From an uncultured Mycoplasmatota bacterium (GTDB lineage Bacteria > Bacillota_I > Bacilli_A > RF39 > UBA660), in contig CANRVY010000004.1 of NCBI GenBank assembly GCA_947643405.1, positions 1 through 64,000 on the forward strand: a stretch of DNA of 64,000 bases, read 5' to 3'. The notes under the pieces are model-generated. The model was given only the letters and a program-made list of their open reading frames with translations, was not told the origin of the DNA and did no database searches. Both the position numbers and the translations under genes were made by a program. Below, piece after piece: positions 1 through 64,000 of this stretch (position 1 is the first letter of the stretch; each line of letters begins with the position of its first letter).

Positions 1-41
1 ATTTCTATTTTATCATGTCCTTATTTTTTCTGTCTAATTTA

Positions 42-497
42 TTATAACCGATCCAGTAATAATCTTTCATATAATGAAGTATCTAATTGCCTTTGAAGTT
101 CTCTTACACTCCGATGTGAATTAATACATTCTTTTTCATAAAATTTTCTTTTTGCATCATCCTTAATTATTATTAACTCGTTATAGTGAGTCCAAGTTAA
201 TTCAGGACTTACTTCTTCAAAATCTGGATATGTTTTATAAAAAATTCTCATATATTTCAAATTTGTATAAGAGTATCCTTTACCTAAAAATTTAGTTAAA
301 TCATTTGATAACCCTTTTAATACTTCTTTACCATATTCCAAACGATTATTGTATTCATTCTCATTTGATACTATAATTCTACCAATATTCCAGTAAACAT
401 AAACTATCGAATTATTAATTTCTTTTGATAATTTAGATTTAACCTCATTTACTAATGTTGTTATTTCGTTAACCATTTTATTGTTTTCTTCTAACAT
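42..497 (-). pseudogene. DUF1016 (YhcG-type) N-terminal domain fragment
   Basis: The 151 residues match only the N-terminal half of DUF1016/YhcG proteins (YWNIGR near residue 35, GYSYTNLKYMRIFY near 75, W-T-H-Y near 103, ending at LDTSLYERLLL). The PD-(D/E)xK nuclease half is missing because a TAA falls at 42-44. The intact paralogue at 3742-4746 has 334 residues and aligns over the same region. The start is an ATG with AAAGGA six bases upstream. It may be a truncated remnant, or a free-standing domain that forms a complex with other proteins; nothing in the 41 bases to the window edge restores the reading frame. Family assignment is firm, function of the fragment is unknown. Confidence 0.7.
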
Positions 498-511
498 AAC
501 TATTCCTTTCC

Positions 512-537
512 AATTGGTCAGTCGCGACTGACCAATT
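512..537. promoter_or_regulatory. Perfect 26-bp palindrome before the DUF1016 fragment
   Basis: The half-site aattggtcagtcg is followed immediately by its exact reverse complement, centred on TCGCGA. It ends 15 bases upstream of the ATG of the DUF1016 fragment, next to its ribosome site. A symmetric protein-binding site (autoregulation or recombination) is the likeliest reading. It could also be a strong mRNA hairpin. Confidence 0.7.
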
Positions 538-584
538 CATAAATGACAATCATAGTACTTATTTTTTTACCATTTTTATCTTTT

Positions 585-893
585 TTAATTTTTACAATCA
601 GTATAATATATTATTTCTTTATTTAACGATTTTGCAAATTCAATCTCTTTACTTGTACTACTACCAATATAACCATCTACATTTACAACCAAAATAGCAT
701 CAGCCAGTTTTATTCTCTCTTTATGCATTTTATCAAGCATTAAAGCTTCATCTTCTGAAAAATCATCTTTATTAGGTCGAGAAGGATTATAAATAGGTAC
801 TAGCATACAATTTCCTTCTAATTCCATTTTTTCTGTTACTTCCATCATTTCTTTATAAAACCTTAAACTTCCACAAACTGTTATAATCTTCAC
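585..893 (-). CDS. Nucleoside 2-deoxyribosyltransferase-like protein
   Basis: A 102-residue protein with the Rossmann-like start MKIITVCGSLRFYKEMM and a late segment ADAILVVNVDGYIGSSTSKEIEFA, as in small nucleoside 2-deoxyribosyltransferase-like (DUF4406-like) proteins. These bind nucleotides or cleave N-glycosidic bonds; relatives occur in phage and accessory regions. The GS-SR and GYIGSST segments correspond to nucleotide-binding loops. It follows the serine hydrolase on the same strand with a 15-base gap, so the two are probably co-transcribed. Substrate is unknown; a signalling or nucleotide-salvage role are both possible. Confidence 0.65.
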   Translation of the reverse strand: MKIITVCGSLRFYKEMMEVTEKMELEGNCMLVPIYNPSRPNKDDFSEDEALMLDKMHKERIKLADAILVVNVDGYIGSSTSKEIEFAKSLNKEIIYYTDCKN

Positions 894-908
894 TATATAT
901 TTCTCCTC

Positions 909-1826
909 CTATATCAAACTTCTCAAAATTTCTGTTACATTCTTCATATCTTTTTCTGATGACATTATTGTTATTAAAAGATTTCTAATTTTATTAACAA
1001 TAATATACTGACCATTAGATCCATCTCTAAAAATAAAACCATCTTTCGAAATAAAAGTATAATAACCTACACCTATTTTAGGCAATAATCTTTCTGGTTT
1101 ATATGCTGACGGTGTTTCTAATTGAATAGAACACATCTCATTTATCCATTTTTCTGGAACAACTTGACAATTATTATATCTCCCATTATTTAATAATAAC
1201 AAACCTATTTTATGAAAATCACTATGTCTAAGATAAAGACCAGTTGATGCAGGACAATACTTTCCGTAGTTATCCCATCTAAATTCACTGATACCTAATT
1301 TATCAAATATATTTTCTTTAATAAAGTCAGTTAGATTAATATTAAATTTTTCTTGAAAGAATACTGATAAAATAAACGGTTCAACATTATTATAAGCGAA
1401 TCTAGTAGCTACCTCAAAAGGAATATCATAATTAAGAGCATAGTCTAATAAATTATTTTTATCAATGTCTTGTATATAACTTTCCGACATCATTTGTTTT
1501 TCATAACCTGAAGTATGGGTTAATAAATCTCTTACTTTCCACTTTTTAATTTTATCTAAGTTGCTTCTATTTGTAATATTTACAATTCTTTCAAGAGATG
1601 GATAAATTATAGTATCTAATGAAAACATACCTTTATCAATTGCAATACCAATTGCCATTGCAACTAATATTTTAGAACAACTTCTCAATTCATGTAAACA
1701 TTCATCATTATAAAAAACTTTATCCAATTTTCCATCTTTTTCTAGAAATATACTATCAATATTTAGACTCGATAAATTTTTCTTTAAATTTTTAACATTA
1801 TTTTTTATATTTTCTATATTAAGCAT
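909..1826 (-). CDS. Beta-lactamase-like serine hydrolase
   Basis: A 305-residue protein of the class C beta-lactamase/penicillin-binding superfamily. The nucleophile motif SxxK appears as SCSK near residue 49, followed by the usual hydrophobic helix and DLLTHTSGY near 100; a YNN triad lies near 145 (FAYNNVEPF). No signal peptide or membrane segment is seen, so a cytoplasmic esterase or peptidase role is more likely than drug resistance. The ATG start has a GTGAGG ribosome site six bases upstream. It lies 15 bases after the XRE pseudogene in the same direction. The substrate cannot be told from the sequence. Confidence 0.75.
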   Translation of the reverse strand: MLNIENIKNNVKNLKKNLSSLNIDSIFLEKDGKLDKVFYNDECLHELRSCSKILVAMAIGIAIDKGMFSLDTIIYPSLERIVNITNRSNLDKIKKWKVRDLLTHTSGYEKQMMSESYIQDIDKNNLLDYALNYDIPFEVATRFAYNNVEPFILSVFFQEKFNINLTDFIKENIFDKLGISEFRWDNYGKYCPASTGLYLRHSDFHKIGLLLLNNGRYNNCQVVPEKWINEMCSIQLETPSAYKPERLLPKIGVGYYTFISKDGFIFRDGSNGQYIIVNKIRNLLITIMSSEKDMKNVTEILRSLI

Positions 1827-1841
1827 ATTTTACCTCACTTT

Positions 1842-2365
1842 CTATAGGTCTTTTGGTAATTTACTGTAATCATATTTTTTAGTAACATCTTTCAAATCTT
1901 CTAATGCTTTATTAATATCTTTTATAGCATCATCTAAACTATAATTTATTCCTCTATTATCTCTTATTAACTCTAATTTGTATGCCACTCTATCTAAATT
2001 TTCCATTACATGTCTAGTTATTTCTCTTTTATTACTATCCCAATCCAAAATATCATATTTAAAAATTCTTGCTTCTTTAATAATATTTTTTAAATCTCTA
2101 GAAGATTTATTTTTAAATTCATCATTGGAAAACCAATTTGTTAAAGCATCATATCCAGCAGCTTTTAATAATTGTTCCAAAGATAAATCTAGTTCTTCAG
2201 CAATCTTTCGTAATATTTCAATATCAGGTTTTTTAACTTTTCCATTTTCAAGATCATTTAAAGATGTATTACTTAAACCAATTCTTCTCGCTAGTTCTCT
2301 TTGAGAAAAGTTCTTTATATCTCTTCCACCTTCAATTAAATATTTTAAGTAAATTCTTTAGCCAT
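1842..2365 (-). pseudogene. XRE-family regulator, frameshifted near its N terminus
   Basis: The frame reads through a clear helix-turn-helix (FSQRELARRIGLSNTSLNDLENG, about 2230-2315) and continues into LSLEQLLKAAGYDALTNWF and a helical C-terminal part. Upstream in that frame there is a TAA with no ATG, GTG or TTG before the helix-turn-helix. An ATG at 2363-2365 (MAKEF...) lies in a frame one base off and stops at about 2345. One missing or extra base near 2345 would rejoin MAKEF to LKYLIEGGRDIKNFSQ, the normal beginning of this family. Either the regulator is dead or the base is an assembly error. A TTG at 2180 would give only the DNA-binding-less tail. Confidence 0.65.
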
Positions 2366-2469
2366 AACGAGATACTCTTTCATTTATTAAGGTATAATAT
2401 CATCCTAAAGCTATTATAACATACTTTTAAGCTTTTTTGTATTAGTTTTAAATATTTTTAGTTCATAAT

Positions 2470-2508
2470 AACAAAAAGTGAGCCAGCTTTCGCTGACTCT
2501 TCAGGGGG
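2470..2508 (-). terminator. Terminator element A with CTTCAGGGGG tag
   Basis: On the minus strand, a stem (2480-2487 with 2492-2499, one G-T pair, UUUC/GAAA loop) is followed by TTTTTG, so it should end the DUF1016-HEPN transcript. The 10-mer cttcaggggg (2499-2508) abuts it. The flank ttcataataacaaaaa to its left is nearly repeated at element B (4884-4900). Confidence 0.7.
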
Positions 2509-2624
2509 CTATTAAATTTTGGTTTATTTAGTTTTAAAACATTTATTTTTCTTTGTATTTTGTTTATTTTTTCCCAATTTTAATTAAAATAAATTAAAAC
2601 ATAAATATAAAAATTTCAAATTTT

Positions 2625-2644
2625 GCTACCTAAATGCTACCTAA
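2625..2644 (+). repeat. Tandem gctacctaa sites, left member of an inverted pair
   Basis: Two copies of gctacctaa (2625-2633 and 2636-2644) overlap the stop codon of the HEPN gene. The 13-mer aaatgctacctaa (2632-2644) recurs in inverted orientation at 4804-4816, upstream of the DUF1016 gene, so the two-gene operon is bracketed. Such short repeats resemble arm-type sites of tyrosine integrases; that reading is inference. Confidence 0.6.
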
Positions 2645-3735
2645 TATTTTTCACAAGTATCTATAATTTTTTTCTTCAATTCACTAGGGAATACTATATT
2701 ATACTCTTTTTCTAAAATATTTAATAAATTTTTTTGTTGCGAGGAAAAGTCATTTGAATTTAAAGCTGTAATAACCATTCTAATTTGTACCTCAAGTTTT
2801 TCATTACTATCAAGATATTTTAATATTTGTTTTGAGGTCTTTTTAGTATTCATAATAATAATCCAATAAGCAATAATTATTTTTCTTAAATATTTTCTTA
2901 ACAATTTTTCATCATTATCAGAAATGTTGTTAATCTTTGCTCCATGTACATAATCACATCTTTTTTTGTATAATCTCCTAATGTCATTGTATATTTGATT
3001 ATATAAATCCGGTTTATTTTCTGCTAATAATTTTGCTGAAAACTTTGATATTTTTTCTGTTACTTCTTTGGAATCCAAATTAAATATCGCCTCAAGGCTA
3101 CTAAATATAAGAATATATCTATTTGAAAGTTTATCACTTTCAAAGGAATCATTATACAATTCTAAAGCTCTTTTAAAATATTTATTATCTACTTCTTTCA
3201 TTGATTTTATATTTATATGAAATCTACTATTGTTACTAAATTCATTTGGATCTAGGTTATATGTCAAACGATTCCAATTAGATATGGGGTTATTTTGTTG
3301 TGCATAAAACAAAAATTTCTTATCAACATTAAAAAATTCAATATGTATTATCTGAAATATTAAAGGTATGTTAAACTCTATTCTGAGTTTTTGTTCTAAA
3401 TTATACACTCTTTCTATTATATCGTTATTTGAATTTAATAATTCCTTAAAATTACTTTTCTTTATTTCCATTTTATCAGGAATTTCAAATTTAATATAAT
3501 CATCGTTTTCTAGATAGCGATATATTAATTTTTCGTAATCGACTAAACAGGATATAAAATACAAATTCATATCTATTTCCATTCCATCCTTAGTAACAGT
3601 GTGATTTTTATCAAAGTATGATTCATCTAGATGTCCTTTTTTTAAGGAAAAACCATCTACAAAGTATTCTCCAATTGGATTAAAACCATTTACTAAAATT
3701 TTATATTTTATAAATATTTTTTTCATAATAGCCAT
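2641..3735 (-). CDS. Apea-like HEPN domain protein, candidate RNase
   Basis: A 364-residue protein whose C-terminal third resembles Apea-like HEPN domains: RYILIFSSLEAIF near 206, then RCDYVHG, giving the HEPN catalytic pattern R-x4-H (R259, H264). HEPN proteins with this motif are commonly metal-independent RNases in toxin-antitoxin and abortive infection systems. The first 200 residues are unrecognised, with no membrane segments. It lies six bases after the DUF1016 nuclease gene and must share its transcript. The first ATG is only two bases from AAAGG; the ATG at 3726 (MKKIFIKYK) is an alternative start. The HEPN call is from motif and context. Confidence 0.6.
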   Translation of the reverse strand: MAIMKKIFIKYKILVNGFNPIGEYFVDGFSLKKGHLDESYFDKNHTVTKDGMEIDMNLYFISCLVDYEKLIYRYLENDDYIKFEIPDKMEIKKSNFKELLNSNNDIIERVYNLEQKLRIEFNIPLIFQIIHIEFFNVDKKFLFYAQQNNPISNWNRLTYNLDPNEFSNNSRFHINIKSMKEVDNKYFKRALELYNDSFESDKLSNRYILIFSSLEAIFNLDSKEVTEKISKFSAKLLAENKPDLYNQIYNDIRRLYKKRCDYVHGAKINNISDNDEKLLRKYLRKIIIAYWIIIMNTKKTSKQILKYLDSNEKLEVQIRMVITALNSNDFSSQQKNLLNILEKEYNIVFPSELKKKIIDTCEKY

Positions 3736-3741
3736 TACCTT

Positions 3742-4746
3742 TTATTCAACAATATCAATATGTAAATTCAATTCTTCTTCTGTGGGTAATTTATTCTGGA
3801 TTTCTTTAGATAATTGTTCAAATATTTTATATTCGCTAACACCTACAGGCTTATTGATATATTTTAAGGTATAATCAACTATTTTATTACTTTTAGTTTG
3901 GCATAATATAATTCCTATTGAAGGATTATCATTTTCATCTTTTATTTCTTCATCTAAAGCGGTAAGATAAAATCCCATTTTACTTGCAAATTCTGGCTTA
4001 AATTCTACTACTTTTAATTCTACTGCAATATAGCATTTTAATTTAATATGATAAAATAACAAATCTATATGAAAATCTTGATGATCTATTGTTATTTTGT
4101 ACTGATTTCCAACAAAAGAAAAACCACTACCTAGCTCAAGTAAAATATTTTTTAATCTATCTAGCATTTTATTTTCTAATTCTTTTTCCTTGTAATCGTC
4201 GGTTAATTCAATTAAATCAAATACATATGGCTCTTTCATAATATTATTTGCAAGATCACTATTTTGCTTTAAAGTTAATTTAAAATTATTATGTTTTATT
4301 GCGCTCACTTGTCTATCATAAAGATTAGTATCTATTTGATAAATTAAAATACTATCCGACCAACCATCTTCTAAACATCTATTCATATACCATTTGCGAA
4401 TTTCTTTATCTTTTACTTTTTGCATTAATGTAATGTTATGTTTCCATGGTAATTGTGCAACCAGTTGCACAAATTCTTCATCATCTTTATACTCATTATA
4501 AAAGGTTTTCATATATTTTAAATTACGAACAGAAAAACCCTTTAAATTAGAAAACGATAATTTTAATTCCATTGCTACATTATCTATAAATTTATTTCCC
4601 CAACTACTATTTTCTTCTAATGTTTTTCCTATATTATAATACAAATTAACTAATTTTTTATTAGCATCTGTCATAATTTCTAATTGAGTTTTGGTAATAG
4701 CATTTTTAATATTGCTTGTTATCTCTTGAAACGATTTATCTAGCAT
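3742..4746 (-). CDS. DUF1016 (YhcG-type) PD-(D/E)xK nuclease
   Basis: A full-length 334-residue DUF1016 protein. The N-terminal helical domain (residues 1-150) has NLYYNIGKTLEE and GFSVRNLKYMKTFYNEY; the C-terminal nuclease domain has the PD-(D/E)xK core D228, E243, K245 (FHIDLLFY...AVELK). The family is widespread in gut bacteria and often sits with restriction or mobile genes; a nuclease role in defence is inferred. The ATG is preceded by AGGAGG at good spacing and a TATAAT about 4770-4775. The HEPN gene follows directly. An N-terminal fragment of a paralogue is at 42-497. Confidence 0.85.
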   Translation of the reverse strand: MLDKSFQEITSNIKNAITKTQLEIMTDANKKLVNLYYNIGKTLEENSSWGNKFIDNVAMELKLSFSNLKGFSVRNLKYMKTFYNEYKDDEEFVQLVAQLPWKHNITLMQKVKDKEIRKWYMNRCLEDGWSDSILIYQIDTNLYDRQVSAIKHNNFKLTLKQNSDLANNIMKEPYVFDLIELTDDYKEKELENKMLDRLKNILLELGSGFSFVGNQYKITIDHQDFHIDLLFYHIKLKCYIAVELKVVEFKPEFASKMGFYLTALDEEIKDENDNPSIGIILCQTKSNKIVDYTLKYINKPVGVSEYKIFEQLSKEIQNKLPTEEELNLHIDIVE

Positions 4747-4803
4747 AGTTAACCTCCTTATATATGATTATTATATCATTTTACAAGCTTTTTTTATACT
4801 ATT

Positions 4804-4816
4804 TTAGGTAGCATTT
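4804..4816 (-). repeat. Right member of the inverted 13-bp repeat
   Basis: The reverse complement reads aaatgctacctaa, identical to 2632-2644. It lies 58 bases upstream of the DUF1016 start codon, so the repeat pair encloses the whole two-gene operon. Confidence 0.6.
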
Positions 4817-4889
4817 TTGTTAAACTTTTTTAATCAAAATTAACACTTTTTAACCTTTTTCATGTAAATTTTAATCACCTTTAATTCAT

Positions 4890-4992
4890 AGTAACAAAAA
4901 TGGAGCGCTATGCGCTCCTTCAGGGGGTTTTGGTTGACAACTATCCACATTTTATTCCGTAAATAGTTATCTTGCGTGACATCCATCACGCT
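4890..4992 (-). ncRNA. Candidate small RNA ending in terminator element B
   Basis: A promoter is readable on the minus strand: TTGACA (5022-5027), a 17-base spacer and TATAGT (4999-5004), putting the start near 4992. The transcript contains a perfect 6-bp stem (gcgtga...tcacgc, 4974-4991), a second pairing of AACTAT with ATAGTT, then CCCCCTGAAG (4918-4927), a perfect 7-bp stem (4902-4908 with 4912-4918) and TTTTTG. No reading frame fits. The terminator may also serve recG, whose stop is at 5044. Function unknown. Confidence 0.45.
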
Positions 4993-5043
4993 ATTATAAC
5001 TATACAGTAAAAATAAAATTTTGTCAAGTTGAGAAAAGCTACT

Positions 5044-7035
5044 TTAAGAAAGTATCTTAATCTGTTCTATGTACCCTTTTAAAATCTCATTTTCCTCTAT
5101 TTTTCCATTGGAAATATAAGCTTCACTATCTTCTTTTGCACGCATTAAAATGGAAAAATCTTTTTTTAAATCAGCAATTTGGAACTGCATATCACCACTT
5201 TGACGCACGCCAAATAAATCACCACTTCCACGCAGTTTAAAATCTTCTTCACTAATTTTAAATCCATCTGTTGTCTTTGTTAAAATAGAAAGTCTTTCTT
5301 TTTCAATATCACTAATTAAAATACAATATGATTGTAAATCATTTCTTCCAACTCTTCCTCTTAACTGGTGCAATGCAGATAAACCAAAGCGCTCACTATC
5401 AAAAATCACTATCATTGTTGCATTCGGAACATCAACCCCTACTTCTACTACTGTTGTACTAATTAAAATTTGAATTTTATTTTGTTCAAAATTCAACATG
5501 ACCTCCTCTTTTTCTTTTGGAGTCATTTTCCCATGTAATACACCAATTTGATAAAATCTTCCAAATGCCTTTTTCATCTTTTCCTCTAATAGTGTCACAT
5601 TCTCTAAATCTATTTTTTCACTTTCCTCTATTAGTGGTGCTATTACATATACTTGATGACCTTTTTTCAGCTCTTGGTACATACTTTCTAATACATCCCT
5701 AATTTCAGAATTCTTTTTTAATGTTGTAATAATAGGAAGTCTTCCATTTGGCATTGTATGAATATTTGAAACATCCATATCACCATAAATTGTTAATGCA
5801 TAAGTTCTTGGAATTGGTGTTGCACTCATATATAAAATATCGGGTGTTGTTCCTTTATTTTTTAAATTACTTCTTTGATTGACTCCAAAACGATGTTGCT
5901 CATCTGTGATTACTAAGCCTAAGTTTTGATACTCCACTCCATCGCTAATTAAAGCATGAGTTCCAACAACAATAGAAATTGTTCCTTTTCTCAAACCTTC
6001 ATAAATTTCTTTTTTCTCTTTTGCTTTGGTCTTTCCAGTTAAAATTGCTACATTAACTTGATATAGTTTAAAAATTTCTTCTAATTTCTTATAATGCTGT
6101 TGAGCTAATATTTCAGTTGGAGCCATTAACGCACTTTGATAGCCACTTAAATGATTCATATACATTGCAATAAAACTTACAATTGTTTTCCCACTTCCTA
6201 CATCTCCTTGAACCAAACGATTCATTCTTCTTGGTTCTTTCAAATCTTTATAAATTTCTTTTACACAATTAAATTGGTCATCAGTAAGAGTGAATGGTAA
6301 TTTATTTATAAACATTTCTATTTTCTGAAATGAAAGTTCTCTTTTTAAACCACAATCATGTTTTTTCTCCTGTTTCAAATAATTCATTTTTAACATGAAT
6401 AAAAATAATTCTTCATACTTGGCTCTAAGAAGTGCAGATTTCAAAGAATTCGTATTTGTTGGAAAATGAATTTGTTTTAAACTTCTTTCTTTATCCATAA
6501 ATTGATATTTTTCACGAATTCCTTCTGGAATATAATCGGTTATACAAATATCTTCTTTGAATATTTGCTCTAAATAAGAACGGATTTGTTTTCCTCCTAT
6601 ACCTCCATAAGAATGATATACAGGATCAATTCTAGGCGTTTTTGGTAGTGGCATTAAATAAATATCATTTGCTACAATTGTATTATGTTTTGGGTCATAC
6701 TTTCCAATAACAGTTACAGTAGTTCCAACTGAAAGCTTGCTTTTTAAAAATGCTCGATTAAAAATAACAACTTGAAGTAATTTTCCCTCTATAACAAATC
6801 GAAAATTCATTTTATCTAAACGTCTATTAATATGAAACACAGATGGAACACTTTCTATTAAGCCATCAATTACAATCTTATCATCTTGCTTTAATTCTTC
6901 TATATTGCTTTTCTTTAGAATATCATAACGAAATGGATAATAGAACAATAGATCTTCTGATGTCACGATTCCTAACCTCTGTAATGTATTTTTTGTTTTA
7001 GGACCAAGTCCTTTGATTTCCTCTAATTGTTTCAT
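5044..7035 (-). CDS. recG: ATP-dependent DNA helicase RecG
   Basis: RecG unwinds branched DNA and remodels stalled replication forks. The protein shows the N-terminal wedge/OB region (IKGLGPKTKNTLQRLGI, residues 5-21), the helicase core with GDVGSGKT (Walker A), DEQHRFG (Walker B, DExH), SATPIPRT, and the late motifs VGVDVPNATMIV and QLRGRVGR. I chose ATG 7035 (MKQLEEIKGLG), with GGTGA upstream, giving 663 residues, the usual family size; an upstream extension would add an unnatural basic leader. It is the last gene before the left accessory island. Confidence 0.95.
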   Translation of the reverse strand: MKQLEEIKGLGPKTKNTLQRLGIVTSEDLLFYYPFRYDILKKSNIEELKQDDKIVIDGLIESVPSVFHINRRLDKMNFRFVIEGKLLQVVIFNRAFLKSKLSVGTTVTVIGKYDPKHNTIVANDIYLMPLPKTPRIDPVYHSYGGIGGKQIRSYLEQIFKEDICITDYIPEGIREKYQFMDKERSLKQIHFPTNTNSLKSALLRAKYEELFLFMLKMNYLKQEKKHDCGLKRELSFQKIEMFINKLPFTLTDDQFNCVKEIYKDLKEPRRMNRLVQGDVGSGKTIVSFIAMYMNHLSGYQSALMAPTEILAQQHYKKLEEIFKLYQVNVAILTGKTKAKEKKEIYEGLRKGTISIVVGTHALISDGVEYQNLGLVITDEQHRFGVNQRSNLKNKGTTPDILYMSATPIPRTYALTIYGDMDVSNIHTMPNGRLPIITTLKKNSEIRDVLESMYQELKKGHQVYVIAPLIEESEKIDLENVTLLEEKMKKAFGRFYQIGVLHGKMTPKEKEEVMLNFEQNKIQILISTTVVEVGVDVPNATMIVIFDSERFGLSALHQLRGRVGRNDLQSYCILISDIEKERLSILTKTTDGFKISEEDFKLRGSGDLFGVRQSGDMQFQIADLKKDFSILMRAKEDSEAYISNGKIEENEILKGYIEQIKILS

Positions 7036-7118
7036 ACAATCACCAGAAATATTATACCGAACATTTTTTCGTAAATCAAGCGAAAAAAATTTTTTTCTGC
7101 AAAAAATGACAAAAAAGG

Positions 7119-7250
7119 TTGACAAATAACCTTTTTTCTATTAGTATATACAGTACCAATTCGAATTAGACGAATTGGCGCTAGTATCACACTAGCCAAC
7201 CCCTTTTTATTCTTTTATAGGAGTGGTCTTCAGGGGGCCACTCTTTTTTT
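7119..7250 (+). promoter_or_regulatory. Promoter, structured leader and terminator before the SDR gene
   Basis: TTGACA (7119-7124), 17 bases and TAGTAT (7142-7147) form a promoter reading toward the SDR. The leader folds into a perfect 8-bp stem (ccaattcg...cgaattgg, about 7156-7178), a 6-bp stem (gctagt...actagc, 7180-7196) and a terminator, gagtgg (7221-7226) with ccactc (7238-7243), followed by seven T. The terminator loop carries cttcaggggg, the tag also found at 2499 and 4918. The start codon is 50 bases beyond. It looks like a transcription attenuator or riboswitch, or a small RNA; I do not recognise the class. Confidence 0.5.
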
Positions 7251-7299
7251 GTATTTATAAAATTCGAAAGAATATAATTACTAATAGGAGTTGATGCTT

Positions 7300-8208
7300 A
7301 TGAATTCTCATTATCAATATATAAGTAAAAAAACAAAATGTGAAGAAATTCCAATTACTTTTCCCTATCAACATCAAAATTTTCAACCTGGAATAGAAAA
7401 CTATATGATACCTAGGCCTATTAGCGAAAATCCAAATACAAATCACTGCGGAAAGCTTACTGATAAAGTCGCTTTTATTACAGGTGGAGATAGTGGTATA
7501 GGAAGATCCATTGCATATTTATTTGCAAAAGAAGGTGCTGATATTATATTTGTTTATCTTTCTGAACAAGAAGATGCAATGGAGACAGAAAGGCATATCC
7601 AAATGCTTGGTAGAAGATCACTTTCTATCATGACAGATTTAACAAAAGAAGAGAATGCAATTAAAGCAATTCAAAAAGCAATTCAAACATTTGGTCATAT
7701 TGATATTTTAGTAAATAACTGTGGGGTTCAATTTTTACAAGATAGTATTCTGGATATTAGTGACATGCAACTAAAAACTACATTTGCAACAAACGTCTTT
7801 TCTTATTTTTATGTAACCAAAGCTGCTCTTCCATATTTACCCAAAGGGAGCTCTATCATCAATACAGCTTCTATTACAGCTTATAAAGGAAATAAACAAT
7901 TATTAGATTATAGTGCTACAAAAGGAGCTATTGTCTCTTTCACTCGTTCTCTTACTTTAAATTTGGTCAAACAAGGAATCAGAGTAAATGCTGTTGCTCC
8001 TGGTCCAATTTGGACTCCTTTAATCCCTTCTTCTTTTAGTGCAAAAGAAGTAACTACATTTGGAGCTTATACAAGTAAAGTTCCTATGGAACGAGCTGGA
8101 GAGCCATTTGAAGTAGCTCCTAGCTATCTATTTTTAGCAAGTGATGATTCTTCATATATGTCAGGTCAAGTATTACATCCAAATGGTGGAGATATTGTTG
8201 GTTCATAA
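7300..8208 (+). CDS. Short-chain dehydrogenase, general stress protein 39 (YdaD) type
   Basis: A 302-residue classical SDR of the GS39/YghA group, recognised by the roughly 50-residue lead-in (YQHQNFQPGIENYMIPRP) before the NAD(P) site TGGDSGIG (residues 61-68). NNCG (139-142), S191 and Y204-x3-K208 complete the catalytic set. Such enzymes reduce aldehydes or ketones and are stress-induced in Bacillus; the substrate here is unknown. I chose ATG 7300 because TAGGAG ends nine bases before it; the TTG at 7291 and ATG at 7294 are too close. It is one of the few plus-strand genes and has its own leader and terminator. Confidence 0.9.
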   Translation: MNSHYQYISKKTKCEEIPITFPYQHQNFQPGIENYMIPRPISENPNTNHCGKLTDKVAFITGGDSGIGRSIAYLFAKEGADIIFVYLSEQEDAMETERHIQMLGRRSLSIMTDLTKEENAIKAIQKAIQTFGHIDILVNNCGVQFLQDSILDISDMQLKTTFATNVFSYFYVTKAALPYLPKGSSIINTASITAYKGNKQLLDYSATKGAIVSFTRSLTLNLVKQGIRVNAVAPGPIWTPLIPSSFSAKEVTTFGAYTSKVPMERAGEPFEVAPSYLFLASDDSSYMSGQVLHPNGGDIVGS

Positions 8209-8238
8209 AAAAAATTCAGAAAAATTTCTGAATTTTTT
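8206..8238 (+). terminator. Bidirectional terminator after the SDR gene
   Basis: A perfect 10-bp stem (8213-8222 with 8225-8234) is bordered by an A-run on the left and a T-run on the right, so it can end transcripts from both sides. Confidence 0.85.
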
Positions 8239-8609
8239 AGACGAAATCATTTTCAATTATAATAATTCTAATCTTTCAAGATTCCTTTCAGATCATAATT
8301 ATATTCTTATCATTTGTTAATCTCTCTGTCCTATTCTTGATATAATGATCCTCTTTTATTTCTTTTCTAGAGATTTCTCCCGTTGATTCATATGCTGATA
8401 TAGTATGCCATTTTTGTGTTATATTTAATATTTCAATAACTGTATTTTTATTAATATCTTGTAAAAATAAAATTCTTTTATTTGCTATCACGATCACTAT
8501 ATTAATTCATTATATTCTACAGCTACTTCAAGGGCTTCGAACTATACTATTTCATCACTATCTAGATTTATAAGTGTATTATATATTAACAAATACTTTC
8601 AGATGCAGC
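8239..8609 (-). other. Intergenic stretch with a possible decayed coding remnant
   Basis: Between the SDR terminator and the smc stop there is one open frame on the minus strand (8288-8497, 69 codons, ILFLQDINKNTVIEILNITQKW). It has no recognisable ribosome site. Just upstream, other frames give protein-like pieces such as FEALEVAVEYNELI broken by stops. This suggests an old, decayed gene of unknown family rather than a working one. I see no RNA gene or repeat here. Confidence 0.25.
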
Positions 8610-11552
8610 TTATAATTCCTCTAACTTTACACTAACTAGTTTACTAACACCAGATTCTTGCATCGTAATTCCATATAGCACATCAGCATATTCCATTGTT
8701 TTTTTCTTATGTGTAATCAAGATAAATTGTGTCTTTTCTTTTAATTTCAATAAATATTTTCCAAAGCTATCTACATTTACTTCATCTAAAGCTGCTTCCA
8801 CTTCATCTAATACACAAAATGGAACTGGACGAGATTTCAAAATAGCAAACAATAGACTAATTGCAGTAAAGGTTTTCTCTCCACCTGATAATAAAGATAT
8901 ACTTGTTAATTTTTTTCCAGGAGGAGAAGCAACAATTTCAATTCCAGTTTCTAATATGTTAGACGGATCTGTTAATTTTAGTGCCGCATTTCCACCATGG
9001 AATAATTCTTTAAACGTTTCTTCAAAGTGGCCACTGATCATTTTAAAAGTATCCATGAATTCATGTTCCATAACAGAATCCATTTCTGAAATAATTTCTA
9101 GTAGTGTATTTTCAGCTCCCATCAAATCTTCAGATTGATGAATTAAAAATTCATAGCGTTCACTTACTCTTGCATATTCTTCAATTGCTCCTAAATTTAC
9201 CATTCCTAATTCTTTGATATTTCTTTTTAAATTCATAACTTTAGTTCTGGCTATTTCTTCTTCCATTCCAAGAGCATAATCTGCTCTTGCTTTTTCAAAT
9301 GTCATATTATAAGTTTCACTTAAAGTAGATAAATAATGATCTAACTTAACATCCATTCTGTTAACTTCAATTTCCAACTCTTTTAATTCTTTATTTTTCG
9401 CATTCAATGCACTATTTTCTCTTCGTTGCTCAAACTCAAACTCCTGCAATTCTTCTGTTAGTTCTTGTTTTTCTTTCATTTTATTAGAAAGTTCTAATTC
9501 AATGCTTTTCTTTTGCTGTTCCTTTAAATAAAAATCATTTAAAATTTCCTGTTCTTCTTCATCTAATGTTTGATTCATCAAATGATTCATACTTGTTATT
9601 TCTTCTATCAAATGATTTAATTCTTCTGTTCTATCACCTATCAAAATCTGCTTATTTTTTATAATCTCTTCCATTTCTATGAAAGATTTATTCGCCAAAT
9701 ATTCATTATCTTCAATACTTTTGGTTATAGTATCTGCCTCATTAATTTGATTTTCTAATTCTTGGATAGATTTAACGACACTATCATGTTCTTTTAATTT
9801 CGTTTCTAATTCCTGTTTTTCTGTGAGCACATTTCTATTTTTAGAAGTTTCTCCTCCAGTCAAAGATCCTCCAACATGAAGTAATTCGCCATCTAATGTA
9901 ACAATGCGATACCGATAATTTATCTTTCTAGCAATTTTATTGGCTTCATCAATTGTATTTGCTACTAATACATTTCCCAATTGATTCTTAATAATTGCAT
10001 CATACTTTTTATCATAGTGAACAAGATTAGAAGCAATGTCAATTGCGATATTTAATTCAGATATCTGTTTTATAGTCTCCATATCAACATATTTCGGCTT
10101 AATGATATTCATTGGAAAAAAAGTTGCTCTTCCTTGTCTATTTTGCTTTAAATAGTTGATGGCTTCTTTCGCACTTTCCTCATCTTCCACAATAATATAG
10201 CTTGTAGCAAATCCCAGACTTGTCATAATAGCTTTTATATATTGATCTTCTACTTCAATAATATTGCCAATTACATTATGAATTCCTCTTAATTTGGGAT
10301 GATCTAAAACAGCTTTTACGGATGAAGGAAGAGCTCCATTATGTTCAATACTATCTTGTAATTGTTCTATTTTTATATTCAGACTCTGTTCTAATCTTAC
10401 TTGCTTTGTTAAAGTTTCTTCTAATTCACGTTTTGTTTTTTTTCGCTTTTCTAAGTCTTTTTGATATCCTTCAACTTTTAACCATTCTTTTTGTAGAGCA
10501 TCTTTTAAATTACTAATTTCTTGATTTAATAGTTCTATTTGATTCTTTAATTTTAGTTCTTCTTCTTTTAGAGCTACCATTTCTTGATGAATCTTTCTAT
10601 CCTCTACTTCATGTTTTTTTCTTTCTAATAATACTGCTTTTCGACTATTCAGTTGTTCTACTAATTTTGTATATTCTAATAAAGAAGTTTGTAAGTCACT
10701 AATTTCCATTTCTAATTTGGTTGTTTTTAATTTATATTCTTCTATTTTTGCATCTCCTGATGTTTTTTCAAAATTGGCATTCAATAATTCTTTATTTAAA
10801 GTTTCAATTCGGTCTTTTTTATTTTGATACTCTTCATTTACTTTTTCTATGTCAGAAGCAATCAAAGCGATTTCTATTTGTTCTAATTCATTCTTTGCTT
10901 GCAAATATTTCTCAGCTTGTTCTTTTTGTTCTTTAAGTGGAGTCACTTGAACTTCTAACTCTTTCATAATATCATTGACACGATTCATATTATCATGCGT
11001 ACGATCTAGTTTTCTTAAGGCTTCTTCTTTTCTCCTTTTATATTTTAAAACTCCTGCTGCTTCTTCAAAAATAATTCTTCTATCAGTTGGTTTACTACTA
11101 ATGATCTCTTCTATTTTTCCCTGTGAAATAATGTTAAAACTCTCTTTTGCTACTCCACTATCCATCAATACTTCTGTAATGTCTTTCAATCTACATTTTT
11201 CTCCATTTAAAGAATATTCATTTGTTCCATCTCTATAAACACGTCTTTTAATAGATACTTCATCATAATTAACTGGTAAATAATGATCTTTATTATCAAA
11301 TACTAATGTGACACTTGCTACATTCATTCCATTTCTAGATTTGCTTCCAGAAAATATTACATCTGCCATATTTCCTTCTCCACGAAGCGATTTCACAGAT
11401 TGTTCTCCAAGAACCCAACGAATGGCATCTACTACATTGCTTTTTCCACTTCCATTTGGTCCTACAACTCCAGTAATCCCATTATTTAATTCTATATCAA
11501 CATGATCTGCAAATGATTTAAAACCATGTGCTTTTATATTCTTTAGATACAT
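8610..11552 (-). CDS. smc: Chromosome segregation SMC ATPase (short-arm form)
   Basis: SMC dimers organise and segregate the chromosome together with ScpA/ScpB. Walker A is GPNGSGKSN (residues 32-40), the signature motif LLSGGEKT and Walker B FCVLDEVEAALDE are near the C terminus, and the hinge is in the middle (LRGIHNVIGNIIEVEDQYIKA). Both coiled-coil arms are shorter than in Bacillus (980 versus about 1,186 residues), a length known for Mycoplasma SMC/P115 proteins. The ATG start (MYLKNIKAHGFKSF) matches the family. The usual neighbours rnc and ftsY are absent; the gene follows the surface/polyphosphate cluster. Confidence 0.95.
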   Translation of the reverse strand: MYLKNIKAHGFKSFADHVDIELNNGITGVVGPNGSGKSNVVDAIRWVLGEQSVKSLRGEGNMADVIFSGSKSRNGMNVASVTLVFDNKDHYLPVNYDEVSIKRRVYRDGTNEYSLNGEKCRLKDITEVLMDSGVAKESFNIISQGKIEEIISSKPTDRRIIFEEAAGVLKYKRRKEEALRKLDRTHDNMNRVNDIMKELEVQVTPLKEQKEQAEKYLQAKNELEQIEIALIASDIEKVNEEYQNKKDRIETLNKELLNANFEKTSGDAKIEEYKLKTTKLEMEISDLQTSLLEYTKLVEQLNSRKAVLLERKKHEVEDRKIHQEMVALKEEELKLKNQIELLNQEISNLKDALQKEWLKVEGYQKDLEKRKKTKRELEETLTKQVRLEQSLNIKIEQLQDSIEHNGALPSSVKAVLDHPKLRGIHNVIGNIIEVEDQYIKAIMTSLGFATSYIIVEDEESAKEAINYLKQNRQGRATFFPMNIIKPKYVDMETIKQISELNIAIDIASNLVHYDKKYDAIIKNQLGNVLVANTIDEANKIARKINYRYRIVTLDGELLHVGGSLTGGETSKNRNVLTEKQELETKLKEHDSVVKSIQELENQINEADTITKSIEDNEYLANKSFIEMEEIIKNKQILIGDRTEELNHLIEEITSMNHLMNQTLDEEEQEILNDFYLKEQQKKSIELELSNKMKEKQELTEELQEFEFEQRRENSALNAKNKELKELEIEVNRMDVKLDHYLSTLSETYNMTFEKARADYALGMEEEIARTKVMNLKRNIKELGMVNLGAIEEYARVSERYEFLIHQSEDLMGAENTLLEIISEMDSVMEHEFMDTFKMISGHFEETFKELFHGGNAALKLTDPSNILETGIEIVASPPGKKLTSISLLSGGEKTFTAISLLFAILKSRPVPFCVLDEVEAALDEVNVDSFGKYLLKLKEKTQFILITHKKKTMEYADVLYGITMQESGVSKLVSVKLEEL

Positions 11553-11673
11553 TCTACCACATCCATATTTTATATTCTTTAACGCTATTCATTATATCAT
11601 ACTTTATAAAACAATTCTAGTCTTATGAATAAAGCCCCTCTTTTTATTCCAAAGAAAAATAAGGTAAAATACC

Positions 11674-13290
11674 TTATTTTACAATCCAAGCATTTGGAAC
11701 ATATCGTTGTTTGCTAGTAGGATCTACAGAACAACAAGGACGATTTGTAAGTTTTCCTTCTACGACCAAGGTAGTTGATCCTCCCCCATCTAAATTAACC
11801 GCATTATGAGCATTGTATCGTTGCAATATTTTGATTAATCCTCCCATATCGATTCCAATACTATGGCCAACTTGTCTTCCATCTATAACTAAAAATAAAA
11901 CAATTCCATCTTTTCTTTGCGCTAAGACAGTACGAGAAGCAAGTCCCCAACCGCCATCACCTTTTATATCTGCTGCTTTTCCATTTACAATTAGAAATGG
12001 TCCAAATTCAACTGCATCCACCATACCATTCTTGATTGCTGTAGCTGGATCATCTCTGGTTAAAACCAAAACATGATCCTTATTAAAGCCTGAAAGTCCT
12101 CCTCCATATCCTGAAGAAGAACCTGTTGCTATAATTTTTCCATTCATAATAACAGTTCCTACTGCTGTACTTCCTTTATTTCCTCCATCATAGAATCCAC
12201 TTGCATTAATGGCAACTTTAGCATTGTTTCTTTTTGAAATATCGGTTAGGAAAGCGCCTCCATAATTGGTATTGGTAGCCCCTACTAATTTTACCCTTGA
12301 GGCATCATAAATTGCAATTAAATGTCCAGAATAATTGTTTTCTTTTATTTCAATAACTTTATACAATTGATCTTTATCACGTTTTAAAATCTGTTCTTCA
12401 TAAATAGAAGAATATTCCCCAGTATCTTTTCCATCTTCAAAGTTAATATCACTACTGTTAGTATTCTCATCTATTTCTGTTAATGTATTATTACTTAAAA
12501 TTTTCTCTATTGTTTTTTCACTATAAAAAGTTCTTGCTAAATATTTATGACTCATTGTTGTCATAGCCGATGTTACTAATAAATTTCTAAAATAAGAAAT
12601 AGGGCCATAAGTTAGAAAAAGTCCAGTGCAGGCAAATAAGTCCATAATAACACAAATAACAATTCCAACAATTAAGCCTTTTCCTAATTTTGTAGGTTTT
12701 TCTTTTGGTTTTTTTTCTTTCTTTTTCTGTTCTCTTTTAGAAGACTTCTTTTTACTTGTTTTCTCTTTTTTCTCTGTGTCTTTTTTATCTAATGGCTCTT
12801 CTTCTTGAATTTCCTTTTTCGTTTTTTCATTCGATTTAGTGTCTTCCTTTTTTATCTCTTCTTTTTCTTCATGCTTACTTTTTTCTTTTTTTACAGGTTC
12901 TTTTTTTAATTCCTCTTCTTTTCTTTTTTTCAATAATTCTCTAAGATCCTGCTTTGTTTCTTCAACAGTTTTCTTAGGAATACTAGGAGTTTTTGTTGTT
13001 TCTTTTTCTATTGTCTTTCTTGAATCTTTAGGTGTTATATCTTTCTTTGGCTCTACTTTTTTCTCTTCAATTGATGCTACAACTTTTTTTGTAATTACCT
13101 CTTTTTTTGGTTCCTCTTTTACTAATGGTGTTACTTTTAATACTTCTTTTTTGGGTTCATTTGAACTCTCTTTTTGTTTATTTAAATCCCTTTCTCTTCT
13201 CTTTAATTCTAGAAAGCTTCCAATATTAAGAGAGGAATACACTGACGCTTCTAATTCTTTTTTCGATTCATTTTTTTCTTCTCTTTCCAT
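11674..13290 (-). CDS. Membrane-anchored phosphodiester glycosidase (NAGPA) family protein
   Basis: A 538-residue protein in three parts: a highly charged Lys/Glu-rich cytoplasmic N terminus (about 1-200), one membrane helix (GLIVGIVICVIMDLFACTGLFL, about 205-230), and a C-terminal phosphodiester glycosidase domain (PF09992-like) with AINASGFYDGG, SRTVLAQ, HSIGIDMGGL and NLDGGGSTTLVV. The family cleaves sugar phosphodiesters. It lies 15 bases after DUF4956 and is last in the CotH-VTC-DUF4956 operon, suggesting a joint role in making or trimming a surface polymer; that is inference. AGGAGG precedes the ATG. Confidence 0.85.
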   Translation of the reverse strand: MEREEKNESKKELEASVYSSLNIGSFLELKRRERDLNKQKESSNEPKKEVLKVTPLVKEEPKKEVITKKVVASIEEKKVEPKKDITPKDSRKTIEKETTKTPSIPKKTVEETKQDLRELLKKRKEEELKKEPVKKEKSKHEEKEEIKKEDTKSNEKTKKEIQEEEPLDKKDTEKKEKTSKKKSSKREQKKKEKKPKEKPTKLGKGLIVGIVICVIMDLFACTGLFLTYGPISYFRNLLVTSAMTTMSHKYLARTFYSEKTIEKILSNNTLTEIDENTNSSDINFEDGKDTGEYSSIYEEQILKRDKDQLYKVIEIKENNYSGHLIAIYDASRVKLVGATNTNYGGAFLTDISKRNNAKVAINASGFYDGGNKGSTAVGTVIMNGKIIATGSSSGYGGGLSGFNKDHVLVLTRDDPATAIKNGMVDAVEFGPFLIVNGKAADIKGDGGWGLASRTVLAQRKDGIVLFLVIDGRQVGHSIGIDMGGLIKILQRYNAHNAVNLDGGGSTTLVVEGKLTNRPCCSVDPTSKQRYVPNAWIVK

Positions 13291-13304
13291 AAAAGCCTCC
13301 TATT

Positions 13305-13976
13305 CTATGCTCCAAAATCGTTTTGATAACTAATTAAGCTCGCTGTTTTTACTCCTTCAATTCCTTCAAATTGATTTATGAAATCTTCTTTTATATCTTT
13401 TAATTCTATTTCAAATGTAAGTTCTATTACATTTTTTGAAAGAGTTTTACTTTTTAATTTCTTTTTATTTATTTTTTTCATAATTTTATTGACATCACTA
13501 TGTGCTTTAGCCTCATATTTGACAATTAATAAGTAATTAGAACTTACTCTAAATCCCATACTGTAGCTAATAACATATAGCAATCCTAATAAAACAGACG
13601 CTAAAATAGAAATTAGGTATAATCCAGCACCAGACATAATACCTGCTGTAATCCCCCAGAACATAAAGCCTGTATCAACGGGTTCTTTAACAGCAGTTCT
13701 AAATCTAACAATAGATAATGCTCCTACCATACCTAATGATAATGCCAAATTAGAACTAATGGTTCTAATAATCATTGCAGTTACCATAGAAAGTAAAATA
13801 ATACAAAGGGAAAACGATTTTGAATATACTACTCCAGTATATGTTTTTCTATATATATATACAATAAATAATCCAATTAAAAATGCCACAAGCAAAGAAA
13901 AAACCATTTTATCTACAGAAATTGTTCCTGTAAATTCTTCTACCACACTTTTTTTTATCATATCCATAAAATTCAT
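13305..13976 (-). CDS. DUF4956 membrane protein
   Basis: A 223-residue protein with about four membrane helices in residues 25-150 (VFSLLVAFLIGLFIVYIYRK, SLCIILLSMVTAMIIRTI, the conserved SLGMVGALSIVRFRTAVKEP loop, and FWGITAGIMSGAGLYLI), then a soluble ferredoxin-like tail. The ALSIVRFR segment is the family hallmark. DUF4956 genes typically sit beside VTC-type polyphosphate polymerase and CotH genes, as here (11 bases after VTC). The activity is unknown; a channel or partner for polymer export is a reasonable guess. Confidence 0.9.
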   Translation of the reverse strand: MNFMDMIKKSVVEEFTGTISVDKMVFSLLVAFLIGLFIVYIYRKTYTGVVYSKSFSLCIILLSMVTAMIIRTISSNLALSLGMVGALSIVRFRTAVKEPVDTGFMFWGITAGIMSGAGLYLISILASVLLGLLYVISYSMGFRVSSNYLLIVKYEAKAHSDVNKIMKKINKKKLKSKTLSKNVIELTFEIELKDIKEDFINQFEGIEGVKTASLISYQNDFGA

Positions 13977-13987
13977 AAAAATTCCTC

Positions 13988-14665
13988 CTACTTAACACTC
14001 CTACAAAGGGCAAATTTTGATACTGCTTGACGATACATTGGAATTGTAGATAAAATCATAGAAATCGTTTCTGGCAATACTTCATTAAATTTTACCTCTA
14101 ATACTACTTCTTTATCCTCTATTACTGGTACCGTTGGAAGTTCATAATCAAATAATTCATAATCATATATTCCCGATTTGATTTTGGAATCAAACGTAAT
14201 TCTGACTTCTGAGACAGGATAAGTATATGCAAGCCTTGTATAATCTACAATTACAGATGGTTTTAAATGTTTTCTCTTCATATCACTTAAAAATTCTTCT
14301 AATAGCCCTGTACCTTCTAATTCTTCTACTTCTCCATTTATTATTTTATCACAAATTTCTCTTGTTATGTTAATTTGATCTTTAGAAGTCATATTATTGT
14401 GCTTTAGTTTACGTTCTAAGCGAATAAAACTATCATCATCATTATAATAACGAATGCGATACTTTTCTCGGTATAACACTCCATTTAACTTTTCATAATA
14501 AGCATCTGAACTATCATTATCAAAATATAAACTTCTAATTTTATAAGTATGATCTTGATAAACCGAATTGGCATCAACATCCATAATCGCTTTTAATTGT
14601 GATTGCAATAATAAAGCCATATTTGGACTAATAATATATTTTAATTCATGTCTATATTTTCTCAT
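13988..14665 (-). CDS. VTC-domain polyphosphate polymerase-like protein
   Basis: A 225-residue VTC domain, the tunnel-fold catalytic domain that makes polyphosphate from ATP in yeast Vtc4. Visible signatures are RHELKYIIS at the start, IRSLYFDN, REKYRIRYYN, RLERKLK and VVLEVKFNE, supplying the basic residues and acidic metal ligands that line the tunnel. It is the domain alone, without SPX or membrane parts, as usual for bacterial forms. Its ATG overlaps the cotH stop (ATGA), so translation is coupled. Product could be polyphosphate or another phospho-polymer; not shown by sequence. Confidence 0.9.
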   Translation of the reverse strand: MRKYRHELKYIISPNMALLLQSQLKAIMDVDANSVYQDHTYKIRSLYFDNDSSDAYYEKLNGVLYREKYRIRYYNDDDSFIRLERKLKHNNMTSKDQINITREICDKIINGEVEELEGTGLLEEFLSDMKRKHLKPSVIVDYTRLAYTYPVSEVRITFDSKIKSGIYDYELFDYELPTVPVIEDKEVVLEVKFNEVLPETISMILSTIPMYRQAVSKFALCRSVK

Positions 14666-17541
14666 ATATCACCAAAATACTTATCCATATCAGCATCACT
14701 TAAACGAAAGAAATTTTTTGTTTGCCTAAGTAAGTATCCTTCCCTTTTTTCAATATATTCTCTTACTATTTTTATACTGTCTTCCCAATCTTTCATTGTC
14801 ATTCCCCAACGCTTTTGATTTCGCTCCATTTCTGGTTTTAATTTATTATAAATCTCATCTAATCTTTCTAAAACATGTTCCTTGTTCCATATGTTTTTTA
14901 AATTCCAACTTAGTCTTTCAACAAAATCATTTCTAAATTCTTGACTTTTAAACATATTAATCATAAAAGTTGTTGGAACTTTAAAATCGCTCATTCCTTC
15001 TGGATTCGTCATAAATGTATAATAGTTGTTTTCAGGAAAATACATAGAATAATCTAAATCATAGAAAATAAAATGCATTTTGCCATTATCAATATCAGGA
15101 TGCGAGAAAACTCTACTATTAATAATATCATTATTTGTTGTGTAAATTTCTCCCACCCAAAAATCAATTAAACTATTTATATTTACTCTTTTTTTCACAT
15201 ATTCATAATTAGAGCTTTTACTCATGTCATGAGTACTAACATAATTTACAATACTTTGATAATCTTTACTAGTTCCAAGACTTACTAAATAATCTGTTCT
15301 TGTAATATTGCCTTTGCTACCATCGACATTATAGTGATTGGTTAAAAATTCATCATCTACTTTTTCTCTAATATTATATACCCCCCAATATTCTCCATTG
15401 ATATATAAAATCATTGACTTGTAACTTTGAACTTCTGCTTCACTATCTTCCATTAAAGAGGTTGTTAAAATATCTCTTAAAAAGGCATTTTCACTATCTT
15501 GTGATCCACTTCTTAAGACCAAGGTGTTAAAGATAGAAAAGTCTCTATTATCAAATACTGGATAATGTAAGCTGGCTTCTCCATACTTCTTTTTGAATTT
15601 TAAAGAAAAGCTTTTTTTAGCCATCCCTCTAGTAGAACCTCCAAATAATTGAAATCCACATGGAATAGAAAAACTTTTCCCATCTTCATAAAATTCTGCA
15701 TAGCTTGCTACTTCTAAATCAGCCCAGCTATTAGAACTGACTCTTTTAAAATCAGTTGGGTTCATAGAAACGGACATAACAGGAAGCGTATGATTTTCAT
15801 TAATAATATAACTATTGGTTGTAACTGAGCTATCTATTTTCCCATCTTCTACATTGATACTTCTTACCACAGTTGTGTTTTTAAGAAAAATAGGACCAGT
15901 ATATTTACTAGATTTCGTGCTTGGAACACTTCCGTCTAATGTATAATATATTGTCCCATTTGCTTCTATTTCTAAATTGATTCCATCAATATTATTATAA
16001 ACACCAGCTGCTTTACTAACTTCTGTTTCAGTGGCTACTTGTAGAATTCCAGTTCCATTCTTCTCTTTTGGCGTTGGCTTGCTAAAATAGAAAAATCCAT
16101 AATTTTCTCCTCGCCCCATACTATATTCTAATGGAACGTCTGAAATAAATATAGAATCTATTATATTTTTTCCATCTGTAATATAAAGTGATTCTGTTTC
16201 TGATAATTTAAAATTGGTATGCTTATAACTTTTATTTGATAAATTTATATCTCCTGATGCCATTACAACATAAAGTTCTCCAGGAGATAAGGTAATATCA
16301 GGAAAATTCCATTCTGTAAGCCTATTATCATTTGTTGATAAATAATAGTCTTTTAAGTTAATTTCTTTCTTTGAATTATTCTTTATCTCTATCCAATCAT
16401 AATATTCATTTCCATTTTGAACCAAATAAGAAGTATTATTATTCATAATTTCATTGATGATTAATCCTTCTTTATTCTTTAAATATTTTTTTGAAAAAGA
16501 TTCGACTCCTTCTGTTGTGTTTGGATATCCTGGGCTTATTTTTCCGCTCCTAATCCATTTATTTTCTTTAATGAGTGCCATTCCATTTTCTAAATTTGTA
16601 TAAGTGATTTGGTCCACTATTTTTCCTGACTTTGTTAAAATGGCAACTCCATTTTTAGATGTCAATTTGAAATTTGCATGTAATTCTTTTTCTGTATCAT
16701 TTTTTCCTGATGTATAAATTATTTTTGTTTCATTTGGTCCAATTTGAATATTTGGGAACTGCCATCTAAAAGGTGCTAGTAAATCTCCTCCTAAACCATA
16801 TTCTTTTAGCGAAATAGTTTTATTCGTTTTATTTTTTACTTCAATATAACCACTATAATTTCCATATTGATCCGTAAAATGTCCTGCATTATTTGGTAAC
16901 ACTTCTGTAATTTCCAACTCGTTTGTATCCGCTTTTAAAGATTCTATATAAGCGGTTCTTCCTTCTTCTGTATTAATAAATCCTGGGGTAGAAAAACTTG
17001 TTACAATCCAATTTCCCTCATTATTTCTAGCCATTACTTGATTTTTATTTAAAGAAACAGTTTCTATGGCATCAATTACTTTTCCATTTTTATTTCTTAA
17101 TGAAACAGTTTCCTTTCCACTACTACTTAATTTAAAATTGGTGTATAATCCTTCTTGCTTTGTTCCTGATAAATATACCACCATATAAGATTTCGCCTTT
17201 ATGGTTACATCTGGAAAAACCCATTTCGTTTTAGTCTCTTCATCTGATAACCCATAGTTCAATAAATTAATATCATAATCATTTCCATTATATAATTCAA
17301 TCCAATCATAAATTCCACCATTAGGTGCTGATGCTGCTCCACCATTTGAAGACATAATTTCATTAATAACTAAGGAATTTATTTTACTATCTCCATTTTC
17401 TTCCAAATCACTTTCTTTTAATGATTTGTTTTCTGCATTTCCTAGAAGGAAACCACTTATTACTAATATGACTACTATAAAAAGTAATACAATGATTAAT
17501 AAACCATTTTGTTTTATCTTTTTTCTATCAAATCGAAACAT
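14662..17541 (-). CDS. CotH kinase family protein with lamin-tail repeats
   Basis: A 959-residue exported protein. One N-terminal membrane helix (residues 13-32) is followed by three lamin-tail domains (LVINEIMSSNGG, LEITEVLPNN, LIINEIMNNN), each with the IELYN/IEIKN and LSSSGKETVSL type strands, then a chitobiase-like strand region (YYTLDGSVPSTKSSKYTGP) and the CotH kinase domain (about 590-940: GFQLFGGSTR, LRSGSQDSENAFLRD, YINGEYWGVYNIREKVDD, IFYDLDYSMY). CotH in Bacillus phosphorylates spore-coat proteins. Here it heads the VTC-DUF4956-glycosidase operon, so extracellular or surface targets are likely. AGGAGG precedes the ATG. Confidence 0.92.
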   Translation of the reverse strand: MFRFDRKKIKQNGLLIIVLLFIVVILVISGFLLGNAENKSLKESDLEENGDSKINSLVINEIMSSNGGAASAPNGGIYDWIELYNGNDYDINLLNYGLSDEETKTKWVFPDVTIKAKSYMVVYLSGTKQEGLYTNFKLSSSGKETVSLRNKNGKVIDAIETVSLNKNQVMARNNEGNWIVTSFSTPGFINTEEGRTAYIESLKADTNELEITEVLPNNAGHFTDQYGNYSGYIEVKNKTNKTISLKEYGLGGDLLAPFRWQFPNIQIGPNETKIIYTSGKNDTEKELHANFKLTSKNGVAILTKSGKIVDQITYTNLENGMALIKENKWIRSGKISPGYPNTTEGVESFSKKYLKNKEGLIINEIMNNNTSYLVQNGNEYYDWIEIKNNSKKEINLKDYYLSTNDNRLTEWNFPDITLSPGELYVVMASGDINLSNKSYKHTNFKLSETESLYITDGKNIIDSIFISDVPLEYSMGRGENYGFFYFSKPTPKEKNGTGILQVATETEVSKAAGVYNNIDGINLEIEANGTIYYTLDGSVPSTKSSKYTGPIFLKNTTVVRSINVEDGKIDSSVTTNSYIINENHTLPVMSVSMNPTDFKRVSSNSWADLEVASYAEFYEDGKSFSIPCGFQLFGGSTRGMAKKSFSLKFKKKYGEASLHYPVFDNRDFSIFNTLVLRSGSQDSENAFLRDILTTSLMEDSEAEVQSYKSMILYINGEYWGVYNIREKVDDEFLTNHYNVDGSKGNITRTDYLVSLGTSKDYQSIVNYVSTHDMSKSSNYEYVKKRVNINSLIDFWVGEIYTTNNDIINSRVFSHPDIDNGKMHFIFYDLDYSMYFPENNYYTFMTNPEGMSDFKVPTTFMINMFKSQEFRNDFVERLSWNLKNIWNKEHVLERLDEIYNKLKPEMERNQKRWGMTMKDWEDSIKIVREYIEKREGYLLRQTKNFFRLSDADMDKYFGDI

Positions 17542-17781
17542 AGTTTTCCTCCTTATCTATTTTTTATTTATCATATCATAATATGCATATTTTTTCTAGA
17601 CTTGCTTGATAAGTTTGAAAACGAAATGTAAAGAAAAAAGAAACTATTTCTAGCCTCTATTCAGATACAAGAAACAATCATTTCCTGTAATATTAATTTT
17701 TTTGTAATGCCATTAATAATTAGTTCTATTCTTTCATTTTATCTATATTATGGCATTATAAATACATATTTATAATTTCAT
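17542..17781. other. Intergenic region with a 9-bp inverted repeat
   Basis: Between rnr and cotH there is taatgccat (17705-17713) and its exact inverse atggcatta (17750-17758), with a 36-base loop. No T-run follows on the minus strand, so it is not a typical terminator. No gene is seen. Confidence 0.4.
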
Positions 17782-19707
17782 TTAATAAAAGTTTTTATTA
17801 CTAAAAGTATAGGTGCGAGCAAACTCTTCATCCACAATTCTGAAAGTCACCCTATCTGGCATTATATTATTTCTCATTAACTTTACTTTTAAAGGGGCAC
17901 CAATCCCATATTGTACTTTAGAATTTAGAAAAGTATAACAGCACTTTGACGCATCATATCTACTATCTCTCAAATCAGCCCTTGGAATCATTTCTTCAAT
18001 ACAACCTTTTAATTCTATTAAAATTCCTTTATCTGTGCAATCTTTGATAATCGCTTCCACAGTTTCCCCTATATGCTCTAATAAGTATTCCCTACATTTT
18101 AAACGAACTACTCTTTCTTCACATTTATTAATTCTTCCTTCTGCGTGTGTGCAGCCTTCCGTTACTAATTTCATTTCTGCTATTTCATTCTCTGTTTGAG
18201 GAATACCCAATAAATAATTTTTTCTTAAAATTCTATGAATCATTAAATCAGGATATCTTCTAATTGGAGAAGTAAAATGAACATTTCTTTTTAAGCCTAG
18301 CCCAAAATGGCCGGTATCTTCTAAAGAATATTTTGCTCTTCTCATACAACTAATGAGCATATTGGAAATAATATTGTAATTTGGATGATTACGGTATTGT
18401 TCTAATATGCGGTTGAATGCAAATGAACGCATTTCTTCTGAAACAGAAAATAAAGGATCAATAGAAACTCCAATTGTTTTTAATTTTCCTTTCATTACTT
18501 GTAATCTTACCATATCAGGTTGTTCATGAATTCGATGAGGAAACACAAGACTTGACTGAAATAGAAGTTCTGCAATACTTCGGTTCGCAGCTAACATAAA
18601 TTCTTGAATCAGCAATTCTGCTTTTCCTCTATTTCTCGCACTTATATCAACAACATGTCCGTAAGAATCTAATCTTATATTTGGCTCATTACTATCAAAA
18701 TCAATCGCTCCGTCTTGAATTCTAGAGGCATAAAGTGCTTCTGCTAACGTTTCCATAGAATAGAGGGTCTCTTTAAAACTTTCATACCCTAATACTTGCT
18801 TTCCTTCTAATACCAAATTAACATCTTCATAAGTCATTCTTTTTTTTGAATGAATAACTGCTGGAAAACAAGTAACATCTTTCACAATTCCCGTTTTAGA
18901 AATTCGCATTTTTACGGTTATTGTATATCGATCCACATTTTCATTTAATGAACATACTCCATTTGATATCATTTTTGGAAACATTGGAAAAACGGAACTT
19001 AATAAATATGCAGTCATTCCTCTTTTTCTCGCTTCTAAATCAAGTGGACTTCCCTTTTGTATATAATATCCAACATCTGCTATATGAACGCCCAATACAT
19101 AATCTGAACCATCCATTTCTAATGATATTGCATCATCAAAGTCCTTAGAATAAATTCCATCAATTGTAAAAATGGTTTCCCCTCTTAAATCAGCTCGATC
19201 AAAATTTTGATGATCTTTTCTAGGCTCGTGTATGCATCTTGCCTGTTTCATTGCTTTTTTAGAAAAAACAGTTGGAATTCCATGTTGTTCTGCAATATCC
19301 ATGATATCAATACCGCCATCTTCTTTACTCCCCAACACCTGATAAATAACGGCTTTTAAATCATCCTCTTGAAAATCTATCTTAAAACGTACTTTTGCAC
19401 CTTCATATAAATTGGGAAAATATTTGCATGGAATTCTTATTTTTCCTCCTTTCTTATAAGAGAACAAAATGATTGGTTCTCCATTATCAAAAATGATTTC
19501 TCCCATTTGATTTTCTCTAAAGGTATGTAATTTTCGTATTGTTACCTTTTTTCTTTCTTCACAAAATTCGCAAATGATAATGTCTCCATTTTGGTAATTT
19601 CCTAAAAATCTTCTTGAAATTGCCATACTTGGTTTATTTACTAATTGCAGCCAAGCTGTTTCTTCGTGGTTGAATTCTATAATTTTTCCAATAAAAATAT
19701 TCTCCAT
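17782..19707 (-). CDS. rnr: Ribonuclease R (RNB-domain 3'-5' exoribonuclease)
   Basis: RNase R degrades structured RNA from the 3' end. The RNB core is clear: FTIDGIYSKDFDDAISL (catalytic Asp cluster), YVLGVHIADVGYYI, FPHRIHEQPD, HFTSPIRRYPDLMIHR, and a C-terminal S1 domain (GETVEAIIKDCTDKGILIEL). At 641 residues it is shorter than the usual 700-800, mainly through a reduced N-terminal cold-shock part and no basic tail. The ATG has AGGAGG upstream. It lacks the common secG and smpB neighbours. Confidence 0.92.
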   Translation of the reverse strand: MENIFIGKIIEFNHEETAWLQLVNKPSMAISRRFLGNYQNGDIIICEFCEERKKVTIRKLHTFRENQMGEIIFDNGEPIILFSYKKGGKIRIPCKYFPNLYEGAKVRFKIDFQEDDLKAVIYQVLGSKEDGGIDIMDIAEQHGIPTVFSKKAMKQARCIHEPRKDHQNFDRADLRGETIFTIDGIYSKDFDDAISLEMDGSDYVLGVHIADVGYYIQKGSPLDLEARKRGMTAYLLSSVFPMFPKMISNGVCSLNENVDRYTITVKMRISKTGIVKDVTCFPAVIHSKKRMTYEDVNLVLEGKQVLGYESFKETLYSMETLAEALYASRIQDGAIDFDSNEPNIRLDSYGHVVDISARNRGKAELLIQEFMLAANRSIAELLFQSSLVFPHRIHEQPDMVRLQVMKGKLKTIGVSIDPLFSVSEEMRSFAFNRILEQYRNHPNYNIISNMLISCMRRAKYSLEDTGHFGLGLKRNVHFTSPIRRYPDLMIHRILRKNYLLGIPQTENEIAEMKLVTEGCTHAEGRINKCEERVVRLKCREYLLEHIGETVEAIIKDCTDKGILIELKGCIEEMIPRADLRDSRYDASKCCYTFLNSKVQYGIGAPLKVKLMRNNIMPDRVTFRIVDEEFARTYTFSNKNFY

Positions 19708-19767
19708 AAAACCCTCCTACTATTATAATCATATCATAAAAAGAAATGATTGAAACAAAAAAAGACA

Positions 19768-20553
19768 TCAATGATGATGTCCTCCAATCACTAGACTAAG
19801 AAAAAGAATAAAAATACCAAGAAAAATTCCAAGAATTGTTTCTTTTTTATTTTTTGAATGAATCATTTGCTCTAATAATTCAAATAAAGCAATATAAATA
19901 ATCATTCCAAGTGTAATACTGAGTAATATTCCTAAGATCAATTCCTCTTTCATTATTCCATTTAAAAAGAACATAAGTAAGCCACCAATAAATGTTGATA
20001 TAGAAATCAAGAAACTAATCATAACTGTTTTCTTTTTATTTTCACTGCTTTTATAAAAGGTTGAAGCAATTACCATTCCCATTGGAATATTATGCAATCC
20101 TACTCCAAGTCCTACTAATAATCCTAGATGAGTAGAAGTTGAAGCTGTTCCATAAATTGCCATTCCTTCTATCAAATTGTGCAGAACCAAAGCAAAACTA
20201 GAAACAATTCCTATATGATATAAATGTTCCATGTGTTCTTTTTTGCTATGATGATGTCCTTCATCTAAAGCGTGATGCGGAATAAAATGGTCTAAAAGTT
20301 TTAATAAAATAATTCCAATTATTATACAACCAAATAAAAGAGGAATTCTTCCATTCTTCATTTCTTCTAAATGTTCATAGCTTTCAGGAAAGAGTTCAAA
20401 AATAGATAAACTTATCATTACTCCAAAAGCCAATGCCAGAGAAAAAGAAACAAATTTTTCGTTGTTTTTTGTAATCAATACAATAATTGCTCCAAGTAAT
20501 ATAAATAACCCAAGAATAAAAGTCAATAAAAGTGCGAATAATTCCATAACCAT
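19768..20553 (-). CDS. ZIP family metal transporter
   Basis: A 261-residue membrane protein with about eight helices. The ZIP metal-site motifs are in helix 4 (HNLIEGMAIYG) and helix 5 (HNIPMGMVIAS), and a His-rich loop lies before them (HHHSKKEHMEHLYH); the protein ends GGHHH. ZIP proteins import Zn2+ or other divalent metals (ZupT/GufA type); a few run in other directions, and the metal cannot be told here. A terminator separates it from the lipoprotein gene upstream. ATG at 20553 (or 20547) follows AAGGAAG. Confidence 0.9.
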   Translation of the reverse strand: MVMELFALLLTFILGLFILLGAIIVLITKNNEKFVSFSLALAFGVMISLSIFELFPESYEHLEEMKNGRIPLLFGCIIIGIILLKLLDHFIPHHALDEGHHHSKKEHMEHLYHIGIVSSFALVLHNLIEGMAIYGTASTSTHLGLLVGLGVGLHNIPMGMVIASTFYKSSENKKKTVMISFLISISTFIGGLLMFFLNGIMKEELILGILLSITLGMIIYIALFELLEQMIHSKNKKETILGIFLGIFILFLSLVIGGHHH

Positions 20554-20561
20554 CTTCCTTT

Positions 20562-20586
20562 AAAAAAAGAGTTTTAAACTCTTTTT
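20562..20586 (-). terminator. Terminator after the lipoprotein gene
   Basis: The minus strand reads a stem AAGAGTTT...AAACTCTT followed by seven T, between the lipoprotein stop (20604) and the ZIP start. Confidence 0.8.
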
Positions 20587-20603
20587 CATTATAACACAAA
20601 TTC

Positions 20604-21482
20604 CTATTTTCCTAAAATACCTTTTACATATTCTTTTGCATTTTGATATGCCTCATCCAGCTCAGGTTTTACATCTTCATAAATTCCAGTTACTCTATCT
20701 TTTCCTTCTTCCAAATATGGTTTGGCATTATCCCAAGCACTTTCTAATGCAGGAATGGCTGCTTCTACATAAGGTCTTAGAGCATTTTCTACTTTGTCGC
20801 TAACTGCTTCTGCTTTCTTAAATAATGTTGTATTTTTTACATAATTAGAAAACGTTGTTAATCCATCTATGACAGCTTCTTTGTCAATATCTGGAAGATG
20901 ATTTTTCGCACTTTCAATAGTTCCTTCTAAATCAAAACCTTCTACTGCATCTACACCATTTCTAAGTCCACTAATACAAGTTCCCGTTACATAGTTTGCC
21001 CTATAATATGTAGAAATTACATCTTCTACTTTTTTATTTTCTCCTACATAGGTAACGTTTGGATAATAAAGAGCAATTTCTTTTTCTTCTTTTCTATCAC
21101 TTCCACAATAATAAATTTGAACCATTGGTCTTTCTTTTAAAGATGCTTCAAATATTTCTTTACTATAATTCTGATCACGTTCTACATTTTCTGCTGAGGT
21201 ATCTTTTTTTGTGGTTATACTATCTGCATGATAAACAACTACTTGATTATCCCCATCTAAAGATTCTATATAAGTAATAATTTCATCTTGTTCTAAGTCA
21301 GTAGAAGGTGCTGTTACAACAGATTTAGAGATTGAAAGCCCCCCAACTATTGTATTCTCTTCTCTTACAGTAATGACTGGTTCTATTACTTGTTCTGGCA
21401 TTGATTCTTTAGATAAAGTACAACCAGAGAGTAATAAAGTCGTGGTAAGCGCAAAAAGAACGATTTTGCTTTTCTTTTTCAT
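20604..21482 (-). CDS. Lipoprotein with helical C-terminal repeats
   Basis: A 292-residue lipoprotein: positively charged start, hydrophobic stretch and lipobox LLSGC (Cys20), so it should be anchored outside the membrane. The middle contains two Cys (YYCGSD, TGTCISG). The tail (about 215-290) is a run of amphipathic helix units such as AIPALESAWDNAKPYLEEGKDRVTGIYEDVKPELDEAYQNAK. I do not recognise the family. It sits between the P-type ATPase and ZIP transporter but has its own terminator, so a shared role in metals is only a guess. Confidence 0.75.
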   Translation of the reverse strand: MKKKSKIVLFALTTTLLLSGCTLSKESMPEQVIEPVITVREENTIVGGLSISKSVVTAPSTDLEQDEIITYIESLDGDNQVVVYHADSITTKKDTSAENVERDQNYSKEIFEASLKERPMVQIYYCGSDRKEEKEIALYYPNVTYVGENKKVEDVISTYYRANYVTGTCISGLRNGVDAVEGFDLEGTIESAKNHLPDIDKEAVIDGLTTFSNYVKNTTLFKKAEAVSDKVENALRPYVEAAIPALESAWDNAKPYLEEGKDRVTGIYEDVKPELDEAYQNAKEYVKGILGK

Positions 21483-21539
21483 AAAATCTCCTCTTTTCTG
21501 ATGTTTTATTATATTCTAAAAATTAATATTTGTAAAATT

Positions 21540-23864
21540 TTAATTACATTTTTTTTCTTTGCAACGAATTCTCCATTCAATAAAATCTGTAAACAAACGA
21601 AAGGCAAACAAAGAAACAATCATCAATCCTCCTAGCAATACCATCATGCGGAAGTTTGGCCAAACAAGTGAATAGAATTCTCTTAAGAAAACACACTGTA
21701 ATAACATTAAAATTATCATACTAATAAATAAAGTTTTCTTTAAAAGATTAAATGGTCTACATAGTTGATATAATAGTCTAAATCCTACAAATCCATTCAT
21801 AAAAACACACATTGTAGATACTTGATCATCTGAAAAATGAAATAGTTTATTTGCTAACATAATTACTAAAATATTAAATACAATTGTCAATGCACTTGGG
21901 ATCGATTTACTAAACACACTTTTTAAGAAGCTTCCTTCTATTCTGCTTTTATTCGGTTGTAATGCAAGTACAAAAGAAGGAATTCCGATTGTGACTACAC
22001 TTGTTAAAGTTAGTTGAATGGGAATAAATGGATATTGGAGCCCTAGAATAGCAAATACGACTGCTAAAACTGTAGCATATGTTGTCTTTGTTAAAAAGAG
22101 TGTTGCAGAACGTTCAATATTATTCACAGTTCTTCTTCCTTCTGCTACAACTGCTGGTAGTGCATCAAAATTGGAATTTAATAGAACCAGTTCAGATACA
22201 TTTCTTGCGGCCTCTGTCCCACTAGCAATAGCGATACTGCAATCTGCCTCTTTTAAAGCGAGTACATCATTTACTCCATCTCCAGTCATAGCCACAATAT
22301 GTCCCCCATTTTTCAAAGCCATAATAAGTTCTTTTTTCTGCATAGGTGAAACTCTTCCAAATACATTATACTGGAAAGCAGCTTTCTCTAATTCTTCTTG
22401 TGTATTTACTTTACTCATATCAATCATTTTCTCATAATGTTCAATTCCAGCTCTTTTCGCAATACTAGAAACAGTTATAACGTTATCTCCTGAAATTACT
22501 TTGATAGAAACCCCTTGCTCTTTAAAATATTTGAGTGTTTCTTTTGCTTCTTTTCTAATTTTATCTCTAATTAAGACTAAAGAAACTAATTCATATTTTT
22601 GGGGAATTTCTCCTGTCCAAGTATCAGTATGAATGAGTAACAAAACTCGATTTTCTAAAATATATTTTTCAAGTTCTTGTTCCATTTCACTGTATTTTTC
22701 TTTTAATAAATATTCGGGAGCTCCTAATAAATAAGTACCATATTTTTCAAATTCTACTCCAGAATATTTTTTTTCTGAGGAAAATGGAATGGTCGTTTTT
22801 ATTTTCCAATCTGTTTTCATATGATATTTATTCTTTAGTGCTTCAAAAGTTGGGTTGTTATCATCTAAGGCATTTGTAATAGCTGATAAAATATGATTCA
22901 CTTCTTCTGCTTTTTTATTATCATAAGGAATGGTTGCATATACTTCCATTACTCCTTCAGTAATCGTTCCTGTTTTATCCAAACAAAGAGTGTCAACACG
23001 TGCTAATGTTTCAATACAATATAAATCTTGTACCAATACCTTATATTTAGAAAGTCGCACTACACTGACAGCCAAAACGGTACTTGTTAATAATACAAGG
23101 CCTTCTGGTATCATTCCGAGTATGGCAGCTACGGTATTCACAACAGCATCATTGAATGTATTATCAGGGATTCCAAGCTGCCGTGCAAATAAGATTAGCC
23201 CAATTGGAATAATTCCAATTGAAACCATTTTTATAATTTTTTTTAATGATTTCATTAATATTGAATTTGCTTGTTTTATATAATGTGCTTCAGCTGATAT
23301 TTTAGCGGTATAATTATCAATTCCTACATGGGTTACTTTTACATAAGCACTACCACTCACAATAAAACTTCCAGAAAGTAGTTCTTCTCCCTCTTCTTTT
23401 AAAATAGGGACTGATTCTCCAGTAATAAAAGCTTCATTCACTTCCACGGCTCCTTTTACAATAATAGAATCGGTAACTACTTGATTTCCAAGAGATAAAT
23501 ATAAAATATCATCTAAGACAATTTCTGAGTTTTCAATTTCTTCTAATTTACTATCTCGTAATACTCTTGATTTTGTTGCTGATATGATAGATAGTTTATC
23601 AATTGTTCTTTTTGCATTAATTTCTTGAATGATGCTGATGATGGTATTACAAAATACAACTCCTAAAAACATGATGTTTTTATAGGATTTTACAAGAATT
23701 AAAGCCAAAGCTAAACCAAAGTTTAGAATGTTAAATAGTGTAAAAATGTTTGATTCTATAATTTGCTTCAAACTTTTTGTAGGAACTGTTGTATCATAAT
23801 TAACGAGATTTTTTTCTTTTCTAATCTCTACTTCTTTTTTTGTCAAACCTGTTAATTTATCCAT
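21540..23864 (-). CDS. P-type cation ATPase, CtpE-like
   Basis: A 774-residue P-type ATPase. It has ITGESVPI (actuator domain), IPEGLVLLTS in the fourth membrane helix, CLDKTGTITEG (phosphorylated Asp), and GDGVNDVLALKEADCSIAIASG (hinge). The PEGL version of the ion-site helix, the short length and the C-terminal IQLTLTSVVTIGIPSFVLAL are features of the CtpE group, for which calcium uptake has been shown in mycobacteria. No heavy-metal domain is present. Calcium is the best guess for the ion. It follows the 6S-like RNA on the same strand; ATG with AAGGAGG. Confidence 0.88.
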   Translation of the reverse strand: MDKLTGLTKKEVEIRKEKNLVNYDTTVPTKSLKQIIESNIFTLFNILNFGLALALILVKSYKNIMFLGVVFCNTIISIIQEINAKRTIDKLSIISATKSRVLRDSKLEEIENSEIVLDDILYLSLGNQVVTDSIIVKGAVEVNEAFITGESVPILKEEGEELLSGSFIVSGSAYVKVTHVGIDNYTAKISAEAHYIKQANSILMKSLKKIIKMVSIGIIPIGLILFARQLGIPDNTFNDAVVNTVAAILGMIPEGLVLLTSTVLAVSVVRLSKYKVLVQDLYCIETLARVDTLCLDKTGTITEGVMEVYATIPYDNKKAEEVNHILSAITNALDDNNPTFEALKNKYHMKTDWKIKTTIPFSSEKKYSGVEFEKYGTYLLGAPEYLLKEKYSEMEQELEKYILENRVLLLIHTDTWTGEIPQKYELVSLVLIRDKIRKEAKETLKYFKEQGVSIKVISGDNVITVSSIAKRAGIEHYEKMIDMSKVNTQEELEKAAFQYNVFGRVSPMQKKELIMALKNGGHIVAMTGDGVNDVLALKEADCSIAIASGTEAARNVSELVLLNSNFDALPAVVAEGRRTVNNIERSATLFLTKTTYATVLAVVFAILGLQYPFIPIQLTLTSVVTIGIPSFVLALQPNKSRIEGSFLKSVFSKSIPSALTIVFNILVIMLANKLFHFSDDQVSTMCVFMNGFVGFRLLYQLCRPFNLLKKTLFISMIILMLLQCVFLREFYSLVWPNFRMMVLLGGLMIVSLFAFRLFTDFIEWRIRCKEKKCN

Positions 23865-23940
23865 ACTATCCCTCCTTTTTTATTATAGCATTATTATATA
23901 GTCCTGTACAAAAAAAAGTGTGACAGTTTTGTAAGATGTC

Positions 23941-24122
23941 AAAAAAAAAGCCCAAATAATCGGTGCTCGCAACGATAAAAACCTGATCTCCCAGGTGGGC
24001 ATCACAGAATTCATATCAGGATTCTTGTATAAATACAAGCTTTCAACAACAATAAATTCATTAGATTCCCAATCGTTATAAATTAGTAGGTTTTTCTAAT
24101 TAAGCTACCATATCATTTAGGC
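23941..24122 (-). ncRNA. ssrS: Probable 6S RNA
   Basis: A sharply bounded RNA of about 180 nt. The promoter (ATGACA 24153-24158, 18-base spacer, TATAAT 24129-24134) puts the start at GCC, 24122. The 5' end GCCTAAATGAT pairs with the 3' end ATTATTTGGGC over 11 bp (two G-U), and a T-run follows at 23940-23949. A long closing stem, a large open middle, and the 3' segment GCCCACCTGGGAGATCAGG fit Bacillota 6S RNA, which binds the housekeeping RNA polymerase. In Bacillus one 6S gene also lies close to aspS, as here. Identity is inferred from size, shape and place. Confidence 0.6.
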
Positions 24123-24128
24123 AATTTC

Positions 24129-24158
24129 ATTATATCATATTTCTTTAACTTTTGTCAT
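24129..24158 (-). promoter_or_regulatory. Promoter of the 6S-like RNA
   Basis: ATGACA, 18 bases, TATAAT; the -35 box overlaps the stop codon of the upstream gene. Confidence 0.75.
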
Positions 24159-24895
24159 CTCGTTTTGGATGGAAGTGCAAAAATTTTTACTTTTGGTTTA
24201 TCTTTTACAAGTAAAATTGGATATCCATTATGTTTATTTCCAAAACAAGTTTTTGGGAAATATTTGACTTTTAAGAATTTTTCTGGAGGTACTTGTTCCA
24301 TCAATTGTTCTATTAATATTCCATGATATTCCCTTGTTGTAAGAGACGGATCATTACTATGACTACAACCACATAAAGCAATACAAAAATCTAAATTTTC
24401 TTTTAATGCTCTTTTGATTATCATTTCTGTTGCTTCACAAGGAAATAGTCCAACTAATAAACTGCTTTTTTCTAATTTTATTTTATCATTGAAATATCTA
24501 TTTACAAGCTTTGCTTTTGTTGGATATCCTTTCCACACTCTTGAATCATAAACAGTCACTGTTCCTCCTCCAATTTTTAATTGATATTCTCTTAAACTAT
24601 GCCCTAGTAGCGGAAAAATGCCACTTCCTATTTCCACAACATCCCTTTTTAAATTGAATTCTCGTCTAATTAAATCATACATGTTTTTATAAACACTACA
24701 ACTTGGTCTTATCAATCCCGCTGCTTCATATATTTGTTCAAAAAAAGCATCTGTTAAAGGAAGGCCTAATTGATCCATTTTAAGATGTGCATTTAAATAA
24801 CCAACTTCATATCCAAGAGCCTCTTTATATGTTTCTCCAAATTGAGTCAAAATTCTTGTAATTTCTTCTGTATTCTTTGTTATATAAACATTCAC
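24155..24895 (-). CDS. Uncharacterised protein with methyltransferase-like motif
   Basis: A 246-residue soluble protein. The centre reads RDVVEIGSGIFPLLGHSL followed by VTVYDS, the pattern of an AdoMet-binding loop and acidic strand end in class I methyltransferases. CIALCGCSHSNDPSL and KTCFGNKHNGYPILLVKD follow. I do not recognise a named family and the substrate is unknown. A promoter (TTGACA 24945-24950, 16 bases, TAAAAT 24923-24928) lies directly before it, so it is transcribed alone. Its stop codon overlaps the 6S-like promoter. Confidence 0.65.
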   Translation of the reverse strand: MNVYITKNTEEITRILTQFGETYKEALGYEVGYLNAHLKMDQLGLPLTDAFFEQIYEAAGLIRPSCSVYKNMYDLIRREFNLKRDVVEIGSGIFPLLGHSLREYQLKIGGGTVTVYDSRVWKGYPTKAKLVNRYFNDKIKLEKSSLLVGLFPCEATEMIIKRALKENLDFCIALCGCSHSNDPSLTTREYHGILIEQLMEQVPPEKFLKVKYFPKTCFGNKHNGYPILLVKDKPKVKIFALPSKTR

Positions 24896-24922
24896 AAAAT
24901 CACCCTTTTTATATGGAACTTT

Positions 24923-24950
24923 ATTTTATCACATTTTTTCTGTTTGTCAA
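24923..24950 (-). promoter_or_regulatory. Promoter of the methyltransferase-like gene
   Basis: TTGACA and TAAAAT with a 16-base spacer, right after the prs terminator. Confidence 0.65.
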
Positions 24951-24973
24951 AAAAAAAGCTTTTAAAAAGCTTT
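24950..24973 (-). terminator. Terminator of prs
   Basis: Stem AAAGCTTTT/AAAAGCTTT followed by a long T-run on the minus strand, overlapping the prs stop codon. Confidence 0.85.
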
Positions 24974-26057
24974 ATTTCGTTTCTCTATTTCGAATCAATT
25001 CTAATATTTTTTCTTTTCCATTTTGCAGTTCTTGAACTGACTTTCCATTTCCTAATGTATAAATAATATCTGCTAAAAATGGCATACAATCAACTCTGGT
25101 CAACCAACTTCTTGTCATATATGCTTCTGGAATATAGGTTAAATTTGTTGTATATACTCCATCAAACAACTTTTGTTCATATGCTTTATCAAATACTTCT
25201 ATTCCACCTGTAAATAATGCAAATGAAGCAGATAAATAAATTCTCCTGGCTCCCATTTCTTTCATTTTTTTCGCTACATCTATAATAGATTCCCCTGAAG
25301 CAATCATATCATCTACAATTAATACATCCTTGTCAGTGACATCTTTTCCTAAATAACTATGTTCCACAACTGGATTTTTTCCATTTTCAACAATAGAATA
25401 GTCTCTTCTTTTATAAGAAACTCCTAAATCACAACCCAAAAGTTCTGCATAATATCTCGCTCTTTCAACTGCTCCCATATCTGGACTTACAATAAAAATA
25501 TTTTTTAAATCAATTGCTTCTTTCTTCAGAAATCTTTTTAATATTGTATGTGTTGGATAAAAATTATCAAAGGGAAGATTTGGAATTGCATTTTGAACTT
25601 GTGGATCATGAGCGTCAAACGTAACAATTCCATTTACACCTAAATCTTCTAATTCTTGTAAAGCTAGTGCACAGTCTAATGATTCTCTTCCTTTTCTTTT
25701 GTGTTGTCTAGATTCATATAAAAGTGGCATCACAACATGAATACTAGATGCATGCCCTTTAATTGCTGAAATCACTCTCTTGATGTCTTGAAAATGTTCA
25801 TCTGGAGTCATAATATGGTCTTGCCCATACAATTTATAGGTTGTCCCATAATTTCCAACATCTGAAAGAATAAAAACTTCCTTATGTCGAACAGTTTGTC
25901 CTAATTCAGCTTTGCCTTCTCCATTTGCAAATCTTGGCTGTTTTAAAGGTACAATTAAATCTTCAATTGCTCCATATTCTTCTTGTATTTTTAAAGCAAT
26001 TTCGTTTCCTCTCTTCTCAAAGTTTTTTAAAATTACTAATCGAATATTATTATTCAT
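24972..26057 (-). CDS. prs: Ribose-phosphate pyrophosphokinase
   Basis: Makes PRPP from ribose 5-phosphate and ATP for nucleotide and His/Trp synthesis. Family signatures are PRFANGEGKAELG near the start, VVMPLLYESRQHKRKGRESLDCALALQEL, GIVTFDAHDPQVQN, and the PRPP loop VLIVDDMIASGESIIDVAKKM. It is longer (about 361) than the standard 315, with extra loops (YGTTYKLYGQDHIMTPDEHF), as in a divergent subgroup found in Mollicutes-related bacteria and clostridia. Start is unsure: GTG 26072 touches AGAGGG, TTG 26063 is eight bases away, ATG 26057 is fourteen; I list the ATG. Confidence 0.9.
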   Translation of the reverse strand: MNNNIRLVILKNFEKRGNEIALKIQEEYGAIEDLIVPLKQPRFANGEGKAELGQTVRHKEVFILSDVGNYGTTYKLYGQDHIMTPDEHFQDIKRVISAIKGHASSIHVVMPLLYESRQHKRKGRESLDCALALQELEDLGVNGIVTFDAHDPQVQNAIPNLPFDNFYPTHTILKRFLKKEAIDLKNIFIVSPDMGAVERARYYAELLGCDLGVSYKRRDYSIVENGKNPVVEHSYLGKDVTDKDVLIVDDMIASGESIIDVAKKMKEMGARRIYLSASFALFTGGIEVFDKAYEQKLFDGVYTTNLTYIPEAYMTRSWLTRVDCMPFLADIIYTLGNGKSVQELQNGKEKILELIRNRETK

Positions 26058-26122
26058 TCCCAAAACTAACACCCTCTCACTACTACAATTTCAGTATAAC
26101 ATGAAAAAATGGGAAATTCTAT

Positions 26123-26151
26123 AAAAAAAGTAGAAATTTTATTTTTTCTAC
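26123..26151 (-). terminator. Terminator of aspS
   Basis: Stem GTAGAAA/TTTCTAC followed by seven T; the aspS stop codon lies inside the 5' arm. Confidence 0.85.
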
Positions 26152-27893
26152 CTTTCTATCTTAATTCCCAATTCTTTTAGTTGTTTTTCCTCTACTACAT
26201 TTGGGGCTTCACTCATTAAATCAGAAGCACTTGCTGTTTTTGGAAAAGCAATTACATCTCTAATATTTTCTGTTTTAGAAAGTAACATCGTAAGTCTATC
26301 TAAACCAAATGCAAGCCCTCCATGTGGTGGAGTACCATATTGAAATGCATCAATAAAGAACCCAAATTTTTCTTTCGCAGATTCTGGAGTAAAACCTAAT
26401 GCTTCAAACATTTTTTTCTGTGTTTCTGCATTATGAATACGAATACTTCCTCCTCCTGCTTCATATCCATTAATGACAATATCATACGCTTTTGCTTTAC
26501 AAACTCCTGGGTTTGTCATTAATCTATCTACATCGCTATCATGAGGGGCTGTAAAAGGATGATGACAGGCCATATATCGATTCTCTTCCTCACTATATTC
26601 AAATACTGGAAAATTGACTACCCAAAGAAGTTTGTAATCATCAGGATCGATAAGCTCCAATTCTTTTCCAAGCTTCACACGCAATGCTCCCAAACTTGTT
26701 TTTACAATACTTTTCTTATTTGCAACTATAAATACTAAGTCATTATTTTCTAGTTTTAATCTTTGTTTTACATCAACTAATTCTTCTGTAGAAAGAACCT
26801 TAATGATGCTTCCTGAAAGTTCATTATCTACAAATTTTAAATAAGCAAGTCCTGTTGCACCATATGTTTTTACAAACTCCGTAAGGGTATCTATATTCTT
26901 TCTAGAATATTTATCTGCTGCATTTTTAGCAACAATTGCATTAATGATACCTCCCTCTTCTATTACGGATTTAAAAACACCAAATTCTGTATTTTTAAAT
27001 ATAGAAGTAAGATCTTCAATTTTCATATCAAAACGCAAATCTGGTTTATCACTTCCATATTTTTCAATTGCGTCTTCATATTCCATTTTTAAAAGTGGTA
27101 ATTCAATGTCGATTCCTTTTACTTTTTTAAACATATGCGCAATAAGACGTTCTGCTAAATCCATGACATCATTCTCGTCTACAAAACTCATTTCTAAATC
27201 AATTTGTGTAAATTCGGGCTGTCTATCTGCTCTTAAATCTTCATCTCTAAAACATTTGGCAATTTGAAAGTATCGTTCCATTCCACCTACCATTAATAAT
27301 TGTTTAAATAATTGTGGAGATTGTGGAAGTGCATAAAATTTTCCATTGTTCACTCTAGAAGGTACCAAATAGTCTCTCGCACCTTCTGGAGTTGATTTAC
27401 AAAGAACTGGAGTTTCTACTTCTACAAAGTCTTCCCCATCTAAAAATTCCCTAGTTGCTGCCATAATTTTATGACGAATAATAAGTTTTTCTTTGATTGT
27501 ATTTCTCCTTATATCCAAATAGCGATATTTAAGCCTAGTATCTTCTAGTGCTGTTGTTGTATCACTAATTTCAAATGGTAATTCATTTGCAACATTTAAA
27601 ACCTCAATATTTGTAACTTCTAATTCAATATCTCCTGTCTCCATATTTGAGTTTTTACTTTCACGTTCTGTTATTACTCCAGTAAGTGCTACAACATATT
27701 CGTTTTTCAAAGTTTCTGCTATTTTATAACACTCCTGCTCAGGACGCACTAATGCTTGGATTACACCACTGCGGTCTCTTAAATCTAAAAATAACAGTCC
27801 GCCTAAATTTCTTTTTTTATGAATCCATCCATGCAATGTTACTATTTTTCCTACATCTTTCATTCTAAATTCGTTATTCTTATATTGTTTCAT
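26148..27893 (-). CDS. aspS: Aspartyl-tRNA synthetase
   Basis: A class II synthetase of about 581 residues, bacterial type. It shows the N-terminal OB fold (TLHGWIHKKRNLGGLLFLDLRDRSG), motif 1 region (VETPVLCKSTPEGARDYLVPSR), motif 2 (RYFQIAKCFRDEDLRADRQPEFTQID), the GAD insert, and motif 3 (PPHGGLAFGLDRLTMLL). Two ATG codons are adjacent; the second is six bases from AGGAGG and is chosen. The upstream T-box has a GAC specifier, so expression should respond to uncharged tRNA-Asp. Whether it also charges tRNA-Asn cannot be said. Confidence 0.97.
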   Translation of the reverse strand: MKQYKNNEFRMKDVGKIVTLHGWIHKKRNLGGLLFLDLRDRSGVIQALVRPEQECYKIAETLKNEYVVALTGVITERESKNSNMETGDIELEVTNIEVLNVANELPFEISDTTTALEDTRLKYRYLDIRRNTIKEKLIIRHKIMAATREFLDGEDFVEVETPVLCKSTPEGARDYLVPSRVNNGKFYALPQSPQLFKQLLMVGGMERYFQIAKCFRDEDLRADRQPEFTQIDLEMSFVDENDVMDLAERLIAHMFKKVKGIDIELPLLKMEYEDAIEKYGSDKPDLRFDMKIEDLTSIFKNTEFGVFKSVIEEGGIINAIVAKNAADKYSRKNIDTLTEFVKTYGATGLAYLKFVDNELSGSIIKVLSTEELVDVKQRLKLENNDLVFIVANKKSIVKTSLGALRVKLGKELELIDPDDYKLLWVVNFPVFEYSEEENRYMACHHPFTAPHDSDVDRLMTNPGVCKAKAYDIVINGYEAGGGSIRIHNAETQKKMFEALGFTPESAKEKFGFFIDAFQYGTPPHGGLAFGLDRLTMLLSKTENIRDVIAFPKTASASDLMSEAPNVVEEKQLKELGIKIER

Positions 27894-27918
27894 CATATTC
27901 CTCCTTCTTTTTGGTATT

Positions 27919-28132
27919 AAAAAACGTCCTTAAGAAAATATCATCTTAAGGACGAGCTTTTTACCCGTGGTACCACCTTATTTTATTGCATTACACAAAC
28001 TCTTATCTTTAACGCAGATGATACGATTATCTTACATTTAGTGTCTTCAAAAGAATTTTTTCAAATGGTTTCACCAATATCCATTCTCTCTTTTAGAAAA
28101 AATATCTATCTACTCCTCTAAATAATAATTAT
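27919..28132 (-). promoter_or_regulatory. T-box riboswitch of aspS (Asp specifier GAC)
   Basis: The antiterminator T-box sequence GGTGGTACCACGG is at 27965-27977 (minus strand), followed by a 10-bp terminator stem (27925-27934 with 27945-27954) and six T. The stem I segment contains AGAGAG and, near its 3' side, GAAGACAC with GAC at 28043-28045 as the probable specifier codon. This agrees with the gene downstream. Confidence 0.92.
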
Positions 28133-28138
28133 ATTTTT

Positions 28139-28167
28139 AGTATAACGTTAAATTTTCTATTCGTCAA
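28139..28167 (-). promoter_or_regulatory. Promoter of the aspS T-box transcript
   Basis: TTGACG (28162-28167), 17 bases, TATACT (28139-28144). Confidence 0.8.
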
Positions 28168-28170
28168 TAC

Positions 28171-29007
28171 CTAAGCTGACTTTTTAAAAGCAATGCCAAT
28201 TAATTCTAAAATTTTTGATTTATTTTCTTTCTCGGCTTCTATTTTACTATAAAATTGATCTAATAAAGTTTGTTCTTCTATATAACTATGACTAATGATT
28301 TGACCATTTCTTTCTTGATTTCTAGAAAGAAATCTTCCATAGTCTCCTGCTTTAGATAGTTCTGTATTTGTTACTACCATATAATTTGGATGTGTTACTT
28401 CTAAAACATCTGTTTTAATGACATTTCCAAGCAAATGCATCCGAGTTCCTATTCCATAGCAAGAAAGATAAATTCCATTTAAATGATCCTCTTCAAATGT
28501 TTTTACCCTAGAATCTGTGACCTCTATTTCACTGTGTTCTATTCTAAGATTCCCTTTTAAAGCTGATATTTTAACGCCATATTTTCCGATAAATGAACAG
28601 TTCCTATAAACGGTTGTACCTGTAGATGATTGAAGTGTTAAAGCGGATAAACTTTCTATTCTATTTTTACTAAAAGACTGAATGTCAGATATGATAGAAA
28701 TATCTCCAGAAGCTCTCATATTCATTCCCTCAGGCATTCTAAAATAGCCACCATTAATAGAAAGAGATTCTAGGTTTTCTGTTCCAACAAATTCTTTTAT
28801 TACTACTTTTGCTGCATCTAGTGTTACCTTTTCACAAAATCTATTGCCACTAGAAAATTCTACCGAATTTCTTCTAGAATAAAATTCAAAATTAAGAAAT
28901 GTACAATTTTGAAATATAAAAGTACAATTTTCATAGCCGTCAGTTAGAAATTTTCCAATCAATGTGTCATCATGAACAACAATTGTTTTTCCATATTGTC
29001 TTGACAT
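28171..29007 (-). CDS. Uncharacterised protein, possibly beta-helical
   Basis: A 278-residue protein of unknown family. It is rich in short strands with recurring Phe/Cys/Ser/Asn turns (ENCTFIFQNCTFLNFEF, YRNCSFIGKYGVKISALKGNLRIEHSEIEV), the look of a right-handed beta-helix, and ends in a helix (LLDQFYSKIEAEKENKSKILELIGIAF). No signal peptide or membrane segment. ATG 29007 (MSRQYGK) is seven bases from AGGAGG; earlier ATG codons are too near or lie in the promoter. It has its own promoter with an inverted repeat at the start point. Monocistronic between topA and the aspS T-box. Confidence 0.6.
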   Translation of the reverse strand: MSRQYGKTIVVHDDTLIGKFLTDGYENCTFIFQNCTFLNFEFYSRRNSVEFSSGNRFCEKVTLDAAKVVIKEFVGTENLESLSINGGYFRMPEGMNMRASGDISIISDIQSFSKNRIESLSALTLQSSTGTTVYRNCSFIGKYGVKISALKGNLRIEHSEIEVTDSRVKTFEEDHLNGIYLSCYGIGTRMHLLGNVIKTDVLEVTHPNYMVVTNTELSKAGDYGRFLSRNQERNGQIISHSYIEEQTLLDQFYSKIEAEKENKSKILELIGIAFKKSA

Positions 29008-29041
29008 ATTCATTCCTCCTAACAAGCTGCCCTTTAGAAAG

Positions 29042-29081
29042 ACATTATGATAATGTATCATTTTTTATGCATAGATGTCAA
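29042..29081 (-). promoter_or_regulatory. Promoter with inverted repeat at the start point
   Basis: TTGACA (29076-29081), 18 bases, TACATT (29052-29057). The repeat acatta-tga-taatgt (29042-29056) overlaps the -10 box and start point, a typical repressor-site position. Confidence 0.6.
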
Positions 29082-29112
29082 GATTTTTTTTGTTTTTTTA
29101 TGATAAAAGTGT

Positions 29113-29148
29113 TAAAAAGCGTAAAAGAGTAATTACTTACTCTTCTAC
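29113..29148 (-). terminator. Terminator of topA
   Basis: A 12-bp stem with one mismatch (29121-29132 with 29137-29148) includes the topA stop codon and is followed by GCTTTTT. Confidence 0.75.
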
Positions 29149-31161
29149 ATGATCACAACTACTGCATTTTATCTTTTTATTTTTTTCTACTAACATACTT
29201 TTACATTCTGGACATTCTTTCCCAATTGGTTTATCCCAATATGCAGTTTTACATTTTGGATAATTGTTACATCCATAGAAAACTTTTCCTTTTTTCGTTT
29301 TCTTTTCTACAATTTTCCCCTCACAGTTTGGGCAGTCTACTATTTCAACTACTGCTTTTGGCTCTGCTTTAATATATTTACATTCTGGAAAATTACTACA
29401 AGCTACAAAACTTCCATACTTTCCTTTTCTAATAACCAGCGGATGACCACATTCTGGACAAGCTTCCCCTGTTTCTTCCACTTCTTTTTTGGGCATTGCA
29501 TCAAAGGCATGTTTTACACTAGGCTCAAATTCTTTGTAAAAGTCTTCCAAAGTTTCATACCACACAATATCTCCATCTGCAATTTGGTCCAAATCTTTTT
29601 CCATATTTGCTGTATATTCCACATTGATTAAATGGGAAAAATAATCTTGCAATTTATCTGTAATTTCAAAGCCGATATCTGTTGGTATAAATTTTTTTTC
29701 AACAACATTCACATATCCTCTTGTTTTTAATGTTTCCATAGTAGTTGCATAAGTACTAGGTCTACCAATTCCTAGTTCCTCCATCTCTTTAATTAATTTG
29801 GCCTCTGTATATCTTGCTGGTGGCTTTGTAAAATGTTGCTCTTTCTTGATTTCTTCTGAAATAATGATTTCGTTTGTTTTTAATTCTGGAAGTGATTTAT
29901 CTTTGGTATCTTCATAATCACCATAAACTTTTAGATACCCATCAAACGTAATCACTTGTCCAGATGCTTTAAACTGGTACTCATGATTATTTAAAATTAC
30001 TGTTGTATTATCAGTTTTCGCATCTGCCATTATGGAAGCCAATGCACGTGAGTAAATTAATCGATATAATTTATATTCATCTGGAGTTAAATATGGTCTT
30101 ACACTTTCTGGAGTCCTATTAATACTTGTTGGACGTATCGCTTCATGAGCATCTTGTACATTTTCCTTTTTCTTTCCTTGTTTTGCATGTCCGACATATT
30201 CTTTTCCATAAGTACTATTAATATACCCCATTGTTTCTTTCACAAATTCATCTGATAAACGTGTTGAATCAGTACGCATATAACTAATTAAACCAACTGT
30301 TTCATCTTCTAATTTGATTCCTTCATATAATTTTTGAGCAATACTCATTGTTTTTTTAGAAGTCATCCCTAGTTTTGATGAAGCATCTTGTTGTAAAGTA
30401 CTTGTTATAAATGGAACTTTTGATGGTTTACTTTTGGCTTTTTTCTCAACACTCTCAATTTTAAATTCTTCTTCTAACGAAGATAATATCTTATCTGCTT
30501 CTTCTTCATTTTTTATTTCAATATCTTTTTTTTGATAAGCAAATAACTCTGCTTCAAATTCTTTAAAAATAGCGTCAATCGTCCAATATTCTTCTGCCTT
30601 AAATGCTTCAATTTCTCTTTCTTTATCTACAACTAATTTTAAAGCTACACTCTGTACTCTTCCTGCACTACTACCATCTGTTTTTGACTGAATTAATTTG
30701 CTTAAACGAAATCCTATAATACGGTCTAAAATTCTTCTTGTCTCTTGACTATTTACCAAATCCTGGTCTATTTTTCTTGCGTTTTTAAAAGATTCTAAAA
30801 TCGCATTTTTTGTAATTTCATTAAATACAATTCGGTCATACTTTTTAGAATCTAATCCAAGCGCATCATATAAATGCCACGCAATTGCTTCTCCTTCACG
30901 GTCTGGGTCGCTTGCAAGATAAACGAAATCTGATTCTTTAACATCTTTTTTTAATTCATCTATTAATTTTTTCTTTCCTTTAATTGGTACATAGTCTGGT
31001 TTAAAATGATCTTCAATGTCTACTCCAAAACCATATTTTCCTTTGGTAGATAAGTCCCTAACATGTCCTTTACTAGAAACAACTTCATAGTCATCTCCAA
31101 GATATGCTTTAATTGTCGTTGCTTTATGTGGTGATTCGACAATCACTAGTTTTTTTCCCAT
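29137..31161 (-). CDS. topA: DNA topoisomerase I
   Basis: A type IA topoisomerase of 674 residues that relaxes negative supercoils. The TOPRIM domain is at the start (LVIVESPHKATTIKAYLG, DPDREGEAIAWHL), the catalytic Tyr is in GLISYMRTDSTRLS, and there are three C-terminal zinc-ribbon units (CPECGHPL...CSNFPEC, CPNCEGK...CNNYPKC, CPECKSM...CSSC). Length and layout are normal for Bacillota. ATG with GGAAG upstream. Its usual partner dprA is not adjacent. Confidence 0.97.
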   Translation of the reverse strand: MGKKLVIVESPHKATTIKAYLGDDYEVVSSKGHVRDLSTKGKYGFGVDIEDHFKPDYVPIKGKKKLIDELKKDVKESDFVYLASDPDREGEAIAWHLYDALGLDSKKYDRIVFNEITKNAILESFKNARKIDQDLVNSQETRRILDRIIGFRLSKLIQSKTDGSSAGRVQSVALKLVVDKEREIEAFKAEEYWTIDAIFKEFEAELFAYQKKDIEIKNEEEADKILSSLEEEFKIESVEKKAKSKPSKVPFITSTLQQDASSKLGMTSKKTMSIAQKLYEGIKLEDETVGLISYMRTDSTRLSDEFVKETMGYINSTYGKEYVGHAKQGKKKENVQDAHEAIRPTSINRTPESVRPYLTPDEYKLYRLIYSRALASIMADAKTDNTTVILNNHEYQFKASGQVITFDGYLKVYGDYEDTKDKSLPELKTNEIIISEEIKKEQHFTKPPARYTEAKLIKEMEELGIGRPSTYATTMETLKTRGYVNVVEKKFIPTDIGFEITDKLQDYFSHLINVEYTANMEKDLDQIADGDIVWYETLEDFYKEFEPSVKHAFDAMPKKEVEETGEACPECGHPLVIRKGKYGSFVACSNFPECKYIKAEPKAVVEIVDCPNCEGKIVEKKTKKGKVFYGCNNYPKCKTAYWDKPIGKECPECKSMLVEKNKKIKCSSCDHVEE

Positions 31162-31223
31162 AATTCACTTCCTTTATATCAATACTAATTTATACACTAT
31201 TATTGAAATCTTGTCAAATTTTT

Positions 31224-32162
31224 TTAAGATACTTTTCCACATTTGCTCCCCCATGATTCAATAAATTTAGAATCTTTATAGATTCTTAATATTTCACAAT
31301 GGTTAGAACATTTTTCACATTCTCTGCCTTGAGTTTCAAAAGCGATATCAGCTACATCTAAAGTTCTCTTTTTGCCATCTTCATATTTATGAGAAAGAAT
31401 GGCGATTCCGATTGCCCCCATTAAATGACTATTCGTATCTACAATAATATCTTCATTTAAAACTTCTTTAAAGTATTTCTCTACTCCTTTATTTTTGCTA
31501 ACACCCCCTTGAAATACAATTGGTGACATTATTTTTTTTCCTTTTCCAACATTGTTTAAATAATTTAGTACAACACTTTTACAAAGACCTGCTATAATAT
31601 CTTCTTTTTTATAACCAACTTGTGCTTTATGTATTAAATCTGATTCTGCAAAGACGGTACAACGTGCTGCTATTTTAACAGGGTTTTTAGATTTCAATGC
31701 AAGCGTTCCAAAATCTTCTATTTCAACCCCTAATCGCTTTGCTTGACTGGATAAAAAAGAGCCTGTTCCTGCTGCACAAAGTGTATTCATGGCATAATCT
31801 TCTATTAAGCCATCTTTTAATACAATCATTTTGGAATCTTGTCCTCCAATTTCCAAAATAGTCCTAACATCTGGATAAAAATGAGTTGTTCCAATCGCAT
31901 GAGCAGTGATTTCATTTTTGACAACATTGGCATCTACCATGAGTCCTATCAATTTTCTAGCACTCCCTGTTGTTCCGATTCCATAAATTTCAATATCAGA
32001 ACTCATACTATTTTTCATTTGATGTAATAAGGTTTTTACCGCTTTTATCGGATTTCCTTCCGTCCATATATAAAGAGAGTTTATAATTTTATTTTGTTCA
32101 TCTAATATTACTCCTTTTGTAGAAATAGAGCCAATATCAATTCCTAAATAACCCTTTTTCAA
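31224..32162 (-). CDS. Acyl-CoA dehydratase activase-like ATPase (HgdC/BadF family)
   Basis: A 312-residue ASKHA-fold ATPase like HgdC, the archerase that pumps low-potential electrons into 2-hydroxyacyl-CoA dehydratases. It has the phosphate loop LGIDIGSISTKGVI, IGGQDSKMI, TLCAAGTGSFLSSQAKRLG and the iron-sulphur cluster Cys in MNTLCAAGTG and ARCTVF. A second Cys set near the C terminus (CEKCSNHCEI) is as in activase-related proteins. The start is TTG at 32162 with GGAGA six bases upstream. It is the last of three genes of one set. Reaction unknown. Confidence 0.88.
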   Translation of the reverse strand: MKKGYLGIDIGSISTKGVILDEQNKIINSLYIWTEGNPIKAVKTLLHQMKNSMSSDIEIYGIGTTGSARKLIGLMVDANVVKNEITAHAIGTTHFYPDVRTILEIGGQDSKMIVLKDGLIEDYAMNTLCAAGTGSFLSSQAKRLGVEIEDFGTLALKSKNPVKIAARCTVFAESDLIHKAQVGYKKEDIIAGLCKSVVLNYLNNVGKGKKIMSPIVFQGGVSKNKGVEKYFKEVLNEDIIVDTNSHLMGAIGIAILSHKYEDGKKRTLDVADIAFETQGRECEKCSNHCEILRIYKDSKFIESWGSKCGKVS

Positions 32163-32165
32163 TTT

Positions 32166-33245
32166 TTATCTCCTCATTTCTAACATATCATAAAATGCTT
32201 CCAATCTGGTTTTTATTCCAACTTCAGATGTTCCTGTATCAAAACTAAAAAATAAAAGAGGTACGTTATAATCATTACATACTTTTGATATAATAGGCAT
32301 CGCACTAATTTCTGGTGTACAAAAAGAAGATTTAATATGAATAATGCCATCATATCCTTGGAGACATAGTTCTTTTGCTCTTGCAATATTATCTATGGCA
32401 TCTGCTCCCATTTTATAAGTGATATAGTCAGAAGCATCCTTTAAATATTGTTTGGTCTTTTTATGTTTTTCAAATAATAAATATGTCACATTGGTAAATC
32501 TCTTTATTTCAAAGTTCATAGAAGCTAATGTACGTTCTAATTCATAATTAGAATAAGGTTCCATAATGGTATAAAGTTCTCCAATGATACCAATTTTTAA
32601 TGGTCTTTCTGGCTTTTTAATTGGAATTCGTTCAAACTTTTTTTTATATTTCAAATATACTTTTTTTAATTGATAACAACTTTTTACTTTTGAAAATTCT
32701 AGTAACATTTCTTCTTTTAAATTTAAAAAACTATCTTTTTCTATCTCAAATCCAATATTTTCTCTCATATAATGATCAATAAAATCCATATATTGCACCA
32801 TTTTTTTTGTTATTCTCCCATAATAAAGTGCTTTTAAAATAGATGCTTTTGGGTCTATTTCTTTTATGATGTGATAAATTCTTTTGATATCTGTTTTCCC
32901 TGCTGTTACTAAATTATAAACTTTGCAGTCATATCCTAAATCTTGGATTATTTGTTCTTGAAGTTCAGCATAATATCCATATCTACAACCGCCCCCTGCT
33001 TGAATGAGTATTTTTGCTCCTTGTTCTAAACCTTCTATCAATGTTCCAAGGGTATATTTAAATGGGGTACATACAAATTCTGGACTATATTTTGCCCCTA
33101 TTTCTATTGTTCTTGCTGTAATTGGTTTTGGCTTTATAATTTTATTATGTATGATATGAGAAAGTAGAAAGTGTGCTGGTATATCATAATCTCCCATTTT
33201 AGGGAATGTAACACTATCTAACTTTTTTCTGCTCAAGAATATCAA
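32166..33245 (-). CDS. Acyl-CoA dehydratase/activase-associated protein (DUF2229-like half)
   Basis: A 359-residue protein matching part of the large activase-related proteins: VTFPKMGDYDIPAHFLL, then IQAGGGCRYGYYAELQEQIIQDLGY, and IKSSFCTPEISAMPIISKV with FSFDTGTSEVGIKTRLEAF near the end. The Cys in GGGCRYG and SFCTPE fit iron-sulphur ligation as in HgdA/B relatives. It overlaps the gene upstream by some 32 bases and ends four bases before the activase. The start is TTG 33245 or TTG 33236; no strong ribosome site decides. Confidence 0.78.
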   Translation of the reverse strand: MIFLSRKKLDSVTFPKMGDYDIPAHFLLSHIIHNKIIKPKPITARTIEIGAKYSPEFVCTPFKYTLGTLIEGLEQGAKILIQAGGGCRYGYYAELQEQIIQDLGYDCKVYNLVTAGKTDIKRIYHIIKEIDPKASILKALYYGRITKKMVQYMDFIDHYMRENIGFEIEKDSFLNLKEEMLLEFSKVKSCYQLKKVYLKYKKKFERIPIKKPERPLKIGIIGELYTIMEPYSNYELERTLASMNFEIKRFTNVTYLLFEKHKKTKQYLKDASDYITYKMGADAIDNIARAKELCLQGYDGIIHIKSSFCTPEISAMPIISKVCNDYNVPLLFFSFDTGTSEVGIKTRLEAFYDMLEMRR

Positions 33246-34119
33246 TAAAACTTTCTAAACGTGTTTCCATTCCAGCACTCCCACTTTCTTCATCTATAAT
33301 CAAATTCAAATATGGCATTTTTATTTTTCTCATCAATAATTCATTAACTAAACTATCTGGTCCACAAGGAAATGTTGATAAAAACAAAACTCCATCCACT
33401 CTATCTTTTATGAAAGGAAGAATTCCAACTAAATCTTTATTATATTTCCAATATAAGCTAGAAGAAAATTCAAAATAATCATTTTTATTACTCTCTATTA
33501 AAGCATTTGCATTAATAGAAATAGCTCCCAAATTCTCTATTGTATTTTTTATTTCTTTTCCTATAAAAGCATCTTCAAAATTATAAGGATGACTCATTAC
33601 TAACAGTTTCTTTTTAGAAGATGATAATTTTTCTAATTCCAATTTTCTTTTTTTCTTCTTTTCTTTTTCCACTTTTTGCACACTATTAAAATAAGCAATT
33701 TTTGATTGTTCTTTTCCTTTTCCGAGTAGCATTCCAAGTTTTATAAATGCTTTCATCTCTGTTTCTTTATGTGTTTCATCCACATTGTAAGTTAATAATG
33801 GGATTTTAAAAAGATTAGCAACTATATCATAAAGGCCTAAAAAGTTTGTGCAAGTTTGATTGTATGTTCCATAATTATCAATTCTTGGAACTAAAATAGC
33901 ATCACATTTTCCTACTAAATAATGGATATGTCCCAAATATAATTTTAAAGAGAGACACATTTCATCATTTGCGCATTTACATCCATTTTCTAATATTTCT
34001 CTTGTTGTTTTTGGACTTATTACAACTTCATATCCCAATTCTTCCAAAAAGCTTCTCCACATATCACCATAATAATAATAGTGAAGGGCTCTTGGTATTC
34101 CAATTTTAATCTTGTCCAT
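33214..34119 (-). CDS. 2-hydroxyacyl-CoA dehydratase-like subunit
   Basis: A 301-residue protein of the same family: IGIPRALHYYYYGDMWRSFLEELGYEVVIS, CKCANDEMCLSLKLYLGHI, then SHPYNFEDAFIGKEI and FPCGPDSLVNELL...IDEESGSAGMETRLESFIDIL. Cys residues near 48-56 and at FPCGP are candidate cluster ligands. In many clostridia these three parts form one 1,400-residue protein; here they are three overlapping genes. ATG with AGGTGATGAG. No substrate gene (CoA-transferase, acyl-CoA dehydrogenase) lies nearby. Confidence 0.78.
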   Translation of the reverse strand: MDKIKIGIPRALHYYYYGDMWRSFLEELGYEVVISPKTTREILENGCKCANDEMCLSLKLYLGHIHYLVGKCDAILVPRIDNYGTYNQTCTNFLGLYDIVANLFKIPLLTYNVDETHKETEMKAFIKLGMLLGKGKEQSKIAYFNSVQKVEKEKKKKRKLELEKLSSSKKKLLVMSHPYNFEDAFIGKEIKNTIENLGAISINANALIESNKNDYFEFSSSLYWKYNKDLVGILPFIKDRVDGVLFLSTFPCGPDSLVNELLMRKIKMPYLNLIIDEESGSAGMETRLESFIDILEQKKVR

Positions 34120-34208
34120 CTCATCACCTAAAGCATTATATGTTCTGTTTCTTTTTTTATGAATAATAAATTCTATCGTTGTACATATTAAAAATGGTGA
34201 TTACAAGT

Positions 34209-34370
34209 ATGAAAAATCAAGCAATTCATTGTTCTGTTCACAATTGTGATTTTTGTAATGAACAAGAAAATCATTGTGAATTAGAAGAAATTAAAGTATG
34301 TAATTGTTCTAAAACGGATGATAAAGAAGCAACCATGTGCGACAGTTTCAAAGAAAAAGAAAGCAGATAA
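34209..34370 (+). CDS. DUF1540 small Cys-rich protein
   Basis: A 53-residue protein with the DUF1540 spacing of Cys: HCSVHNCDFCNEQENHCELEEIKVCNC...MCDSFK. The pattern suggests a small metal-binding fold; function is not known. I chose ATG 34209 (MKNQAIHC) because upstream codons carry no family sequence. It runs divergently from the dehydratase set and ends inside its own terminator. Confidence 0.8.
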   Translation: MKNQAIHCSVHNCDFCNEQENHCELEEIKVCNCSKTDDKEATMCDSFKEKESR

Positions 34371-34388
34371 CTCCTTATCTGTTTTTTT
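34364..34388 (+). terminator. Terminator of the DUF1540 gene
   Basis: Stem cagata/tatctg followed by seven T; the TAA stop is in the stem. Confidence 0.8.
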
Positions 34389-34440
34389 CATAAATCATAG
34401 TCAAAATATTCAGTTTATGATATAATATCTCTGGAAAGAG

Positions 34441-35715
34441 ATGAAGCATATGATGAAAATGAAACAATTAACACCAGCAGAATTTGAAGATTTTACAAAT
34501 ACGTTTAATGTCCATTCTTTGTATCAAACGGTAGAATATGCTGATGTTATGGCACGTCAGGGTCTCGGAACCTTATTTGTAGGAATGATGGATGGTAATC
34601 ACATAGTTGCAGCTTCTTTGATTTTAATCGAAAAGAGTGATGGTTTCAATTATGCTTATGCTCCTAGAGGATTTTTAATCAATTACAACAATTATGATCT
34701 GTTAAAGAAATTTACTTCTCTTTTAAAGAAATTTTTGGGAAAAAGGGATATCATTGCAGTAAAATTAAATCCACTCATTATTAAGGAGGTTCATGATAAA
34801 TATAATCACTTAAAGGAAACTAATGATTATTTTGGAAAAGTTTATAACGATTTAAAAAGACTTGGCTATTATCACTTAGGATATAATCATTTTTTTGAAG
34901 CGTTTAAGCCAAGATTTGAAGCAATTTTAAGTTTAGATTCTCCATATTTCCAATTGTTTAATGGAATGAGTAAAGGATATCGAACTAAAATCAGAAGTGC
35001 TGAAAAAAACGGTATGAAAGTTCATAGAGGAAATATTAATAATTTAGATTTCCTATATCTACAAACCAAAGAAAAATATCCAAGAGATTTAAAGTTCTTT
35101 CAAGATATTTACCAAGTATTTGGAGCTACAAATAAAGTAGAGTTTTATTATGCCAAACTAGATACAACTTACTTTCTTACAAAAACTCAAGAAGCTTATT
35201 CATTGGCAGAACAGAAAAGTGCTGATGTTAATCAACAAGTTCTTGCTAACTTAGGTGAAAATAGTGCTCGATTAGTTGATTTTAAAATCATTTGTGACAA
35301 TCAAACCAATTTTTATAAAAATGAACTTATCACAGCCACTAATTTACTTCGTGATTTTCCTACTGGAGCAATACTTGCTTCTGCTATGATTATTAAGAAT
35401 AAAGATGAAGTTTTCTTATTTATGGATGGATTTGATCCTAATTATAAACATTTTAATGCAAAGCATTTGTTACTTTGGAAATTAATTGAAAAGTTTTCCA
35501 ATGAAGGATTTAAAAAGTTTAACTTAGGTAGCGTTACAAATCCAATTTTAGAAAAGAATCCTTATAAAGGATTAAATGACTTTAAGAAAAATTTTGGTGC
35601 AGACACTTATGAATATGTTGGTGATTTAGAACTTATTACCAATAAAACGCTTTATTTTATGTATCGTAATGCTGCTCCAATTAGAAATATGTTAAAACGA
35701 TTAAAAACAGTCTAA
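34441..35715 (+). CDS. FemABX-type peptidyltransferase
   Basis: A 424-residue member of the FemX/MurM family, which adds amino acids from aminoacyl-tRNA to the lipid II side chain and so builds peptidoglycan cross-bridges. Two GNAT-like domains are seen (SLYQTVEYADVMARQG...YAPRGFLIN and FLFMDGFDPNYKHFNAKHLLLWKLIEKFSNEGFKKFNLGSV), with a charged helical arm between them (about 235-285). A TATAAT at 34421-34426 leaves a very short 5' leader, so the ATG codons at 34450 or 34453 are possible alternative starts. It implies a cell wall in this organism. Confidence 0.88.
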   Translation: MKHMMKMKQLTPAEFEDFTNTFNVHSLYQTVEYADVMARQGLGTLFVGMMDGNHIVAASLILIEKSDGFNYAYAPRGFLINYNNYDLLKKFTSLLKKFLGKRDIIAVKLNPLIIKEVHDKYNHLKETNDYFGKVYNDLKRLGYYHLGYNHFFEAFKPRFEAILSLDSPYFQLFNGMSKGYRTKIRSAEKNGMKVHRGNINNLDFLYLQTKEKYPRDLKFFQDIYQVFGATNKVEFYYAKLDTTYFLTKTQEAYSLAEQKSADVNQQVLANLGENSARLVDFKIICDNQTNFYKNELITATNLLRDFPTGAILASAMIIKNKDEVFLFMDGFDPNYKHFNAKHLLLWKLIEKFSNEGFKKFNLGSVTNPILEKNPYKGLNDFKKNFGADTYEYVGDLELITNKTLYFMYRNAAPIRNMLKRLKTV

Positions 35716-35727
35716 GACTGTTTTTAT
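35702..35727. terminator. Bidirectional terminator between femX and the HD gene
   Basis: Palindrome aaacagtct-aagactgttt with A-run left and T-run right; both convergent genes end in it. Confidence 0.85.
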
Positions 35728-36683
35728 TTCCACATTTTTTTCGTTTTTTCGACGGCTTCTTTTCTTTGCTCTTCTTTAATAATTGGATCACTTAATTCAA
35801 TAATATTTTTGACTAATAAAGTTGCATATAAATAACCTTCATAAATGAGTGGATCTGGATTATGAAGTCCTTCTATCGCTCTTTCATATGCTAACCTTAG
35901 ATAGTCTTGTTTCAACAAAACTTCTAATGTTGATCGTAGTTGAGCTTTTTGAGGTAGTAATCCATACCTTAATACAACTCCAGAATTTACACTCCAAATA
36001 TTTCTTTTTTTAAAGTCGGCTATCATAATAGGAAGATTATTGGTAAATTGTTCCCATGCTTCTTTGGTTATAAAGTCCTGTTCTTTTTCTGATATGATTG
36101 GAGTCCAATCACGATTTACAATATTTTGCAACAATTCAAAATTATCTGCTTCTACAACTAGTTTAATTTTTGCTGCAATTAAATAATTTTTCAATTGCTC
36201 TCTTCTACTTATTTCATCAATACTATATTCGTTAAAAATAGGTGGCAAATTAGATAAATCTACAGCATATCTAGGATCATATATTTCAGTATGGTTTCCA
36301 ACAACAGATTTTAAAATTGAAATATAATCTCCTAACCCAAAATGTTCTGATAAATCATCATGCAGTAATAATTCTCCAAGTCTTCCATGGTCCTTAATTC
36401 CATACTTTTCTTCTAATTCAGCATCTTTTAAATTTCCAATTAGCAGATATTGAGCAAATCTTCCAATGTCGTGGAATAAGCCATCTACGGCTGCCGTTTC
36501 TTCATAGCTTTCGTGAAATAATCCTGACCCTGCTGTTATTCTAGGTACGGCTTCTGACATAGAAATACCATGCTTTATTTTTAATTTCACACTATTATCA
36601 GCTTTTCCATACATTTCTTCTATATTTCCAAGTTGTATTTTGCCATATTCAGTATAAAGTGTTCTTAATTTCTGTATTTCCAT
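35724..36683 (-). CDS. HD-domain phosphohydrolase
   Basis: A 319-residue HD protein. The metal site is visible as H (ISMSEAVPRITAGSGLFHESYEE region), HD in DGLFHDIGRFAQYLL, and a later H in VGNHTEIYDPRYA. HD enzymes hydrolyse nucleotides or cyclic dinucleotides; the substrate is not evident. It is transcribed after tuf but separated from it by a terminator. ATG 36683. Confidence 0.75.
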   Translation of the reverse strand: MEIQKLRTLYTEYGKIQLGNIEEMYGKADNSVKLKIKHGISMSEAVPRITAGSGLFHESYEETAAVDGLFHDIGRFAQYLLIGNLKDAELEEKYGIKDHGRLGELLLHDDLSEHFGLGDYISILKSVVGNHTEIYDPRYAVDLSNLPPIFNEYSIDEISRREQLKNYLIAAKIKLVVEADNFELLQNIVNRDWTPIISEKEQDFITKEAWEQFTNNLPIMIADFKKRNIWSVNSGVVLRYGLLPQKAQLRSTLEVLLKQDYLRLAYERAIEGLHNPDPLIYEGYLYATLLVKNIIELSDPIIKEEQRKEAVEKTKKMWK

Positions 36684-36722
36684 AAAATCCCCCTTGTTAT
36701 ATTATTATATTACTTTAGAAAG

Positions 36723-36751
36723 AAAAAAACCAGAAATATTTCTGGCTTTTT
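36723..36751 (-). terminator. Terminator of tuf
   Basis: Perfect stem CCAGAAAT/ATTTCTGG with seven T on the minus strand, just after the tuf stop. Confidence 0.88.
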
Positions 36752-36755
36752 ATCA

Positions 36756-37940
36756 TTATTCAACGATTTCTGAAACGTTTCCTGCTCCAACAGTTCTTCC
36801 ACCTTCACGAATTGAGAACTTAGTTCCGTTTTCAATAGCGATTGGGTGAATTAATTCTACTGTCATTTCAACGTTATCTCCAGGCATAACCATTTCAACA
36901 CCTTCTGGTAATTCAATAGTTCCTGTTACGTCAGTTGTACGGAAGTAGAATTGTGGACGATAGTTACTGAAGAATGGAGTATGTCTTCCACCTTCTTCTT
37001 TGCTAAGTACATAAACTGTAGCTTTGAATTTTTTATGTGGAGTAACTGAACCTGGTTTTGCTAATACTTGACCACGTTCTACATCTTCACGAGAAATACC
37101 ACGTAATAATACACCAGCATTGTCTCCTGCTTCAGCATAATCTAATTGTTTACGGAACATTTCAATTCCTGTAACAACAGATTTTTTAGTTTCTTTAATA
37201 CCAACAATTTCAATTTCATCATTAAGTTTTAATTGTCCTCTTTCGACACGTCCTGTAACAACAGTTCCACGTCCTGTAATTGTAAATACATCTTCGATTG
37301 GCATTAAGAATGGTTTTTCTGTATCTCTTGCTGGAGTTTCGATGTAACTGTCAACAGCTGCCATTAATTCATCAATTTTAGCAGCCCATGTAGCATCTCC
37401 TTCAAGAGCTTTTAATGCAGAACCACGAATGATTGGAGTGTTATCTCCATCGTATCCATATTCACTTAATAATTCACGAATTTCCATTTCAACAAGGTCT
37501 AATAATTCAGCGTCATCAACCATGTCACATTTGTTCATGAATACAACCATACGAGGTACACCAACTTGACGTGATAATAAAATGTGTTCACGTGTTTGTG
37601 CCATTGGTCCATCAGTTGCAGCAATAACTAAGATTGCTCCATCCATTTGAGCTGCACCAGTAATCATGTTTTTTACATAGTCAGCATGCCCTGGACAGTC
37701 AACGTGTGCATAATGTCTAGCTTCAGTACTGTACTCAATGTGTGCAGTATTGATTGTAATACCACGTTCTCTTTCTTCAGGTGCTTTATCAATATTGTTA
37801 AAATCAACTTTTTCGTTACCATTTTTTCCAGCTAAATGAGATGAAATAGCTGCTGTTAAAGTTGTTTTACCATGATCAACGTGTCCAATTGTACCAATGT
37901 TAACATGTGGTTTTGAACGATCATATTTTTGTTTTGCCAT
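36756..37940 (-). CDS. tuf: Elongation factor Tu
   Basis: EF-Tu brings aminoacyl-tRNA to the ribosome. 394 residues with [11 protein letters not shown] (P-loop), [13 protein letters not shown] (switch I), [16 protein letters not shown] and SALKALEG, then the two beta-barrel domains ([14 protein letters not shown]). Length is standard. It is the last gene of the str operon (rpsL-rpsG-fusA-tuf), 71 bases after fusA, with AAGGAGG before the ATG. Confidence 0.99.
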
Positions 37941-38011
37941 AAATTTCCTCCTTATAATTAATTACATAATATATTTTATATCAACTAAAGAAAAATAGCA
38001 AGTATTTTCCC

Positions 38012-40084
38012 TTAGTTTCCACCATTTTTCTTGATGATTTCATCAGAAATATTTCTAGGTACTTCTTCATAATGATCAAATACCATAGTGAAGTTTCCAC
38101 GTCCTTGTGTATTTGATCTTAAAGATGTTGCATATCCAAACATTTCTGAAAGTGGTACCATTGCATCAATTGCAAGTGCATTTCCTCTTGATTCTTGACC
38201 AAGTGGACGTCCACGACGAGACGTAATATCTCCCATTACATTTCCTAGATATTCATCTGGAACAATTACTTGAACTTTCATAATTGGTTCTAGTAAAATT
38301 GGTTTACATTTATTTTTAGCTTCTTTTAAAGCCATAGAAGCAGCGATTTTAAATGCCATTTCTGATGAGTCTACATCATGATAAGAACCATCAAATAAAG
38401 TTGCTTTCACATCTACCATTGGATAACCTGCTAAAACTCCAGTTTTCATAGCATCTTGTAAACCTTTATCAGTAACTGGAATATATTCACGAGGAACAAC
38501 TCCACCTACAACTGCATCTACGAATTCATAACCTTTATCTGGATTTGGTTCAAATTTAATCCATACATGTCCATATTGTCCACGTCCTCCAGATTGTTTA
38601 ATGTATTTTCCTTCACATTCTCCCATTTGAGTTAATGTTTCACGGTAAGATACTTGTGGTTTACCAATATTTGCTTCTACATTAAATTCTCTTTTCATAC
38701 GGTCAACAATGATATCTAGGTGAAGTTCTCCCATTCCAGCGATAATTGTTTGACCTGTCTCATGATTTGTACTAGCTTTAAAGGTTGGATCTTCTTCAGA
38801 TAATTTCTGTAAAGCTGTTGCCATTTTATCTTGATCTGCTTTTGATTTTGGTTCCACAGCAAGTTCAATAACTGGTTCTGGGAATTCCATTGATTCCAAA
38901 ATACAAGCTTTCTTTTCATCACATAATGTATCTCCAGTAGTTGTATTTTTAAGTCCTACTGCTGCAGCAATATCACCAGTGTATACATCTGTAATTTCAG
39001 TACGATTATTAGCATGCATTTGTAAAATACGACCAATTCTCTCCTTTGAATTCTTTGTTGCATTAAGCACATAAGAACCACTACTCAAGTGTCCTGAGTA
39101 TACACGGAAGAATGTTAATTTACCAACAAATGGATCTGTCATTACTTTGAATGCTAACGCACTAAATGGTTCATTATCACTTGGATGTCTTTCAATATCA
39201 TTACCATCCATATCAACACCTTTAATTGCTTCAATGTCAAGTGGAGATGGTAAATAGTCTACTACTGCATCTAGTAATAATTTTACTCCAATATTTCCTA
39301 AAGCAGTTCCACATAACACTGGGAAGAATTCAACTGCGAGTGTTCCTTTACGGATAGCACGCTTGATTAAATCAACACCGATTTCTTCTCCCTCAAGATA
39401 TTTGTTCATAAGTTCATCATCAAACTCAGCAACAGCTTCTATTAAGTCATTACGTTTTTCTTCCACTAAATCAACCATATCTGCTGGAATATCAATGATT
39501 GTTGGATTTTCCTCTTGTTTTCCATCATAATGATAAGCAGTACGAGTTAACAAATCAATAATTCCATTGAATTCATTTTCTGCCCCAATTGGCCATTCAA
39601 TAGGTTTTGCATTAACACCTAATCTACTTTTGATAGTTCCCAAACTATATTCAAAGCTTGCTCCCATTTTATCCATTTTATTACAGAAAATCATACGAGG
39701 TACTTTGAACTCAGTAGCTTGGCGCCATACAGTTTCAGTTTGTGGTTCAACACCAGCTTGTGAATCTAGAAGAGCTACTGCACCATCTAAAACACGAAGT
39801 GATCTTGATACTTCAACTGTAAAATCTACGTGTCCTGGAGTATCGATAATATTAAATCTATGATCTTTCCAGAAAGCGGTAGTGGCAGCTGAAGTGATTG
39901 TAATTCCACGTTCTTGTTCTTGTTCCATCCAGTCCATTTGGGCTGCTCCATCATGAGTTTCCCCAATTTTATGGATTTTACCAGTGTGGAATAATACACG
40001 TTCTGTACAGGTTGTTTTTCCAGCATCGATATGTGCCATGATACCTATATTACGTGTGTTTTCTAAACTATAGTCACGAGCCAT
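38012..40084 (-). CDS. fusA: Elongation factor G
   Basis: EF-G drives translocation. 690 residues with [40 protein letters not shown], and the C-terminal domains ending in [43 protein letters not shown]. Normal length. It lies 27 bases after rpsG. ATG with AAGGAAA upstream. This is the canonical translational form (str-operon place), not the FusB-type or Tet(M)-type paralogue. Confidence 0.99.
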
Positions 40085-40111
40085 ACTCTTGTTTTCCTTT
40101 CTTAATTGTTA

Positions 40112-40579
40112 TTACCAACGATAATGTGCGAACGCTTTATTTGCTTCTGCCATACGGTGAGTATCTTCACGCTTTTTAACAGCAGCTCCTACACCGTTTG
40201 ATGCATCTACGATTTCGTTTGCTAAATTTTCAGCCATAGAATGACCTCCACGTAATCTAGCATACCCTATTAACCAACGCATCGCTAATGCTCTTGCTCT
40301 ATCTGGTTTTACTTCAATTGGCACTTGATAGTTAGCTCCACCTACACGGCGGCTTTTTACTTCTAGTGCTGGTTGAATATTTTCCATTGCTTTATTAAAG
40401 ACTTCTAATGGTTCTTCTCCAGTTTTTTCTTTTACAATATCAAATGATTTATATAAGATTTTTTGAGCAGTACCTTTTTTTCCATCTACCATAATCGTAT
40501 TAATTAATTTTGTTACTAATTTTGAATTATATAGTGGATCTGGTAGAACGTCTCTTTTAACAGCACGTCTTTTACGCAT
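40112..40579 (-). CDS. rpsG: 30S ribosomal protein S7
   Basis: S7 starts assembly of the 30S head and in many bacteria represses its own operon. 155 residues, typical start [27 protein letters not shown] and the conserved [11 protein letters not shown] and [15 protein letters not shown]. Lies 36 bases after rpsL. AGGAGG before the ATG. Confidence 0.99.
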
Positions 40580-40615
40580 ATAAATCCTCCTCTCCTATTT
40601 TGTTACATTTTTAAA

Positions 40616-41032
40616 TTATTTATTCTTTGGTTTTTTAGCACCATATTTAGAACGACCTTGACGACGTTTTTCAACTCCAGCTGTATCCATAGTACCACGA
40701 ATTACATGATAACGAACACCGATTAAGTCTTTAACACGTCCACCACGAACTAATACAACACTATGTTCTTGTAAGTTATGTCCTTCTCCTGGGATATAAG
40801 CATCGATTTCACGACCATTACTTAATCTAACACGAGCGTATTTACGAAGAGCTGAGTTTGGTTTCTTTGGAGTTTTTGTACCAACACGAGTACAAACACC
40901 ACGTTTTTGAGGAGAGTTTTGATTTGTTTGTTTTTTCTCCTTGCTGTTATATCCAATCCCTAATACAGGTGATTTACTTTTTCTTGTTTTTTCACTTCTT
41001 CTCTTGCGAACTAATTGATTAATTGTAGGCAT
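40616..41032 (-). CDS. rpsL: 30S ribosomal protein S12
   Basis: S12 sits at the decoding centre. The start [12 protein letters not shown] at 41032 is the family start and has AAGGAGG eight bases upstream; a longer frame from 41074 is not real. [15 protein letters not shown] carries Lys at the streptomycin position (as in sensitive strains), followed by [34 protein letters not shown]. The first gene of the str operon, with its own promoter and a hairpin leader. Confidence 0.99.
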
Positions 41033-41080
41033 AGTTTCATCCTCCTTTCCTTTCCACACATCCAGGTGTTTCAAAATTAT

Positions 41081-41120
41081 GTTTAATTAAAGATTTACCG
41101 AAGTAAACCTTAATTAAAAC
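41081..41120 (-). promoter_or_regulatory. 40-nt UUCG-capped hairpin in the rpsL leader
   Basis: On the minus strand the leader forms a long hairpin: GTTTTAATTAA...GTTTAC-TTCG-GTAAA...TTTAATTAAAC. It lies between the promoter (41129-41158) and the rpsL ribosome site. A UUCG loop at such a place suggests a regulatory protein site or an mRNA 5' stabiliser. Confidence 0.6.
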
Positions 41121-41128
41121 GTACTATT

Positions 41129-41158
41129 ACTATAGCACTTTTATGCTTATTTTGTCAA
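41129..41158 (-). promoter_or_regulatory. Promoter of the str operon
   Basis: TTGACA (41153-41158), 18 bases, TATAGT (41129-41134). Confidence 0.8.
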
Positions 41159-41698
41159 TAAAATTCATAATTATTTTTTAGAAATAGCAGAACTAAATTT
41201 TGAACTGTTTGCAACAACAATTCTTTTACAATTTTATCCTCTAATAAATTGATAGAAAATGTCCTCTTTCCAGCTTGGTTCATACTAGCACCACAATGAT
41301 AGATTTTCTTAGCATCTATTAAAATATATCTATCATGAAACGTATCATCATAAACAATTTCTAAATTATGATATTGTTCTTGATATTTTTTGATATCCAA
41401 TTCTTTTAATAGACCATTTTGTTTTACTATTAATATCACTTTTGTTTTTAGCCTTGAAATCATATCTAGTACTATTTTATCTGTATACCTATCAATAATA
41501 ATTAATTCTTGTTTCGCCTCTATCATAATATCTAATAGCTTTGTGTCCATTAAAATAGATTTCATTTACTTTTCTTCTAGTTTTGAAAATGATGCTTGTA
41601 ATATTTTAATATCCTCTGTATTTTTCATTACTTGATTGTTAATATATTTTTGTTCCATTTTTGCACTCATATAGCTTAGCTAAATCACAATCTAACAT
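41155..41698 (-). pseudogene. ORF6N-domain protein, decayed
   Basis: The minus strand keeps pieces of one ORF6N-type accessory/phage protein in different frames: MLDCDLAKLYECKNGTK at 41698 (ORF6N start, with a good ribosome site), then INNQVMKNTEDIKILQASFSKLEEK, then VNEIYFNGH, then an open stretch (41155-41565) with LLDIMIEAKQELIIIDRYTDKIVLDMIS...FHDRYILIDAKKIYHCGASMNQAGKRTFSINLLEDKIVKE. Most of the ORF6N DNA-binding domain is deleted and at least three frameshifts separate the pieces. The C-terminal 136-codon piece could still be translated. Confidence 0.75.
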
Positions 41699-41847
41699 TA
41701 CTTGTTTTCTCCTTACTTCATATATCATCTTTCTATATCTGTTTGTTCTTTTAATTCATACATACATACCACCACTTATAAACATCATACTTATTTTGTC
41801 TATAAAATCCTTAAAAGCATGAAAAAAGTTTCCTTTTTTGAAAACTT

Positions 41848-42336
41848 TTATTCTATTTCAGCATCTAATCTTTCTAAATATCCTTTAGTTTTATATCTAC
41901 TTCCACATTTTAAATAAGGACTATAAGTAACTTTATTTCTTTCTTTAATAAATGTTACATATCCTGAGCAAGTAACTTTTGAATCTTTAATATCATGGAT
42001 TGGTTCTATATATTTATCACGAATTAATGATTTTATAGTGACAGTAATATTATCACCTTCTTGTAATTCATCTCCATAAATGGTTGCATTATATGCACTA
42101 GCTGCTTTTTCCATAGCTGCTTCTATATCCTTATAAGACTTGTATTCTTTTTCTTCTTCATTTTGAACAGGTCTTTTTTGATCCGTAGAATTATTTGTAC
42201 TATTGTTTCCCATAGACTCTGACAATCTTCTAAAATTACGATTAATTAAAGATACAATCAGCAATAAACAAAATAGTAGAACTCCTATTCCAACTAATAG
42301 TTCTTGTAATCCCCAACCTTTATTATCTAATTTCAT
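41848..42336 (-). CDS. Type IV pilin-like protein
   Basis: A 162-residue protein with a class III signal-like start: KLDNKG followed by WGLQELLVGIGVLLFCLLLIVSLI. After the Gly, the fifth residue is Glu, as in mature type IV pilins and pseudopilins, and a 20-residue hydrophobic helix follows. The rest is a polar domain with two Cys (VTCSGYV, LKCGSRYK) that could form the D-loop disulphide. No prepilin peptidase or pilus ATPase is in the window. I chose ATG 42336, eight bases from AGG. Probably co-transcribed with the NUDIX regulator upstream. Confidence 0.65.
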   Translation of the reverse strand: MKLDNKGWGLQELLVGIGVLLFCLLLIVSLINRNFRRLSESMGNNSTNNSTDQKRPVQNEEEKEYKSYKDIEAAMEKAASAYNATIYGDELQEGDNITVTIKSLIRDKYIEPIHDIKDSKVTCSGYVTFIKERNKVTYSPYLKCGSRYKTKGYLERLDAEIE

Positions 42337-42345
42337 AAGCATCAC

Positions 42346-43017
42346 CTAAAATAAATTTCTTTCTTTAATATCTTCTTTAAAACTATATAATTTAGCAGGT
42401 CTTCCATTTCCACCCACATTTTTATCTCCAGTATCTTCAATTAAACCTAATGTAATAAATTTTTTTCTAAAATTTCTTCTATCCATAGTAACATTTAAGA
42501 TTTGTTCATATGCTTTTTGTAATTCTGGAAGTGTAAAATCACTGGGGAATAAACTTTTTAAAACATTACTATTCACAATCTTCCTTCTTAAAAATTCAAT
42601 GTTTTTCTTTAAAATTCGAGCATGGTCATAAGCCATTTTAGGAATGTCTCCAATTTTAAACCAAGCTGTTTGTATATCATCTCTATCTTCTCTTTTAAAA
42701 AGCGCTGAAACATTATCAATTAAACCTATATAAGAAATAGCAATAATACGATCATCTGGATCTCTATCTAAATTGCTAAAAATATGGCATTGTTCTAAAT
42801 AAACATCTTTAAGCCCTAATTTTACTTCAATAGAATCTATAATATTCATTTCTATTGTTTCATCATTTGATACAATACCACCTGGCAAAATCCAGTATCC
42901 TCTATATGGTTCACTTTTTTTTCGAAGTAGCAATACTTTTACTTGACCTTGATCTATTGTAAAAATGCTTACTAAGCTTTCTAATATATTATAATATTTT
43001 CCAGGGTTAAAGTCCAT
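42346..43017 (-). CDS. NrtR-type NUDIX transcription regulator
   Basis: A 223-residue protein: NUDIX-like domain (YWILPGGIVSNDETIEMNIIDSIEVKLGL, residues about 36-65) and a C-terminal winged helix (FTLPELQKAYEQILNVTMDRRNFRKKFITLGLI...GRPAKLYSF). The NUDIX box lacks the normal REUxEE triad, fitting NrtR regulators, which sense ADP-ribose and control NAD genes but do not hydrolyse. ATG 43017 (MDFNPGKYY) has GGGGTGA upstream; an earlier start would lie inside the promoter. A palindrome at its start point suggests autoregulation. Confidence 0.8.
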   Translation of the reverse strand: MDFNPGKYYNILESLVSIFTIDQGQVKVLLLRKKSEPYRGYWILPGGIVSNDETIEMNIIDSIEVKLGLKDVYLEQCHIFSNLDRDPDDRIIAISYIGLIDNVSALFKREDRDDIQTAWFKIGDIPKMAYDHARILKKNIEFLRRKIVNSNVLKSLFPSDFTLPELQKAYEQILNVTMDRRNFRKKFITLGLIEDTGDKNVGGNGRPAKLYSFKEDIKERNLF

Positions 43018-43030
43018 TTTATCACCCCTT

Positions 43031-43080
43031 TGTGTTAAATGTACACAGTTAATTATAGTATAGTTAAAATAAATTGTCAA
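43031..43080 (-). promoter_or_regulatory. Promoter and putative NrtR operator
   Basis: TTGACA (43075-43080), 17 bases, TATAAT (43052-43057). The partly symmetric tgtgttaaatgtacaca (43031-43047) covers the transcription start, just upstream of the NrtR-type gene. Confidence 0.65.
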
Positions 43081-43085
43081 ATAAA

Positions 43086-43868
43086 CTATTTATATAATTT
43101 ATATTGATGGGGAGTCTCATGTAAATAAGGAATTGCTTCTAATTCAGGCTTACTAATCATTGCAATAATTTCTTTAATAATCGGATCTATATCTGACCTT
43201 TTTTCCGCTTTTTTAGCAAATAAAAATTTACGTATTGGCATACCTAATACTGATTCAAAATACATAAGCCATAAAGCTACTTTATCTGTTTCTTTTGAAC
43301 TTCTTAAATAAGTGGCTTGATTATAACGATTCCAAAGTTGTCTTCTACTATAAATTTGTAAAATGTTAGATATTGTATAACTCTCTATCCCATCTATTTT
43401 CCAGCTATCTACATCAACAAATATTGGAAATTCATTATCGACAATTATAATATTAGTATAATAAAAATCTGATACTACAATTCCATAGCGTTCATGCAGT
43501 TCTTTTAACGTTTCACTAATCCTTTGATAAACTTTTAATACTAATCTAGGATGACTTTCATTTTGTTTTGTCCATTCATCTAGTCTGACACCATTTTCTA
43601 AATATGCCATCCAAAATCCAATTTTGTTTTTATGAGGAACAAAAACCAATTCTTCTGGTATAGCGGCTATTTTATTTAATTCATTTTGAGTCATTAAATA
43701 TTTTAATAATATTTTCTTTTCTTCTATTCCATGATAAAGAGCATAATTAAAAAGAAGCTTTAAAATTTTTTCTTTATCAGGAGATAAATATAATGTTCCA
43801 TCTGTACCACCCAATGGAATTGGGATTAGATTCTTCCACTCTGGCTTTTCTATTATTGTATAATTCAT
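43086..43868 (-). CDS. Protein-kinase-like protein
   Basis: A 260-residue protein with a small protein-kinase fold. LGGTDGTLYLSPDKEKILKLL gives a Gly-rich loop and Lys37; VVSDFYYTN gives the catalytic D134 and N139 (D-x4-N as in HRDLKPEN, but without the HR); FVDVDSW gives the metal-binding D152/D154 in place of DFG. So the catalytic residues look intact. The VDVDS variant occurs in several bacterial kinase-like families. It lies between rpoC and the NrtR gene. Whether it phosphorylates protein or a small molecule is unknown. ATG with AAGGAGA. Confidence 0.65.
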   Translation of the reverse strand: MNYTIIEKPEWKNLIPIPLGGTDGTLYLSPDKEKILKLLFNYALYHGIEEKKILLKYLMTQNELNKIAAIPEELVFVPHKNKIGFWMAYLENGVRLDEWTKQNESHPRLVLKVYQRISETLKELHERYGIVVSDFYYTNIIIVDNEFPIFVDVDSWKIDGIESYTISNILQIYSRRQLWNRYNQATYLRSSKETDKVALWLMYFESVLGMPIRKFLFAKKAEKRSDIDPIIKEIIAMISKPELEAIPYLHETPHQYKLYK

Positions 43869-43922
43869 ATTTATCTCCTTTCTAATGTTTATTATATTAG
43901 CACAATTTATTAAAAATTCAAA

Positions 43923-43950
43923 GAAAAAAGGAATAACAAAAGTATCCCTT
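43923..43950 (-). terminator. Terminator of rpoC
   Basis: Stem AAGGGATAC/GTTATTCCTT with one bulge, followed by six T, overlapping the rpoC stop codon. Confidence 0.75.
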
Positions 43951-46900
43951 AATCCATTAATTCTTGTTCTAATGCTTCTAAAGGTTCATCCTTTAGCATA
44001 TCCAATTCTAGATCATAATCAGCATCTTTATACTTACGGGCTCCTGTTCCTGCTGGAATTAATTTTCCAATGATAACATTTTCTTTAAGTCCATTTAAGT
44101 AATCTACTCTACCATGAATTGCTGCATCTGTTAAAATGCGTGTTGTTTCTTGGAAGGAAGCTGCTGATAAGAAAGAATCTGTTTCTAAAGAAGCTTTGGT
44201 AATACCAAGTAATACTGGTCTACCTGTAGCTGGTCTTTTTCCTTCTAAAATTAATCCTTTATTAACATCTGTAAATTCATTAATATTTACCATTGTTCCT
44301 GGTAAGAAAATAGTATCTCCACTATTGATAATCTTGATTTTTGAAATCATACGCTTTGCAATAATTTCAACGTGTTTATCACTAATATCAACACCTTGTG
44401 AACGATAAACTTTTTGAATTTCCAATAAAATATATTGTTGAACTGTAATTGGATCTGTTACAACCAATAACTCTTTTGGACTAATTGCACCATGTGTTAA
44501 ACGATCTCCTGCTCGAACTTCTGCTCCTTTTTCTACAGCTAATTTTGCGCCATAATTAGAAGTATGTTCTCTGGTTTCAACATCATTTTGAACACTAATG
44601 ACAAACTTCCCACCATCTTCTTCTATCTTCGTTACAACACCATTGATTTCAGAAATGGTTGCTTTCCCTTTTGGATTACGTGCTTCAAATAGTTCCTGTA
44701 CACGAGGAAGACCCTGTGTAATATCGTCTCCAGCAACTCCTCCAGTGTTGAAAGTTCTCATGGTTAACTGAGTACCTGGTTCTCCAATTGATTGGGCAGC
44801 CATAATTCCAACGGCTTCTCCAGTTTCTACAATAGCACCTGTTGCAAGATTACGTCCGTAGCACTTTCTACAAACTCCATGTTCTGTTTTACAAGTAAGA
44901 ACTGTTCGGATTGGTACTTTTGTAATTCCTGCTGCAATTATTTTATCTGCCAATTGTTCTGTAATATAAGTATTTCTTTCTGCTAACACTTCTTCTGTTT
45001 CAGGATTTAAGATACGCTTATTTGTATAACGTCCTACAATACGATCATAAAGAGATTCAATAACTGTATTGTCTTTTGCATTCACAAAGGCTTCTACAAC
45101 TACTCCTTGGTCCGTTCCACAATCTTCTTCTTTGACAATAATATCCTGTGATACATCAACAAGACGTCTTGTTAAGTAACCAGCATCAGCTGTTTTTAAT
45201 GCTGTATCAACGGCACCTTTACGTGCACCATGGGTTGATAAGAAGAATTCTGAAATTGTCACACCTTCACTAAATGATGATGTTACAGGGATTTCTTCTG
45301 AAAGTCCACTTGGTTTGGCAAAAAGTCCACGCATACCAACTAACTGAGTTAAAGAACCAATATCTCCACGAGCTTTACTATTAATCATAATTGCAATTGA
45401 GTTATCTTGGTCATCTTTCATCATTTGTTCTAGCTCTTTACTAATGCGTTTTTTAGCTTCAGTCCAAATATCGATTACTTTTTCATAACGTTCCATATCA
45501 GTAATCAATCCACGTTTAAATTGTTTATTTACTTGGTCAACCAAATCTTGACTTTCTTTTAATACTTGTGGCTTAATTTCACTTTCTTTGATATCACTAA
45601 TTGCAATTGAAATTCCTGATAAAGTAGAATATTTAAATCCTAAATCTTTTAATTTATCAAGCATAACTGAAGTTTCAGTTGTTTGATAACGTTTATATAT
45701 TTGAGCAATTAAAGCTGTCAATTTTCCTTTATTTAAAGCTTCTACCAAAGGCATTTCTTTTACTTTTTCTGGAATGTTTTCTCCTCTAGCAATAAAGTAT
45801 TTACTTGGCGTAATCTTTTCAATATTTTCAGCACTTCCATCATTGATATATTGGAAAGAATCTGGAAATATTTCATTAAATTTTAATTTTCCAACTGTTG
45901 TTACCAAATATTTATCCATGTAACAATCTGGGAATATCTTATGACGGAAAGCACGAACTGGAATTGCAATACGAGTATGTAAATCCACTTCTCTTCTTTC
46001 ATAAGCCATTAATGCTTCATCTGGGTCTTTGAAAACTCTTCCTTCTCCCTCATGTCCTGCTTTTTCCATTGTAATATAGTAATTTCCTAATACCATATCC
46101 TGTCCTGGAGTAACAATTGGTTTTCCATCTTTTGGCGACAAGATATTATTTGCACCTAACATTAAAATTCTTGCTTCTGCTTGAGCTTCTTCACTAATTG
46201 GTACGTGAACTGCCATTTGGTCTCCATCGAAGTCAGCGTTGAATGCGGCGCACACTAATGGGTGAAGTCTAATCGCACGTCCACCAATTAATTTTGGTTC
46301 AAATGCTTGAATACCAAGTCTGTGCAAAGTTGGTGCACGGTTCAGCATGACTGGGTGTTCTTTTATCTTTTCTTCTACAACATCCCATACTCTCTCATCT
46401 TGATTTTCAATCATTCTTTTGGCTGCTTTAATATTGCTTGCAATCTCTTTTGTAACTAACCCATTAATAACATGTGGCTTAAATAGTTCCAGTGCCATTT
46501 CCTTTGGAATTCCGCATTCATACATTTTTAAAGATGGTCCTACAACGATAACAGAACGACCTGAATAGTCAACACGTTTTCCAAGTAAGTTTTGACGGAA
46601 ACGTCCTTGCTTTCCTTTTAACATACTACTAATAGATTTTAAAGGCCTATTTCCAGCTCCTGTAATATTTCTTCCACGTCTACCATTATCAAATAAAGCG
46701 TCTACGGCTTCTTGTAACATACGTTTTTCATTTTGAATAATGATACTTGGAGCACCTAAATCCATTAATTTTTTTAGACGATTATTACGATTAATTACAC
46801 GACGATATAAATCGTTTAAATCAGATGTAGCAAATCTTCCACCATCTAATTGAATCATTGGTCGAAGTTCTGGTGGAATGACTGGTAGTGCATCTAAAAT

Positions 46901-47584
46901 CATCCATTCTGGACGGTTTCCAGATTCTAAAAATGCATCTAATACATCCAAACGTTTGATTAAACGAATTCTTTTTTGACTACTAGAATCTTTGATAGAT
47001 TCAATCTCTGCTTTTATATCTGCTACTTCTTTTTCTAAATCTACTTCCTCTAACAATTCTTTGATAGCTTCTGCTCCCATACCGACTCTGAAACTACTTC
47101 CATATTTTTCATAATAAGCACGGTATTCTTTATCACTAATAGTTTGTTTTTTTTCTAAAGGAGCTGCTCCTGGGTCAAGAATAACATAAGATACAAAGTA
47201 TAATACTTCCTCTAAATCTCTAGGAGACATATCTAGCACCAATCCCATACGAGATGGTATTCCTTTAAAGAACCAAATATGAGAGCAAGGAGTAGCTAAC
47301 TCAATATGTCCCATACGTTCACGGCGAACTTTTGAACGAGTTACTTCTACTCCACAACGGTCACAGACAATATTTTTATAACGAAGCCTTTTATATTTTC
47401 CACAAGAACATTCAAAGTCTTTTGTTGGACCAAATATTTTTTCACAGAATAATCCATCGCGTTCTGGTTTTAAAGTACGATAGTTAATTGTTTCTGCTTT
47501 TTTAACTTCCCCATAAGACCAAGATCTTATTTTTTCTGGAGAGGCAATTGCTATTTTTAACCCTTCAAAGTTATTTACATCCAT
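43949..47584 (-). CDS. rpoC: RNA polymerase subunit beta'
   Basis: 1,211 residues. It carries the N-terminal zinc site ([20 protein letters not shown]), the catalytic Mg site [13 protein letters not shown], the second zinc site ([16 protein letters not shown]), the trigger/bridge region ([14 protein letters not shown]) and the C-terminal [30 protein letters not shown]. Length is typical of Bacillota. ATG 47584 is two bases after the rpoB stop, so the two are tightly coupled. Confidence 0.99.
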
Positions 47585-47586
47585 TG

Positions 47587-50500
47587 TTATTCCTCCTCCA
47601 TCTCATCAAAATCTTCATCTGCTTCTTCTAAATTGTCTTCAAATTCTTCTTCATAATCATCATCGATATCATCAGAGTCAGCATCTAAATCATCATCATA
47701 ACCAACATGCCCATCTGCTGCATCTCCTTCGACAACATTTACATCAATTGATTTTGGGGCTTCTACTCTATCCTCAAAACCATCTTTATCATCTTCTTCT
47801 AAGTCTTTTAATTCTTGGAAGTTACCGTCTTTATCTAAAACGGTAATATCAAGTCCTAAAGCCTGGAATTCTTTAATTAATACTCTAAAGCTTTCTGGAA
47901 TTCCAGAAGTTGGAATTGGTTGACCTTTTACCAATGCTTCATATACTTTCACACGACCTACTACATCATCTGATTTAATCGTAATCATTTCTTGAAGTAC
48001 ATGAGCAGCACCATACGCATAAAGTGCCCAAACTTCCATTTCTCCAAATCTCTGACCACCAAATTGTGCTTTTCCTCCTAGAGGTTGTTGTGTTACTAGA
48101 GAGTATGGTCCAGTTGAACGAGCATGTAATTTATCATCAACCATGTGGTGAAGTTTAATCATATACATAACCCCAACACTGACACGGTTATCAAATGGCT
48201 CTCCTGTACGTCCATCATAAAGTTGGAATTTCCCATCTTCTGGCAAATTTGCTTCTTTTAAAGCATCAATAATTTCAGTTCGACTAGCACCATCAAATAC
48301 TGGTGTTGCTACATAAATTCCTAGTTCCTTAGCTGCCATTCCCAAATGCATTTCTAGAATTTGTCCAATGTTCATACGGCTTGGTACTCCTAATGGGTTT
48401 AACAAAATATCCACTGGTGTTCCATCCTCTAAATATGGCATATCTTCTTCTGGTAAAATAAGGGAAATAACACCTTTGTTACCATGTCTACCTGCCATTT
48501 TATCTCCAACACTAATCTTACGCTTTTGAGCAATATAAACACGTACAATCTTTGATACACCTGCTGGGAGTTCATCTGTATCTTCTTTGGTAAAGATTTT
48601 TACATCATGAACAATTCCTTCTCCACCATGTGGAACGCGTAAAGAGGTATCTCTTACTTCTCTTGTTTTTTCTCCAAAAATTGCATGTAACAATTTTTCT
48701 TCACTCGTTAATTCTGCCATTCCTTTTGGAGTCACTTTTCCAACTAAGATATCATCATCTTTTACTTCAGTACCAATTCTAACAATACCATTATCATCCA
48801 AGTTTTTACGCGCTTCTTCACTCACGTTTGGAATATCTCTTGTAAATTCCTCTGGCCCTAGTTTGGTATCACGACATTCGATTTGATAATCTTCAATATG
48901 AATTGATGTATAAACATCATCTTTTACAAGTCTTTCATTTAAAATAACAGCATCTTCATAGTTATATCCATTGTAGTTCATAAATGCTACTACAACATTT
49001 CTTCCAAGTGCCATTTCTCCTTTTTCAGTAGATGGTCCATCAGCAATGACTTCTCCTCTTTCTACTTTATCCCCAAGTTTTACGATTGGAACTTGATGAT
49101 AACAAGTACCTGCATTGCTTCTTTCAAATCCATTTAAATAATAAGTATCCATTCCACCCATTGTTTTTACAATGATTTTTTTAGAGTCAACATAGTCTAC
49201 TGTTCCTGTCGCTTTTGCAATCACAACTGCTCCTGAGTCTCTCGCAGCTATTGCTTCTACACCAGTTCCAACAAGCGGAGCTTCTGCTTTTAATAGTGGG
49301 ATTGCCTGACGCTGCATGTTAGCACCCATCAATGCTCTTTTTCCATCATCATGTTCAAGGAAAGGAATTCCTTGTGTTGTAATAGAAACAACTTGTTGTG
49401 GAGAGACATCAATATAATCTACTTGTTCAGAATTTACGATTAAGTTTTCTCCACGATAACGTACTGGTACACGTTCTGGAACAATTACATTTTCATCATC
49501 TACTTTTACTGTAGCTTGTGAAATATAATGTTCTAGTTCTTCATCAGCCGTCATGTAAACAATTTCATCTGTTAAATGTTTGTTATCCACTTTACGATAT
49601 GGAGTCATAATAAATCCATAATCATTTACTCTTGCATAGCTAGCTAGAGAAGTAATAAGTCCAATGTTTGGTCCTTCTGGAGATTCAATTGGACAAAGTC
49701 TACCATAGTGTGATGGATTAACGTCACGAACTTCCATCCCAGCGCGATCTCTAGAAAGCCCTCCAGGTCCTAAACTTGATAAACGACGTTTGTTTGTAAG
49801 CTCCGCTACTGGGTTTGTTTGATCCATAAATTGTGATAACTGACTACTTCCAAAGAATTCTTTGATAGAAGCAGTTAATGGTCTAATATTAATTAATGAT
49901 TTTGGAGTTACTTCTGTAATTTCTTGAGTTGACATTCTATCTCTAATAACTCTCTCAATACGACTAATTCCTATTCTAAATTGGTTTTGTAATAATTCTC
50001 CTACTTGACGAACACGACGATTTGATAAATGGTCAATTTCATCGTAAGATCCTATTCCTTCAAGTAAATTTAAATAATAAGATACTGAAGCATAAACATC
50101 TGAAATCGTTAAGCGTTTTACTGTAGCACTTTGATCATTTCCAATAATTTTAACAATTTTCTCTGGATTTTTCTTAGAATATACTTTTACAATTTGGACT
50201 TTGTTATAAGTATCTAAATCAGTATTTACCAATACTTCTTTTATTCCATAGCCTTGATCCATAATTGGTTTTAAAGTTTCTAAGATTTCTTTTGTTACAA
50301 CTGTATCTTTTGCTACAATTACTTCTTTATTTACTTTGATATCTTCAGCTAAAGTACATCCAAGTAAACGATCTAATACATTTAATTTACGATTAAATTT
50401 ATAACGTCCAACTTTCGCCAAATCATAACGAAAAGCATCAAAAAATCTAGAAACAAGTTGGTTCTTCGCACTATCTAGAGTAGATGGTTCTCCAGGTCTT

Positions 50501-51222
50501 AATTTAGAATGGATATCGATAAGCGCTTCATCGGTATTTTTGTTAGCATCTTTTTCAATCGTCCTAGTTAAATAATCATCTTCTCCAAATAAATCGTAAA
50601 TATCTTCGTCATTAGAAAGTCCTAAAGCACGAAGTAATGTTGTGATTGGTACCTTTCTAGTACGGTCAATACGAACATAAATAACATCTCTAGCATCTGT
50701 TTCATATTCTAACCAAGTACCTCTTGTTGGGATAATTTGTGAAGTGATAACAAGTTTTCCATTTTTTTTGTCCACTTCTTTTCCAAAATAAACACTAGGG
50801 GAACGAACCAATTGTGAAACAATAACACGTTCTGCTCCGTTTATAATAAATGTTCCACTATCAGTCATAATCGGCATATCTCCAAGATAAATATCTTGTT
50901 CTTTTACCTCTCCTGTTTCTCCATTAAATAATCTTGCTGCCACTTTTAAAGGTGCTGCATATGTTGCATATCTTTCTTTGCATCCTTTAATTGAATATCT
51001 TGGTGATTCAAAAGAGTATTCTCCAAATTCAAGCGATAAATTTCCAGTAAAACTTTCTACTGGAAAAATGTCATCAAATACTTCTTTAATTCCTTCTGTC
51101 ATAAACCAATCATATGACTTCTTTTGAATTTCTAATAAATTTTCAAGTTCAATTGCATTTTTTGTTTTTGCGTAATTACGTCTTTCACGGTGATCACCAT
51201 ATTTTTTAACTGTATAAGCCAC
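47587..51222 (-). CDS. rpoB: RNA polymerase subunit beta
   Basis: About 1,211 residues. I chose GTG 51222 ([19 protein letters not shown]), matching the usual MAYTVKKYG start and eight bases after AGGGG; GTG 51231 lies within that site. Rifampicin-region residues look wild type ([37 protein letters not shown]). The last ~70 residues after the conserved [16 protein letters not shown] are very acidic (long Asp/Glu runs ending FDEMEEE), a lineage-specific tail. It has its own promoter upstream. Confidence 0.99.
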
Positions 51223-51294
51223 TCTTTTCACCCCTATAACCTATATTGACTATGCATGCATGCACGAAAAAACAGTACATGCCACCAATTTAAA

Positions 51295-51323
51295 ATTTTA
51301 CCAAAAATATGTAATTCTGTCAA
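51295..51323 (-). promoter_or_regulatory. Promoter of rpoBC
   Basis: TTGACA (51318-51323), 17 bases, TAAAAT (51295-51300). The -35 box overlaps the end of the methyltransferase gene. The leader contains tgcatgcatgca. Confidence 0.8.
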
Positions 51324-51904
51324 CGCCTCTTGGCACAAATTACATAAAAACCTTTATTTTTTGTAATTAGCTCTGCATCATATATTTGGTTCAAATCTTT
51401 TAGTAATGTTTTAGCACCTTGATCTTTATGAACAACAAGCCAAAGTTCTCCTTTAACTTTCAGGTGTTCTTTTGCTCCCATTAAAATATGATACAATATT
51501 TTTTTTCCTACTCGTATTGGTGGATTTGTAATAATAAAATCATATTCTTTTTTTATATTTTCATAAATATTACTTTCAAATATCCTCACATTCACACTAT
51601 TTTTAGAAGCGTTTTTTGATGCCAATGCAAGGCTTCTTTTATTGATATCAACCATATCAATTTCGCATTGATACTTCTTTTTTAAAAAAATTCCAATTGC
51701 TCCATATCCACATCCAAAATCTAATATTTCCCCACTGATATATTCTGGCAAAGCTTCTAGTAATGTCCTTGTTCCAAAATCCAATCCTTTTTTTGAAAAT
51801 ACTCCATTATCTGTTGTAAAAACAAACGACAATCCTGCAATATTTACTTGATGGTCTTTTTTATTTGTTTTTACACTTTCATCATTCGAAAAATAATATG
51901 ACAT
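51320..51904 (-). CDS. RsmC/YbxB-like rRNA methyltransferase
   Basis: A 194-residue class I AdoMet methyltransferase. Motif I is EILDFGCGYGAIGIF and the substrate motif is FIITNPPIRVG, the NPP form typical of N-methylation of guanine in rRNA (RsmC family). Its place between rplL and rpoB is the conserved place of ybxB in Bacillus. Target likely 16S rRNA, but not shown. AAGGAG before the ATG. Confidence 0.88.
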   Translation of the reverse strand: MSYYFSNDESVKTNKKDHQVNIAGLSFVFTTDNGVFSKKGLDFGTRTLLEALPEYISGEILDFGCGYGAIGIFLKKKYQCEIDMVDINKRSLALASKNASKNSVNVRIFESNIYENIKKEYDFIITNPPIRVGKKILYHILMGAKEHLKVKGELWLVVHKDQGAKTLLKDLNQIYDAELITKNKGFYVICAKRR

Positions 51905-51929
51905 AATAACTCCTTTTATATACGGCGAA

Positions 51930-51965
51930 AGCCCATACTAAATTAGTATAGGCTAAAACCATTTA
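51930..51965 (-). terminator. Weak terminator or processing hairpin after rplL
   Basis: Stem GCCTATACTA/TAGTATGGGC followed only by TTTC. It may allow partial read-through from rplJL into the methyltransferase. Confidence 0.5.
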
Positions 51966-51974
51966 TGATTGCAA

Positions 51975-52343
51975 TTATTTTAATTCGATAGTAGCGCCAG
52001 CTTCTTCGAATTTAGCTTTTAATTCATTAGCTTCATCAGAAGTAGCTTTTTCTTTTACAACTCCACCATTATCAGCTAAATCTTTAGCTTCTTTTAATCC
52101 TAGACCAGTAATGTCACGAACTAATTTGATAACAGCAATTTTGTTAGCACCAGCATTTGCAAGAACTACGTCTACTGTGCTTGGTCCTTCTTCTGTAGCA
52201 GCACCTGCTGGAGCAGCAGCAACTGCAACTGCACTTGGATCTACACCAAATTCTTCTTTCATTAAATCTACTACTTCTTTAATTTCTAAAAGTGTCATTT
52301 CTTTTAGTGAATCAATAATTTCTTTTGCGCTTAATTTTGCCAT
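51975..52343 (-). CDS. rplL: 50S ribosomal protein L7/L12
   Basis: The stalk protein that recruits translation factors. 122 residues: N-terminal dimer helix (SAKEIIDSLKEMTLLEIKEVVDLMKEEF), an Ala-rich hinge (AVAVAAAPAGAATEEG), and the C-terminal globular domain (KIAVIKLVRDITGLGLKEAKDLAD). Lies 20 bases after rplJ. AGGAGG before ATG. Confidence 0.99.
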   Translation of the reverse strand: MAKLSAKEIIDSLKEMTLLEIKEVVDLMKEEFGVDPSAVAVAAAPAGAATEEGPSTVDVVLANAGANKIAVIKLVRDITGLGLKEAKDLADNGGVVKEKATSDEANELKAKFEEAGATIELK

Positions 52344-52363
52344 TTTATATTCCTCCTTTTAAA

Positions 52364-52861
52364 TTATTTTTCTTCTAAATTTTTGCTATGTAAATCTAAG
52401 CAGATTGAGAAATCTCTTGGAATTGCTAACAATCCACTTGCAAACATAGTAAGTAAACCTTCTCTTGATGGAATAGCTGCAAGTTTTTTTAACATTGCCT
52501 CATCAGCCACTTCTCCATCTATAATTCCAACTTTTAATACCAAAGCTGGATGTTCTTTTGCATAGTCATTAAGTACTTTGATTGGAGCAACTGCATCTGT
52601 TCCAAAAGCGATTGCTTTAGGTCCATTTAGTTCTTCATCTAAAGCTGTAATTTTAAGAGCATCTAATGCACGACGTGCTAAAGTGTTCTTATAGATTTTA
52701 AAATCAGATCCTGATTCTCTAAGTTTTCTTCTTAACTCATTTGTTTCAGTAACTGTTAATCCATGATATTCAAAGAATACAACACTTGATGATTCTTTTA
52801 CTCTATCACTGATTTCGTTGATGATCTCTTGTTTTTGATCTAAGATCTTTTGATTTGCCAT
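52364..52861 (-). CDS. rplJ: 50S ribosomal protein L10
   Basis: L10 anchors L7/L12 and represses its own mRNA. 165 residues with the usual VVFFEYHGLTVTETNELRRKLRESG and FKIYKNTLARRAL. The leader upstream has the L10-type attenuator. Start ATG with AGGAGG. Confidence 0.99.
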   Translation of the reverse strand: MANQKILDQKQEIINEISDRVKESSSVVFFEYHGLTVTETNELRRKLRESGSDFKIYKNTLARRALDALKITALDEELNGPKAIAFGTDAVAPIKVLNDYAKEHPALVLKVGIIDGEVADEAMLKKLAAIPSREGLLTMFASGLLAIPRDFSICLDLHSKNLEEK

Positions 52862-53008
52862 ATTACACCTCCTCTATTTTGTGTAATACCGTATAAAAAG
52901 AGTCTACACTTTACCGTAAGACTCTTTATGTTTTAAAAACTTCCTCGGTAGGAAATATTAAGCTTTAAAGCTCCTACTGTCTACGGTATTTATTCTTTTT
53001 TCAAAAGC
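52862..53008 (-). promoter_or_regulatory. L10 leader with attenuator
   Basis: A roughly 145-nt leader. Its 5' AATACCGTA (about 52985-52993) pairs perfectly with TACGGTATT (about 52887-52895), closing the whole structure. Inside is a terminator stem AAGAGTCT/AGACTCTT (52898-52926) followed by TTTTT. L10(L12)4 binding is known to control rplJL in Bacillota through such a leader. Confidence 0.8.
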
Positions 53009-53014
53009 GACTAT

Positions 53015-53043
53015 AGTATAACACAGTTATTACTAAATGTCAA
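53015..53043 (-). promoter_or_regulatory. Promoter of rplJL
   Basis: TTGACA (53038-53043), 17 bases, TATACT (53015-53020); the -35 box overlaps the 3' end of rplA. Confidence 0.82.
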
Positions 53044-53728
53044 AACTATTTGTATCAATTTTAATTCCAGGACCCATTGTTGATGAAACTGATATATTTT
53101 TAATATATGTTCCTTTAACAACAGATGGTTTTGTTTTAATAATTAATGATACGAAAGCATTTAAATTTTCTACTAATTTGCTGTCATCAAATGATGTTTT
53201 TCCGATAATAACATGTACATTACCATAACTGTCTGTACGATATTCTACGCGTCCTTTTTTAACATCTTCTACCGCTTTGGCTACATCCATAGTAACAGTT
53301 CCTGTTTTAGGGTTTGGCATTAAACCTTTAGGTCCTAAAACACGTCCTAATTTACCAAGAGCTGGCATCATATCAGGAGTTGCTATCATAGTATCAAAAT
53401 CGAACCAATTTTCTTTTTCGATTTTTGTAATCATGTCCATTTCTCCAACATAATCAGCACCCGCTGCTTCTGCTGCTTTGGCTTGTTCTCCCTTAGCAAT
53501 TACTAAAACTTTTTTAGTTTTTCCTGTTCCATTTGGAAGTACTGTAGCACCTCTTAATTGTTGATCTGCTTTTTTAGTGTCCAAATTTAAACGGATTGCT
53601 AATTCAACAGAACCATCAAATTTTGTTACAGCTGTTTCTTTTACTAATTTAATTGCTTCTTCTTTTGTATAAAGTTTGTTCTTCTCTACTTTTTTAGCAG
53701 CTTCTACATACTTTTTACCTTTTTTCAT
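53033..53728 (-). CDS. rplA: 50S ribosomal protein L1
   Basis: L1 forms the mobile L1 stalk and acts as a translational repressor. 231 residues: [42 protein letters not shown], and [14 protein letters not shown]. Normal size. A hairpin resembling an L1 target precedes it. AAGGAGG before ATG. Confidence 0.99.
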
Positions 53729-53741
53729 TTTTTTACCTCCT

Positions 53742-53776
53742 TATGTGGTGTATGCGGACTAATTTCCTCCCACATA
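53742..53776 (-). promoter_or_regulatory. L1-target-like hairpin before rplA
   Basis: TATGTGG...CCACATA (7-bp stem) encloses GAGG...AGTCCGCATA and ends directly at the AAGGAGG of rplA. The GTGGGAG and CCAC elements are shared with the rplK leader (54253-54289). Position and shape fit an L1 autoregulatory site. Confidence 0.55.
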
Positions 53777-53795
53777 GGTATTCCCTATGTATTTA

Positions 53796-54224
53796 TTATC
53801 CTTCGATTTTAACGCCCATGTTGATGGCAGTACCTTCAACAATTTTAATTGCTTCTTCTACTGAATAACAATTAAGGTCTGGCAATTTAATCTCAGCAAT
53901 TTCTTTAATTTGACTGTTTGTTAATGTTGCAACAGTTTCTTTAGATCCTTTTGCAGAACCTGATTTTAATTTTGCATACTTTTTAATCAAGAAAGCTGCT
54001 GGTGGAGTCTTAATTACAAAATCAAATGTTCTATCTTCATAAATAGAAATTTCGACTGGTAAAATATCTCCCATTTTGTCTCTTGTTGCATCATTATATT
54101 TTGTACAGAATTCCTGTAAATTAATTCCAGCTGGTCCTAATACAGTTCCTACTGGTGGAGCTGGAGTAGCTTTCCCTGCTGGGATTTGTAATTTAACAAC
54201 TTTTGTTACGTTCTTTTTTGCCAC
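53796..54224 (-). CDS. rplK: 50S ribosomal protein L11
   Basis: L11 is part of the GTPase centre. About 142 residues. GTG 54224 ([35 protein letters not shown]) is eight bases from AGGAGG and fits the family; the GTG at 54233 touches the ribosome site. The C-terminal rRNA-binding domain has [25 protein letters not shown]. Confidence 0.99.
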
Positions 54225-54252
54225 GAAAAACACCTCCTATATTTTTTTCGCG

Positions 54253-54289
54253 AGTGGTCATAATGATATCCGCATTTTAATCTCCCACT
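54253..54289 (-). promoter_or_regulatory. L1-target-like hairpin before rplK
   Basis: AAGTGGGAG...GCGGATATCATTATGACCACT folds with AGTGG/CCACT ends, like the hairpin before rplA. It is in the leader of the L11-L1 transcript. Confidence 0.55.
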
Positions 54290-54326
54290 TAACTCATCTA
54301 TATGAATAAATCAATATAGCCATTCC

Positions 54327-54355
54327 ATAATAACACAATTTTACTTTTTTGTAAA
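54327..54355 (-). promoter_or_regulatory. Promoter of rplKA
   Basis: TTTACA (54350-54355), 17 bases, TATTAT (54327-54332), directly after the nusG stop. Confidence 0.75.
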
Positions 54356-54895
54356 CTATGCTTGCTCAATTTCTGATAGTTCTAATTCAACAATTGTTTC
54401 TTGTCCAAATAAGTCTAAAGCTACTTCGATTGTACCATTTCCTGTTTCTAAGTTCTTTACTTTTCCATACATATTGGCAAATGGTCCACCAATAACTTTA
54501 ATACTATCTTCAATTTTAAGACCTTCTCCTATTTCAATACGACTCATACCCATACTATTTAAAATGTTATCAACTTCTGCTGGGGTAAGTGGAAATGGTT
54601 TAGCACCTTTTCCAGAAGAACCAATAAATCCAGTTACTCCTGGAGTATTTCTGACAATAAACCAAGCTTCGTCTGTCATAATCATTTCTACCAAGATATA
54701 CCCTGGAAACATTTTCTTTTGTTTGGCTTTTTCTACACCTGTTTTTTTATCTTTTTCTATCACTGTTTCTTCTGGAACTACAACTCTAAAAATATAGTCT
54801 TCAAGTCCCATAGAACTTGCGCGCATCTCTAATTTTTCTTTTACTTTATTCTCGTGTCCCGAATAAGTATTAACAACATACCATTCTTTTTGCAT
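54356..54895 (-). CDS. nusG: Transcription antitermination factor NusG
   Basis: 179 residues with the NGN domain (WYVVNTYSGHENKVKEKLE, MFPGYILVEM, WFIVRNTPGVTGFIGS) and the KOW domain (KVIGGPFANMYGKVKNLE). NusG binds RNA polymerase at the clamp. Its ATG overlaps the secE stop (TAATG), so the two are coupled. Confidence 0.98.
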   Translation of the reverse strand: MQKEWYVVNTYSGHENKVKEKLEMRASSMGLEDYIFRVVVPEETVIEKDKKTGVEKAKQKKMFPGYILVEMIMTDEAWFIVRNTPGVTGFIGSSGKGAKPFPLTPAEVDNILNSMGMSRIEIGEGLKIEDSIKVIGGPFANMYGKVKNLETGNGTIEVALDLFGQETIVELELSEIEQA

Positions 54896-55074
54896 TAGCT
54901 AAAAATCGTCCTTAAGCTTGCAAATATGAAATCTGTTAATCCAAAAAATAATCCGAATACAAGAATAAATGAGATTGTTGCAATAGAATATGTAAGCATT
55001 TCTTTCTTATTAGGCCATCTTACTTTGCCCATTTCCTTTTTGACACCAATGAAAAATCTAGCTATTTTTTTCAT
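54895..55074 (-). CDS. secE: Protein translocase subunit SecE
   Basis: A 59-residue single-span protein: MKKIARFFIGVKKEMGKVRWPNKKEMLTYS, then a membrane helix (TISFILVFGLFFGLTDFIF). The K-E-x-x-K-V-x-WP motif is the SecE signature. Stop TAA overlaps the nusG ATG. It is in the normal secE-nusG place; the usual rpmG is missing upstream. Confidence 0.95.
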   Translation of the reverse strand: MKKIARFFIGVKKEMGKVRWPNKKEMLTYSIATISFILVFGLFFGLTDFIFASLRTIFS

Positions 55075-55139
55075 ATTTTCACCTACTTTTTAATTTTATG
55101 TTTTTTTCCATTAAAAAAACACTCTTTGTGTCTATAAAT

Positions 55140-55168
55140 AGAATAACAAAGAAATGTTTTATTGTCAA
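55140..55168 (-). promoter_or_regulatory. Promoter of secE-nusG
   Basis: TTGACA (55163-55168), 17 bases, TATTCT (55140-55145). Confidence 0.8.
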
Positions 55169-55174
55169 TATATT

Positions 55175-56431
55175 TTAATATTTTCTAAAGCGATTTGAGA
55201 AAGAACCTCCAGTTGGTGGCGCATTTAATAAAATTCTTGGATTGAACATATTTGGTTCGAATTTAGTATACCAATCTCTAAATTGATAATCTGTTCCATA
55301 ATGTCCATTTGCAATTGTAAAGTGTAAATGCTGTCCTGTTGAACATCTATCCCAAGTTTCTCTAGCTGGATTTCCTCCCATTGTAGCAATTTGTGTATCC
55401 ATTGTTACAATCTGATTCATTTCAACCATAATTGTTCTCAAATGTAAATACATTGTAGTATATTTTTTCCCATTAATATTATGAATAATCATAATTTCAT
55501 TTCCACCACATTCCCAATGACGAACAATTCCAACTACTCTTCCAGGAGCCGCTGCGTAAATTGGAACCGCATCTCCTGATTGAGTCATGTCAAGTCCTCC
55601 ATGGAAATCACAAGTATATTGTCCATTCAACCAATAACAACGGCTTCCAAATTCACTTGTAATTCTTCCACTTATAATCGGCCGGTAAAACGCTGTTCCG
55701 GGTGGCAAAATTTGTGTCCTATTTGTACAAGCCTCAATAGTTTCATTTTCTCCGCATCCCATTTTCTCATAAAATGCGATGTTTTCCTTTTCTAATTTAA
55801 TTGCAGATTCTTTGGACATACCAAGCTCTGAAGTACTTTTAAGTTCTTCTCCTAATTTTTCTTTTTGTTTAGCCAACTCTATTTGTGTGCTTTTTAAGCT
55901 TTCTTGTTTTTCTTCTATTTCTTTTTTCTTCTTTTTGTTATTTTCAATCAGTGTATTATATTCATCTACTAGCTCTTCATTATAAGAAGATAATTGCTCA
56001 GAAATTGCCATTCGATAAATAAAGTCAGTGAAATCTTTTGCACCAAAAGCATATTCCAAATAGGCAGACTCTCCACTTGCGATTTGTAAAAAGTTTACAA
56101 TTTCTTTGATTTCTTTATCCTTCGCTTCTATATCTTTTTCTGCTTGAGTAATTTCACCTTGTAATTCTATCATTTCATCACTCAAACGATTAATCGTATT
56201 CGTATTTTCAGTTATTGAATCAGTAATTCGGTTAATCTCCTCTTGAGTCAATCTTTCCTTTTCTTTATTTTCTTCAAGTTCCCTTTCATAATCCGCTAGG
56301 GATTGACGCATGTCAGCTAGCGTTTGCGAACCTTCAACCGCACTCGCTTGGATACTAGGGAAAAATAGCCCTGGTAATATAATTGCTAATACTAAAGTGA
56401 TATTACATATTTTTTCAAATTTTTTCAACAT
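55175..56431 (-). CDS. M23 peptidoglycan hydrolase with coiled coil
   Basis: A 418-residue exported protein. A signal peptide ends near residue 32 (LPGLFFPSIQASA), a long coiled coil spans about 35-220 (as in EnvC/PcsB-type FtsEX partners), and the C-terminal M23 domain carries the zinc ligands in FHGGLDM and QHLHFTI plus TMYLHLRTI. Four Cys (CGENETIEAC, CYWLNGQYTC) suggest disulphides. It probably cleaves peptide cross-links during division; partner FtsEX is not in view. ATG with AGGTGAAAAG. Confidence 0.88.
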   Translation of the reverse strand: MLKKFEKICNITLVLAIILPGLFFPSIQASAVEGSQTLADMRQSLADYERELEENKEKERLTQEEINRITDSITENTNTINRLSDEMIELQGEITQAEKDIEAKDKEIKEIVNFLQIASGESAYLEYAFGAKDFTDFIYRMAISEQLSSYNEELVDEYNTLIENNKKKKKEIEEKQESLKSTQIELAKQKEKLGEELKSTSELGMSKESAIKLEKENIAFYEKMGCGENETIEACTNRTQILPPGTAFYRPIISGRITSEFGSRCYWLNGQYTCDFHGGLDMTQSGDAVPIYAAAPGRVVGIVRHWECGGNEIMIIHNINGKKYTTMYLHLRTIMVEMNQIVTMDTQIATMGGNPARETWDRCSTGQHLHFTIANGHYGTDYQFRDWYTKFEPNMFNPRILLNAPPTGGSFSNRFRKY

Positions 56432-56439
56432 CTTTTCAC

Positions 56440-57078
56440 CTACTCTTCTCTTAAGGCTTTTCTGATTCCTTTATAGTTTGGACAGTATTTTGATACCAGT
56501 GCCCAAAAATCTCTAGAATGATTAAAATGTCTAAAGTGGGACAATTCATGGATGATTACATAATCTAGTTTAGTACTATCATATTCCATAAGTCTACTAT
56601 TTAATGTAACAGAATTATCTTTGATATTACAAACTCCCCACCTTGTTTTCATCGTTCTAATTTTTAATTTTGGCTTAGGAATAGATTCTTCAAATTGTTC
56701 ATACCAAAACATCAAATGTTCTTCAAATAATTTCTTCATTTCTGATTTGTACCACAAGGCCAATTTTCTTTTGGTTGGAGTAAATATTTTATTTCCAGAA
56801 ATTTCTATACTATCTATTCCAGACACAATAATTATATCATACTTTGTTCCTAAAATATAAAAGTTCTCTTTTTTATCATCTTCTTTTTGACATTTTATTA
56901 TCATCTTTTTTAAAGCCTCGACGTTTTCTTTTAATAACGTTTCGATTTGCCTTTCTGATACCCATCTATTTGTAGTAACAGATATAATTTTTCCACTTTT
57001 TACCCGAATATAAGTATTCTTATTTTTTTTTCTAATAATCTCTACAGGATATATATTTTCCTCTATTTTGAACTCCAT
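56440..57078 (-). CDS. YgjP-like metallopeptidase domain protein (DUF45)
   Basis: A 212-residue DUF45/YgjP protein. The zinc motif is HELSHFRHFNHSRDFW (HExxH plus a distal His), and the strand RTMKTRWGVCNIKDNSVTLNSRLM is the family hallmark. Function is not established; a protease role is assumed. ATG 57078 (MEFKIEEN) is preceded by AGGAG; longer frames overlap the gene upstream. Confidence 0.85.
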   Translation of the reverse strand: MEFKIEENIYPVEIIRKKNKNTYIRVKSGKIISVTTNRWVSERQIETLLKENVEALKKMIIKCQKEDDKKENFYILGTKYDIIIVSGIDSIEISGNKIFTPTKRKLALWYKSEMKKLFEEHLMFWYEQFEESIPKPKLKIRTMKTRWGVCNIKDNSVTLNSRLMEYDSTKLDYVIIHELSHFRHFNHSRDFWALVSKYCPNYKGIRKALREE

Positions 57079-57974
57079 ATATTTGTAAAACTCCTGTTTC
57101 CATTTAAATAAGCATGACGATAACATTTCATTAATGTTTGATGCAAAGTATTCGCAAATGCAATACTTTTATCATCTGATTTATATTGATAAAGAGCATT
57201 CATTTTTTTTAATACAATCGCACTCATTGTAAAATCATGAATTTCTTTTGATTCAGGGAACTCTTTTAGATGGTCCAAATAATTTCCAAATGCCATCCAT
57301 TTTTCATATTCTTCACTATACTGTTCTGTTCTTCGGTATAAGATTGAAAAAAAGAATGGCAAAAATAGAATTGGTAAAACGGTACTATATCCAGTAAATA
57401 AATGATATCCGCCTATAAAATTAACAATCAATAATAATATTCCAAAATTTTTTGCTAGTTTTACCATTGCATAACCTTTTTTTTCATCAAAAAATCTTTT
57501 TTTAGAGGATTCACGACGTAACACATTTTTCCACAAATCAAATTGAAATAAAAATTCTGAATCACCTTTTTTAGTTCCACAAAATATAGCCATTTCTTTC
57601 AAAGAAAATTCGCCCATCTTTCCAATATTCATTAAAAAATCTTTAATAACAGTCTCTGAACGAGTAAGTTTTATCCTACCTGGCGCATTCACAATTTTAA
57701 AGTGATAATCATCTTCATAAAACTTTAATTCCAAAGCTCCTTTTTTTATCAAACTTAATATTACAGTCGTAAAAACTTGCGGTTCAATCTTACGATATAA
57801 TAAAATTGATAGTTCTCCTGCATCCAAATCACTTGGAAGTTCTTCATAATATTTCTGACTTATTTTATTTGGATATGGCTTATAATTATGATTGTATAAA
57901 TAAATAATTAAAGTCATTGCTCCAATATACCATATAATTAATAAAAAATAATAGAGAAAAGTTAAAATTTCCAT
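57063..57974 (-). CDS. DUF2207-like membrane protein
   Basis: A 303-residue protein that matches the C-terminal half of DUF2207 proteins: a first membrane helix (TFLYYFLLIIWYIGAMTLIIYLY), then the YYEELPSDLDAGELSILLY and VILSLIKKGALEL elements, two membrane helices near 180-215 (FGILLLIVNFIGGYHLF, VLPILFLPFFFSILY), and YEKWMAFGNYLDHLKEF. The extracellular DUF2207 beta domain is missing. It overlaps the YgjP-like gene by about 16 bases. Function unknown. Confidence 0.75.
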   Translation of the reverse strand: MEILTFLYYFLLIIWYIGAMTLIIYLYNHNYKPYPNKISQKYYEELPSDLDAGELSILLYRKIEPQVFTTVILSLIKKGALELKFYEDDYHFKIVNAPGRIKLTRSETVIKDFLMNIGKMGEFSLKEMAIFCGTKKGDSEFLFQFDLWKNVLRRESSKKRFFDEKKGYAMVKLAKNFGILLLIVNFIGGYHLFTGYSTVLPILFLPFFFSILYRRTEQYSEEYEKWMAFGNYLDHLKEFPESKEIHDFTMSAIVLKKMNALYQYKSDDKSIAFANTLHQTLMKCYRHAYLNGNRSFTNIWSSK

Positions 57975-57988
57975 TGTTTCACTTCCTT

Positions 57989-58480
57989 TTATTCAAATTC
58001 TATCACATGTTTTATATCGTTGTCATCATTTTGGATTAATTTTAAAGTTGAGGATGGTTTAATTGTAATATCTGATAATTTGTTTAGTTCTATCCATTCA
58101 AACATTTGACTATTATTATCTTTACAAACAAACTTTTCGTCATTGATTTTACCATCATATATTGTCTTATAACAAAAACAATATTGCATTATGTTCGTAT
58201 TTTTAAGTTTTAAAAAGTTTTCTTGAATAGAACAAAGTTTAAATTCCAAATTAAGTTCAAGTTCTTCTAAAATTTCCCTTTTTATCGCATCTAAACTACT
58301 CTCATTCATTTCTATTCTTCCACCAGGTAACATATAAAAGTCTCTATCTTGTATCTTAAATAATAACACTTTTGTTTTATCTTTATTATATATGATAGAT
58401 GAAACCCTTGCATTAAATCTATTATTATCTATTGTATAATCTAAATCCATTTGAATTTCTTTTAAATTATACTTCCCCAT
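57989..58480 (-). CDS. NUDIX hydrolase
   Basis: A 163-residue NUDIX protein. The box is complete: GGRIEMNESSLDAIKREILEELEL (G-x5-E-x7-REIxEEL), so it is probably an active pyrophosphohydrolase on a nucleotide-type substrate. Its ATG (58478-58480) overlaps the stop of the broken RhuM C-terminal piece by 14 bases, so it was once coupled to an upstream rhuM gene. AGAGGG upstream of the ATG. Confidence 0.85.
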   Translation of the reverse strand: MGKYNLKEIQMDLDYTIDNNRFNARVSSIIYNKDKTKVLLFKIQDRDFYMLPGGRIEMNESSLDAIKREILEELELNLEFKLCSIQENFLKLKNTNIMQYCFCYKTIYDGKINDEKFVCKDNNSQMFEWIELNKLSDITIKPSSTLKLIQNDDNDIKHVIEFE

Positions 58481-58930
58481 TATTATCCCTCTTGCTTTCT
58501 TCTAAATACTTATTATAAAATTCATCCATGGAAGAAATATATTTTTGGTCTTGAATAATTCTATATTTTTCATATTCACTTTCTGCTTTTTCAATCGCCT
58601 CTTTATGACTAATGTTTCCCGAATGATTTAAAATTTTTTTCTTCTAAATTTTAATAAATCATCTGTTGCATTAATCCAATCTTGCATTGTCATAATATGT
58701 CTTTCTTTGGCTTCATCTTCAGCAAATCCTAAAAACATATTTGTTAAATCATTTATCTTATTTAGTTCTTCCTCATTCAAATAATTTTTAGCAATAGATA
58801 CATCATATTTATTTATATATTAACCCATCAGGACTATTCTTCCAATTCGTAAGTCCCATGTGTCCATGATTACTGTTCGCTCTTTCATAAATAAGTTCTG
58901 AGGCAGTATGACCAGTTAATGAATACAAAT
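58467..58930 (-). pseudogene. RhuM C-terminal fragment with two frameshifts
   Basis: Three frames together give a RhuM C-terminal half: LTGHTASELIYERANSNHG... then YDVSIAKNYLNEEELNKIND...MTMQDWINATDDLLKF, then LNHSGNISHKEAIEKAESEYEKY, ending EV-stop at 58467. The first shift is a four-base tandem duplication (aaat, near 58815-58820), the second a shortened A-run (about 58635-58642). It has no start of its own and directly follows the intact RhuM gene. It is a remnant of a different, diverged copy. Confidence 0.75.
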
Positions 58931-58934
58931 GACA

Positions 58935-59906
58935 TTATTTATCTAATTCTTTCATTTCTATATTCATAATTTCTAAATAATCTTTTTCAGCACGGGTTAA
59001 ATGATTTCTCATATATTTATCATACTCTTCATGAGCTTTTTTTAGCGCTATTCCATGAGATATTGAGCCTTTAGACTCTAAAATATCATTATGAGTCATA
59101 GTTAAAAAACTATCTAATTCTTTTATCCAATCTTGCATGGTCATTGCTTTTCTTTTCAAAGCATTAATTTCGGCAATATCTAAATAGGCTGAAACTAATC
59201 TATTTAATATTTCAAGTTCATCTAATGTTAAATAATTCTTTGCTATTTCTGTTTCAGACTTTGTAGGTATATCTCCTTTAAAATTAGTAAGTCCAATATT
59301 ATTTTTATTACTATCAACTCTGTTAAATATAATTTCTGCTGCTGTTTTTTTTGAAACCGCAAAGTGCATCTTGTTTTGTACAGTTTTGAAAAAATCTATC
59401 GTAATTTTCTTTTTGGGATTATAATCAATACTTGTTGAATATATATCAAGTATTTTTCTCCAAAAAACTTTTTCACTTGATCTTATATCTCTAATTTTAT
59501 CAAGCAATTCTTCAAAATAAGGATCATTCCCATTATTTTTAAAACGTTCAACATTTATATTATATCCTTTTACTAAATATTCTTTTAATATAGTATTTGC
59601 CCAAATTCTAAACTGTGTCCCACGATTTGATTTTACACGATACCCAATTGCAATTATCATTTCAAGATTATAAAAATTAGTTGGTTTTGTAGAAAATTCG
59701 GAATTACCGAATTTTCTCATTGTATCTTTTTTTTTTAATTCCTGTTCAGCATAAATGTTCTTTATATGTTCATTAATTGTTGACTTTGCTTTATTATATA
59801 GTTTACTTATTTGTTCTTGTGTCAACCAAATATTTTCATTTTCCAAAACAACTTCAACTTTAATAGCATCATTAGTTTCATAAATCAAAAAATTAGTATC
59901 TTTCAA
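58935..59906 (-). CDS. RhuM family protein, intact
   Basis: A 323-residue RhuM-like protein. The N-terminal part has a helix-turn-helix-like segment (WLTQEQISKLYNKAKSTINEHIKNIY) and the family block YNLEMIIAIGYRVKSNRGTQFRIWANTILKEYLVKGY; the C-terminal part has AAEIIFNRVDS, LGLTNFKGD-like and MTMQDWIKELDSF. RhuM was named for a Salmonella island gene; its biochemical role is not known. The start is TTG 59906, eight bases from AGGAGG. A palindrome lies about 40 bases upstream. Confidence 0.85.
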   Translation of the reverse strand: MKDTNFLIYETNDAIKVEVVLENENIWLTQEQISKLYNKAKSTINEHIKNIYAEQELKKKDTMRKFGNSEFSTKPTNFYNLEMIIAIGYRVKSNRGTQFRIWANTILKEYLVKGYNINVERFKNNGNDPYFEELLDKIRDIRSSEKVFWRKILDIYSTSIDYNPKKKITIDFFKTVQNKMHFAVSKKTAAEIIFNRVDSNKNNIGLTNFKGDIPTKSETEIAKNYLTLDELEILNRLVSAYLDIAEINALKRKAMTMQDWIKELDSFLTMTHNDILESKGSISHGIALKKAHEEYDKYMRNHLTRAEKDYLEIMNIEMKELDK

Positions 59907-59943
59907 TATAAATTCCTCCTTACAACTTTAGTTTATTAAATAC

Positions 59944-59965
59944 TGATATTGGTAAACCAATATCA
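59944..59965. promoter_or_regulatory. 22-bp palindrome before RhuM
   Basis: tgatattggt, two A, then the exact inverse accaatatca. It lies 38 bases upstream of the RhuM start codon. It shares the TTGGT half-site with the palindrome before the DUF1016 fragment at 512-537. Confidence 0.65.
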
Positions 59966-60033
59966 TAGTGTGTTATTACTAACTTGACAAAAGAATTATT
60001 TTTTTATATTATTCCCAAAGATATCAGCATAAT

Positions 60034-60516
60034 TTAAATATAATATTCCATATCTTTAACTTCAAATGTATATTTTTTGTTAGCTAAATTTATTGCATCA
60101 TCTATTAATTGATTACCCGCTAAATCTTGATAATTTAAATATTTTTTTACATTGATTTGTTTTACCATAAATCTTCTATATATTTTTCCATTATCAATAT
60201 CAGGTTTAATATCACCAATATTTTTTATCTTTGCAATCATTCTAACTTGTGCATATTTTTTTTGCTCTTCTTCTACTAATAAATAACCTAAATAGTGAAG
60301 ATCCTCTAATTCTATATTTAATTCTTCTAAATATTCTCTTTTTAATGTATCAGAAAAATCATTATCATCAATTTCTGGTCTGCCTCCAGTTAGCTTGTAT
60401 TTATCGTTTTCAACTCGTAAAATGACATTTCCTTCAGAAGAGAAAACAATTCCATATACTTGTTTTACTAAAATTTTTTTTGGTACTGCTTCTTTAACCC
60501 ATGTATATTTAGCCAT
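60034..60516 (-). CDS. NUDIX hydrolase-like protein
   Basis: A 160-residue NUDIX protein with a box GGRPEIDDNDFSDTLKREYLEELNI, close to the consensus (REYxEEL). It differs clearly from the NUDIX protein at 57989-58480. It lies between a broken and an intact RhuM gene. Substrate unknown. AGGAGTGG before the ATG. Confidence 0.8.
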   Translation of the reverse strand: MAKYTWVKEAVPKKILVKQVYGIVFSSEGNVILRVENDKYKLTGGRPEIDDNDFSDTLKREYLEELNIELEDLHYLGYLLVEEEQKKYAQVRMIAKIKNIGDIKPDIDNGKIYRRFMVKQINVKKYLNYQDLAGNQLIDDAINLANKKYTFEVKDMEYYI

Positions 60517-60594
60517 AAAACCACTCCTATTCTACTTATTGTCATAAGTGATATTCTATTATTTTTCTTTCAACTTTTCTACTTGATTTTGATG

Positions 60595-61218
60595 TCAAAT
60601 GTATGCAGTATTACCAGATATTGCAAAATGAAGTTTATTTTGCACAATTTTAAAGAAAGTATAAGCTGTTTCAGATTTAGGATTATAATCCGTTGATGTT
60701 ACAATAAATAAATCTGTTATTTTTTGATATGACATTCTTTCACTTACCCTAATTGTTTTAATTCTTTCAAGTAATTCATCAAAGTATTTCATATCATATT
60801 TATTGCCTTTTATAAATCTTTCATCATTTAAAACAAAGCCTTTAGTCATATATTCTTTTAGTATTTTAGTTGCCCATATTCTAAATTCTGTTGCTTTTTT
60901 AGAATTAATTCTGTATCCAACAGCAATTATGGCATCAAGATTATACATATTAATTTCTGTTGTTTGCGTTTTTCCTTCTATGGCACCATGGATAGTGGTA
61001 TTTTCCATTTTGGAAATAACCATATTTGCTTCTAGCTCTTTTTCATCAAATATATTTTTTAAATGTTTCGATATGGCAGAGATACCAACTTCAAACACTT
61101 TTGACATTCCTTTTTGAGATAGCCATAATGTTTCATCTTTATATATTGCATCAACAATAATATTTCCCTCTTTATTTTTATAAATTAATAAATTATCTTT
61201 CTCTTCTAAATTGTTCAT
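60595..61218 (-). pseudogene. RhuM N-terminal fragment
   Basis: 207 residues covering only the N-terminal two thirds of a RhuM protein (LWLSQKGMSKVFEVGISAISKHLKNIF, YNLDAIIAVGYRINSKKATEFRIWATKILKEYMTKGF, VQNKLHFAISGNTA), then two foreign residues and a stop. The missing C-terminal part resembles, but is not identical in the overlap with, the fragment at 58467-58930. It has a good ribosome site (AAGAGGTG), so a truncated protein may be made. Confidence 0.75.
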
Positions 61219-61438
61219 TTTTCACCTCTTTTTCTTTTGTTTTCATCAAACATATAAAAATTTATTTCTAACAAATCGTCATTTTATGAAGTTCCAGCTA
61301 TGGTTACCTTTATATCTCCATGTCCAAATTGATATTTGTAGAATCTTGTCGATTGTTATTTATGGCTTCCTTATCTTCCCTTTCATTTTAGCATACTTTC
61401 TTAAAAGAAAAAAGATGATTTCACACCTTTTCTCATAA
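61219..61438. other. Intergenic region
   Basis: About 220 bases with no convincing gene. On the minus strand a possible -10 (TAAAAT near 61389) could start a long leader for the RhuM fragment. I see no clear RNA structure. Confidence 0.3.
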
Positions 61439-61888
61439 CTATTTTAGTTTTTTATTGATTTCATGCAAGGTTTTCAAAACATAAGCAAGCCATTTTAAGA
61501 AGACTTCTGTTAAGTAACCTATTAGTAGTAAGAAAATCACAAAAATGATTGCAGGTATCAAAAAAAGTGGTTCCTCTTCTGAAATTGCAAGAATCAAATA
61601 TGATACTCCAGTAATCATCGCACTTACTATAAATAATATTCTAACAAATGTTCCATATCCAAGTAAAAAATTATAATTTTTTCTAATTCCAATTGTATCA
61701 TCTCTTTGAAATGCACGTTTCATCGCTTCTTCTTTGAGTTGTTTTCGAGCTTCTTTTTCAAGTCGCATCGCTTCCTCATAAGAATCATCTACTTCGTAAT
61801 CATCATCTTCATCCCAATCGTCATCTTCTAATTCTGTTTCTTCTAACTCTTCTATTTCTTCTTGTACTATTTCTTTTTTCTTTGCCAT
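61439..61888 (-). CDS. Acidic-tailed membrane protein
   Basis: A 149-residue protein. The first 60 residues are extremely acidic (EEIEELEETELEDDDWDEDDDYEVDD), then a basic helix (EARKQLKEEAMKRAF), and two or three membrane helices (FVRILFIVSAMITGVSYLILAI, PLFLIPAIIFVIFLLLIGYL). No family is recognised. ATG 61888 (MAKKKEI) is seven bases after GGGAGG. It lies downstream of the transporter on the same strand. Confidence 0.65.
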   Translation of the reverse strand: MAKKKEIVQEEIEELEETELEDDDWDEDDDYEVDDSYEEAMRLEKEARKQLKEEAMKRAFQRDDTIGIRKNYNFLLGYGTFVRILFIVSAMITGVSYLILAISEEEPLFLIPAIIFVIFLLLIGYLTEVFLKWLAYVLKTLHEINKKLK

Positions 61889-61956
61889 TCTTGTACCTCC
61901 CAATTATGATTTCATTATATCATACCCAAAAGAAAAGAAGCAACTTTTTTGCCTCT

Positions 61957-63441
61957 TTAAATAAACAATGTAGAAATAATTAATACAAGCATAATGACTA
62001 CAAAAATGCTTAATAAGAATTTCCAAATATATTTTAACCAATCTTTATAAGATACTTCCAAATAGCTTAATCCTGATATCAAAATTACACTAGATGGGAA
62101 CACCATCATTGCAAGTCCATACATTGATTGCAGTGCAAGTCCTACAACTGGTAGAGTTGCTGCATCATATTTGCTTGCTAATAAAGGTCTTGTCTCCCCT
62201 ACTAAGTAATAGAAATCATTATAGAAGAATCCTCCTATAAAAGATAAAACTGATGTAATAAAGAAGTTGAATGATTTGGTTAAATTTAATAAATAGTTAG
62301 TAATTGTTGCAAACATATTTCCTGATTGATTTGTTAAAATAACAGCGAAGAAAATACTACAAATACTTGCATAGAATGCAACTTTTGTCATTCTTTTCGC
62401 ACCTTTAAAGAATCCATCTAAAATTTCATCAAATTTTAAACTGTAAATCCATCCAATCAATAAACTAGAAATAATTAATACAACAGTTAATTCGTAATAT
62501 GACCAATATCCAAATTGAGATAATCCCCCAAGTAAATTTGAAACCAAAGGATAATCTCCAATTTTGATTTCCATAAGTGAAGTATAAATGTCTTGGAAGA
62601 AAGTAACTTTTAGTCCATAAAACCAATTAAACATCATTACCAATGATAAAACGATCGCTAGTAAAAGAATTGTAATCATAGGTGCTACACTTTTATTATT
62701 CTGATATTTCTCTTGGAAAAATAAAATTTTTGATTCTTCCTTTTCTTCTTTTGCAATCACTTCTTCTTTTTTCTTAGAAGTTTTTGTTTCTTTCTTTTCT
62801 ACTTTCTTTTCTTTTTTCTTTGCCATTGCCAAATCAACTCTTGCATATTTTGTTACAAAAAGAATTAATAAGGTTACAAGCATAACAAGTAGAATAATTT
62901 TTGTAAACATTAAATTGTTCACATCTAGTTCTAGATAAGTATTAATATATCCACTTACATTAAACCCATAAGTACTTCCAGTTAATCCTACTAGAATTGC
63001 TCCTACTGTTGCAGCTAATGCTGTTGTTTTTCTCATTCCCATAACAAGGATAACCGTGATAAAGAATGGTACTAATATAAATAATGGAAAACTTAAAGCT
63101 GTTAAAGATGCTAAAAGCGCAAATCCACCAATTACAAGTGATAGAAATAATGTCTCATTTCCTTTCCAATAATTTGCAACTCGTTTTACAAAAGGAACAT
63201 AAGCACCTGTTCTATTTAATACTCCATAAAGACCACCAATCCCTAAAAATACAAGTCCATATTGTAAAAAAGTTCCAATCGTTAATAATGGTAAACGAAA
63301 CAAATGGAAGATTCCTACTGGACTAGTTGTCCCTTCTACATAAGTACCACTTGTCGATGTTCCAACTGGAATAATCCAACTAAGTGCAACTAACACTACA
63401 AAGAAAATCGCAAGTGTTTTCAATAAGTTATGTTTTTTCAT
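61957..63441 (-). CDS. YfcC/DcuC-type anion or amino-acid transporter
   Basis: A 494-residue protein with about twelve membrane helices in two halves, separated by a Lys/Glu-rich cytoplasmic loop (about 210-250). Helical hairpin elements (GLTGSTYGFNVSGY, LTNQSGNMFATITNYL) and the overall pattern fit the YfcC/DcuC/AbgT transporters of the IT superfamily. Substrate unknown: dicarboxylates or basic amino acids are both known in relatives. ATG 63441 (MKKHNLL) is eight bases from GGAGG. Confidence 0.75.
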   Translation of the reverse strand: MKKHNLLKTLAIFFVVLVALSWIIPVGTSTSGTYVEGTTSPVGIFHLFRLPLLTIGTFLQYGLVFLGIGGLYGVLNRTGAYVPFVKRVANYWKGNETLFLSLVIGGFALLASLTALSFPLFILVPFFITVILVMGMRKTTALAATVGAILVGLTGSTYGFNVSGYINTYLELDVNNLMFTKIILLVMLVTLLILFVTKYARVDLAMAKKKEKKVEKKETKTSKKKEEVIAKEEKEESKILFFQEKYQNNKSVAPMITILLLAIVLSLVMMFNWFYGLKVTFFQDIYTSLMEIKIGDYPLVSNLLGGLSQFGYWSYYELTVVLIISSLLIGWIYSLKFDEILDGFFKGAKRMTKVAFYASICSIFFAVILTNQSGNMFATITNYLLNLTKSFNFFITSVLSFIGGFFYNDFYYLVGETRPLLASKYDAATLPVVGLALQSMYGLAMMVFPSSVILISGLSYLEVSYKDWLKYIWKFLLSIFVVIMLVLIISTLFI

Positions 63442-63534
63442 TTTTTTAACCTCCACGTACATTATATCAAAATCATAGAAAATAGAAAAGTTTTTGGAAA
63501 TTTTTTATCATTTTTTCAAAATTTTTTCACATCA

Positions 63535-63564
63535 TTGACAAAATAGTGTCAATTTCTTTATAAT
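63535..63564 (+). promoter_or_regulatory. Promoter of the YtqA-like gene with inverted repeat
   Basis: TTGACA (63535-63540), 18 bases, TATAAT (63559-63564). The -35 box is one arm of ttgaca-aaatag-tgtcaa (63535-63552). Confidence 0.7.
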
Positions 63565-63620
63565 AAATAAAACGAACTATCATATGATTATATTAGAAGT
63601 TCTTGGAAAGGTATTGTTAT

Positions 63621-64000
63621 ATGAAATGGACTAGAAAAGAGAATTTATTCCCCTTTACAGAAAATAACAAGCGTTATCATACGTTAGATTATTTTTACAA
63701 AAAAGAATTTCACTCAAAAATTTTTAAAGTCAGTTTAAATGCTGGTTTTACTTGTCCAAATATTGATGGAACAGTTGGTACTGGAGGATGCATTTATTGT
63801 TCCCATTTGGGAAGTGGAGACTTTGCTGGAAATGAACAAGATGATTTAATCACTCAATTTGAACAGGTTAAAAATACAGTTTGTAAGAAATGGCCAAACA
63901 GTAAGTACATTGGATATTTTCAAGCACATACCAATACTTATGCAGATATTGATACATTAAAAGAAAAGTATGAATCAATTTTAAAGTTAAAAGATGTTGT
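63621..64000 (+). CDS. YtqA-type radical SAM protein (partial, cut by window edge)
   Basis: The first 126 residues of a TIGR01212/YtqA family radical SAM enzyme, running off the right edge. The family start RYHTLDYFYKKEFHSKIFKVSLNAGFTCPN and the cluster Cys set CPNIDGTVGTGGCIYC (C-x9-C-x2-C spacing) are seen, followed by KKWPNSKYIGYFQAHTNTYA. Reaction in this family is not well defined; tRNA or cofactor modification is assumed. GGAAAGG lies upstream of the ATG. Confidence 0.9.
   Translation, partial: MKWTRKENLFPFTENNKRYHTLDYFYKKEFHSKIFKVSLNAGFTCPNIDGTVGTGGCIYCSHLGSGDFAGNEQDDLITQFEQVKNTVCKKWPNSKYIGYFQAHTNTYADIDTLKEKYESILKLKDV

Follow-up and report, generated by a model that had tools for sequence, protein, structure and literature searches.

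A probable integrase-less integrative cassette with a DUF1016 nuclease gene and a HEPN-motif gene downstream of recG in an uncultured Mycoplasmatota bacterium

Two genes and the boxes around them

The DNA analysed here (the window) is a stretch of 64,000 nucleotides from an uncultured Mycoplasmatota bacterium, in which two adjacent genes lie on the reverse strand downstream of recG. The first, at 3742-4746 (-), is intact and encodes a protein of 334 residues belonging to the DUF1016/YhcG family of PD-(D/E)XK nucleases; the second, at 2641-3735 (-), starts 6 bp downstream of it and encodes a protein of 364 residues with the HEPN-type motif R259-x4-H264. Both domains of the DUF1016 protein score above the curated Pfam cut-offs (PF17761, E=7.6e-39; PF06250, E=1.5e-58), the match to the PADLOC candidate family PDC-S02 is very strong (E=1.6e-124), and the catalytic residues D228, E243 and K245 are all present. 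The protein thus resembles its family in domains and active site, but differs in lying on what is probably a small integrative cassette, together with a HEPN-motif gene. To our knowledge, no function has been established for DUF1016/YhcG proteins. A preliminary description of this DNA had pointed out the three nuclease residues, the R-x4-H protein six bases further on and a 13-mer inverted around the gene pair, and we confirm each of these observations.

The second protein is more difficult to place. It resembles HEPN RNases with an R-x4-H(G) motif in that R259, H264 and G265 are kept in a distant Nostoc plasmid protein annotated as HEPN (L028; tblastn E=7e-7), but it departs from them in matching no HEPN family of Pfam, NCBIfam or PADLOC and in having a long N-terminal region of unfamiliar kind; no HEPN profile matches the Nostoc relative either. 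The only matches to the window protein were two distant proteins from cyanobacterial plasmids; no relative besides the window's own copy was found in 395 genomes of the class and 392 of the phylum (overlapping samples), pattern searches returned no homologue in genome or viral contigs, and there was none among phages or PDB sequences. A single-sequence AlphaFold2 model reached a pLDDT of 33, too low to say anything about the fold. The protein is probably an RNase. A literature search returned no paper joining DUF1016 with HEPN.

The 13-mer, AAATGCTACCTAA, occurs at 2632-2644 (+) and 4804-4816 (-), with no further match at ≤1 mismatch in the 64 kb; such a pair arose in 0 of 100 shuffles. It corresponds to a box, TAGGTAGCA, which is present in one copy on the right and in two tandem copies on the left. 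The left 13-mer is embedded in this tandem (2624-2633 and 2635-2644, TAGGTAGCATTTAGGTAGCA), which begins at the stop codon of the HEPN-motif gene and forms part of a tandem 11-bp repeat, TAGGTAGCATTTAGGTAGCAAAATTT, at 2618-2645 (-); we refer to it as the tail. The single box at the head is the right 13-mer itself, at 4804-4816 (-), about 60 bp upstream of the DUF1016 start.

Cores, terminators and a small-RNA-like target

Further out, at approximately 100-135 bp from the boxes, CTTCAGGGGG is directly repeated, at 2499-2508 and 4918-4927; the two copies are the candidate att cores of the far side and the recG side, respectively (CCCCCTGAAG, (-) strand, in both). When window and genome were searched, TTCAGGGGG was confined to this locus, with three sites of which the third is upstream of recG. 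A genome-wide search for TTCAGGGGGCT at ≤1 mismatch gave, besides the three locus sites, one site elsewhere (TACAGGGGGCT), and the idea of a repeat dispersed through the genome was rejected on this basis. A 59-nt direct repeat (2425-2483 and 4848-4906, 76% identical) also lies outside both copies of the 13-mer and runs into two terminator hairpins and CTTCAGGGGG, so that the repeated segments span 2425-2508 and 4848-4927. The hairpin at the recG-side core, GGAGCGCATAGCGCTCC at 4902-4918 (-), is read as supplied by the element, and the one after the far core, GAGTCAGCGAAAGCTGGCTC at 2480-2499 (-), recurs at the recG-side core of the congener G005 and at the cores of two loci in other genomes, L054 and L107. 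Between the window cores there are the two genes alone, with no integrase, relaxase, transposase or invertase.

The repeat copy at 2425-2483 (-), which is also 82.7% identical to a site in the congener G003, appears to be the truncated head end of a second, decayed tandem element. This element would occupy 1-2508 of the window, where the truncated head is accompanied by an XRE-like gene, a beta-lactamase-family hydrolase, a nucleoside-deoxyribosyltransferase-like protein and a fragment with DUF1016_N only (42-497), the G003 counterpart of which is full length and 90% identical in DNA.

A small-RNA-like unit behind recG, at 4895-4998 (-), has the recG-side core as its 3' end. It consists of two hairpins, an invariant ACCAAAACCCCCTGAAG and a terminator, and its 3' end would be the insertion target. 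Its promoter-like site, TTGACA-17-TATAGT at 4999-5027 (-), is kept in the congeners G001, G002 and G005. In an alignment of 19 sites taken from congeners, other recG loci and integrase-flanking sites, the C-rich ACCAAAACCCCCTGAAG is invariant and the two hairpins are common to all; 93.4% of the cells are paired (67.4% when shuffled), 79 cells are doubly changed (25.2 when shuffled), and the covariation score is 0.717, as compared with 0.258 after shuffling and at most 0.215 when the structure is slid along the alignment. Such sites occur at various chromosomal places across the taxonomic family of the host. With this strong covariation, and with no match in Rfam, the target looks like an undescribed family of structured RNA; a literature query on small RNAs and Rho-independent terminators as integrase targets matched no paper.

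A second small-RNA-like unit lies upstream of recG, at 7119-7247 (+), and is kept in all five congeners. The CTTCAGGGGG in its terminator loop is the perfect complement of CCCCCUGAAG in the downstream unit, and RNA-RNA pairing between the two units is possible. Elsewhere in the window, Rfam identifies a 6S RNA at 23945-24126 (-) and a ribosomal protein L10 leader at 52885-53004 (-).

Shared ends, exchangeable cargo and integrase-bearing relatives

The box TAGGTAGCA recurs at the ends of unrelated accessory cassettes across the family. The head box holds the same position in L037, L055, L073, L104 and L106, preceding DUF1016 in the first three of these loci and other cargo in L106. As a 26-nt pattern, the tail was matched at ≤3 mismatches by 22 of the 386 genomes of the family and by 20 of its 150 genera; reversed as a control, the pattern was absent from those 22. 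These counts are lower bounds because matching the tail at ≤3 and the core at ≤1 mismatch misses diverged ends. The accessory genes whose 3' ends the tail follows are unrelated to one another, and its exact sequence was absent from viral contigs. The distance from tail start to core is 132-135 nt in 9 of the 22 usable tail loci, against 0.03 expected, in draft assemblies where several loci are cut by contig ends. In the window this distance is 135 nt, which other genera preserve, and the sequence around each cassette end is conserved over about 145 bp between genera. What had been described as an inverted repeat is best read, from this comparison, as the landing pads of a tyrosine integrase encoded by sister elements.

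One such element, of 8.4 kb, is found in the genome G575 of another genus (C6:31462-39893) and has the same core and boxes. Its order is core, double box, a 390-aa tyrosine integrase, Mob_Pre, AAA_25, a 79-aa protein where an excisionase would be expected, XRE-like genes, cargo, double box and core; at the head there are two boxes, versus one in the window. The integrase combines a catalytic domain, a SAM-like domain and PF14657 (Arm-DNA-bind_4). At E ≤ 1e-40 its relatives occur in 131 of 376 family genomes, and the window's genome contains none; no integrase-bearing element was seen in the window's own genus. Among 30 integrase loci, 17 have a core 79-304 bp past the integrase, 15 of them in the expected orientation, and the tandem 10-11-bp repeats between integrase and core vary with the integrase subfamily (TGCTACCTA in L120 and L126, TGTTACATA in L121-L124, TGCCACCTA in L128, GGTACCTA in L138 and L147), which is the layout expected of arm-type sites. 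A second G575 integrase (429 aa, L101 8481-9770) was dropped as a candidate helper, since its gene is not between the element's cores.

The cargo between these ends is variable. Behind recG, and partly from our own reading of the sequences, there is a VanZ-like gene in G001, a SIR2-like gene in G002, a HigBA-like pair in G005, and in G003 a DUF1016 fragment, a full DUF1016 gene and other genes; no such unit was seen behind recG in G004. A clean empty site was not found, as congeners without the gene pair bear other cargo there. G005, in which the far-side hairpin stands at the recG-side core, was rejected as an empty site because the HigBA-like pair is present. Sister cassettes elsewhere carry DUF1016 as a single gene (L150), DUF1016 with PIN_12 (L054), a shortened DUF1016 of another subfamily with a Hypoth_Ymh protein bearing an R-x4-H motif, RNPSHH (L104), a HipA-like and HIRAN pair (L107) or a DUF4160 protein (L106); in L054 an integrase gene is followed by a core and then by the DUF1016-PIN cassette, closed by a second core. 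In L103 an IS110-family transposase gene (10949-11755) lies between the recG-side core and the tail. DUF1016 is also accompanied by DUF2441, by a broken KAP-like NTPase or by a 134-aa protein, and a core stands within 320 nt upstream in 11 of 69 DUF1016 loci, against about 0.8 expected. In Onthousia-like genomes (L046-L053, L059, L060, L062, L064, L065), DUF1016 stands alone at a single constant location, directly behind an undecaprenol-phosphatase-like gene, with no cores.

We consider it quite probable that 2509-4927 of the window is an integrase-less, att-flanked integrative element of 2.4 kb, with the nuclease and HEPN-motif genes as its cargo. A tyrosine integrase would bind the TAGGTAGCA arm boxes close to either end and recombine the CTTCAGGGGG cores. 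The element would thereby enter the small-RNA-like unit behind recG at its 3' end, and the terminator that it brings would replace that of the unit. The integrase would have to come from an integrase-bearing relative like that of G575, acting in trans or inserting next to the cassette (accretion); the window's genome has none at the threshold given above, so that present mobility is putative. The earlier proposal that the gene pair moves as a unit is therefore supported by the direct-repeat cores, the integrase-type boxes inside them, the differing cargo of congeners and the integrase-bearing relative with the same ends, while its implied route has to be changed from terminal inverted repeats to site-specific recombination of att type. 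For the cargo, a role in host defence or abortive infection is plausible from the protein families and from the toxin- and nuclease-type company in sister cassettes.

Competing readings and known systems

The preliminary description had also seen in the two genes a defence system cutting both RNA and DNA, and the operon-like spacing of 6 bp is what one would expect of components selected as a pair, as are the nuclease-type second genes, PIN_12 and Hypoth_Ymh, beside DUF1016 in L054 and L104. We consider such a dedicated two-component system unlikely, given the varied cargo of sister cassettes, in which DUF1016 stands alone or with quite different genes, and the lack of relatives of the HEPN-motif protein in the sampled genomes. 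The same description had suggested looking for the two genes as neighbours in other genomes, and among the 69 DUF1016 loci examined a partner related to this HEPN-motif protein is found in the window only; on this sampling, DUF1016 and the HEPN-motif gene are not a conserved pair. A broader theme of nuclease plus RNase is kept as a possibility because L104 combines a shortened DUF1016 with an R-x4-H protein. DUF1016 might instead serve the element itself, as a nuclease for homing, excision or stabilisation, with only the second gene being exchangeable. It indeed comes first after the head end in the window, L037, L045, L054, L055 and L150, and occurs beside cores more often than expected, but the same ends occur without it in L106, L107 and the integrase-bearing elements of L101 and L113, and the majority of DUF1016 genes are away from any core, which makes this reading rather improbable.

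Two further explanations concern the 13-mers alone. That they are regulatory operators of the operon draws on the overlap of the right copy with a promoter-like site upstream of DUF1016 (4823-4796) and on the tandem 11-bp spacing, which would also suit a repressor; we regard this as very improbable, since the same boxes mark the ends of cassettes with unrelated genes, at a fixed distance from the core and beside integrase genes. Their inverted arrangement around the gene pair could equally recall the 13-bp terminal repeats of a transposon, or an invertible, phase-variable segment, a reading to which we give hardly any weight: there is no transposase or invertase inside, the boxes are asymmetric (one versus two), and conservation continues for 100-135 bp past them to the direct-repeat cores.

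An integrative element mobilised by a helper integrase, as preferred here, has its closest parallel in CIMEs, which are decayed derivatives of ICEs or IMEs that have kept their att sites and move by accretion; published cargo CIMEs range from 1.2 to 13 kb (PMC7563491). The window presents the corresponding features, namely direct-repeat cores, no integrase or relaxase inside and a related IME with the same att sites in G575. It shares with the CIMEs and IMEs of Firmicutes att-flanked DNA without integrase, a relative with integrase and relaxase having the same ends, and tandem accretion at one target, but where they target coding or tRNA genes at the 3' end (PMC7563491), the target here is a small-RNA-like terminator. 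Moreover, here the ends stay constant and the cargo varies in several genera, including single-gene cassettes of 1.3 kb, while mobilisation is deduced from sequence comparison.

More tentatively, and with somewhat less than even confidence, we suggest that the locus belongs to a family-wide economy of integrase-less mini-cassettes of 1.3-2.4 kb, often with one or two defence-type genes, which would share their att ends with small mobilizable elements, land in the terminator of a single, undescribed small-RNA family and swap terminators in the process. If so, this would constitute a cassette system outside integrons, with the site downstream of recG as one loading dock, and small accessory or defence-type genes could cross genera of small-genome, mostly uncultured Bacilli without a mobility gene of their own. 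Such cargo can be looked for by combining ACCAAAACCCCCTGAAG and a terminator with arm boxes at a distance of about 135 bp.

The resemblance to integron cassettes and CALIN arrays lies in integrase-less, exchangeable accessory genes behind a promoter-like site and in hairpins at the recombination sites, whereas the two-ended att architecture seen here contrasts with the one attC per cassette of integrons (PMC11389934). Were helper-driven excision to occur, it would amount to an integron-like exchange of cassettes with a different enzyme and site logic. On the side of the integrase, an integron cassette proper was rejected, as the helper integrase, which has an arm-binding domain, scores 55.7 bits against the integron integrase profile, far below its cut-off of 265.
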